From Campylobacterota bacterium (GTDB lineage: Bacteria > Campylobacterota > Campylobacteria > Campylobacterales > Sulfurovaceae): 39,927 nucleotides of DNA. Below the pieces are notes generated by a model. It did no database searches and was not told the DNA's origin. It was given only the letters and a program-made list of their open reading frames with translations. The translations under genes were made by a program, and so were the position numbers. Location: contig VCAW01000022.1 in the NCBI GenBank assembly GCA_013607775.1, positions 1-39,927 on the forward strand, read 5' to 3'. Below, piece after piece: positions 1-39,927 of the stretch (position 1 is the stretch's first letter; every line of letters starts with the position of its first letter).

Positions 1-54
1 ATGGAAAAGTTAGTCTCTGAGATTAGAAAAGGTACTTTAAGGTTTGAAGATTGA
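1..54 (+). CDS. C-terminal end of an unidentified CDS (partial)
   Basis: Frame 1 stays open from the window edge for 17 codons and stops with TGA at 52-54; the other two forward frames stop earlier. The fragment ends in KGTLRFED. It is too short to assign to a family. It may be the tail of a longer gene entering from the left, upstream of galE. Confidence 0.35.
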   Translation: MEKLVSEIRKGTLRFED

Positions 55-121
55 TTTATGCAAAAAGTCCATAATTTTACGAAGAGCCAAAAAATAAAGT
101 CTATAAAAGAACTATCACTAT

Positions 122-129
122 GTTATACT
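122..129 (+). promoter_or_regulatory. Extended -10 promoter for galE
   Basis: The sequence TGTTATACT (121-129) is an extended -10 (TG-N-TATACT) about 32 bases upstream of the chosen galE start. No convincing -35 is seen, as is common for the housekeeping sigma factor in Campylobacterota. The expected transcription start is near 136. Confidence 0.45.
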
Positions 130-160
130 TTTAAGATATATTTTATTTAAAAGGTTAGTG

Positions 161-1174
161 ATGATTCTTGTTACGGGAGGGGCTGGGTATATTGGCTCTC
201 ATACGGTTATATTACTCATAGAGGCAGGGTATGATATTGTCATTTTTGATAACTTTTCCAATGCCTCTTTAACGGCACACCAACGTGTTGAGCAGATAGT
301 AGGAGAAACCATTCCTCTCGTTAAAGGAGATATCCGAAACAAAGAGGATTTGGAGAAACTTTTTACTGACTATGACATCAATAGTGTGATACATTTTGCT
401 GGATTAAAGGCAGTGGGAGAATCTGTAGAACAACCCCTAAAATACTATGACAACAATGTCGTAGGTACACTTACTTTATGTGAGGTAATGCAAGCACACG
501 GATGCAAATCTATCATTTTCTCATCTTCTGCTACAGTCTATGGTGACCCCGAAACCACCCCTATCACAGAAGACTTTCCTCTATCTGCGACCAATCCCTA
601 CGGAAGATCAAAACTGATGATTGAAGAGATTCTACGTGATCTTTATGTCTCTGACCCTACTTGGCAGGTTATCTTATTACGCTATTTTAATCCTGTAGGC
701 GCACATATCTCAGGAGATATAGGAGAAGACCCTTCAGGTATCCCAAATAACCTTATGCCATTCATTGCACAGACTGCTGTGGGCAAGAGAGAGAGTCTCA
801 GCGTTTTTGGTGATGACTATGATACTATAGATGGTACTGGAGTCAGAGACTACATCCATGTGATGGACTTGGCAGAAGGTCACGTCAAAGCCTTAAACAT
901 ACTTCACACGATAGGCAAGGTCATGACTATCAATCTAGGTACAGGGAAAGGTTACTCTGTACTTGAGATGATTAAAGCATTTGAGGATGCTTCAGGGAAG
1001 AAAGTTCCCTACCATATTGCGCCTAGACGTGCTGGAGATATCGCTACATGTTATGCCGATGCACAGTATGCCAAGAATGTCTTAGGATGGTCAGCCACAA
1101 GAGGTATAGAAGTAATGTGTATAGATACATGGAGATGGCAATCTCAAAACCCAAATGGATACAAAGAAAACTAA
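161..1174 (+). CDS. galE: UDP-glucose 4-epimerase
   Basis: This enzyme interconverts UDP-glucose and UDP-galactose in the cytoplasm, supplying sugars for surface polysaccharide and lipooligosaccharide. It is an extended short-chain dehydrogenase. The Rossmann motif TGGAGYIG lies near residues 5-12. The catalytic serine is in FSSSATVYG (about 121-128), and the YxxxK pair is in NPYGRSK (Y147 and K151). The length of 337 residues is normal for GalE. The reading frame also has a GTG at 158, but ATG at 161 is preferred because AAAGG at 150-154 gives the better spacing. gdhA follows 22 bases later on the same strand and may be co-transcribed, although the two have no obvious pathway link. Confidence 0.93.
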   Translation: MILVTGGAGYIGSHTVILLIEAGYDIVIFDNFSNASLTAHQRVEQIVGETIPLVKGDIRNKEDLEKLFTDYDINSVIHFAGLKAVGESVEQPLKYYDNNVVGTLTLCEVMQAHGCKSIIFSSSATVYGDPETTPITEDFPLSATNPYGRSKLMIEEILRDLYVSDPTWQVILLRYFNPVGAHISGDIGEDPSGIPNNLMPFIAQTAVGKRESLSVFGDDYDTIDGTGVRDYIHVMDLAEGHVKALNILHTIGKVMTINLGTGKGYSVLEMIKAFEDASGKKVPYHIAPRRAGDIATCYADAQYAKNVLGWSATRGIEVMCIDTWRWQSQNPNGYKEN

Positions 1175-1196
1175 AATCATCCCCTAAAGGAAACCT

Positions 1197-2549
1197 ATGG
1201 ATTATATAGAATTAGCAATGAAACGTGCAAAAGAGACTAACTGTTCAACAGACACAAATTTCTTTCAAGCATTAAAAGAAGTACTGGTTTCCATTCGTCC
1301 CCTTATGGAGAATCACCCTGAGTATAAAACACAAAATATTATAGAGCGTATTATCTCTCCAAACAGAGCCATCTACTTTAAAATAGAGTGGCTGGATGAC
1401 AGCAACAATATTCATGTAAACAGTGGGTACAGAATACAGTTCAACAATGCACTGGATCCATACAAAGGAGGTGTACGTTTTCACCCTTCTGTAAACCCTG
1501 ATATTCTTAAGTTTCTTGCTTTTGAGCAGATTTTCAAAAATGCCATTACCGGACTTCATATTGGTGGCGCCAAAGGAGGTGCTGACTTTGACCCAAAAGG
1601 TAAAAGTGATAAAGAGATAATGAAATTTTGTCAGGCATTTATGACGGCATTTTACAACAGTCTTGGTTCAGACATTGATGTACTTGGAGGAGATATTAGA
1701 GTAGGTGCAAGAGAGGTTGGTTACCTTTTTGGACAGTACAAACAACTGACTAACTCCTATAACAGCATTATTACCTCCAAACCACTTGCCCTAGGAGGAA
1801 GTTTAGGGCGTACGGAAGCAACAGGATATGGGCTCATCTACTTTACCCAAACCTTGCTTGAAGATATGGGAGAAACCTTAAAAGGAAAAATCTGTACCAT
1901 CAGTGGAAGTGGAAACGTTGCCATCCATGCTATAGAAAAACTCTATGACTTAGGTGCCGTTCCTGTCACCTGCTCAGACTCTAGAGGAGCCATACATGAC
2001 AGCAATGGTATTGACCTTGCGCTACTTAAAAAAATAAAGTTAGAGAGACGTGCCTCCTTAGAGTACTACGCACATGAACGTAAAAGTGCTACCTATGTAA
2101 AAAAAGAGAACTATGTAGGGGGGAGTAGTCACGTATGGGATATTCCTTGTTTTGCAGCTTTCCCATGTGCTACACAAAATGAGTTAGGATTAACTTGTGC
2201 AAAAAAACTTATTCACAATGATGTAAAAATCATCGCAGAGGGGGCAAATATGCCAACTACGCCTGAAGCCATAGAAGTTTTTCAATCCCATAGTATTATT
2301 TTTGCACCTGCAAAAGCTGCCAATGCTGGTGGCGTAGCTGTATCTGTTTTAGAAATGGGACAAAACAACTCACTCAAATATCTCTCTTTTGAACAAGTAG
2401 ACAGAAGACTCAAAGGCATAATGTCAAATATTTACAGTAATATTAAAATGACATGTGATACTTATGACCTGGAGATGGATCTAATTGCTGGAGCAAATAT
2501 ATTAGGTTTCAAACGCGTAGCAGATGCGATGATTATGCAGGGGGTTTAA
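1197..2549 (+). CDS. gdhA: Glutamate dehydrogenase (NADP-type)
   Basis: It catalyses reductive amination of 2-oxoglutarate with ammonia to glutamate, in the cytoplasm. At 450 residues it matches the hexameric bacterial GdhA class. The glutamate-binding region contains YKGGVRFHP (about 89-97) and the catalytic lysine K126 sits in GGAKGGADFDPKG. The second domain carries the nucleotide-binding glycine-rich turn SGSGNVA (about 237-243). The start is supported by AAAGGA at 1186-1191. The stop codon overlaps the stop of the convergent def gene (2546-2549), so there is no room for a terminator between them. Confidence 0.95.
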   Translation: MDYIELAMKRAKETNCSTDTNFFQALKEVLVSIRPLMENHPEYKTQNIIERIISPNRAIYFKIEWLDDSNNIHVNSGYRIQFNNALDPYKGGVRFHPSVNPDILKFLAFEQIFKNAITGLHIGGAKGGADFDPKGKSDKEIMKFCQAFMTAFYNSLGSDIDVLGGDIRVGAREVGYLFGQYKQLTNSYNSIITSKPLALGGSLGRTEATGYGLIYFTQTLLEDMGETLKGKICTISGSGNVAIHAIEKLYDLGAVPVTCSDSRGAIHDSNGIDLALLKKIKLERRASLEYYAHERKSATYVKKENYVGGSSHVWDIPCFAAFPCATQNELGLTCAKKLIHNDVKIIAEGANMPTTPEAIEVFQSHSIIFAPAKAANAGGVAVSVLEMGQNNSLKYLSFEQVDRRLKGIMSNIYSNIKMTCDTYDLEMDLIAGANILGFKRVADAMIMQGV

Positions 2550-3076
2550 ACCAACCCCTCTTTTTGTTTACGTTTCCACTCTTTTTCAAACTTTTTACGT
2601 TTAATGTAAGAGAGTTTTTCTATAAACACTTTTCCATCAAGATGGTCCATCTCATGCTGCATAGCTACAGCTAAAAAGTCATCATCTTCAATGGTCTTCT
2701 TTTCACCATGTCTGTCAAAGTATTCTACTTTGACATGTTTCGCGCGTTCTACATCTTCATAAACACCAGGAATGGATAGGCAACCTTCCTGAAACTTCTC
2801 CGTGCCATCTTGTTCGATGATGACAGGGTTTATCATCTCTAAAGTATTTTCTTTAGGTTGGTCATGCTCCCCATCTTCGTCTTCTAGTGGAATGTTGATG
2901 ATAAGCGCACGGGTATCAACCCCTACTTGAATGGCAGCTAACCCTACACCGTTACGTACTCGCATAGTGTCATACATATCATCAAGCAAATCATGCAATG
3001 CGCCATCAAAAGATGTCACCTCTTTTGAGATAAGCTTGAGTCTTTTATCTGGGTAAACAACTATTTCACGAACCAT
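2546..3076 (-). CDS. def: Peptide deformylase
   Basis: It removes the formyl group from the N-terminal methionine of nascent proteins. All three family motifs are present: GVGLAAIQ (43-50), EGCLS with the metal ligand C99, and QHEMDHLDG with H141, the catalytic E142 and H145. The length of 176 residues is typical. It lies 9 bases behind clpP in a tig-clpP-def order well known in Campylobacterota, which groups nascent-chain folding, deformylation and proteolysis. A short acidic insert (about 65-78) is seen before motif 2. Confidence 0.95.
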   Translation of the reverse strand: MVREIVVYPDKRLKLISKEVTSFDGALHDLLDDMYDTMRVRNGVGLAAIQVGVDTRALIINIPLEDEDGEHDQPKENTLEMINPVIIEQDGTEKFQEGCLSIPGVYEDVERAKHVKVEYFDRHGEKKTIEDDDFLAVAMQHEMDHLDGKVFIEKLSYIKRKKFEKEWKRKQKEGLV

Positions 3077-3085
3077 ACTTGACCT

Positions 3086-3676
3086 TTACGCAAAGCTCTT
3101 TGTAAGTACTTTGTCAATGAGTCCGTACTCGACAGCTTCTTTTGAAGACATAAAGTTATCACGCTCTGTATCTTTCTCTAGCTGTTTGGCTTTCTTACCA
3201 CAGTTCTTTGCCATAATTTCATTGAGTGAATCTTTCAGTCTCTGAATCTCTTCTGCTTGTATCTGAATGTCTGTAGACTGCCCTTGTGCACCACCAGAAG
3301 GCTGGTGAATCATGATACGTGCATTGGGTAAGGCATAACGCTTCCCTGGTGTACCAGATGAGAGTAAAAATGCACCCATTGAAGCAGCCTGCCCCATACA
3401 GATAGTCACAATATCTGGCTTGATGTAATTCATCGTATCATACATAGAGAGTCCAGAAGTAATCACACCTCCTGGAGAGTTAATGTAGAAGTAGATATCT
3501 TTATCTGGGTCTTGCGCTTCAAGAAAAAGAAGTTGCGCCACGATGGTAGATGCTACCTGGTCATTCACTTCACCACTTAACATGATAATACGATCTTTTA
3601 AAAGACGTGAATAGATATCGTAAGATCTCTCACCTCTACCTGTTTGCTGCTCTACAACGTATGGAATATAACTCAT
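3086..3676 (-). CDS. clpP: ATP-dependent Clp protease proteolytic subunit
   Basis: This is the serine peptidase core of the ClpXP/ClpAP machines. The catalytic triad is visible as S99 in [10 protein letters not shown]124 in MIHQPSGG and D173 in the TERDNFMS segment. The protein is 196 residues long, the usual size, and starts with a short propeptide-like stretch. It lies between tig and def on the same strand; 95 bases containing a small hairpin separate it from tig. Confidence 0.96.
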
Positions 3677-3739
3677 AATGTGCCTTTGTTAATATATAGT
3701 TAAATAGATAATTATCTGCTCAAATATACATTAAAATAG

Positions 3740-3767
3740 TTAACAGTCAGCCTACGCCGACTGTTAA
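3740..3767 (-). terminator. Hairpin in the tig-clpP gap
   Basis: A perfect 9-bp inverted repeat, TTAACAGTC (3740-3748) and GACTGTTAA (3759-3767), encloses a 10-base loop. On the minus strand it follows the tig stop codon by 4 bases and is followed by ACTATTTTAATG, a weak T-rich tract. It may partly terminate or process the transcript between tig and clpP. Confidence 0.45.
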
Positions 3768-3771
3768 AATC

Positions 3772-5061
3772 TTAGTTTTCTAAACCTAACATTTTACCAA
3801 AGAGTTTATCTTCAATCATTCCCATTTTTACAGCAGGGAGAAGGTTATTTTCTTGGTAATATTTGATTACTTGTTGTGGATCTTGTCCAGACATCATTGC
3901 CTCGTAGTAAATCGCTTGAGATACTTCTTGGTCATCTACAGTAATTTCTTCTTTTTTAGCCAATGCATCTACGATAAATGTTGCTTTTACTGAATCTATA
4001 GCATCTGCTCTTACTGAGTCACGAAGTTCATTGATTTTCTCTTCGTTATCTTTGTATGTAGCAAGTTCTTCTTCTGTCATCTCTTGTGCTTTTGCATTGA
4101 TTTTTGCATCTACTTCCTGATCAACAATGTTGTTTGGAAGTGCAATATCAAATTTATTTACAAGGGCTTCAACCATTTTTGGTTTTAAATCTTCGTTGTA
4201 TACTTTTGAAAGTGCTGCTGTTTCTATTTGTACAGTTACTTTTTCTTTAAGTTCAGCAAGTGTTGCTTTTTCATCATTAAGAAGTTTTTGTGCCAATTCA
4301 TCATTGATTTCAGCCTCTGCCTGCTCTTGAATCTCATGAAGTGTTACTTTAAATGTTGCTTCTTTTCCTGCAAGTTCTGCTGATTGGTACTCTTCTGGGA
4401 AAGTCACAACAACATCTTTTTGCTCATCATATTTCATACCGATGATTTGCTCTTCAAATCCGGGAATGAATTGACCTGAACCAATTTTAAGATTGAAATT
4501 TTCAGCTTTACCACCATCAAAAGCTACGCCATCAACAAAACCTTCAAAGTCGATAAGTGTCATGTCACCATCTTTTACCATACGTTTACGTTTGATTTTT
4601 GTAAATGGCGCTTGTTCTTTAGCCATCTCTTCAAGTTTAGCTTCTACTTCTTTCTCATCTGCTTTTGGTTTTTCAAATGTAGGTACTACATCCATGTAAC
4701 CCTCAAGATCAAACTCTGGTCTAGTAGAAACTTCTACTTCTACTTCAATACCTGCATCTGTTTTCTCATATTTTTTAAATGATGGTTGTCCAATCATATC
4801 TGCAGCATTTATGCCTGCTTCAGCGATTCCTGCATCGATAAGCTCTCTAAGTGCTTCACCTTCAGCGTCTTGTGCAAGTTTATCACCATGCATTTGTTTT
4901 ACAACAGCAACAGGTACTTTACCGGCTCTAAAACCATCTACCTTTACTTCTTTGGCTGCTTGCTTTGCCAGCTTCTCTACATTTGCATCAATTGCTGCTG
5001 CATCAAGTGTACCACTTACGATGATATTTGCATCATCTACTTTGTTTACTGTAACTTTCAC
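3772..5061 (-). CDS. tig: Trigger factor, ribosome-associated chaperone
   Basis: It binds the ribosome exit tunnel and shields nascent chains, with peptidyl-prolyl isomerase activity. The N-terminal ribosome-binding signature GFRAGKVP is at residues 43-50. The middle region (about 150-245) is FKBP-like, including the VTFPEEYQSAELAGKEATF block. The C-terminal half is a long helical chaperone domain. At 429 residues it is full length. It heads the tig-clpP-def group. The start ATG has AAAGGA at a good distance on the minus strand. Confidence 0.95.
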   Translation of the reverse strand: MKVTVNKVDDANIIVSGTLDAAAIDANVEKLAKQAAKEVKVDGFRAGKVPVAVVKQMHGDKLAQDAEGEALRELIDAGIAEAGINAADMIGQPSFKKYEKTDAGIEVEVEVSTRPEFDLEGYMDVVPTFEKPKADEKEVEAKLEEMAKEQAPFTKIKRKRMVKDGDMTLIDFEGFVDGVAFDGGKAENFNLKIGSGQFIPGFEEQIIGMKYDEQKDVVVTFPEEYQSAELAGKEATFKVTLHEIQEQAEAEINDELAQKLLNDEKATLAELKEKVTVQIETAALSKVYNEDLKPKMVEALVNKFDIALPNNIVDQEVDAKINAKAQEMTEEELATYKDNEEKINELRDSVRADAIDSVKATFIVDALAKKEEITVDDQEVSQAIYYEAMMSGQDPQQVIKYYQENNLLPAVKMGMIEDKLFGKMLGLEN

Positions 5062-5176
5062 TACAATCCTTTGTGTTTATAATTCCGTGATTTTATCTAA
5101 AATATGTTGAAATACCAATAATAGTATAGAAGAGGGTAAAAAAGAGTGGCTAGTTTGGAGGTAAAAAGAGGTATTA

Positions 5177-5201
5177 AGACATAGCAAAAAATGCTATGTC
5201 T
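5177..5201 (-). terminator. Terminator-like hairpin after the first DUF302-like gene
   Basis: The arms AGACATAGCA (5177-5186) and TGCTATGTCT (5192-5201) form a 10-bp stem with a 5-base loop, 15 bases beyond the stop codon of the minus-strand gene at 5217. A short T-rich stretch follows at some distance (CTCTTTTTACC). The rest of the gap up to tig shows no further feature. Confidence 0.55.
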
Positions 5202-5216
5202 GACTAAGTATAGAAC

Positions 5217-6215
5217 TTAGTTTGTTGATTTTTGAAGAAGTTTGAAACCCATCTCTTCAAAAGTTTCTACAACCTCTGCATCAATTTTTCTCATATAATC
5301 GATACGTTTTTGGTCTTTAAAGTTAAGTGCATTAATCCAGTTATCCACACTTGCATATCCTACGTGAAGCTCATTTGTTCCTTTTGGAATATAAAAGTAA
5401 ACTGAACATGGTGCAAACATACCTGCTTCAGGGATACCACGGTTGAAGATAGAGTTAGAGAATTCAAAGTGACAAAGAAGTGAAACCCAGTATGCATCAT
5501 ATTTGTCAAATGCCATATCTCTGTCTTCATACTCAAATTTAAAGTCAATAAATCCAGCAATAATAAAGTTATGTTTAGAGAAACGTCCATCATGATCTGC
5601 TACGAAATCTTCTACAAACTCTTCTAAATCATCTGGTGTATCAAACTTTTTCACAAGTTTAGTAAGACCATTAGCTGGAAGTGGCTGTGTATGCTCAAAT
5701 TTCTTTGTCATTGTTGGCTTCATCTCTTTATTCACAAATGCATCCCAACCAGCAATCATATCTGTAAACTCTTTACGTGTATCTGCATTTTTTTCACCGA
5801 TAATGTCAAGCATTGTATTTGGTGCCAAGTGTCCAAACCATGTGTTGTCATCTGTTTTATTGTCAAGTGTTTTGTACACTAAAAAGTTAAATGGTGCGTA
5901 TGCTCCGAAGTCTGGGTTGGCAAGAAGAAGATTTCTTAACTTATCTATGTTTACCATACCAAAGAAAGAGATCATTTCTACACCTTTTTCCTTGAACTTT
6001 TCATAGTAAAACTTCTCAATATGTGTATTGGCAGCTACTGTTGAAAAACCTACTGTACCTATTTTCCCAATGAGAGATTTAATCTCTGCTTCTTTGTTAC
6101 CTTGAACACCTTGAAGCTCCGCTGCAAGCTGTGCTTTCGCCATATTTGACTGTACATCTGCCTGTGCAATGCCTGCTGTCATAAGACAAGCTAGTAGTAT
6201 ATTTTTTAACTTCAT
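5217..6215 (-). CDS. Periplasmic DUF302-like protein, two-repeat (paralogue 1)
   Basis: Function unknown. A signal peptide (MKLKNILLACLMTAGIAQA) predicts export. The mature protein appears to hold two related halves, each with a [PE]xxGxFAP-type motif: DFGAYAPFNFLVY in the first and EAGMFAPCSVYFY in the second, the latter followed by VDNWINAL. This pattern resembles DUF302 domains. A paralogue at 20917-21894 has the same organisation, and both carry a cysteine in FAPCS and another about 21 residues before it. The gene appears monocistronic, with AAAGGA before the start and a hairpin after the stop. The assignment to DUF302 is by pattern recall and was not searched. Confidence 0.7.
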   Translation of the reverse strand: MKLKNILLACLMTAGIAQADVQSNMAKAQLAAELQGVQGNKEAEIKSLIGKIGTVGFSTVAANTHIEKFYYEKFKEKGVEMISFFGMVNIDKLRNLLLANPDFGAYAPFNFLVYKTLDNKTDDNTWFGHLAPNTMLDIIGEKNADTRKEFTDMIAGWDAFVNKEMKPTMTKKFEHTQPLPANGLTKLVKKFDTPDDLEEFVEDFVADHDGRFSKHNFIIAGFIDFKFEYEDRDMAFDKYDAYWVSLLCHFEFSNSIFNRGIPEAGMFAPCSVYFYIPKGTNELHVGYASVDNWINALNFKDQKRIDYMRKIDAEVVETFEEMGFKLLQKSTN

Positions 6216-6345
6216 ATTTATTCCTTTTATAAATTAGTGCAAATATGATAATGTAAATTGTATTAAGTAGGGGTTAATCAGAGTATTAATTTTAATTATA
6301 AAAAAACTTATTTTATTAAAGAAATATAGATTATTTTTAATAGTT

Positions 6346-6354
6346 TGCTATAAT
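6346..6354 (+). promoter_or_regulatory. Extended -10 for mutY; leaderless start predicted
   Basis: TGCTATAAT at 6346-6354 is a consensus extended -10. The mutY ATG is at 6361, exactly where transcription should begin, and no Shine-Dalgarno sequence fits between them. An in-frame TAG lies just upstream, so no earlier start exists. A leaderless mRNA is the simplest reading. Confidence 0.5.
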
Positions 6355-6360
6355 CCGCCT

Positions 6361-7324
6361 ATGAAAAATAAATGGCACAACACCCACCAACAAATACACT
6401 CTTGGTACAAAAAGTATGGACGCACTGATTTACCTTGGCGTACCACTGATGAACCCTATCACATCTATCTCTCAGAAGTGATGCTTCAACAGACACAAGT
6501 AAAACGGTATTGGAACGTTATTATTTTCCATTTTTAAAAAAATTTCCTACCCTTAAAGCTTTGGGAGACGCTCCTTTAGATGATGTATTAAAAATGTGGG
6601 AAGGATTGGGCTATTATAATCGTGCTAAAAATTTGCATAAAACAGCAACGCTTGTAGATACCTTACCTTCAGATATTGATGCCCTTATTACACTTCCGGG
6701 TACAGGAAAAAACACTGCACATGCAGTAGCTACCTTTGCCTACAAAAAACCTGTTCCTATCATAGAAGCCAATGTAAAGCGTATCCTTTGCCGTCTTCAC
6801 AAACTCAAAACGCCTACAGATAAAGCACTTTGGAAATAGCCTATGATTTGGTAGATAAAGAGAATCCTTTTGACTATAACCAAGCCATGATGGACATTGG
6901 GGCAACACTTTGTACGCCTAAAAATCCCTCATGTGACACTTGCCCTCTTCGTGACATTTGCCAAGGACAAGAGAATCCAACACTCTACCCTACAAAGAAA
7001 AAACGTGTGGTACCAACACGAGAACAGAACATCATGCTCTGCGTGTATAATGACAAAATTTCTATGACACAAAGAAGTGGTAAGTTTTTACACGGGTTAT
7101 GGGGATTTGAAGAGATTGATGTCCCTCTATGTGCTGCTGAGTACATTGGTGAAGTTACCCATGCCTATACGCACTTCAAGCTCATATGCAAGGTCTATGT
7201 ATATGATGCACTTGATAAAGAACAGGAACATTATTTTAGCACACAAGAGATACGTAAACTTGCCATCTCTAAGGTAGATGATAAAATCTTAAATTTATTT
7301 TTAGATACAATACACACATATTAA
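6361..7324 (+). pseudogene. mutY: A/G-specific adenine glycosylase with two -1 frameshifts
   Basis: MutY removes adenine mispaired with 8-oxoguanine. Three segments in different frames together give a near-complete protein. The first (from 6361) contains DLPWR and [10 protein letters not shown]. The second (about 6505-6839) contains the helix-hairpin-helix LPGTGKNTA. The third (to 7324) holds the Fe-S ligands C-x6-C-x2-C-x5-C in TLCTPKNPSCDTCPLRDIC and a NUDIX-like C-terminus. Adding one A to the A4 run at 6501-6504 and one A to the A3 run at 6834-6836 restores the frame. The position of the usual catalytic Asp (DGNVKR in E. coli) reads IEANVKR here, with Glu encoded at 6765-6767. Either a decayed gene or sequencing indels. 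Confidence 0.75.
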
Positions 7325-7339
7325 CATTTGGAAAATATG

Positions 7340-7918
7340 ATGACAAAAGACGAAGAATTTGAACAAGCAGTCACAAAAGTACTTGAACTCTTAGGAGAAG
7401 ACCCTAAAAGAGAGGGTCTTCTTAAAACACCTAATCGTGTAGCCAAAGCACTAAAGTTTCTTACAGAAGGCTATGACCAAGACCCGGAAGAGATACTCAA
7501 CCAAGCACTTTTTACGACAAGCAATGATGAGATGGTACTCGTACGAGATATCGAGTTCTATTCCATGTGTGAACACCATATGCTCCCTATCATCGGGCGT
7601 GCCCATGTGGCGTACATCCCAGATGGTAAAGTGGTAGGGCTCTCTAAAATCCCTCGTATTGTCAATGTCTATGCAAGACGTTTACAAATACAAGAGCAAA
7701 TGACAGAACAGATTGCAGATGCCATTTTAGGGACTATAAAACCTAAAGGGGTAGCTGTAGTTGTACATGCACGTCACATGTGTATGGAGATGAGAGGGGT
7801 ACAAAAAATAAACTCTACAACTGTAAGTTCTGCACTTCGTGGACTCTTTAAAAAAGATGAACGTACACGTAATGAGTTTTATAACCTTATCAACACACCT
7901 ACACCCTCTAATTTTTAA
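7340..7918 (+). CDS. folE: GTP cyclohydrolase I
   Basis: It converts GTP to 7,8-dihydroneopterin triphosphate, the first step of folate and related pterin synthesis. The zinc ligands are visible as C77 and H80 in SMCEHHML and C148 in RHMCMEMRG. The substrate-binding block [10 protein letters not shown] is intact. With ATG at 7340 the protein has 192 residues, the usual size. ATG at 7337 is also in frame, but GGAAAA at 7330-7335 sits better for 7340. It starts 15 bases after mutY and probably shares its transcript. Confidence 0.94.
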
Positions 7919-7933
7919 TCTATATCAACAGAT

Positions 7934-7955
7934 AAGAGAGAATTTTTTCTCTCTT
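7934..7955. terminator. Bidirectional terminator between folE and the SpoIIAA-like gene
   Basis: The arms AAGAGAGAA (7934-7942) and TTCTCTCTT (7947-7955) form a perfect 9-bp stem with a TTTT loop between two convergent stop codons. It is A-flanked on one side and T-rich on the other, as expected for a shared terminator. Confidence 0.65.
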
Positions 7956-7962
7956 TAAAAAT

Positions 7963-8349
7963 TTACTTTAACAACCATGCCAATGCTTTATCTCTATCTT
8001 TAAAAAATTTGCTTTTACCTTTCATAAGATGACTCATCATCGCTACAGAGTCTTCTTCCCATTTTTTATTACCCACAATTGCCATTTTATCAAAAGCATT
8101 ACGATGCTTGACGCCAAATTTCATATCATCCCACGCTGCTAAAAGTTTCCAGCCTTTAAAACCTCTCATATCTACTAACAAATCTACCTCTAACCCTTTT
8201 GCATTTTTCAATGCCTTGTCTATCATAGGCACAAACAGTTGATAGTCTTCATGTTTTAACTTACCCAACATTGTAACTTCAATAAAAATATTTTTTTTAC
8301 TACGTTTAATTGCTATACCAATACCATGTTCTTTTATTTTAGTTGCCAT
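7963..8349 (-). CDS. SpoIIAA-like (STAS-fold) protein
   Basis: A 128-residue soluble protein resembling the SpoIIAA-like family. The pattern has an N-terminal strand IFIEVTMLGKLKHEDY, a central VDLLVDMRGFKGW block, and a C-terminal AVAMMSHLMKG segment followed by FKDRDKALAWL. Family members bind small hydrophobic ligands or membranes, but the role is not settled and no anti-sigma partner is seen nearby. There is no signal peptide. Upstream is a consensus -10 with a Crp/Fnr-like palindrome centred about 42 bases before the predicted transcription start. Confidence 0.75.
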   Translation of the reverse strand: MATKIKEHGIGIAIKRSKKNIFIEVTMLGKLKHEDYQLFVPMIDKALKNAKGLEVDLLVDMRGFKGWKLLAAWDDMKFGVKHRNAFDKMAIVGNKKWEEDSVAMMSHLMKGKSKFFKDRDKALAWLLK

Positions 8350-8379
8350 ATTCCATCCTTTATTTATACATACCTCTTC

Positions 8380-9774
<1,395 letters not shown>

Positions 9775-9780
9775 TAGAAC

Positions 9781-9857
9781 GGTAAATGGGCAAAGCCCAT
9801 CTTACCTACGCTAACGCTGAGTTTTCTTCAGCAGAAGGCTCATCTCACTTGTGAGAT
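9781..9857 (+). other. Three consecutive stem-loops in the nifS-nifU gap
   Basis: Hairpin 1 pairs GGTAA-ATGGGC (9781-9791) with GCCCAT-C-TTACC (9795-9806). Hairpin 2 pairs GCTGA (9816-9820) with TCAGC (9828-9832). Hairpin 3 pairs ATCTCAC (9842-9848) with GTGAGAT (9851-9857). None is followed by a clean U-tract. They fill most of the 116-base gap before the nifU ribosome site (AAGGAA at 9880-9885), suggesting RNA processing, attenuation or mRNA protection. Confidence 0.55.
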
Positions 9858-9890
9858 TATATAAAAAGAAAATAGTTATAAGGAAATAAA

Positions 9891-10865
9891 ATGGGAATAG
9901 ATAGTTTAATTGGCGGTACCATCTGGGATGAGTACAGTAACAAGGTTACAGACCTTATGAATAACCCACAAAACATGGGTGAGATTACAGAAGAACAAGC
10001 TGAAGAGATGGGTGCTAGACTCATCGTTGCTGATTTTGGAGCAGAAAGTTGTGGAGATGCCGTACGTCTTTACTGGGCAGTTGATCCAAAAACCGATAAA
10101 ATTCTTTTGTCTAAATTTAAAAGTTTTGGTTGTGGTACAGCGATTGCTTCTTCAGACACTATGGCTGAACTTTGTAAAGACAAAACTGTAGATGAAGCTG
10201 TAAAAATCACAAACATCGATGTAGAACTTGCGATGCGTGATGATGCAGATACCCCTGCAGTACCACCACAAAAGATGCACTGTTCTGTTATGGCGTATGA
10301 TGTCATCAAAAAAGCTGCTGCACAGTATAAAGGTGTAGATATGGAGAGCTTTGAAGAAGAGGTCATCGTGTGTGAATGTGCACGTGTAACACTCTCTACA
10401 CTTCAAGAAGTCATCCGTCTTAATGACCTTACCACTGTTGAACAGATAACAGACTATACCAAAGCCGGTGCATTTTGTAAATCATGTATCAAACCTGGTG
10501 GACATGAAGAGAAAGACGTCTACCTTGTAGACCTTCTTGAAGAGTATGAAAAAGAGAAACTAGCAGGCAAAGCATCATTGGGCAATGACGCTGCACCTGC
10601 AGGTGACTTTGCTGGTATGACTATAGTCCAACGTATTAAAGCTGTTGATAAAGTAGTGGATGAAAACATTCGTCAAATGCTCATCATGGATGGTGGAGAT
10701 ATGGAAATCTTGGACATCAAAGAAAACGGTGAAAACTTTGACATCTACATCCGTTACCTAGGTGCATGTTCTGGCTGTGCAAGTTCTGCTACAGGTACAC
10801 TCTTTGCGATTGAAAACATCTTAAAAGAGAAACTTAGCGATAAAATTAGAGTCTTACCTATCTAA
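9891..10865 (+). CDS. nifU: Fe-S cluster assembly scaffold NifU
   Basis: A scaffold on which Fe-S clusters are built before transfer to target proteins. Three domains are visible. The IscU-like N-terminal domain has ligand candidates C54, C81 and C131. A central [2Fe-2S] BFD-like domain has C161, C163, C196 and C199 in CEC and CKSC. The C-terminal NifU domain has C293 and C296 in GACSGC. The 324-residue length fits full NifU proteins. It follows nifS after a 116-base structured gap. AAGGAA lies just upstream of the ATG. Confidence 0.94.
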   Translation: MGIDSLIGGTIWDEYSNKVTDLMNNPQNMGEITEEQAEEMGARLIVADFGAESCGDAVRLYWAVDPKTDKILLSKFKSFGCGTAIASSDTMAELCKDKTVDEAVKITNIDVELAMRDDADTPAVPPQKMHCSVMAYDVIKKAAAQYKGVDMESFEEEVIVCECARVTLSTLQEVIRLNDLTTVEQITDYTKAGAFCKSCIKPGGHEEKDVYLVDLLEEYEKEKLAGKASLGNDAAPAGDFAGMTIVQRIKAVDKVVDENIRQMLIMDGGDMEILDIKENGENFDIYIRYLGACSGCASSATGTLFAIENILKEKLSDKIRVLPI

Positions 10866-10901
10866 GTTATTCACATTCGCATTTTCTCTTTCCTTTCCTT
10901 C

Positions 10902-10923
10902 ATTCAAGCCTTTTGGCTTGGAT
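10902..10923 (+). terminator. Terminator after nifU
   Basis: ATTCAAGCC (10902-10910) pairs with GGCTTGGAT (10915-10923), one G-U pair included, around a TTTT loop. It is followed by TATATTTTAATG and lies 36 bases beyond the nifU stop. Confidence 0.6.
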
Positions 10924-10975
10924 TATATTTTAATGACTCAATCTCTTCCTTAGACTTTTAAACATTTTTATAATA

Positions 10976-11164
10976 CTACGTAAAAATACTATTAATATAT
11001 ATCACCAATGTAAAAATTATAGGATGTAACCACCATAAATTACTTTGATTTAATGCTTGTAAATGAAGAGAAGGATGATCTATCCATGCACTGTAATGCA
11101 TAGAGAGAGAAAGAAAGAAAAAGAGAAGAAAAAAGATTTTAAATTCTCTTTTTACTATGTACAT
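10976..11164 (-). CDS. Small two-TM membrane protein coupled to sqr
   Basis: A 62-residue protein of unknown function. It begins MYIVKREFK, has a first hydrophobic span (FFLLFFFLSLSMHYSAW, about 11-28), a short polar stretch DHPSLHLQALNQ, and a second span beginning WWLHPIIFTLVIY (about 42-56). Its ATG overlaps the sqr stop by one base (TAATG), with GAGAGGA a few bases upstream inside sqr. This is a strong sign of translational coupling and the reason to believe so short a gene. A longer in-frame start exists inside sqr but lacks this placement. An inner-membrane partner for sulfide:quinone oxidoreductase is an inference from position only. Confidence 0.6.
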   Translation of the reverse strand: MYIVKREFKIFFLLFFFLSLSMHYSAWIDHPSLHLQALNQSNLWWLHPIIFTLVIYINSIFT

Positions 11165-12646
11165 TACATAAGTCCTCTCATCATCAAATACCAATACATT
11201 GGTTTAAGCATATATAAATCAAATGCCCACCACATCCAACGTGGTCTACTTGGGTCTAGCACAGGGAAAGAAGGAGCAAGACCATCATAATTAAACTCTG
11301 CTAACATTATCTTCCCATATTCTGTTTTAAGTGGACAAACAGTATAACCATCAAACTTTGCTTTTGGTTCTTTACCTTCTAAAACAGAAACAAGATTTTC
11401 AACAAGTATTGGGCCATGGTGTCTTGCAGAACCACCTGTTTTACCTTTAGGAATACCCAAAATATCTCCTATACCAAAAACATTTTTATATTTTATATGC
11501 TGCAATGTATTTAGGTCACACGCCAACCAACCTTTTGCATTACCCTTTTGCCAACCTAATAAAGATTCTGCTACAGATTTTACTGGTCTCATAGGTGGTA
11601 CTACATGAATAAAATCATATTTCATCTCAACCATTTCTGTATGATCAATCATATCATACTCTTCCAAATCAGCATCATATTCACCTTTGGTTTGATAGGT
11701 ATGTTCAAAGGTAGCTATTTTATTTTCTGGATCGATTTTACGAAGTACATGATTCCATTTATCTTCAATATTTCCATACATTGGAGTCACTTCATCTACA
11801 AGTGTTTTGTTGTATTCTGGTATACCAAAAAGTGTTGTACCTTTTTTACAAAAAGAAAAAGAAGCATTTTTACTTACATCAGCACCACCATCTGGTCCAT
11901 TACCTCTTAAATAATCATCACTTAAATAAAGTATTTTTGTGGTGCTCCACCACATTTTATGGGTGTATCTGGTTGTGTACATATTACCTCTATAGGTTTT
12001 TCAGGAGAAGCTGCTTCAGATGCTTTTCTTACTTCTTTAAACCACTCATATGTGACTACCCCTCCTTTGGCTGTACCAGCAATAGGGTCATTAAGATATA
12101 CAGAGGATATACCATGTTTACCCACCAAATCTGCATGCATTCCTTCTATACACCTTCATAATGGTACTCTAACCCTGTAGCAACCACTAAAAAATCATAA
12201 GATATATCCCCATTTTTTTGCGTTGTCACTTTATTATTATCTGGATCAAATGAAGTAACTTCATCTTTTACCCATGTAACATCATCTGAAATAAAATCAC
12301 TGTTACTCTTTTGTATATCACTCTCAGTTAAAAGCCCCACAGCCATAAATACTTGTCCTGGCTGATAAAGATGTATTTCATTAGGTGCAATAATAATAAT
12401 TTCACCATTAGGCACAGCACTTTTTAATCTTGCCATAGCCATAATACCACCTGCACCACCACCTACTATGACAATTTTTGCTTTTTTATCTGTGCTTACA
12501 GATGCTTCTATAGAAATTGGCGCACCCATCATCATAGCAGCACCACCGGTAAGCCCCATAATTTTTAGAGCATCTCTTCTGCTTAAATTTTCTTCTTTAT
12601 GTAAGATATCATAAGCTATTTTACTAGCTTCTATTTTTTTATTCAC
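11164..12646 (-). pseudogene. sqr: Tat-type sulfide:quinone oxidoreductase with two -1 frameshifts
   Basis: A flavoprotein expected to oxidise sulfide and pass electrons to quinone. Read across three frames it gives about 494 codons. It has a twin-arginine signal (SRRDALKIMG), an FAD motif IVIVGGGAGG, the redox-cysteine block IKCGGAPQK, a second cysteine block YTVCPLKTEYGKIMLAEF, and an aromatic C-terminal amphipathic tail (RWMWWAF..LKPMYWYL) typical of membrane-bound SQR. The frame breaks near 12148 (after YHYEGV) and at the T5 run 11934-11938 (after APQK); one extra T on the plus strand at each site restores it. GTG at 12646 is chosen because AAGGATT precedes it. All catalytic motifs survive, so sequencing error is a serious alternative to gene loss. 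A flavocytochrome c-type relative is the other family option. Confidence 0.75.
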
Positions 12647-12708
12647 TTGTAATCCTTCAATACTTTTATATTGAATTTTATAACATATGACTAAAAAAAA
12701 CATCTTAA

Positions 12709-12729
12709 AACTTATAATTTTAATAAGTT
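12709..12729 (-). terminator. Weak terminator after recJ
   Basis: AACTTAT (12709-12715) and ATAAGTT (12723-12729) form an AT-only 7-bp stem overlapping the recJ stop. On the minus strand it is followed by TTTTAAGATG and eight T residues. A TGTTATAAA extended -10 then precedes sqr, so sqr probably has its own promoter. Confidence 0.4.
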
Positions 12730-14306
12730 ATCATTATCTTATTTACTATAAGTTGTAGTGTGATATTCCCTCTAAAGTGATTTTCATTCACCGTATAAAC
12801 CACATCAACTTTACTTCCTACTTCATAGACTTCACGTGTCTTAAACTGCACTCCAACCATGACTATACCCTCTTGAGAAAAAGAAAAACGTAGGTGTTCT
12901 CCTTCTTTTCCCATGGTATCTGCCTGTAAAATTTCTACATTTTTACTTATGAACTTTGGAGTAGGATTTCCTTGACCATAAGGTTGATACTTTTGTACCA
13001 GTTTTGTGAGTTCAAAAGAGATATCTTTAAAGTGGAGTTTTCCTACGATGTCTGGGTCTACTTCTTCTTTAATGTAGTTACCCTCAGCATAATTGATTTG
13101 CAATTGTTTTTTAAAGGCTTCTAAGCTCTCAGAATACAAAGATAGGCCTATGGCTGCCTGATGTCCTCCAAACTTCTCTAGGTGGCTTCTACAGCTGTTT
13201 GTAATAGCAAATAGATCACACTCTCCAAAGCTTCTTCCACTTCCTTTGAGTAAACCCTCGCCGTTATTACTTAAAACAATACAAGGTTTTTCATGATGTC
13301 GCGCAACTCTAGCTGCTACAATGCCTACCACACCCTCATGCCACTCCTTGCCCGCTACTACGATAACTTCATCTTCAAAATTCACTTGAGCAAGTACCTT
13401 GGTGGTTATCTCCTGTTCTGTGGCTTTACGTGCATTGTTAAAATCTACCAATCGACCTAATCTTACTCTGGCATCATAAATGTTGGTAGAGGCTAAAAAC
13501 TCTACAGCATATTTGGCATCATCCATACGCCCAGCACTATTGAGTAAAGGTGCAAGAAAGAAACCTATATCTTCTGCATTCAGTGCCTCTTTCTGGCTAT
13601 GTTCTAAAAAAGCTTTTATGGCAGGCCGTCTACTTTTATTAAGTGCTTCTATACCTGCATTCACCATAGCTCTGTTGATATGTTGCAAAGGCATCATATC
13701 GGCAATGATAGCAATAGCAGTGAGTTCCATATAAGGCATCATATTAATTTTTATTTTCATTGCATTTTTAAGAGAGGCAATGAGATACCAGGCTATTTGG
13801 GCACCACAAACATCAGAGTAAGGGAAATTACACTCTTCTTGCTTTTGGTCGATGATAGCATAACACTCAGGTACTTCAGGAGCAAGCAGATGGTGGTCAG
13901 TAATAATAAGTTCTATACCTTGCTCTTTACAAAGTTTGGCAGCATAGACTGCTGAGATACCATTATCAACTGTAATAGCTAAATCTGTTCCAATTATGCG
14001 TGGTATAATATTAGCTGAAAGTCCATAGCCATCTTTAAAACGGTTAGGAATTATCCACTCTATGGGATAGTCTATCTCTTCAAAAAAGAGTTTCATGAGT
14101 GTAGTTGAAGTGACCCCATCAACATCATAATCACCAATAATGGTTATTTTTTCTTTGTTATGTATGGCTTGTACTATACGCTCTGTGGCTTTGTCCATAT
14201 CTTTAAAAGTAGAAGGATTTGGGAGGCCTTTTAAAGAGAGAAATCCCTCTTTAAAACGATTTTGTAAAAGTGTTTCTAACGCCTGAAGCGTTAATGATGG
14301 ATACAT
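12720..14306 (-). CDS. recJ: Single-stranded-DNA-specific exonuclease RecJ
   Basis: A 5'-3' single-strand exonuclease used in recombination and repair. It is a DHH-family phosphoesterase. Motif I is GDYDVDGVTS (D59, D61, D63), motif II includes VDNG, and the DHH motif is ITDHHL (137-139). The DHHA1 region follows with SGRSFGECDLF and FGGHQAAIGLS. The length of 528 residues is normal for Campylobacterota RecJ. The ATG overlaps the pyrG stop by one base (TAATG), so the two are translationally coupled. Confidence 0.93.
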   Translation of the reverse strand: MYPSLTLQALETLLQNRFKEGFLSLKGLPNPSTFKDMDKATERIVQAIHNKEKITIIGDYDVDGVTSTTLMKLFFEEIDYPIEWIIPNRFKDGYGLSANIIPRIIGTDLAITVDNGISAVYAAKLCKEQGIELIITDHHLLAPEVPECYAIIDQKQEECNFPYSDVCGAQIAWYLIASLKNAMKIKINMMPYMELTAIAIIADMMPLQHINRAMVNAGIEALNKSRRPAIKAFLEHSQKEALNAEDIGFFLAPLLNSAGRMDDAKYAVEFLASTNIYDARVRLGRLVDFNNARKATEQEITTKVLAQVNFEDEVIVVAGKEWHEGVVGIVAARVARHHEKPCIVLSNNGEGLLKGSGRSFGECDLFAITNSCRSHLEKFGGHQAAIGLSLYSESLEAFKKQLQINYAEGNYIKEEVDPDIVGKLHFKDISFELTKLVQKYQPYGQGNPTPKFISKNVEILQADTMGKEGEHLRFSFSQEGIVMVGVQFKTREVYEVGSKVDVVYTVNENHFRGNITLQLIVNKIMITY

Positions 14307-15946
14307 TATGCTTCTGTATTTTTATGTTTTTGCGCAGCATCTACAAATGCCAAGATAGACGGGTTTGCATTTTGTAGTCTTGAAGTAAATTCTGGGTGAA
14401 ACTGAACCCCTAAAAACCATGGGTGATCTTTCACTTCTACAGCCTCTATAAGTCCATGAGACTCACCAGTAATATCCATACCGTTTGCTTCTAAAGCCTC
14501 TCTATATTTAGGATTGGCTTCATAACGGTGTCTATGGCGTTCAAAAATGATTGGAGCATCATAGGCAGCACGTAAATTAGAACCCTCTTTGGTTTCACAC
14601 TCATACTCACCAAGTCTCAGTGTTCCACCCATAGCAGTTGTTGCTGTACGAATTTGCTTTGCACCTGCAGCATCTATAAATTCATCGATAAGATAAATAA
14701 TAGGTGCCGATGTATTTTCATTAAATTCTACAGAGTTTGCATCTTCTAATTTAAGCATATTTCTGGCAAATTCTACCATAGAGAGTTGCATACCAAGACA
14801 GATACCAAGGAACGGTACTTTATTAACTCTGGCATATTCTATAGCAAGTATTTTACCTTCTATACCACGTTCACCAAAACCACCCGCCACAAGAACACCA
14901 TCACAGTCATTAAGATATTTTTCTGCACCATCATCTTCTATTTTTTCTGAGTCTACCCATTTAATGTTTACCCTTGTATCAAGATGTGCTCCACAGTGAA
15001 TAAGTGCTTCAGTAAGTGATTTATAGGATTCTTTTAAATCTAGATATTTACCTACAAAGGCAATCTTCATTTCATCATTTGGCATAATAATTCGATTAAC
15101 CAAAATACCCCACTCATCCATTTTTGGTTCACAATTATCAAGTTCTAATTGTTTACAAATAGGCGTAAGAATATCTTGTGCTAAAAAGTTCAATGGTACT
15201 TTATAGATAGTTGATGCATCTTCTGCTACGATAACAGAATCTTCTTCAACATCACAAGAGTAGGCTATTTTACGTTTAATATCAGCTGTTACAGGTACTT
15301 CAGCACGAAGTACTAACATATGAGGTGCAATACCTATACGTCTTAACTCTTGTACTGAGTGTTGTGTAGGTTTAGTTTTAAGTTCACCTGCTGCTTTAAT
15401 ATATGGTAAAAGAGTTACATGAATGTTCATCACACGAGAGCGACCTAATTCATGTTTAATTTGTCTAATGGTTTCAAGAAAAGGAAGACCTTCAATATCT
15501 CCAGTAGTTCCTCCTAGCTCAACGATAAGAATATCTTTACCCTCACCAGCACTAAAAATACGTTCTTTAATTTCATTTACAATATGAGGTACAACTTGAA
15601 TAGTTTTTCCAAGGTATTTACCTTTACGTTCATTTTCAATGACTGTTTTATAAACAAGTCCTGTAGTAAAGTTATTATTTTGTGTCAAAGATGTATCTAA
15701 AAATCTTTCATAATGTCCTAAATCAAGGTCTGTTTCTGCACCATCTTTAGTCACAAACACTTCTCCATGTTCAAGTGGAGACATCGTACCAGGGTCGACG
15801 TTAATGTATGGATCTAATTTAAGAACACCTACGCGTTGTCCTGTATGTTTTAATAATGTACCTATACTTGCAGCCGTGATACCTTTTCCTAAAGAAGAAA
15901 GTACACCACCTGTAACAAAAATATATTTTGTTGAAATTTCACTCAT
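14306..15946 (-). CDS. pyrG: CTP synthase (glutamine hydrolysing)
   Basis: It aminates UTP to CTP using glutamine and ATP. The N-terminal synthetase domain begins with [12 protein letters not shown] (11-22). The C-terminal class I glutamine amidotransferase domain has the nucleophile C383 in GICLGMQL and the H517/E519 pair in VQFHPEF. At 546 residues it is full length. It lies between dnaN and recJ on the minus strand, 15 bases after dnaN, with AAAGGAAT before the start. Confidence 0.96.
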
Positions 15947-15961
15947 ATAACGTTATTCCTT

Positions 15962-17029
15962 TTATGCAACAATTGGCATGATGATTGTAATAAAATTATC
16001 GTCTTTAACGATAAATGGTAGAGATGGTTCGTTGAATTCAATAGTAAATTCATTTTTATTAACTTGTGAGATAAAGTCTAAAATGTATTTAGAATTAAAA
16101 GAGAGTTCAAATTTATCAGATAAACCTGTATTGATTTCTAATTCTGTTTTGGCTTCAACATTGTCTGCACTTAATGATTCAAAAATAATAGTATCTGAAA
16201 GTAAAATCATCTTAATTTCTTGAGAAATGGTTGTAATCATTTTAATAGCATCTATCATCTCTTTTTTAGGCAAAGTGATTTGATGTTTACAAGTTGCAGG
16301 AATAATACGTTGATAATCAGGGAATTTTCCATTTATTAAACGTGTATAGAAAAAATAATTTTCATTTGCAATGATAAGATTGGTTTCATCAAAATAAATA
16401 TTAATTTGATCTAAAAATAGTTTTTGTATTTCTAAAATAGCTTTTTTAGGAACTATAAGCGAAAGTGCTTCACTGTTATTTCCTGGAATAGATGCAATAG
16501 CAAGTCTTCTTGTATCTGTTCCTACTAAATCTGTAGAGTTTTCTTTTATATTAATAAGTGCACCATTGAGTTCAAATTTTGGATTGTTTGTATCAATAGC
16601 TGGAGATATTTTTTTAAGGTTTTGAATAAGGCTTAAAGAGTCAAGTGATATTTGAGGCTTATCTTCTATTGTTGGAAAAGTAGGATACATATTTGGATCA
16701 AAAGTAGGCAGTTTAAATTTAGAGTGTTTTTGTTTTATAATAAGTGTATCATCTAATATTTCTAAAACAATTTCATCATCTTTTAAAATACGAATAATGT
16801 CAAGAAGCTTTTTACCATTGGCAGTAAAAGAACCTTCTGCTTCAATCATAATATTATCAGTTACAATTTGCAGTCCAATCTCTGAATCTGTTGCCTTAAT
16901 AATACATTTGCCGTTTTGGGTGTTAAAGAGTATATGTGAAGTAATTTGACTTGCATCTTTTTTTTCTAAAAAAGGTTGTACATTAATGAGTATAGATTCT
17001 ATTATTTGTTTCTGTGCTCGTATCTTCAT
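15962..17029 (-). CDS. dnaN: DNA polymerase III beta subunit (sliding clamp)
   Basis: The ring-shaped processivity clamp of the replicase. The length of 355 residues and the pattern of three similar domains fit DnaN: N-terminal RAQKQIIESILINVQPF, central TDTRRLAIAS (about 176-185) and C-terminal PFIVKDDNFITIIMPIVA. The last segment matches the usual hydrophobic clamp C-terminus. It is downstream of dnaA in the classic dnaA-dnaN order, but the 166-base gap between them is AT-rich and holds DnaA-box-like sites. AAGGAAAG precedes the start. gyrB, often next, is replaced here by pyrG and recJ. Confidence 0.94.
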   Translation of the reverse strand: MKIRAQKQIIESILINVQPFLEKKDASQITSHILFNTQNGKCIIKATDSEIGLQIVTDNIMIEAEGSFTANGKKLLDIIRILKDDEIVLEILDDTLIIKQKHSKFKLPTFDPNMYPTFPTIEDKPQISLDSLSLIQNLKKISPAIDTNNPKFELNGALINIKENSTDLVGTDTRRLAIASIPGNNSEALSLIVPKKAILEIQKLFLDQINIYFDETNLIIANENYFFYTRLINGKFPDYQRIIPATCKHQITLPKKEMIDAIKMITTISQEIKMILLSDTIIFESLSADNVEAKTELEINTGLSDKFELSFNSKYILDFISQVNKNEFTIEFNEPSLPFIVKDDNFITIIMPIVA

Positions 17030-17083
17030 AGACTTTCCTTATTTTTAATAATATTAGTACGTAGTAGTAGTCTGACATGAAAT

Positions 17084-17193
17084 TGTGAAAAACTACTCTG
17101 TTGCCTTTGTAACTGTTGTTTGTGAGAGTGACTAAAAAAAATTAGCATTCACAGTTATTCACTTTTAAAATTATATCTTTTTTTCATTCAAGT
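17084..17193. other. Candidate oriC2: DnaA-box cluster and AT-rich stretch between dnaA and dnaN
   Basis: DnaA-box-like nonamers are TGTGAAAAA (17084-17092), GCATTCACA (17145-17153) and TTATTCACT (17155-17163). They are followed by an AT-rich run (17164-17186) suitable as an unwinding element. H. pylori is known to have a bipartite origin flanking dnaA, and this layout agrees with that. Confidence 0.55.
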
Positions 17194-17195
17194 TT

Positions 17196-18527
17196 CTATA
17201 CGTCATTTTGTGTATCAGTATGAACTTTATTGGAAAGTTCCTCAAGGAGCACTTTAAAGTTTTCATCATTGTCAATAATTTCATTGATTTTCTTCATTGC
17301 GTGTGAAATTGCAGTGTGGTCTTTCATACCAAAATAGACAGCAATTTGAGGCATGGAATTTGGCGTAAGATTTCTTGCTAAATAGATGGCTATTCTTCTG
17401 GCACTTACCACATTTTTAGTACGTTTTTTAGATTTGATATCTGAAGGTTTAATATTAAGCTCTTTAGAGATGATTTTGACAATATCATCAATGGTTACAT
17501 TGTCTCTTTTCTCTTTGAGTTGGTCTTTAATGGCATTTTGTGCAAAATCAAGTGTAATTTCTTGATTAAGCATATTTGAAAGTGCATTTAGTTTTATAAT
17601 AGTACCTTCAATTTCACGGATATTATCACCCATATGTGTAGCGATATAATTTACAATTTCATTGTTAAGGGTAATACCATCAAGTTCACATTTCTTTTGA
17701 ATAATAGCAATTTTTGTTTCAAGTCCAGGAGGTTGGATATCTGCCATCAAACCCCATTCAAAACGGGTTTTAAGTCTATCAACCAATCCGGCTATTTTGT
17801 TAGGTGCACGGTCTGCTGTGATAACAATTTGTTTGTTATTATTATGAAGTTCATTAAAGGTATGAAAAAATTCTTCTTGTGTTTGTTCTTTACGCGATAG
17901 AAACTGTATATCATCTATGAGGAGTAAATCACACTCTCTAAACTTGTCTCTAAATCTATCCATAGTTTGAGAACGAAGATGTGAAGTGAAGATATTCATA
18001 AACTGTTCAAGCGTGGTATAAATAACGGTTTTACCTAAATCAATATGATAGTTACCAATAGCTTGTAGTAAGTGGGTCTTACCCAAACCTACTCCACCAT
18101 AGATAAAGAGTGGATTGTACTGTTTTCCTGGTTTTTCTGCTACAGATTTGGCAGTGGTGTAGGCAAATTGATTCGAGTCTCCTACAATGAAACTGTCAAA
18201 TGTCAATGAGGGGTTAAGATAGGTACTTTTAGCATGGCTTTTTTCACTGCTTTTCTTTACTAAAGGTTTCGTTGTATTTTTACTTAATGTACCTACGTTT
18301 ATTTTCACTTCTGGTTTCACTTCACCCAATACTTCAAAGAGATGCATGATTTTTTCTGTATATTTACTTTTAATCCACTTTGTAACAATCATATTGGGTG
18401 CATTAAAGTAAACCATATTTGAACGTGAATTTTTTGCATCATAGACAAGTTTTTTTATATAGCGTTCATATTCTGTTTCACTTATTTCTTTTTTTAGTTC
18501 AAAAAGTACTTTTTGTCCTATATTCAT
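17196..18527 (-). CDS. dnaA: Chromosomal replication initiator DnaA
   Basis: The AAA+ initiator that binds oriC and opens the duplex. Visible parts are the N-terminal domain I, the Walker A motif GGVGLGKTH (about 144-152), the Walker B segment LLLIDDIQFL, and a C-terminal helix-turn-helix with the DnaA signature near MKDHTAISHAMKKI. It has 443 residues. Its start is preceded by AGGATAAAGAG. DnaA boxes in its own promoter region (18543-18674) imply autoregulation. It diverges from ruvC. Confidence 0.97.
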   Translation of the reverse strand: MNIGQKVLFELKKEISETEYERYIKKLVYDAKNSRSNMVYFNAPNMIVTKWIKSKYTEKIMHLFEVLGEVKPEVKINVGTLSKNTTKPLVKKSSEKSHAKSTYLNPSLTFDSFIVGDSNQFAYTTAKSVAEKPGKQYNPLFIYGGVGLGKTHLLQAIGNYHIDLGKTVIYTTLEQFMNIFTSHLRSQTMDRFRDKFRECDLLLIDDIQFLSRKEQTQEEFFHTFNELHNNNKQIVITADRAPNKIAGLVDRLKTRFEWGLMADIQPPGLETKIAIIQKKCELDGITLNNEIVNYIATHMGDNIREIEGTIIKLNALSNMLNQEITLDFAQNAIKDQLKEKRDNVTIDDIVKIISKELNIKPSDIKSKKRTKNVVSARRIAIYLARNLTPNSMPQIAVYFGMKDHTAISHAMKKINEIIDNDENFKVLLEELSNKVHTDTQNDV

Positions 18528-18542
18528 TTCTCTTTATCCTCT

Positions 18543-18674
18543 TTTTTCACATCAATATAAAGTTTAAAACCTTAATGTGAATAACTTTTCGAATTTTATC
18601 TAAATTTAGCTAAGATAGCGTTAGAAACGATAGTTGAATAGTTTTATTCACTATGTGAACAAAGGTGTGAATGA
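18543..18674. other. Candidate oriC1: DnaA-box cluster between dnaA and ruvC
   Basis: Nonamers seen are TTTTTCACA (18543-18551), TGTGAATAA (18576-18584, the exact reverse complement of TTATTCACA), TTATTCACT (18644-18652), TGTGAACAA (18654-18662) and TGTGAATGA (18666-18674, the exact complement of the H. pylori TCATTCACA box). The last overlaps the ruvC start codon. Three boxes are packed within 31 bases. Confidence 0.7.
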
Positions 18675-19156
18675 ATATTTTAGGAATAGACCCCGGAAGC
18701 CGTAATTTAGGGTACTGTATCATACATTGGGATGGAAAAAAGTTTTCACTTGTTGAAGCGGGTTTACTTAAAATGAAAGAAAAAGAGCTCCAAGCCCAAA
18801 TTATTGAGATGGTAGAGGGTATTGATCTTATTTTAAAGAATAATCATGTAAATGAAGTGGCCATTGAAGATATCTTTTTTGCATTTAACCCAAAGTCGGT
18901 GATTAAATTAGCACAGTTTAGAGGGGCTCTGTGTTTAAAAGTACTTCAGGAGATAGGTTATTTTCATGAGTATACAGCGCTACAGGTAAAAAAAGCAGTG
19001 ACAGGTAATGGAAAGGCAACCAAAGAACAAGTAGCCTTTATGGTAAAACGTCTCTATGGTATTAAAAAGGAGATAAAACCTCTAGATATTACCGATGCTA
19101 TGGCAATAGCACTTACACACCTTCAGAGGGTGAAAATGCGTAAGAAAAAGATTTAA
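18671..19156 (+). CDS. ruvC: Holliday junction resolvase RuvC
   Basis: An endonuclease that cuts Holliday junctions with RuvAB. The acidic catalytic residues are D7 in [12 protein letters not shown]66 in VAIEDIFF, and D139/D142 in DITDAMAIA. The length of 161 residues is normal. AAAGG at 18661-18665 sets the start at 18671. A DnaA box covers the start codon, so DnaA binding may affect its expression. Its 3' end overlaps the convergent L,D-transpeptidase gene by 4 bases. Confidence 0.94.
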
Positions 19157-20862
19157 TTTGCTACAGGTTTTGTACCTTGTTTTTTTACAGAGATCATACG
19201 TTTTTCTGGGATAGTAAATGTATCTTTTCTATTATCTTCTGTAGACTCTTCTATAATCTTATCATACAAATAGATATCATTTTTAAAGTAAGCCAAACCA
19301 TCTTCTTTGTAGACAGTAAAATAAAGAATATGTACAGGTATAGCTCTTTTAAGTTTTACGGTTTTTGGTTTATTGGTCTCAAGAATTTGGGCAATCTTAC
19401 TCTCACTATAGTTTCCTCTTGCATGTGTAAGAAGTGTATCCAGTAGTTCAAACGGTTTTTCTACACGCATACATCCTGAAGAGTATATTTTATAACGTCT
19501 TGAAAGCAATGACTTGTTGTCTGTGTCATGTAAATAGACAGCATATTTGTTAGGAAACATAAACTTTACACGCCCCAGGGCATTGGTTTCTCCTGGAAAT
19601 TGTACAAAACGATAAGGTACGCGCTTGTCACTTTTTTCATAAGGGTCCAACATCTCTTGGGTGACTTCTATCTCTTTTTTTCCACGAAATACATGTATAT
19701 TGTTCTCTTTCAAATACATAGGATTTTCACGAAGTACATGAATCAAATCTCTCTTAATAAGATTGTCAGGAATCGTCCAAGTAGGATTTAGTACGATATA
19801 TTCAACTTTATCTGAAAAAATAGGTGTAGGTCTGTCAATGCGTCCTACAACTAGACCCATTTTATAGAGCATATTTCCTTGACGGTAATAGCGAAGGTTA
19901 AAGTCAGGAATATTCACCTCTATATATTCATCTTCAAAATGATTTGGGTAGAGTTTTGTTTTATCCAAATTGGTGATAATAGCTTGAATGTTATTTTTCA
20001 CAGGTTGATTGAGATAATAGGTAACTGTTTTATCGATAGTACCTGTAATTTTAAGTAAATAACGTTTTTGATAGGTTATCACAGCATCTTGTAGTGCTTG
20101 ATCAAATTCATCATCAATAGGAGCATCTTTAGGATAATCTCCAGAGATTTGTAAACGTTTTTTTATCTCTTCTATACGGTTGGCACTGTCCCCAAGTTTG
20201 AGTACTTTATTGCTGTAGGGAATCTTCGGAAACTTATTCATCACACGATAATCTTTTAGCAATTCAATGAGCTTTTTATACCGTTTTTCCATAGGAATCA
20301 AAGTGTTTAAATAGGCATAAATATTCCCATTTACTATAGCTGAAATAAGTGTTTTCTGATTAGGAAAGGCTTTTGGAGACATTTCCCATTTTGCTTGTAT
20401 ATCATCACTTTGTGCAAGGGCATGCATTTTCTCTTGTACCAATGCCCAGTCTACATCTCCTTGCACGATAAAACGTACCAGTCTCACCATTGAACTTGTT
20501 AAAATCAAATCAAGCCTTGCATAAACAGCAGCCTTTTTTGATTGTGATATTTCACCATTGTCCAACATATAAAAAAGACGGGAAATAGAAACTTGGTCAA
20601 AAGATTTGTTTTTATAGTTAAAGAGAGGATCATTGAGAGCCTGTATAAGGTCACTGGCTTTTTTCTCGTTGTTTTTTCCTATCCATAATGCTTTGTTTCC
20701 CGTTTGTCTATAGATATTTTCTATAATAGCTTTGTTTTCACCTTTGATACGTGATTGTAAACCTTGCATAATATTTTCAGAAATGTTCTCTATGGTTAAT
20801 GCTTGAGCATGAAGAGTGTTTTGAAACAGTATGATAAAAAGAATGAGTGATATATTACGCAA
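19153..20862 (-). CDS. L,D-transpeptidase (YcbB/LdtD-like)
   Basis: A periplasmic enzyme expected to form 3-3 cross-links in peptidoglycan or to attach proteins to it. It has a signal peptide (about 1-19), a long N-terminal region, a peptidoglycan-binding domain (about 218-285, [17 protein letters not shown]) and a C-terminal YkuD catalytic domain with H445 in YLHDT and C464 in [10 protein letters not shown]. The order and the 569-residue length match the YcbB-type architecture. It appears monocistronic with a TATAAT -10 upstream, and it overlaps the end of ruvC. Confidence 0.88.
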
Positions 20863-20916
20863 ATTTTTTCCTAATTTTTAAATAATGCGTATTATATCTA
20901 ATTTTACTATTTACTT

Positions 20917-21894
20917 TTATTCAGTAAGTCCATTTAAAATATTTTTCATACCCTCTTGGGCTGCCTCTAAAGTTTGTGTATCCTCTTTGTCTTCTATAGA
21001 CATAGAGCTTAACCAGTTATAGACAGAAGGAAAAGCAACAGTGAGAAGGTTGTTGTCTTTCTTTTTATTTAAGTAAAGTGAACAAGGTGCAAAAGCACCT
21101 GCTTCAGGATGTGTTTTTGCAATGGTGTAGATAACTGGTAGTTTACAGATAGAATATACTTCATAAAAATCATAAGCATTATAATTTGCTTCTTCAAATT
21201 CATCACCAAGGTTGTTAAATCCAGCTATCACAAAACCATTGGGTGCAAGTTCACCTTCAAAACCCATCTTAAATTCATCAAGTTCATCTTCCCACTCTTC
21301 ATCATCCATCTCCATAGTAAAGGTAGTCACAAGTTCACCCTTTGGTTTTTGTATACCATAGCTTGGTGTTGAAAATGTACCTTTTGGTAAGGCAGATTGA
21401 AGTGTCTCTTTTACAAGTTTTCTAAGTGCTAGTAATGTTTTGTCATCACTTGGTGCTTTCATGATTTTAGCCATGGCAGCAGCCGTTAAAGAAGAAACGG
21501 AAATTGTTTTTTCACCCTTCTTTGTATAGATAGACATACTCATAGGAGCAAAGAGTCCCACGTTAGGATATTTTTTTACCAACTCTAAAACAGCATCGGC
21601 TTTGTAAAAAGTAAATAGATTGTAGGTATCAAATCCAGACTCTTTGAATTGTTTAACGAAAGGACCGTTCATATCTCTGTTAGCAGAAACAGTAAAACCA
21701 GCTTTAGTAAAGGCTTCTTCTATACTTTTTGGTGTAATTTTACCATCGCTGTTCTCTGAGCTAATAATCTCTATATCTCCGTTGGCACTTTGTGTACTTT
21801 CAGACTTCTTAATGTCGGTTTTACTTACGGCATTTGCCAAAGCACCACTCATAATCAATGATGCACAAAGCATCCCTTTTACTAACAATTTCAT
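20917..21894 (-). CDS. Periplasmic DUF302-like protein, two-repeat (paralogue 2)
   Basis: Function unknown. It has a signal peptide (MKLLVKGMLCASLIMSGALA) and two related halves. The first contains NVGLFAPMSMSIY and the second EAGAFAPCSLYL followed by VYNWLSSM. It matches the paralogue at 5217-6215 in order and in two cysteines of the second half (YSICKLP and FAPCS). The 5' leader carries a small stem-loop (AGCATC 21913-21918 with GATGCT 21925-21930). The promoter shows the TTTACA direct repeat and -10 spacing found upstream of soxX, which links it to thiosulfate oxidation. AAAGGAAAA precedes the start. Confidence 0.72.
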   Translation of the reverse strand: MKLLVKGMLCASLIMSGALANAVSKTDIKKSESTQSANGDIEIISSENSDGKITPKSIEEAFTKAGFTVSANRDMNGPFVKQFKESGFDTYNLFTFYKADAVLELVKKYPNVGLFAPMSMSIYTKKGEKTISVSSLTAAAMAKIMKAPSDDKTLLALRKLVKETLQSALPKGTFSTPSYGIQKPKGELVTTFTMEMDDEEWEDELDEFKMGFEGELAPNGFVIAGFNNLGDEFEEANYNAYDFYEVYSICKLPVIYTIAKTHPEAGAFAPCSLYLNKKKDNNLLTVAFPSVYNWLSSMSIEDKEDTQTLEAAQEGMKNILNGLTE

Positions 21895-21945
21895 ATTTTT
21901 CCTTTATTCTATAGCATCTTCAATGATGCTTTTTATTGATGTGTA

Positions 21946-21977
21946 ACTATAGCCATTAAATGTAAAAAAAATGTAAA
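21946..21977 (-). promoter_or_regulatory. TTTACA direct-repeat promoter, site B (DUF302-like gene)
   Basis: On the minus strand TTTACA (21977-21972), 5 bases, TTTACA (21966-21961), 9 bases, then TATAGT (21951-21946) as the -10. The period is 11 bp, as in PhoB-type boxes that replace the -35. The same geometry occurs at three other places in this window. Confidence 0.65.
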
Positions 21978-21980
21978 CTT

Positions 21981-22427
21981 TTAAAGTTTGATATAGGTAT
22001 AACCCTGTAGTTGGCGCTCTATAATCTCTACAATACCTGCTGTACCAAAACTAAGGTCATCTATGAGCTCTTTTTTCTTTATGCCTAAAGTACGTAAAGA
22101 ATTTTCACAGGCGACAAATTCTATATCATAGGTCATCAAGGCTTCTATACGTTTTTTAGTATGGACATCACTGTCTTTACGTAATATTTTAACCCCCTGA
22201 CTATAGACAACCACTACTACTTCAGTGTTTTCAGGACGGTAAAATTTTATGACATTGTTGACGGTACTTATAACATGGTTTACTTCTCTATCATCAACGG
22301 TATCGATAGAAAAAATTATTTTTCTAGGATTGTCTATGGCTGGCTTAGGTGTAGCAAATTCTGTCTCTGCAGATACAAAACTACTAAAACAAATACAAAA
22401 AATACATAATTTTTTTAATCTAAACAT
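21981..22427 (-). CDS. Periplasmic DsrE-like protein
   Basis: A 148-residue protein with a signal peptide (MFRLKKLCIFCICFSSFVSA) and a DsrE/DsrF-type fold pattern: a first strand KIIFSIDTV, a second VVVVVYSQGVKIL, and a conserved cysteine in FVACENSLRTLGI. DsrE-family cysteines can carry persulfide sulfur in sulfur oxidisers. This one is exported rather than cytoplasmic. A second homologue is encoded at 38421-38888. ATG at 22427 is chosen because it begins the signal peptide; the ribosome site is weak, and the start lies 14 bases upstream of the neighbouring stop. It is last in the run metallo-hydrolase, fusion, fusion, DsrE. Confidence 0.75.
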   Translation of the reverse strand: MFRLKKLCIFCICFSSFVSAETEFATPKPAIDNPRKIIFSIDTVDDREVNHVISTVNNVIKFYRPENTEVVVVVYSQGVKILRKDSDVHTKKRIEALMTYDIEFVACENSLRTLGIKKKELIDDLSFGTAGIVEIIERQLQGYTYIKL

Positions 22428-22440
22428 TTTATATACTTTT

Positions 22441-23256
22441 TTATGAGTCAGTCTTTTTCTTAGCAGCAATGGATTCTTTTAAAATATCTAAAAAATCTTC
22501 TTTGCTCCACGCTCCAGGAATACGTTTTATTTTTACTTTATCATTCTCTGCATTGACAAAAATAAAGAAAAAAGTTGGTGTCATTCTTACTCTCAAATCA
22601 AGAGGTAAAGTGTCTTTGCTTAAATCAACATCCACGACAAGAAACTCTTTGTTTAAAAGGTTTACAATATTTTTATCCAAAAGTACCTCTTTCTCCATTT
22701 TCATACAATAGCGACAATGTGGAGCTGTTGCCTTGATTATAATGATTTTATCCTCTTTTTTTGCCCGCTTTAAAGCAGTTTCAAAAGGCAGATTGTGTAC
22801 ACCCTTTTCTTCATGTATTTTCATGTCATAATCATAAACAAAATTACTAATGGCTTCTATATCTTCTGTACTTAGTTTTCCTTTTAGACTGGGCATCGTT
22901 TTAAAATGTTTCCCAATATTAGGATTGAGTACACTTTTTTGTTTATCAGGATAGATGATATAATCAGCAATAAATGCACTCACTTCCATTTTCTGAATAT
23001 CAGCATCTTCTCTAGGATCACCAATCTTTTGTTTCATGCTATATGATATTTGACTAATAGTTGGTGCTTTTAGTTTTAGTAGTGTATTGTTGGATTCAAA
23101 AAAATTCTTAACCAGTTGATCATTCGGCACATAAAGCTGATGACATTGTGAACAAATGTTATTGTAAACATCTTCTCCTCTGTCTGCATGGACTAAAACA
23201 GTACATAACATGCCTAGCACTATAGGTATGATGTTCTTTTTACTATATATTTTCAT
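22441..23256 (-). CDS. Cytochrome c-thioredoxin fusion protein (copy 1)
   Basis: An exported two-domain redox protein of 271 residues. After a signal peptide, a class I cytochrome c domain has the haem site CSQCH (35-39) and a probable Met ligand M121 in KTMPSLKG. It is followed by a thioredoxin-fold domain with C181-R-Y-C184 and the cis-proline segment MTPTFFF. Such a fusion could pass electrons between a thiol/disulfide and a haem. It is a tandem paralogue of the next gene upstream, whose stop overlaps its start by 4 bases (ATGA). Its place below soxXYZAB suggests a role in maintaining SoxYZ or other sulfur-carrying thiols, similar in idea to SoxW, but this is inference. Confidence 0.82.
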   Translation of the reverse strand: MKIYSKKNIIPIVLGMLCTVLVHADRGEDVYNNICSQCHQLYVPNDQLVKNFFESNNTLLKLKAPTISQISYSMKQKIGDPREDADIQKMEVSAFIADYIIYPDKQKSVLNPNIGKHFKTMPSLKGKLSTEDIEAISNFVYDYDMKIHEEKGVHNLPFETALKRAKKEDKIIIIKATAPHCRYCMKMEKEVLLDKNIVNLLNKEFLVVDVDLSKDTLPLDLRVRMTPTFFFIFVNAENDKVKIKRIPGAWSKEDFLDILKESIAAKKKTDS

Positions 23257-24029
23257 TTTCTATCCTTTGAATGTGATTTTGCTTCTTTAAGAAGTTCTAA
23301 AAAGTCATTTTTTGCCCATGCCCCCGGGATATTCATAATGATATTTTTATGGGTGTCTATAAAAATGAAGCTTGGTGTTGCTTCGACTTTTAGTCCAAGA
23401 GGTAAGCTGTGTTTATTCACATCTATAGCTACAGGGATAAAGTCTTTTTCTATCGCTTCTACTACCTGGGGTTCTATCATGACTTCCCGTTCCATTTTTC
23501 TACAAAAGTGGCAGGTACTTGTCATAGATTCAATCATAATGAGTTTGTTCTCTTTTTTGGCACGTTGTAATGCAGCTTTAAAGCCTTCAAATTTGACACC
23601 TTTTGCTTTTACAACCTCTTTTTCAAAATCATACAGATACTCACCTATGCTTTCAAGTTCCTCTTCACTAACCTTACCTTTGAGTGAAGGCATCGTTTTA
23701 AATTGTGACAATACTTCCTCTAGACAGACACTTTTGTCTTTGTCTGGGTTGTAAACATAGTCACTCATAAATGCTGAGACTTCCATACGGTGTAACTCTT
23801 CATCACCTTTAGGATCACCTATGCGTTGTTTGAGTCTGTAGGAGAGTTGATTGAGTGTAGGAGCTTTAAGTTTGAGCAGACTGTTGTTATGGTCTAAAAA
23901 GTTCTCTTTGAGCTTCAACATAGGAATAAAAGGTGTATGACAAGAGGCACAATGTTTTGTAAACAATACTTTGCCATCATTTGCCCATAGACTGAGCATC
24001 ATTATGAGTAATAGTTCTAAAATTTTCAC
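23253..24029 (-). CDS. Cytochrome c-thioredoxin fusion protein (copy 2)
   Basis: 258 residues with the same plan as the downstream neighbour: a signal peptide, haem site CASCH (27-31), Met ligand M113 in KTMPSLKG, then a thioredoxin-fold domain with C173-H-F-C176 and cis-proline segment ATPSFIF. Shared blocks such as LLKLKAP, MEVSAF and TMPSLKGK show that the two arose by tandem duplication and then diverged considerably. An extra cysteine (C102, SVCLEEV) is not shared. Start and stop codons overlap with both neighbours, so the genes are translated from one mRNA. Confidence 0.82.
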   Translation of the reverse strand: MKILELLLIMMLSLWANDGKVLFTKHCASCHTPFIPMLKLKENFLDHNNSLLKLKAPTLNQLSYRLKQRIGDPKGDEELHRMEVSAFMSDYVYNPDKDKSVCLEEVLSQFKTMPSLKGKVSEEELESIGEYLYDFEKEVVKAKGVKFEGFKAALQRAKKENKLIMIESMTSTCHFCRKMEREVMIEPQVVEAIEKDFIPVAIDVNKHSLPLGLKVEATPSFIFIDTHKNIIMNIPGAWAKNDFLELLKEAKSHSKDRK

Positions 24030-24940
24030 TCGTCATCCTCCATCATCTCTAACTCTTTGTATGCATCTAAAATATTACGTTTATGTAGTGCATTATACAG
24101 TTTCATCTCTGCAAAGTTCGGCATGGTTACTTTTTTGTTTATCTCTTCCATACCTATGTCATTCTCTTGTGCTTCCAAAATCTCTTTTTTCATTTGGGAT
24201 AAGTATCTTTTCAAGGAAACCGTGGCATTGGTATCGGTTTTTTGTCCATGTCCACCGACAATCACTTTAGCATGATAGGCATCTATCTTTTTTAAAGCTT
24301 CAAGTGATCCTAAAATGGATCCATCCCTTAGGGAAGTTAGTCTATCATTAAATACCAAATCACCTGCAAATAAAACACTCTGTTCTTTTAGGTAGACAAT
24401 CAAATCACCTTTAGTATGTGCAATATTGGTGAGTTGTTTTATTTGAAATGTACTCTCTGCTAGTGCGAGTGTCAGGTTATCATCTACAATAGTATCTAGG
24501 GGTACTATTTTGGTCTTTCCATTCAGTTCTTTCCCAAGGATGCGCTCCATTCTGGTCTGCATCCCTACAATGACATTTTGTTCATACGTCCGTGGACCTA
24601 TCAACAAAGCACCTTTGCTTTTATAAAAGCTGTTTCCTTGCCAGTGATCGTCATGATCATGGGTAACAATAACATATTTTACGGGGAGTTTCGCGATTTT
24701 TTGCATTTGCATATATGCTTGAGAAGCATAAGTATAAGTAGGACCGCTGTCGATGACAACGAATCCTTTTTTGGTTTGCACAAAGCAAGTATTGACAATA
24801 TTGCCAGCATTTTGCTGGTTAATATTTTCAGGGAGACCAAAAAAACAATAACTATTTTCTGCTACTTTTTGTGGCTTGAGATTATATTCAAAGCCATAGA
24901 CAAAGGAAAATGTTAGCAGTATTAAATATATACTTTTCAA
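24026..24940 (-). CDS. Exported metallo-beta-lactamase-fold hydrolase (SoxH-like)
   Basis: A zinc-dependent hydrolase of 304 residues with a short signal peptide (MKSIYLILLTFSFVYG). The metal-binding motif THDHDDHW gives H94, H96, D98 and H99. Further ligands are likely in NIAHTKGD, LFAGDLVF and GGHGQK. It resembles SoxH and the quinoprotein-relay metallohydrolases, which are often found near sox genes and may act on thiol-bound substrates. The exact reaction is unknown. It begins 16 bases after the porin stop and overlaps the next gene by ATGA. Confidence 0.8.
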   Translation of the reverse strand: MKSIYLILLTFSFVYGFEYNLKPQKVAENSYCFFGLPENINQQNAGNIVNTCFVQTKKGFVVIDSGPTYTYASQAYMQMQKIAKLPVKYVIVTHDHDDHWQGNSFYKSKGALLIGPRTYEQNVIVGMQTRMERILGKELNGKTKIVPLDTIVDDNLTLALAESTFQIKQLTNIAHTKGDLIVYLKEQSVLFAGDLVFNDRLTSLRDGSILGSLEALKKIDAYHAKVIVGGHGQKTDTNATVSLKRYLSQMKKEILEAQENDIGMEEINKKVTMPNFAEMKLYNALHKRNILDAYKELEMMEDDE

Positions 24941-24956
24941 CTGCTAACCTTTCTCT

Positions 24957-26153
24957 CTAGAATTTAAATTGGTATTGTAACAATACGGTATCATCTTTAT
25001 AGAGTGCACCTACGCCTTTAAATCCTGCGTCCACATCGGCATATACATAGTTTACTTGAACTCTATGTCTATTTCTACCTCTTCTAGCTTTTCTATCCAT
25101 TTTATTGTTTTTAGGGTTAATATAGTAATTTAGACCGATATATGTATTTCTTGCATCAGAGTCCACACCTTTTCTAGTCTCAGTACCAGAAATATCTTTC
25201 ACCGCAAACTCAAGCGTATCTGTTAAGTAATATGTACCTGTAAGTGCTAAGGTATTCATATCCCATCCAGTTGTACCTCTAATATTTTGTACATCATAAT
25301 ATTCAGCTTTGACATTAGCTCTATCAAAGTGTGAGTCAATACCTACGTTTAGCACTTTGTAATCATCACCAGATCCATCTGTTTGACCTTTACCTACACC
25401 ATATCCGATCTCTGTGTGAAGTGCTTGTCCCCAGTCAAACATTAAACGACCCATATATGAATTTGTTTGGTTTGGACTATACACTTTTCCATTTTCATCG
25501 TTAGAGTTTACAGCTCCTGATCTTCCTGTTGCCCCTGACACCATAATATCATAACCAAAACCTTTCCATGGACGCTCATGTCCCATTTCAAGACCATTTA
25601 CTTTACCATTGTTTCCAAAACCAATGTCACGACCAGAAATCATTAATCCCGCTGCTCTTTCAAAGGCTAACTTTTTATCAAAACCACGTTTAATTACATC
25701 AAGATTCCATCCAGGGATAGTGAACCCCATACCTACTGGAGTTTTAATTACACCGGCTTTTAATACCATCGCATCATCAAATTTGTAAGCAATAAATGCA
25801 TCTTTAATTAAATCAGGTACACCAACAGAACCCTTATCTGTACCATCTTTAGCAAAATCTAAAAATACTTTTGCAGCCAATGGTCCTGAAAAATATTTCC
25901 AACCAAGACGAATACGGTCAAATTCGAAACCGAGATCAGCATCATCACCTAACTTAGCACCTGTTCCCATTTTGACACCAATTTGAGAAAAACCAAAGAA
26001 TTTATGTTTACTTTTCCACTCTTTTGCTTTAACAGGGGCACCTGTATCTACCATTGGCTCCATTGGGGCGATATCTCCCCCCGCCATCAATGTATTACTC
26101 ATAAGTAATGCTGCTGCTGTTGCAATCCCTAATTTAATTGTTGTTTGTCTCAT
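24957..26153 (-). CDS. Outer-membrane porin, OprO/OprP-like
   Basis: A 398-residue beta-barrel protein with a signal peptide (to about residue 24, LMSNTLMAGG). The mature part is rich in alternating amphipathic strands and ends in QYQFKF, the terminal-Phe signal for outer-membrane insertion. Blocks such as LKAGVIKTPVGMGF and FERAAGLMISGRDIGF resemble phosphate-selective porins O and P. In this setting it may admit thiosulfate or other anions, which is inference. A strong AGGAGAAAG site precedes the ATG, and the 180-base gap upstream contains two RNA structures. Confidence 0.82.
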   Translation of the reverse strand: MRQTTIKLGIATAAALLMSNTLMAGGDIAPMEPMVDTGAPVKAKEWKSKHKFFGFSQIGVKMGTGAKLGDDADLGFEFDRIRLGWKYFSGPLAAKVFLDFAKDGTDKGSVGVPDLIKDAFIAYKFDDAMVLKAGVIKTPVGMGFTIPGWNLDVIKRGFDKKLAFERAAGLMISGRDIGFGNNGKVNGLEMGHERPWKGFGYDIMVSGATGRSGAVNSNDENGKVYSPNQTNSYMGRLMFDWGQALHTEIGYGVGKGQTDGSGDDYKVLNVGIDSHFDRANVKAEYYDVQNIRGTTGWDMNTLALTGTYYLTDTLEFAVKDISGTETRKGVDSDARNTYIGLNYYINPKNNKMDRKARRGRNRHRVQVNYVYADVDAGFKGVGALYKDDTVLLQYQFKF

Positions 26154-26189
26154 TTCTTTCTCCTTGTTTTTGTTGACATATTTTCACCC

Positions 26190-26217
26190 TTAGAAATATC
26201 ATCTGGTATATTTCTAA
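26190..26217 (-). other. Hairpin in the porin leader
   Basis: TTAGAAATAT (26190-26199) and ATATTTCTAA (26208-26217) form a perfect 10-bp inverted repeat with an 8-base loop, 36 bases upstream of the porin ATG. It could be an mRNA-stabilising leader stem or an operator. Confidence 0.5.
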
Positions 26218-26264
26218 AAATGAAAACTTAATCTGCTATACTTTTAATGTGATAATTCACAAAC

Positions 26265-26338
26265 CATAGTGTGCCCCGTCCCTTTAAAAAGAGACTGACA
26301 ATGAACTTTATGAAGAACGAGGCACGGTTACTACTATG
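26265..26338 (-). other. Long imperfect inverted repeat at the soxB 3' end
   Basis: CATAGT (26265-26270) pairs with ACTATG (26333-26338). Inside it GTGCCCCGT (26271-26279) pairs with ACGAGGCAC (26317-26325) with one mismatch, and an inner stem pairs GTC-CTTT (26278-26285) with AAAG-GAC (26288-26295). The outer arm covers the soxB stop codon. No U-tract follows, so processing or partial termination between soxB and the porin gene is more likely than a simple terminator. Confidence 0.5.
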
Positions 26339-28112
26339 AACAGGTTGCACCTTTTACGGGACATCCACAATCCATATCTAAAATTTTGACATTTGACTCC
26401 ATAGGGATATCAATGATTTTTTGTCTACGTATGTAGTCAGAGACCACTTCATAGACAGGACGAATAGCCTTTTCATCTAAGTTTTCACCTACATTTTGTA
26501 AGTTTCCACCCCATGATGAAACTCTATATGTCTTTTTCATATCTATTGGTTTACCTCCTATCATAAAGTCACTAATTCTCTTACCTGATGGCGCAGAGAT
26601 TTTAATGCTGTAGCTTGCACCCGTCATTCTACTCATGTCTCCACCTTGTTGTAGCAGTGGGTTTGAGTTAAAGACATTATCAGCAATATCTTCTACCAAT
26701 TTAGCAATCACTTCACCTTTTAAGTCAAAGGTATAGACTTCCGGGTAGGTAATTGCTGTCATTTCATAGACATTTTCTTTTAGTATTGGGTCACCTGGAA
26801 GTACAGTTGTACCCCATCTGTAGCCTGGGTTAAAGTTAATATCACATTTCATCTCATCTTGAATCGCCATACCTATGAGTGAATCAAAGGTCGAATAGAA
26901 AGTATCTCTTTTGTAAAGTAGACCTTTTGTCGTACCTAACACTTCACTGAGCTCTTTGTCAAATGGCTTATACCATTTAGCAATAAGATCTTCTCCTGCT
27001 TTATCAGCAGGAATAAGATGAGAAGCCACAGGGATAAGCTTAAAGTTGTAATCTACTACTTTTTTATCTTTGATATCCAAGTCAAGTCTAGAGATATATT
27101 TACCATGACTTCCAGAGATAATAATCACTGTATCGTTTACGATAATAGGCTCTGGGCTAGGATCATGTGTATGTCCACTTAAAATAAAGTCAATACCATT
27201 CACCTTTTTAGCAAGCTCTTGGTCTACAGAGAAACCATCATGACTAAGTACAACAATAGCATCTACTTTTTTCTCTTTACGAAGCATATTTACATACTCT
27301 TGTAAAGATTCGTGACGCAAGGCAAAACTCCAACCTTCAGTAAACTTTTTAGGGTTTGCTGTAGACGTAAACGGGAATGACTGTCCGATGATACCTATCT
27401 TCGCACCACCAATTTCCTGAATAGAATATGGAGGGAAAATAAGCTCTTCAAACTCATCTGAGAAAGGGTCGTTGTCTATCACATTTTGTGAAATAAACTC
27501 ACCATTTAGTTTCCCAATAAGTTCATGGACACGCTCTTTACCATACGTAAATTCCCAGTGACCTACCATGACATCTACACCCAAATAGTTTTGTGCATCT
27601 ACTATCGCTTCACCATCTGTTTTAAGTGCTACAGCTGTACCTTGCCATGTATCTCCAGAGTCAAGAAGAATAACATTCTTTTCTCCTCTCTCTTTTTTCA
27701 CATGGTCAATAATAGGTTTCATATGTGCAATACCACCCATTTTTCCAAACTTTTTAGCCAGTTCGGTAAAATCATTGTGTGTATCAAAATAAGCATCTAA
27801 AGAACCTGGTTGGATACCATAATACTTTTGGAAACTCTCTCCACAAATAAATCCAGGTGTACCCACCAAGTTTTTTGCAGAGATCAAAGTCGATGGCTCT
27901 CTCCAATAGAGTGGTTTGATATGTGCATGTAGATCACATATATGAAGGATGGTTGCTTTACCTTTTGGTTCAAAAGAAACCACATCAGAAAAGCTTAATT
28001 TTTTAATCTTCTCTTTTGCTGCTTCTCCTGCAAAAAGATTGGTTCCTCCTGTCACACCTACTAAACCAAGTGCTGAAGCTATCTGGAGGAAGTCTCGTCT
28101 ATCTATTTCCAT
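26334..28112 (-). CDS. soxB: Thiosulfohydrolase SoxB
   Basis: It hydrolyses the sulfone group from S-sulfonated SoxY, releasing sulfate in the periplasm. The 592-residue protein has a twin-arginine signal (DRRDFLQIAS), the dimanganese site beginning ICDLHAHIKP (D60, H62, H64), the VGHWEFTYG block, GHTHDPSPEP, and the 5'-nucleotidase-like C-terminal domain with INFNPGYRWG. All match SoxB. The extreme C-terminus carries three cysteines (C582, C584, C591, in CGCPVKGATC). It follows soxA by 9 bases. Confidence 0.96.
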   Translation of the reverse strand: MEIDRRDFLQIASALGLVGVTGGTNLFAGEAAKEKIKKLSFSDVVSFEPKGKATILHICDLHAHIKPLYWREPSTLISAKNLVGTPGFICGESFQKYYGIQPGSLDAYFDTHNDFTELAKKFGKMGGIAHMKPIIDHVKKERGEKNVILLDSGDTWQGTAVALKTDGEAIVDAQNYLGVDVMVGHWEFTYGKERVHELIGKLNGEFISQNVIDNDPFSDEFEELIFPPYSIQEIGGAKIGIIGQSFPFTSTANPKKFTEGWSFALRHESLQEYVNMLRKEKKVDAIVVLSHDGFSVDQELAKKVNGIDFILSGHTHDPSPEPIIVNDTVIIISGSHGKYISRLDLDIKDKKVVDYNFKLIPVASHLIPADKAGEDLIAKWYKPFDKELSEVLGTTKGLLYKRDTFYSTFDSLIGMAIQDEMKCDINFNPGYRWGTTVLPGDPILKENVYEMTAITYPEVYTFDLKGEVIAKLVEDIADNVFNSNPLLQQGGDMSRMTGASYSIKISAPSGKRISDFMIGGKPIDMKKTYRVSSWGGNLQNVGENLDEKAIRPVYEVVSDYIRRQKIIDIPMESNVKILDMDCGCPVKGATCS

Positions 28113-28121
28113 TGGGTACCT

Positions 28122-28895
28122 CTATCTTTTTAAACCAGGGATACTGATTTTTTTATTTTTCTCTTGCGCAAGTGTTGCAACATATACTTCAAGTGCAATC
28201 ATCTCTTTTGATCCAATAGGAATAACTTTTAAAAGCGCATTTTTCATACAACCTTGAAATCTTCTTTGTGGTGTACGTAGACTTGATTTTGTCATACGAT
28301 ATGCAGGCCATGTTCCCGCCACTGCCACTTCACCTAAATCAGGAAGAGGTTGTGTTCTAAGTACCTGTCCTACAATGTCAGCTGAGTGACAAGAATTACA
28401 AGCCAATCCTCTACCCCCACGTGCAGTCATGTATGTTGTTTTACCTAATTCATAGGCTACTTTTTCATGTGGCTCAGAAAGATCGATGTTTACAAGTTCA
28501 TCATTTGCCAAAGACTTAACATATGCCATCATTGAGAACATTTTCCCAGACTTGAGCTTTGTTTTCTTTTTACCTTGTTCTGCTTCCATCGCTTGCATGA
28601 CCTGATCAAGTCCTACAACATTTCCAAGTTTTTTAACGTATCTTGGGAATCCTGCAATATATTTTGGTAAATCTTTCTCTGAAACACCTAAGAATTTAGC
28701 CAAGGCTTCTTCTCCGCCTAGTGATTCTTCTAAAATCTCTCCACCCTCTTCAACATGAATCTCTGCAGGGTTGTTTTCTAGCATCTCTTTGTACATTGCT
28801 CTATCTGCATCACTCATAGTAAATTGCTCCCCAGCATTAAGCTGAAGCATTGCCATCGTGCTTAGAAAAGCAAGTGATAATATTACTTTTTTCAT
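28122..28895 (-). CDS. soxA: Thiosulfate-oxidising cytochrome SoxA
   Basis: Catalytic subunit of SoxXA, which couples thiosulfate to the SoxY cysteine with release of electrons. The 257-residue protein has a signal peptide (to about 21) and a single haem motif CNSCH (166-170). The axial Cys ligand, a persulfide in known SoxA, is C216 in RRFQGCMKN. The usual SoxA block GTWPAYRMTKSSLRTPQRR precedes it. Only one CxxCH is present, so this is the monohaem form. It is 3 bases downstream of soxZ and 9 bases upstream of soxB. Confidence 0.95.
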   Translation of the reverse strand: MKKVILSLAFLSTMAMLQLNAGEQFTMSDADRAMYKEMLENNPAEIHVEEGGEILEESLGGEEALAKFLGVSEKDLPKYIAGFPRYVKKLGNVVGLDQVMQAMEAEQGKKKTKLKSGKMFSMMAYVKSLANDELVNIDLSEPHEKVAYELGKTTYMTARGGRGLACNSCHSADIVGQVLRTQPLPDLGEVAVAGTWPAYRMTKSSLRTPQRRFQGCMKNALLKVIPIGSKEMIALEVYVATLAQEKNKKISIPGLKR

Positions 28896-28898
28896 GAC

Positions 28899-29237
28899 TT
28901 ATCCTTTTGGCTTAAGTTTTTTACTCTTAGAGTTTTTCTCACCAGTGTTATCTGTGTAGTCCACAGTAATCTTCCCTTTACCTGGTACTTTCAAGTTTAC
29001 AGAAAAGTAAGGGTTTGTTGAAACTGTTTCCCATACTTTCATAGTTGTAAATGGTTTTCCATCCAGTGAGAAAGTAATATTGTCGATAAAGTGAGCAGGT
29101 TTAACTTTACCTGTTTTTTTATCTTTTTTTAGTCCAGTATCCATTGGGTGAATGACAATAAAATCTACTTTTACTGTATCTCCTACTTTAAACTTTTTAG
29201 GTTTAATTTTAATCATTGATTTTCTAGCTTCTGCCAT
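28899..29237 (-). CDS. soxZ: Sulfur-carrier complex subunit SoxZ
   Basis: The partner that binds SoxY to form the SoxYZ substrate carrier. At 112 residues it shows the small immunoglobulin-like fold pattern VGDTVKVDFIVIHPMDTG, then FSLDGKPFTTMKVW and STNPYFSVNLKVPG, all typical of SoxZ. There is no signal peptide, because SoxZ is exported together with Tat-targeted SoxY. A lysine-rich C-terminus (NSKSKKLKPKG) is seen. The start has AAAGGA upstream. A 60-base gap separates it from soxY. Confidence 0.94.
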   Translation of the reverse strand: MAEARKSMIKIKPKKFKVGDTVKVDFIVIHPMDTGLKKDKKTGKVKPAHFIDNITFSLDGKPFTTMKVWETVSTNPYFSVNLKVPGKGKITVDYTDNTGEKNSKSKKLKPKG

Positions 29238-29297
29238 TTTAAGTCCTTTAAATATTCAATTTTTTTATAACGCTTTTGTATCTTTTAAAGGTTGAAA

Positions 29298-29765
29298 TCA
29301 ACCACATCCACCGATAGTTACTTTCACTGGTTTAGCTGCTCTTAAAAAGCTACCATCACTCATCTCTACAAGTGCTACAACATCTTGTGTTCCACCAAGT
29401 TTCACTCTTGTTGCAAAGTATCCTTTTCCATTCAGTGGCGTAAGCATTACATCTGCACATCTTGCATTACCATTTTTAGTAGTAAGTACATGAATCGCTT
29501 TTACATGATCTGCTTCAGTCATTGGAGACTCTACATTTACTTTTACAGGTACTACTGCACCATTTTCTGCAATCTCAGGTACCGTGAGTGATACTTTTGC
29601 ACTGTCTGTTACTGTTTTACCACCTGTGATAGCTGCTACTGCTGCATCATAAGAGAGTACGTTGCCACCTTTAGGTGCCTCTTTTGCTAAAAGTGCTGAA
29701 GGTGTCATTGTTGCTGCAACTGCTGAAGCTGCACAGATACCTTTTATAAAATTTCTTCTTTTCAT
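29298..29765 (-). CDS. soxY: Sulfur-carrier protein SoxY
   Basis: It carries sulfur intermediates on a cysteine at a flexible C-terminus. The 155-residue protein begins with a twin-arginine signal (MKRRNFIKGICAAS). The body shows VPEIAENGAVVPVKVNVESP and the C-terminus ends VTIGGCG, with the carrier C154. Canonical SoxY ends GGCGG, so one final glycine is missing. With SoxZ it forms the SoxYZ carrier. The gene is 18 bases downstream of soxX. Confidence 0.95.
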   Translation of the reverse strand: MKRRNFIKGICAASAVAATMTPSALLAKEAPKGGNVLSYDAAVAAITGGKTVTDSAKVSLTVPEIAENGAVVPVKVNVESPMTEADHVKAIHVLTTKNGNARCADVMLTPLNGKGYFATRVKLGGTQDVVALVEMSDGSFLRAAKPVKVTIGGCG

Positions 29766-29783
29766 TCTTTCTATCCTTCTTAC

Positions 29784-30359
29784 TTATTTTTTCGTTTTGT
29801 CAGATACTACGTAGGCAGTATAATCACATATCTCTTGCTCGTTAAAAAGCCCTGTTGTAAGGTTTACTGTCATATGTGTATTCGCATTGTCTATTCTAGG
29901 ATCGGCAATCTTTTGGTAGACAAACTGTGCATCTCTTGCGTTTGTATCGATAAAGTTTGCTTTGTAACTCTCTAGGCTTGGACCAATGTTACCTGCACCT
30001 TTTGCACCTTCTATGTTATGACACGCAACACAGTTACCAAATTGTTTTGCTTTTTTCTTGACTTTACCATCTTTGCCTTTTTTCTCAACAAATTTTACAA
30101 GTCCTTCTGGTGCTGGCTTCTTTGCCTTTTTACCATTAAGGTTGTGAAACATGTATTTCCCTCTTGCAATCGCCTTTGGGTCATTTAGGTCACAACTTTT
30201 TGGCATGGTATACTTCTTAGCTGCCGGGAATAAATCTTTTTTAATCATCTCTGTTGCATCTGGCATATCATATGCTTTTGTCAAGTCCATCGCGCATACT
30301 GCTGATGAAGCCGATAAAAACAATGCTGTTATTGCTAGATATTTGAATTTCGTATGCAT
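29784..30359 (-). CDS. soxX: Cytochrome SoxX
   Basis: The small cytochrome subunit of SoxXA that receives electrons from the thiosulfate reaction. The protein is 191 residues with a signal peptide (to about residue 23, SSAVCA) and haem motif CVACH (110-114). The Met ligand is probably in NTHMTVNL near the C-terminus. A lysine-rich insert (about 78-106) precedes the haem site. It leads the soxXYZAB operon. AAAGGAG sits just before the ATG, and a direct-repeat promoter lies at 30394-30435. Confidence 0.93.
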   Translation of the reverse strand: MHTKFKYLAITALFLSASSAVCAMDLTKAYDMPDATEMIKKDLFPAAKKYTMPKSCDLNDPKAIARGKYMFHNLNGKKAKKPAPEGLVKFVEKKGKDGKVKKKAKQFGNCVACHNIEGAKGAGNIGPSLESYKANFIDTNARDAQFVYQKIADPRIDNANTHMTVNLTTGLFNEQEICDYTAYVVSDKTKK

Positions 30360-30393
30360 TCATACTCCTTTTAAAATATGGGTTTCGAGAAGT

Positions 30394-30435
30394 ATGATAA
30401 CAGCCTAATGTAAAGAAAGTGTAAAAAAGTGTAAA
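30394..30435 (-). promoter_or_regulatory. TTTACA direct-repeat promoter, site A (soxX)
   Basis: On the minus strand three TTTACA hexamers lie at 30435-30430, 30425-30420 and 30414-30409 (spacings N4 and N5), then 9 bases, then TATCAT (30399-30394) as the -10. The predicted start is near 30387, about 28 bases before the soxX ATG. No separate -35 is present, which suits an activator of the OmpR/PhoB type. Confidence 0.7.
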
Positions 30436-30453
30436 AAAATAAATAAATAGATA

Positions 30454-31617
30454 TTAATTTTTATTATTGGTAGGAAAAGTGTATTTAAAAGTAGTACCTT
30501 TGCCTAGGTTGGAGAGGACATCTAAAAGAATATTTTCTTCATCAATGATATGTTTTACAATATTAAGTCCTATACCAAAGCCCCCTTTTGCTTCATCTTC
30601 TCTGTAGTATCTGGAAAAAATCTTTTCAACATTCTCGATGCCCACACCATAATCTTTCACTAAAAAGACAATACCCTCTTCGTCTCTAAAGAGTTTTATC
30701 TCTATGGATGTTTGCATATGACTGTACTTGATAGCATTTGAAATAGTATTGTCTACGATGCGTTGGAGTTTTGTTTTGGAGAAGTCATAATAGATATTTT
30801 TATCCATTTGTACCTCAAGTTTAATCTCCTTGAGATTGGCTATTTCTTGAAAGTAGTCTATACGATTGTTAATAAACTCTCCAAAATCAATCTCCTGTCG
30901 TTTATGTTCTACTCTTCCCTGTTTTACCAAATAATCCATATCGTTGTAGATAGTTGCCAAAGTTTTTGAAGCAGACTTCATGCGTTGTAAATATTTGTTG
31001 TTCCCATACTTGTTAGCAAACAAATCTGCATTGAGGTTGATGATACTCAAAGGGGTGTTTATCTCATGCATTGAGTCTTTGATAAAGTTGTCCAACTGAT
31101 TGTTTAGTTTTTCAAAAGGTTTTGAAAAGTTTCTCAGTAAGAGAAAAGAGAAAGCAAAAAGTGCAAGTACTATAGCAATCATCACCAAAGCAGCAAAATA
31201 GTAAATTTTATTGGCAACATGGGTAGTAGAGACCAGTAAATAGTTAGCGCCAAAGTAGTAATCATCCGGCAAGGTATAGATGTAATAAAAATGATTTCTT
31301 TTTTTATGAAACCCTTCAGTAAAGGAGTTGGGTGTAAAGTCAAGTGTACTAAAAATAGCTTGGTACTTATCATCATAGAGTGCTGCTTTGTAGGCTTTAT
31401 ATCGAGGAAAATGGTACACCTTGTCACCATTGTCATATTTTTGCATCGAATTAATAATCTGTTTGGATTGATTTTCCAACGCCAGTTTTACTTTTGCCTC
31501 ATCTATCTGTAAAAGAAGTCCAACATACACAACAAGCGGTGCCATAAGAAGCACAGCAAGAATAATAGTATAACGAAGGGCATACTTCTTGGCAAAAGCA
31601 TCGGTATTAAAAATCAA
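30454..31617 (-). CDS. Sensor histidine kinase
   Basis: A membrane kinase of 387 residues with two transmembrane spans (about 15-36 and 138-162) around a small periplasmic domain of roughly 100 residues. The phospho-accepting H184 is in DSMHEINTPLS. The ATPase domain shows the N box NTISNAIKYSH, G1 DYGVGIE and G2 GGFGIGLNIV. It overlaps the response-regulator gene by 11 bases and lies immediately upstream of soxX on the same strand. Regulation of sox genes is inferred from position and from the repeats between the two. Confidence 0.92.
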   Translation of the reverse strand: MIFNTDAFAKKYALRYTIILAVLLMAPLVVYVGLLLQIDEAKVKLALENQSKQIINSMQKYDNGDKVYHFPRYKAYKAALYDDKYQAIFSTLDFTPNSFTEGFHKKRNHFYYIYTLPDDYYFGANYLLVSTTHVANKIYYFAALVMIAIVLALFAFSFLLLRNFSKPFEKLNNQLDNFIKDSMHEINTPLSIINLNADLFANKYGNNKYLQRMKSASKTLATIYNDMDYLVKQGRVEHKRQEIDFGEFINNRIDYFQEIANLKEIKLEVQMDKNIYYDFSKTKLQRIVDNTISNAIKYSHMQTSIEIKLFRDEEGIVFLVKDYGVGIENVEKIFSRYYREDEAKGGFGIGLNIVKHIIDEENILLDVLSNLGKGTTFKYTFPTNNKN

Positions 31618-32266
31618 TGCTATATCCTACGCCACGCACATTTTTAATGAAGTCTTTTTCAAGCTTTTTACGCAAGTTACCTACTTGTACGCGAATATTT
31701 GCAGAGTCCACCCACTCTCCCCAAACCTCTTCCCAAAACATCTCACAGCCCACGACTGAACCACGTTGCTTGATAAGAAGTTCCAAAATTTTAGTTTCTG
31801 TTTTTCCTAGTTTAATACTCTCTCCATTGCGTAGGAGTTTCATTTTTTTTACATCATATATATAATCATTGGGTAGTTCAATTTGCTCATCACTTGAAGC
31901 AAAGCAGTGTGTTTTGACAACTTGTTCAACACGTAATTTTAATTCTGCCAAATCAAAAGGTTTACGTATATAGTCACAGGCACCACACTCATAACCTCGA
32001 CTCAGGTCATCAATCTCTGTAAGTGAGGTAATGAATATGGCAGGTGTTTTGTTCCCATCTTTACGTAACTCTTCAAGCATTTCAAAACCATTTTTCTCTC
32101 CACCTACTTTGACATCCAAGAGGTACAAATCATAACTATGTTCATAACTTGCATCATAGGCCTCATCTGAGTTAGCAAAGCAGGTGACCTCATAGCCACA
32201 ATCTTCTAAATACTCCTGCATACTTAATGCCAAAACGGTTTCATCTTCTAAAATAAGGATTTTCAT
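31607..32266 (-). CDS. OmpR/PhoB-family response regulator
   Basis: A 219-residue two-domain regulator. The receiver domain has acidic residues ED at 7-8, the phosphorylation site D51 in YLLDVKVGG and the conserved lysine in IRKPFDLAELK. The C-terminal winged-helix DNA-binding domain includes LGKTETKILELLIKQRG and ends NVRGVGYSIDF. Proteins of this class bind direct repeats with a 10-11 bp period, and such repeats occur on both sides of this gene cluster (30409-30435 and 33441-33457). The start overlaps the stop of the upstream sensor gene (ATGA). Confidence 0.93.
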   Translation of the reverse strand: MKILILEDETVLALSMQEYLEDCGYEVTCFANSDEAYDASYEHSYDLYLLDVKVGGEKNGFEMLEELRKDGNKTPAIFITSLTEIDDLSRGYECGACDYIRKPFDLAELKLRVEQVVKTHCFASSDEQIELPNDYIYDVKKMKLLRNGESIKLGKTETKILELLIKQRGSVVGCEMFWEEVWGEWVDSANIRVQVGNLRKKLEKDFIKNVRGVGYSIDF

Positions 32267-33429
32267 TGTATCACTCCTGTTTTTTTCTCTTTATGTTTGT
32301 TGGAAAGTACCATATCTATCAGCTCTTCTTTACTATAGGTTCTCAAGATGGATTTTGCTTCAAACTCCAGACCTCTTTTATCTTCTTTTTGCAGTTTAGG
32401 TAAAAGCTCTATGAGGTCTTTATCGTATTTATTACGAAAACTTCCATAGGGGTTTTCCCAGGCATTAACCACTTTTTTCACATCATCATCTGAAAACTGT
32501 GTAAAGAAAGAGACATTTTCACCCTCTTTTTCAAACTGTTTAAGCGCATCATCTGAAATAGCGAGCAGATAGATACCTATTTGTTTGCCTTTTCCATTGT
32601 ACATGGGTTCATGTAAGTAAAGAATATTCTCTTTATAGGTATAGTTTTTATCTAAAAAGATATACCAGTCGAGATTTTTTATTTTGGGTAAGAGTTGCTG
32701 ATTGAAGTTTTGATTGGAGACAACATATTTATTGACCTGAGGGAAGTCTCGCATAAGAGCTGCTTGCTCCAAGTATTTTTCATCCATCAGTGCAAAGAGT
32801 TCAATACCCCGTTTACGCAGTTTAATTGCAAACTCATCGACGAACTTGATGACTTCCATGTATCCAAGTATTTTTAACCCACTCTGTATGGGGATGGTAG
32901 CTTTAAACGTGAGTAAACGTCCTGTTTCCATACCCACTTTAGGTTTATGGTTACGTTGTAGGGTATCTAAGTCATCTCTAAACCACCAGATAGGCATCCC
33001 TTCAAAGCCCTCACTCCAGCTTCGGGCGAATATGTAAAAATCTGGTGTAAATACTTGAATACGTAACGATTTGATATGGGTATATTTTTTAAAACGTTCT
33101 GAGATATGAGATAAAATTTTATACCCTTTACTCTCATTATCAGTAATAAGGGCATTTTTTAATTCACCATCTTCAGAGAGTGCCAGTGAAAAAGAGAGTA
33201 AATCTACCATCTCGTAGTCCAACCCTGCACGAAAATTTTCTACCACATGATCTCCCAGTGCAACGAGTCTCTCTTTTTTGTCATTTTGAACAAAGAAAAA
33301 GACAGAAATAAACAGCAGTATCAAAATAAAGAAAATAGCATAGAAGGATAGTTTATTAAAATAATTTTTACTTTTAGGATACTTTTTGTTTACCTGCACA
33401 TATAACCTTTGATAATTTGAATGCATCAT
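32263..33429 (-). CDS. Membrane sensor protein, double-Cache type, without output domain
   Basis: A 388-residue protein with one N-terminal transmembrane span (about 26-48, FYAIFFILILLFISVFFF) and a large extracytoplasmic region resembling double-Cache sensor domains. It has a long helix (NDKKERLVALGDHVVENF), then FTPDFYIFARSW and a second half with LDWYIFLDKNYTYKENILYLHEP. No kinase, HAMP or methyl-accepting domain follows. It probably feeds a ligand signal to the separate kinase encoded two genes downstream. The start is uncertain: ATG at 33429 overlaps a TATAAT-like sequence, whereas GTG at 33399 has AAAGG at a 6-base distance. Confidence 0.75.
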   Translation of the reverse strand: MMHSNYQRLYVQVNKKYPKSKNYFNKLSFYAIFFILILLFISVFFFVQNDKKERLVALGDHVVENFRAGLDYEMVDLLSFSLALSEDGELKNALITDNESKGYKILSHISERFKKYTHIKSLRIQVFTPDFYIFARSWSEGFEGMPIWWFRDDLDTLQRNHKPKVGMETGRLLTFKATIPIQSGLKILGYMEVIKFVDEFAIKLRKRGIELFALMDEKYLEQAALMRDFPQVNKYVVSNQNFNQQLLPKIKNLDWYIFLDKNYTYKENILYLHEPMYNGKGKQIGIYLLAISDDALKQFEKEGENVSFFTQFSDDDVKKVVNAWENPYGSFRNKYDKDLIELLPKLQKEDKRGLEFEAKSILRTYSKEELIDMVLSNKHKEKKTGVIQ

Positions 33430-33440
33430 TATACATAGTC

Positions 33441-33472
33441 TTTATATAACTTTTACATTGAAGCACTATAAT
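33441..33472 (+). promoter_or_regulatory. Direct-repeat promoter, site D (moxR)
   Basis: TTTATA (33441-33446), 5 bases, TTTACA (33452-33457), 9 bases, then TATAAT (33467-33472). This is the soxX geometry with one changed base in the first repeat. The predicted start coincides with the moxR ATG at 33479, so the mRNA is probably leaderless. A divergent TATAAT (33433-33428) may serve the sensor gene. Confidence 0.6.
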
Positions 33473-33478
33473 CATCGT

Positions 33479-34426
33479 ATGAGATCTCAAATAAAACAGT
33501 TAAAAACAGAAATTGCAAAACATGTGATTGGGCATCATGCTTTAGTGGATGCGGTACTTATGGGCTTGCTTTGTGAAGGTCATATCCTCATAGAAGGACT
33601 TCCAGGACTTGCCAAAACTACCACAGTTAATACTTTAGCACAAGCTACAGGACTAGGATTTAAACGTATTCAGTTTACACCAGATTTGCTCCCCTCAGAT
33701 TTACTTGGTGCAGAGATATACCATCCAAAAACGGAAACCTTTGTACTAAAAAAGGGACCACTTTTTACCCATCTGCTTTTAGCCGATGAAATTAATAGGG
33801 CTTCATCCAAAGTACAGTCAGCCCTACTTGAAGTCATGCAGGAACGTCAAGTGACCATTGGAGACCATAGTTTTAAACTAGAAGCTCCTTTTATGGTACT
33901 TGCGACCCAAAACCCTATAGACCAAGAAGGAACCTATGCGCTACCAGAAGCACAGCTTGATCGCTTTATGTTTAAGGTGAGGGTAGGGTATAACAGTGAA
34001 GATGAAGAGTTTGAGATAGCCAAAAAAGCAGCCAATAAAAGCTTCGAGACTGTCACACAAGTACTGAGCCATGAACCACTTAAAGAGATGCAAAAAGAGG
34101 TAGAATTTCTTTATATCGATGATGCTCTGACAGCGTATATCGTTAGACTTATATTTGCCACAAGAGAGCCTACAAAATATGGCTTGCCTGAGCTTGAAAA
34201 TGTCATTGCCTATGGAGCAAGTCCTAGAGCGACAATAGACATGCTCAAAGCCGTCAAAGCTTCCGCCTACATGCGGGGCAACACAGAGGTGACACCTGTA
34301 GATATAAGCTTGTGTATCAAAAATGTTTTACGTCACCGTATCGTCCTAAGTTACGATGCCCAAGTAGATGAAGTAGAAGTTGACGATGTCATAGATGTAC
34401 TACTTAAAAAGATTGTACTCTCTTAA
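33479..34426 (+). CDS. MoxR-family AAA+ ATPase
   Basis: An ATPase thought to act as a chaperone for assembling or activating protein complexes together with VWA proteins. In the 315-residue form the Walker A motif is EGLPGLAKTT (K46) and Walker B is LLLADEINRA (D103, E104). Sensor-like ATQNPIDQEGTY and the ALPEAQLDRFMFK block are typical of MoxR. ATG at 33479 is chosen over an upstream TTG because it starts the conserved region and coincides with the predicted transcription start. It leads the Bat-like operon. Confidence 0.92.
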   Translation: MRSQIKQLKTEIAKHVIGHHALVDAVLMGLLCEGHILIEGLPGLAKTTTVNTLAQATGLGFKRIQFTPDLLPSDLLGAEIYHPKTETFVLKKGPLFTHLLLADEINRASSKVQSALLEVMQERQVTIGDHSFKLEAPFMVLATQNPIDQEGTYALPEAQLDRFMFKVRVGYNSEDEEFEIAKKAANKSFETVTQVLSHEPLKEMQKEVEFLYIDDALTAYIVRLIFATREPTKYGLPELENVIAYGASPRATIDMLKAVKASAYMRGNTEVTPVDISLCIKNVLRHRIVLSYDAQVDEVEVDDVIDVLLKKIVLS

Positions 34427-34430
34427 CCGT

Positions 34431-34805
34431 ATGAACCTACACGACATTTTTCCTGCTATAGATATAGTGGAGTATACTCTTTATTATTTGATGCTTTTTT
34501 GTCTTATTTGCGTTGTAATACTTTGGTATCTTCTGCGATACCTCATCCGACATAAAAAGAAAACAAGGTCTTACTATATATCTTTACTCGAAAAAAGTAC
34601 AAAAGATGATGCTAAACAACTTGCATACAAAGTAGCCTATTATGGAAAACGTGTTGTGCGTACTTCAGAACATGAAAAGAAACTTGAAGCACTTTTAGTG
34701 CAATTAGAACCCTATAAATATAAAGAAAGCCTTTCAAAACTTGAGACAGATACACAAAAGCAGTTGATTGATTTTTTACATACATTAAGGCATAAGAATG
34801 TTTGA
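34431..34805 (+). CDS. DUF4381-like single-span membrane protein
   Basis: A 124-residue protein with one membrane span (about 18-38, YLMLFCLICVVILWYLL) followed by a basic stretch (RHKKKTRS) and a helical cytoplasmic tail. In MoxR/Bat operons a DUF4381 protein of this plan usually sits between DUF58 and BatA. It begins 4 bases after the moxR stop and overlaps the next gene by 8 bases. Sequence similarity is weak, and the call rests mostly on position and topology. Its role is unknown. Confidence 0.65.
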   Translation: MNLHDIFPAIDIVEYTLYYLMLFCLICVVILWYLLRYLIRHKKKTRSYYISLLEKSTKDDAKQLAYKVAYYGKRVVRTSEHEKKLEALLVQLEPYKYKESLSKLETDTQKQLIDFLHTLRHKNV

Positions 34806-35715
34806 AAATTTTGCACTCTTATCCCCTTATGTTTTATTGCTTTTCCCACTATTTATATTTCTAGATTTTTTTTCTAAAAAAGAGCAGTTACGTTACTATA
34901 TGCCACATGTTAAATTTTTACACACAAAGGTGAGTAAACCTACTTCTTTGCGTGCATTTTTAAAGTGGATTATGCTTGGCTCAACCATCATAGCACTTAG
35001 CTTTCCTGTGTGCAATACACAAAAACCTTTGGTGAAAAAAAATGCCATTGACATCGTACTGGCACTAGATATTAGTGGCTCTATGAGTCTATATGGGTTT
35101 AATCCCAAAGCATATAATCAGACACGCCTTGATGCGGTGAAAGAAGTAGTGCATTCTTTTGTAGCTAAGCGTACAGATGACCGTGTAGGATTGATTGCTT
35201 TTGGTACACACGCAACTATCGCTTCTCCTCTTAGTTTTGACAACCGTGCACAGCAACGTATCGTCAAAGGACTTACCGTAGGTGCTATGGGCAAAAGTAC
35301 AGCACTCATAGACGCTGTCATTGCTTCAGTACGTCTGCTAAAAGAGAGTCAGAGCAAGAGTAAAGTGATTATCTTTCTTAGCGACGGAGAGGATTCTTCA
35401 AGTACAGTACCCCTGGTGGTTGCCAAAAAACTATTACAAAAATACCACATTAAAATATACACCATCATCATAGACCAGACACATAGTAACATCATGGCTG
35501 AACTCTCCAAAACCTCAGCCACCAAACCCTATACGGCTCGTACAAAAGATGATTTAGTCTCTGTCTATAAGCAGATTAATCTTCTAGAAAAATCTCCTGT
35601 AGAATACCATACATTAAATGTACCCGTTCCTCTTTATGGTTATTTTCTATTTTTGGCATTTTTGAGTGCTTTGGCACTGTTGTTTCTTAATAAAGACAAG
35701 GTACTTGCATCATGA
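34798..35715 (+). CDS. VWA-domain membrane protein, BatA-like
   Basis: A 305-residue protein with N-terminal membrane spans (about 10-24 and 55-70), a von Willebrand factor A domain, and a C-terminal span (about 280-298). The metal-ion-dependent adhesion site is DISGSMS (from D91), with supporting T and D positions in GKSTALIDAV and FLSDGEDSS. BatA-type proteins act with MoxR at the inner membrane. It overlaps both neighbours (8 bases upstream, ATGA downstream). Confidence 0.86.
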   Translation: MFENFALLSPYVLLLFPLFIFLDFFSKKEQLRYYMPHVKFLHTKVSKPTSLRAFLKWIMLGSTIIALSFPVCNTQKPLVKKNAIDIVLALDISGSMSLYGFNPKAYNQTRLDAVKEVVHSFVAKRTDDRVGLIAFGTHATIASPLSFDNRAQQRIVKGLTVGAMGKSTALIDAVIASVRLLKESQSKSKVIIFLSDGEDSSSTVPLVVAKKLLQKYHIKIYTIIIDQTHSNIMAELSKTSATKPYTARTKDDLVSVYKQINLLEKSPVEYHTLNVPVPLYGYFLFLAFLSALALLFLNKDKVLAS

Positions 35716-37235
35716 CATTTTTGTACCCTTGTGTTTTTGTTCTTTCTCTCTTGCCTTTACTCTCTTTGTATGTTATGGTAAAAAAAGAGAACCAATTTAC
35801 TATGCATTTTAGTAAAGAGATGCAAGAGAAACTCTCTTTATCTGTGTCAGGATTATCTGTCAGATACAAAAGATGGCTTTTTGTGTTTGTGTTGCTACTG
35901 TTTATTGTTGCATTGGCACGTCCTGTCATGCTTTTACCTAGCTATGAAAACAACGAAAACAAGCCAGCCCTCATTATCGCCGTAGATGTCTCAAAATCGA
36001 TGCACAGTAAAGATATCTACCCTACACGTCTAACCTTAGCGATGAAAAAACTTACAGACTTTCTTTCTCAAACCAATCACCTACAAGCAGGAGTCATACT
36101 CTATGCTAAAGAGGCATATATGCTCTACCCTATTACCCAAGAGAGTGCCATACTTTCAACACTGATTCAAGATGCAAACCTAAGTAAAACATTTGCCCCT
36201 AACTCTAACCTCTTTGCTGCCTTGCAAGCTAGTCAAGGTTTACTTAAGAGACACGCTTCAAAACAGATACTTCTACTAAGCGATGGGGGAGCAGAAGTAT
36301 CAAGAGAGCAGGAGCTAAACTATTTACAAGAAAATCATATCTCACTCTCTACTTTACTGCTATCTAATAAAGCTAATCTAGCTATTCAACATCTTTGTAA
36401 AAAAAGTGGAGGATTGAGTACTCACTACACTTGGTCAGATGATGACATTCATACCTTGCTTACACACATACAAAACCATAGCGATAAAGCAGAAGTATTT
36501 CGCTATGACCTAAGCCACTACAAAGAGCTCTACATCTATCCACTGTGGCTGGCTGTGGTTTGTTTGATGTTTCTCTTTTTACCATTAAGACGTGTCTCTT
36601 TTGTACTTATATTCACCCTACTTTTTATCCCTTATGGCACAACACCTCTGCAAGCAGGTGTATTTGACTTTTGGTATCTGAATCAAGCTAAAAAACACAC
36701 CCAAGACAAAGCCTATGCCAAAGCCATAGAAAGTTATAAAAAACTAACTCCCTCACCCAAAATTCACTACAATATGGCAACGGCATATTATCTTAATAAA
36801 GCGTATATGAAATCGATTGAAACTTATCAAAAAGCCTTGGGTGATGACAAGCTTTATAATGCTAAAATCTATTACAACATCGCAACAGCATATATACATT
36901 TACACAAACTCTCTCATGCAAAAGAGAACTACGCCAAGTCACTACTTCTCTACCCTCTAAAAGAAACAAAAGAGAACTTGGCAGAGGTAACAAAAACACT
37001 AAAAGTACAAAAGAAAAACCTACACAAAGCCTACCAAAAACTACACTTCAAAGTCATAGCCAAAAACAGTTTTGTCAAAGAAGCGACTTTTTCACACTAC
37101 ACAGTAAAATTGAATAAACTTATTCCTTCAGAAGAGGAACGGTGGTTTAAACGTATAGAACGCCAAAAGTTTCAACCTTATTTGGAACGTATACCCACAG
37201 CAAAAAGGAGTTTAGATGCAAACCTCTCTTTTTAG
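35712..37235 (+). CDS. VWA-TPR fusion, BatB-BatC-like
   Basis: A 507-residue protein joining two functions often separate in Bat operons. The N-terminal part is a VWA protein with spans near 4-22 and 55-75 and a DVSKS metal site from D92. A further membrane segment lies at about 275-310. The C-terminal part (about 325-430) has TPR-like repeats, for example YAKAIESYKKL, YMKSIETYQKAL and KLSHAKENYAKSL. The TPR section faces the periplasm by prediction. It overlaps the batD-like gene by 20 bases. Confidence 0.85.
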   Translation: MTFLYPCVFVLSLLPLLSLYVMVKKENQFTMHFSKEMQEKLSLSVSGLSVRYKRWLFVFVLLLFIVALARPVMLLPSYENNENKPALIIAVDVSKSMHSKDIYPTRLTLAMKKLTDFLSQTNHLQAGVILYAKEAYMLYPITQESAILSTLIQDANLSKTFAPNSNLFAALQASQGLLKRHASKQILLLSDGGAEVSREQELNYLQENHISLSTLLLSNKANLAIQHLCKKSGGLSTHYTWSDDDIHTLLTHIQNHSDKAEVFRYDLSHYKELYIYPLWLAVVCLMFLFLPLRRVSFVLIFTLLFIPYGTTPLQAGVFDFWYLNQAKKHTQDKAYAKAIESYKKLTPSPKIHYNMATAYYLNKAYMKSIETYQKALGDDKLYNAKIYYNIATAYIHLHKLSHAKENYAKSLLLYPLKETKENLAEVTKTLKVQKKNLHKAYQKLHFKVIAKNSFVKEATFSHYTVKLNKLIPSEEERWFKRIERQKFQPYLERIPTAKRSLDANLSF

Positions 37236-38265
37236 GGCTTTCGTATGGCTACTTGTTTTTTGTACTTTTAGCCATACTTATAGTTTTACCTCCACACTTG
37301 ATAAACACTCTGTTATGATGGGCGAAAAAACAGTGTTGACACTCAAATTTTGTTATGATGACCTTGAAGAGTATAGTTTAGAAGAACTACAACTACAGTA
37401 CTTTAAAATAGTATTTCTTAATGAATATGAGAAAGAAGGCAATCAGCTCTCTTGCATTACACAACGCTACAGTATCATAGCAAACAAATCGGGAGACTTT
37501 ATACTTCCTGCACTCAAAGCACACATAGAAAGCATCCCAAAGAAGTATCAAGAACTTTACAACAAAAACCACTATCTTCAAAAAATAGACATCTATACAA
37601 AAAGTATTCCTCTTAAAGTTACGCCTTTACCTCAAAATCTTAAAGTCACAGGAGACTATAGACTGATAGCAAGCATAGATAAAAAAGACGTAAATGCTCA
37701 AAACCCCATTCACTTTACGGTGACACTCAAAGGTAAAGGAAACATTGAAAATCTAGATTTTTTAACGTTAAGTATCCCTCATGCCCTTGTTTATCCACAC
37801 ACAACTACAACACTGAGTAAAACATTTGATATTGTTTCCGATGATAACTATACGATACCTGCTATCTCTCTTAGCTACTTTAACCAAGAAAATCACATGG
37901 TTGAGAATATTAGTACCGATACGTATCAAATAGTAGTGAAGAGTAATGTAATCCCATCATTTTGGAATACATATATTCTAATATGGTTACTAATATTTGT
38001 GTTTTTGTTACTATTTTACCTTCTTCGCATCTTTAGACAAATAGATTATATAGATGAAAAAAAGATGCTATTCAAGCGTATCAAACAAGCTAAAAACAAA
38101 GAAGACTTACTCAAAGTGATTGCACTGTATATGCATGTGAGTAAAGCAATGGAGAGATTGGTTTATAGGGTGGAAATGAGTGAGAGAAGTGCATTCAAAG
38201 GATTAAAAAAGGAAACTACAACTCAATTGTATCTTCTCACTCAGAATTCAAACAAATTCATTTAA
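37216..38265 (+). CDS. BatD-like membrane protein
   Basis: A 349-residue protein with a signal peptide (to about 24), periplasmic beta-rich domains (TLDKHSVMMGEKTVLTLKF, VTGDYRLIASIDKKD, HFTVTLKGKGNIENLDFL), one membrane span (about 252-272) and a basic cytoplasmic tail. The KGxGNI block and the topology fit the BatD/oxygen-tolerance family, although it is shorter than many members. It is the last gene of the moxR-bat operon. Confidence 0.75.
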   Translation: MQTSLFRAFVWLLVFCTFSHTYSFTSTLDKHSVMMGEKTVLTLKFCYDDLEEYSLEELQLQYFKIVFLNEYEKEGNQLSCITQRYSIIANKSGDFILPALKAHIESIPKKYQELYNKNHYLQKIDIYTKSIPLKVTPLPQNLKVTGDYRLIASIDKKDVNAQNPIHFTVTLKGKGNIENLDFLTLSIPHALVYPHTTTTLSKTFDIVSDDNYTIPAISLSYFNQENHMVENISTDTYQIVVKSNVIPSFWNTYILIWLLIFVFLLLFYLLRIFRQIDYIDEKKMLFKRIKQAKNKEDLLKVIALYMHVSKAMERLVYRVEMSERSAFKGLKKETTTQLYLLTQNSNKFI

Positions 38266-38318
38266 TTAACCTACTTTGCATCCACTAGGTTCAATTGCTT
38301 TTTTGGACAAGCAAGTAC

Positions 38319-38350
38319 ATTCTATTGTATTAATGTAAATTTAGTGTAAA
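38319..38350 (-). promoter_or_regulatory. TTTACA direct-repeat element, site C (antisense-facing)
   Basis: On the minus strand TTTACA (38350-38345), 5 bases, TTTACA (38339-38334), 9 bases, TAGAAT (38324-38319). It points back towards the batD 3' end, where no minus-strand gene is seen. It may drive an antisense or small RNA, or act from a distance on the plus-strand DsrE-like gene, whose own -10 candidate is TATACT at 38385-38390. Confidence 0.45.
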
Positions 38351-38420
38351 TTCGGGATTTTATATTATATTTATACTTATAGACTATACTTAAAATTGAC
38401 AAATAGAAAGGATGTTACAA

Positions 38421-38888
38421 ATGAAAAAGATAATTTTACTCTTAGTCAGTACATTTACCCTACTGCTAGCCGATGCACCCTCTTTAAAAGTAGTGTACGA
38501 TTTAACCACACAAAACCAAAAAGATTTTGAACGTAAAATACTCAAAGCTATCGTAGCCAACAAGGCATACTATGAAGGGAAACTCCAAGAACTTGATGTG
38601 ACTGTGGTCATTCATGGTGGAGCCTACCGTTATTTTACTGTTGACCCAAGTAAAACAGAATACAAAACAGATAAAACACTGCTTGCCAACTATACGGAGT
38701 TAAAAAAGCGTATAAAATCTATGTCAGACACCTATGATGTAGAGTTTCTTATGTGTGAAGCCGGTATGTTAAAGCATGGACTTAAAGCCAAAGATATAGT
38801 GAGTTACGTTAAAATAATTCCCAACTCAACCATAGGACTCATTGACCGCCAAAATGAGGGTTATGCATATATACCAGTAGGAGATTAA
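38421..38888 (+). CDS. Periplasmic DsrE-like protein (second copy)
   Basis: A 155-residue homologue of the protein at 21981-22427. It has a signal peptide (MKKIILLLVSTFTLLLADA), the strand LDVTVVIHGGAYRYF, a conserved cysteine in FLMCEAGMLKHGL, and the shared C-terminal pattern beginning STIGLIDRQNEGYAYI. The start at 38421 is set by AGGA at 38409-38412; an ATG at 38412 overlaps that site and is less likely. The stop overlaps the next start (TAATG), so it is co-translated with the metallophosphoesterase. Confidence 0.78.
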   Translation: MKKIILLLVSTFTLLLADAPSLKVVYDLTTQNQKDFERKILKAIVANKAYYEGKLQELDVTVVIHGGAYRYFTVDPSKTEYKTDKTLLANYTELKKRIKSMSDTYDVEFLMCEAGMLKHGLKAKDIVSYVKIIPNSTIGLIDRQNEGYAYIPVGD

Positions 38889-39742
38889 TGATGGCAAACA
38901 ATTCAAGAAGAAACTTTTTTAAAGGGGCTGCTGCTTTGGCAGCAATGCCCCTCTTGGCTACAGAGGCTACACCAAAAAAACAAAACTCACTCAAACTTGT
39001 ACACATTACTGATGCCCATATGGATCTTGGTAACCCCGATAGTGTCGAAGCACTCGAAATGGCAGTGACCTACCTCAATAAAAACTATCCAGACTTAGAC
39101 TGTGTACTTTTTGGTGGAGACAATTTTAACAACAACATGAAAGCAGACTCGGATGCATTGGTTTACAAAAAAATAGTGGAAAAACTACACTGTCCTGTCT
39201 ACCATGTACGTGGAAACAAAGAGTCCAATCCTGCCAATGATCAGCAAATAGACCTAGAAGCATTTAAAAAGCTCTTTATGTCTTATAAAGAACTCACCGT
39301 TTCGGGTAAGGACTGGGCTGTAGAGAAAAATGGTACACTCATTTTAGGGCTTGACAGTTGTATAGAGCATGCCAATAACGGAGAGTTTACCAAAGAGACC
39401 CTTGCCTTTGCGAAAAAAATGCTAGACCTTGGCAAGCCAACACTCATACTCAACCACCACCCCTACACCAACTACTGGTGTGGTACAGAGGAGAAAGATA
39501 TCCACAAATATGTGTTAGGAAACAGCAAAGAAACCATCGAAGCACTCTTTGGTTACCCTAATCTTCTTGTCACCCTTTCTGGGCATAAACATATTGACAA
39601 TATTAAGATGATTAACAAGGTGAAAACCATTACTTCAAGAGGATTTATCCGTCCATTGGATTTAGATGAATACCCTATGCGTTATGTAGAAATTAATGGC
39701 AATGACGTGAGTGAAAAACTTATTTATACGATAGAGGACTAA
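38888..39742 (+). CDS. Tat-exported calcineurin-like metallophosphoesterase
   Basis: A 284-residue phosphoesterase with a twin-arginine signal (SRRNFFKGAAALAAM). Metal-binding motifs are HITDAHMD, FGGDNFN (a variant of GDxxDR), VRGNKES, LNHHPYTN and SGHKHID, in the standard order. The substrate is unknown. Coupling to a DsrE-like protein by a TAATG overlap is notable. The motif set is distantly related to the SoxB catalytic fold, but the protein lacks the 5'-nucleotidase C-terminal domain, so it is not a second SoxB. ATG at 38891 is an alternative start (AGGAG is at 38878-38882). Confidence 0.85.
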   Translation: MMANNSRRNFFKGAAALAAMPLLATEATPKKQNSLKLVHITDAHMDLGNPDSVEALEMAVTYLNKNYPDLDCVLFGGDNFNNNMKADSDALVYKKIVEKLHCPVYHVRGNKESNPANDQQIDLEAFKKLFMSYKELTVSGKDWAVEKNGTLILGLDSCIEHANNGEFTKETLAFAKKMLDLGKPTLILNHHPYTNYWCGTEEKDIHKYVLGNSKETIEALFGYPNLLVTLSGHKHIDNIKMINKVKTITSRGFIRPLDLDEYPMRYVEINGNDVSEKLIYTIED

Positions 39743-39844
39743 AAAATACTTACTACCTTACTAAAGAACAGATAAATACTTTTATAACGAGCCACTTGCA
39801 AATTCAAACCCAACAATCAACTAATTCTTAATTATGCCAAACTA

Positions 39845-39863
39845 AGAGATTAAAAAAATCTCT
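39845..39863. terminator. Stem-loop after the metallophosphoesterase gene
   Basis: AGAGATT (39845-39851) and AATCTCT (39857-39863) form a 7-bp stem with an A5 loop. It lies between the plus-strand phosphoesterase and a possible minus-strand gene end, so it may serve both, although no U-tract follows on either strand. Confidence 0.4.
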
Positions 39864-39874
39864 CAAAGGTACGA

Positions 39875-39926
39875 TTATCGATAATTTATCTCAATTTCTA
39901 ATAAATCTTCATTTTTTCTCCGTGTT
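39875..39926 (-). CDS. Possible C-terminal end of a minus-strand CDS (partial)
   Basis: One minus-strand frame is open from the window edge for 16 codons (reading TRRKNEDLLEIEINYR) and stops with TAA at 39877-39875, just before the stem-loop at 39845-39863. The fragment is too short to identify and could be chance. Confidence 0.25.
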   Translation of the reverse strand, partial: TRRKNEDLLEIEINYR

Positions 39927-39927
39927 T

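What the first reader, a model, noticed from the sequence alone, without database searches (positions are those of the whole stretch)
21981..24940. Periplasmic thiol/haem redox module attached to soxXYZAB
Seen: below soxXYZAB and a porin, a run with overlapping or closely spaced genes encodes a SoxH-like metallo-hydrolase, two cytochrome c-thioredoxin fusions (CxxCH plus CxxC in each) and an exported DsrE-like protein with a conserved cysteine. Known: SoxYZ carries sulfur on a cysteine and needs thiol-redox upkeep (SoxV/SoxW/SoxS in other bacteria), and DsrE proteins can carry persulfide. Inferred: the fusions could oxidise or reduce carrier-bound sulfur and hand electrons straight to haem, an arrangement not described among the standard Sox proteins I know.
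Basis: partly seen in the sequence, partly recalled or inferred. Interest (0 to 1): 0.75.

Follow-up and report, generated by a model that had tools for sequence, protein, structure and literature searches.

The report
Haem-fused SoxW thioredoxins in sox operon
In sulfur-oxidising Campylobacterota, the helper thioredoxin of the thiosulfate-oxidising (Sox) gene cluster is often fused to a haem protein, in clusters that lack its usual electron supplier; this makes a testable but unproven electron route in a known pathway.

Summary
In this Sulfurovum-like genome, soxXYZAB is followed on the same strand by a porin, a SoxH-like metallo-hydrolase, two tandem cytochrome c-thioredoxin fusions, an exported DsrE-like protein and a DUF302 protein. 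It is a conserved sox accessory block. Of 298 Campylobacterota genomes, 24 carry the full fusion and 23 of those have soxB (p = 3e-18). All 73 collected fusions keep CxxCH and CxxC. Two loci carry the same two domains as separate adjacent genes. The thioredoxin half belongs to the SoxW family, by profile match to Rhodobacter and Thermaceae proteins. Other sox loci carry the same thioredoxin without haem. A SoxV/CcdA- or DsbD-type reductant gene lies near sox in 7 of 22 haem-free loci and 0 of 48 fused loci (suggestive only; few independent events). A 2023 paper already reports dsrE-soxW-soxH1 beside sox in Sulfurovum indicum, induced by thiosulfate; no paper I could read mentions a haem on it. 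Best reading: a SoxW variant in which a class-I cytochrome c is the built-in redox partner of a thiol-redox domain acting on SoxY and/or DsrE cysteines. The direction of electron flow is not shown. New variant of a known kind; moderate interest.

The parts
29784..30359 (-). soxX (c-type cytochrome)
   Evidence: CxxCH ORF at the head of the cluster; conserved order in related loci
29298..29765 (-). soxY (sulfur carrier, GGCG terminus)
   Evidence: TIGR04488 161.6 bits, cut-off 125
28899..29237 (-). soxZ
   Evidence: TIGR04490 107.9 bits, cut-off 76
28122..28895 (-). soxA
   Evidence: TIGR04484 201.7 bits, cut-off 110
26334..28112 (-). soxB
   Evidence: TIGR04486 786 bits, cut-off 550
24957..26153 (-). 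outer-membrane porin of the sox block
   Evidence: Porin_4 30.3 bits, above gathering; same position in relatives
24026..24940 (-). SoxH-like MBL-fold metallo-hydrolase, HxHxDH kept, TTG start
   Evidence: Lactamase_B 68.8 bits; TIGR04558 196 bits, below cut-off 300
23253..24029 (-). cytochrome c-thioredoxin fusion B (SoxW-type), GTG start, overlaps the hydrolase stop by 4 nt
   Evidence: CASCH 23937-23951, CHFC 23502-23513
22441..23256 (-). cytochrome c-thioredoxin fusion A (SoxW-type), overlaps fusion B stop by 4 nt
   Evidence: CSQCH 23140-23154, CRYC 22705-22716, candidate axial Met121; AF2 model pLDDT 88.5
21981..22427 (-). exported DsrE-like protein with invariant Cys (C121 of the 162-aa ORF 21981-22469)
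   Evidence: PF02635 47.4 bits, cut-off 22.7; Cys invariant in 10 of 10 aligned homologues
20917..21894 (-). exported DUF302 protein, end of the conserved block
   Evidence: PF03625 33.5 bits; same position in relatives
30454..31617 (-). sensor histidine kinase upstream of soxX
   Evidence: HATPase_c/HisKA; conserved before soxX
31607..32266 (-). OmpR-type response regulator upstream of soxX
   Evidence: Response_reg and Trans_reg_C

Best explanation
The two fusions are haem-bearing versions of SoxW, the periplasmic thioredoxin accessory of the Sox thiosulfate-oxidising system. The C-terminal thioredoxin domain (CxxC) acts on cysteines of the Sox carrier SoxY and/or the co-encoded DsrE-like protein. 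The N-terminal class-I cytochrome c is its built-in redox partner, taking the place of the SoxV/CcdA membrane reductant used elsewhere. With a His/Met-type haem, electrons would run from the reduced CxxC (having oxidised a thiol or persulfide) to the haem and on to periplasmic cytochromes and the terminal oxidase. Shown here: architecture, motif conservation, sox linkage, SoxW-family kinship of the thioredoxin half. Inferred: substrate, haem-to-CxxC coupling, direction of flow.
For: Sox linkage: 23 of 24 full-fusion genomes have soxB against 32 of 274 without the fusion, Fisher p = 3e-18. The fusion lies next to soxB and DsrE in both divergent Campylobacterota sox operon types, Sulfurovum type and Arcobacter type. 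Motifs: CxxCH and CxxC in 73 of 73, candidate axial Met in 59 of 73. Rosetta stone: in L140 and L141 the thioredoxin and cytochrome are separate adjacent genes in the same place in the operon. SoxW kinship: hhalign probability 98.8% to the Thermaceae sox-linked thioredoxin, 96.8% to Rhodobacter SoxW, 88.9% to SoxS; the nearest solved structure, 2lst, is 65% identical to the Thermaceae protein. Partner swap: a SoxV/CcdA- or DsbD-type gene lies in the sox locus in 0 of 48 fused and 7 of 22 haem-free loci; the two genomes with a SoxV homologue beside a thioredoxin at sox (L072, L074) lack the fusion. The S. indicum soxW at this position rises with dsrE and soxH1 on thiosulfate (PMC10045233). General knowledge: a His/Met class-I haem is far more oxidising than a thioredoxin CxxC, so flow from thiol to haem is favourable.
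Against: Twenty-five other sox loci carry the thioredoxin with no haem domain of this family in the locus, so the thiol function does not require it. The partner-swap pattern rests on about three independent events and has no statistical power after tree correction. Every one of 56 genomes has a DsbD_TM protein somewhere, and a non-sox clade of the same fusion lies downstream of a DsbD gene, which points to reductive wiring there. The candidate axial Met is displaced in 10 and missing in 4 of 73, so the haem potential may differ. Direct dithiol-to-single-haem transfer has a one-electron/two-electron mismatch. No inter-domain geometry was available to me.
Confidence: 0.45

Rival explanations
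1. Reductive SoxW with a passenger cytochrome. The thioredoxin half is an ordinary SoxW/SoxS-like reductase that repairs wrongly oxidised SoxY, charged by a DsbD/CcdA protein encoded elsewhere. The cytochrome is not its redox partner but an electron shuttle for SoxAX/SoxCD that the thioredoxin tethers to SoxYZ.
For: SoxW is reduced by SoxV (Appia-Ayme and Berks 2002, cited in PMC10451225) and SoxS reduces false mixed disulfides of SoxYZ (PMC10451225). Haem-free thioredoxins occupy the same slot in 25 sox loci. DsbD_TM proteins occur in all 56 genomes tested. A paralogous fusion clade lies downstream of DsbD.
Against: No SoxV/DsbD gene in any of 48 fused sox loci. An oxidising haem on the same chain would drain a reductase. 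The split loci keep the cytochrome next to the thioredoxin.
Confidence: 0.33
2. A thiol chaperone for cytochrome c maturation: the thioredoxin half reduces apocytochrome CxxCH thiols of SoxX, SoxA and SoxD (CcmG-like), with no role in sulfur chemistry.
For: Periplasmic thioredoxins do this in other systems (general knowledge); the sox cluster encodes several c-type cytochromes.
Against: Sequence and fold match SoxW/DUF255/DsbD-gamma types, and a TlpA-family protein used as query found no fusion. The consistent partners are DsrE and SoxH-like genes.
Confidence: 0.08
3. A sulfane-sulfur relay: the thioredoxin CxxC removes persulfide sulfur from SoxY and passes it to the DsrE cysteine, with the haem as a minor or sensing element.
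For: DsrE is the immediate or near downstream neighbour in most loci and its Cys is invariant. DsrE/TusA homologues carry thiosulfate (PMC4175335, abstract).
Against: No evidence here for sulfur transfer by this thioredoxin; the conserved haem in all 73 fusions is left unexplained.
Confidence: 0.12

Closest known systems
SoxW (periplasmic thioredoxin of alphaproteobacterial and Thermaceae sox clusters)
   Same: Thioredoxin fold, CxxC, export, sox linkage; profile match 96.8-98.8%
   Different: SoxW is haem-free and, in the Rhodobacter locus, follows a CcdA-family gene (SoxV); here it is fused to a class-I cytochrome c with no soxV in the operon
SoxW/DsrE/SoxH1 of Sulfurovum indicum (PMC10045233)
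   Same: Same gene order next to soxB; induced 2.17-3.83-fold on thiosulfate
   Different: Described as a plain thioredoxin; probably the same fusion (all sox operons seen in the window's genus have it), but its sequence was not checked here
SoxS (thiol-disulfide oxidoreductase that reduces SoxYZ mixed disulfides)
   Same: Periplasmic Trx-like protein acting in sulfur oxidation
   Different: Weaker profile match (88.9%), no haem, divergent soxS gene beside regulator and transporter genes
DsbD C-terminal (gamma) domain and DUF255/DsbH thioredoxins
   Same: Same Thioredoxin_2/7/DUF255 sequence space and fold
   Different: DsbD is a membrane protein fed from the cytoplasm; none found here has a fused cytochrome c of this type
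Sulfurovum mangrovi WP_229938453.1, annotated 'DUF255 domain-containing protein'
   Same: Same fusion in the same sox block on a 395-kb plasmid
   Different: The reading frame is annotated as two genes in that record

Membership tests
SoxW | Thioredoxin fold with CxxC of the SoxW type | tested here: met
   hhalign 98.8% and 96.8% to two sox-linked SoxW-type proteins; CxxC 73/73; AF2 model matches 2lst, TM-score 0.81 by target length
SoxW | Encoded with the sox genes | tested here: met
   Adjacent to soxB in both operon types; 23/24 co-occurrence
SoxW | Partner SoxV (CcdA) encoded alongside | tested here: not met
   No SoxV/CcdA/DsbD gene in 48 fused loci; a CcdA-like protein and a short DsbD are elsewhere in the window's genome
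SoxW | Reduced by SoxV; needed for thiosulfate oxidation | not testable with these tools
   Needs biochemistry and genetics
SoxS | SoxS-type sequence | tested here: inconclusive
   hhalign 88.9% over 81 columns; weaker than SoxW; phmmer with SoxS finds one fusion at E = 1e-3
Class-I c-type cytochrome | CxxCH haem motif | tested here: met
   73/73 fusions
Class-I c-type cytochrome | Distal axial Met C-terminal to the motif | tested here: inconclusive
   Met-Pro in 59/73; shifted in 10 and absent in 4 of the Arcobacter-type clade; ligation itself not testable
SoxH-related quinoprotein-relay hydrolase (TIGR04558/04559) | Score above curated cut-off | tested here: not met
   196 vs 300 and 176.9 vs 280 bits; called SoxH-like only. 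BLASTP to a Rhodobacter sox-linked MBL protein gives only 30 bits
DsrE/DsrF family (PF02635) | Score above gathering threshold and conserved Cys | tested here: met
   47.4 vs 22.7 bits; Cys invariant in 10/10
TusC/DsrF sulfurtransferase subunit | NCBIfam equivalog cut-off | tested here: not met
   17.5 vs 94.15 bits

The most novel reading that the evidence does not exclude
Campylobacterota converted SoxW from a SoxV-fed reductase into a thiol:cytochrome c oxidoreductase, with haem substituting for SoxV, so that electrons from SoxY- or DsrE-bound thiol or persulfide enter the respiratory chain by a route distinct from SoxAX and SoxCD.
Probability: 0.25. Interest if true: 0.7.

Novelty: new variant of a known kind. 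Interest (0 to 1): 0.45.

Why it matters
Campylobacterota are major sulfur oxidisers at vents and sulfidic interfaces, and what maintains their SoxYZ carrier without soxV in the operon is open (the A. butzleri genome paper noted the lack of soxV, PMC2147049). If the haem is the redox partner of the CxxC, this would be an extra electron exit, or a self-contained maintenance enzyme, in the Sox pathway. Fused, split and haem-free versions in related species give a natural comparative series for testing it. In at least one public record such a gene is named only 'DUF255 domain-containing protein'.

Tried and rejected
Chance neighbourhood: rejected by recurrence of the gene order and by co-occurrence. 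Fusion as a replacement for SoxCD: rejected as a rule, since SoxC is present in 20 of 24 fusion genomes, including this one, and SoxC-less genomes carry either fused or haem-free thioredoxin. Fusion as an ORF-calling artefact: the frame is open and both motifs are conserved in 73 sequences; a few relatives show a stop codon inside the aligned stretch. Search outside the phylum: the genome-contig scan used narrow peptides and returned only Campylobacterota or unnamed bacterial records, the plasmid collection gave only S. mangrovi, and the genome search could not be centred on another phylum; so restriction to Campylobacterota is not established. A tree-corrected test of the DsbD/SoxV pattern lacks power. 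Promoter and terminator scan gave nothing decisive. Fold search found no solved protein matching the whole two-domain model.

Full report
WHAT IS THERE. The window is a 39,927-base contig of a draft Campylobacterota genome (G000, 268 contigs), close to Sulfurovum by its nearest loci. On the minus strand, in order, are a response regulator and sensor kinase, soxX, Y, Z, A, B, then a porin, a SoxH-like metallo-hydrolase, two cytochrome c-thioredoxin fusions, a DsrE-like protein and a DUF302 protein. The hydrolase and first fusion, and the first and second fusions, overlap by 4 nt each, which suggests co-translation.

IS IT MORE THAN CHANCE. Yes. In 298 Campylobacterota genomes a full-length fusion was found in 24 and soxB in 55; 23 of the 24 have soxB (Fisher p = 3e-18). 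The exception, G219, carries only a divergent paralogue, in a non-sox place downstream of a DsbD gene. Around soxB the order soxXYZAB-porin-hydrolase-thioredoxin-DsrE-DUF302 recurs, and a second, Arcobacter-like operon type (soxCDXYZA, then soxB) has the same fusion followed by a MOSC protein and DsrE. In the public genome collection the same block recurs in many Sulfurovum, Sulfurospirillum, Hydrogenimonas and other Campylobacterales records.

ANATOMY. CxxCH and CxxC are present in 73 of 73 distinct fusions; a Met-Pro at the expected axial position is present in 59, displaced in 10 and absent in 4 of the Arcobacter-type clade. An AlphaFold2 model of fusion A has mean pLDDT 88.5 and pTM 0.70, with a helical N-terminal half and a thioredoxin fold at the C-terminus. 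The best solved match is 2lst, a Thermus thioredoxin, for the C-terminal half only. The profile finds cytochrome c6 only weakly for the N-terminal half.

KINSHIP. The thioredoxin half matches SoxW: hhalign 98.8% to the thioredoxin encoded just before soxY in Allomeiothermus, 96.8% to the SoxW that follows a CcdA-family SoxV in a Rhodobacter sox cluster, and 88.9% to SoxS of the same cluster. 2lst is 65% identical to the Allomeiothermus protein over 111 positions, so it is probably a Thermus SoxW, which I did not confirm from the entry itself. In the thioredoxin tree, fused and haem-free forms need only five changes and are interleaved. In the cytochrome tree, all fused, split and nearby Arcobacter haem domains form one supported group apart from other solo cytochromes. 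This fits an early fusion with later splits and losses, though the trees have few columns and cannot orient gain and loss. Two loci show the split state: adjacent thioredoxin and cytochrome genes in the same slot (L140, L141).

THE PARTNER QUESTION. In Rhodovulum, SoxV reduces SoxW; SoxS reduces false mixed disulfides of SoxYZ (cited in PMC10451225). A SoxV/CcdA- or DsbD-type gene lies within the sox locus in 7 of 22 haem-free loci and in none of 48 fused loci (p = 1.4e-4 uncorrected). Two of the seven, L072 and L074, have a SoxV homologue beside a thioredoxin. On the tree these are about three independent events and the corrected test has no power. A later, more sensitive scan found three further haem-free loci (25 in L038-L091). 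All 56 genomes also carry a DsbD_TM protein somewhere. So the pattern is suggestive, not proof, that haem replaces SoxV as redox partner. A contrary hint is the non-sox fusion clade, part of which lies downstream of DsbD.

MECHANISM. My best reading is a haem-bearing SoxW in which the CxxC acts on SoxY and/or DsrE cysteines and exchanges electrons with its own haem, most favourably from thiol to haem. Architecture, conservation, sox linkage and SoxW kinship are shown; substrate, coupling and direction are inference. The main rival is an ordinary reductive SoxW charged by DsbD, with the cytochrome as a tethered shuttle.

NOVELTY. The dsrE-soxW-soxH1 order beside soxB, upregulated 2.17-3.83-fold on thiosulfate, is already published for Sulfurovum indicum (PMC10045233), with SoxW described as a thioredoxin. 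No paper found in ten full-text searches of the open library mentioned a haem on it in the passages I read; most subscription papers were not searchable. In one annotated plasmid record the fusion is named only a DUF255 protein. I rate it a new variant of a known kind.

LIMITS. Distribution outside Campylobacterota is untested apart from a plasmid collection. Inter-domain geometry was not available. Co-occurrence counts treat related genomes as independent. S. indicum soxW was not itself inspected.

Noticed in passing
L182 (G000:C3:1-14000), copies offset by 4229 bases: The genome's soxCD locus (DUF302, MOSC protein, soxC, soxD) occurs as two essentially identical tandem copies (about 100% identity over 4.2 kb) before a soxY-soxZ pair; recent duplication or assembly artefact at a contig end.
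   Followed up: partly
L086 (G221:C1:1762000-1781900), period 3883 bases: A single-contig relative carries three 100% identical tandem copies of the block hydrolase(part)-fusion-fusion-DsrE-DUF302, suggesting recent amplification or a mis-assembly.
   Followed up: partly
L092-L095, L131: A divergent paralogous clade of the fusion (CRGC or CPWC motif) lies away from sox, in most of these loci downstream of a DsbD gene and a CvfB-like gene with a DUF255 protein divergent.
   Followed up: partly
window:38412-38888 (+): A second exported DsrE-like protein with the same conserved Cys, followed by a metallophosphatase-like gene; homologues of it sit near sox operons in several relatives.
   Followed up: partly
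PDB 2lst: A structure deposited as a generic Thermus thermophilus thioredoxin is 65% identical to the thioredoxin encoded beside soxY in Allomeiothermus, so it is probably a SoxW structure.
   Followed up: partly
L190:12013-12806: In the Sulfurovum mangrovi plasmid the fusion is annotated as two genes (DUF255 protein plus a 47-aa hypothetical), i.e. the frame is split near its C-terminus.
   Followed up: no
L049, L043, L054 (Arcobacter-type sox operons): A MOSC-domain protein and an alpha/beta hydrolase flank DsrE downstream of soxB; a MOSC-like protein also precedes soxC in the window's genome.
   Followed up: no
L170, L173 and similar (L165-L175): Proteins of about 260 aa with a related cytochrome domain but a different, CxxC-less C-terminal region; function unknown.
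   Followed up: no
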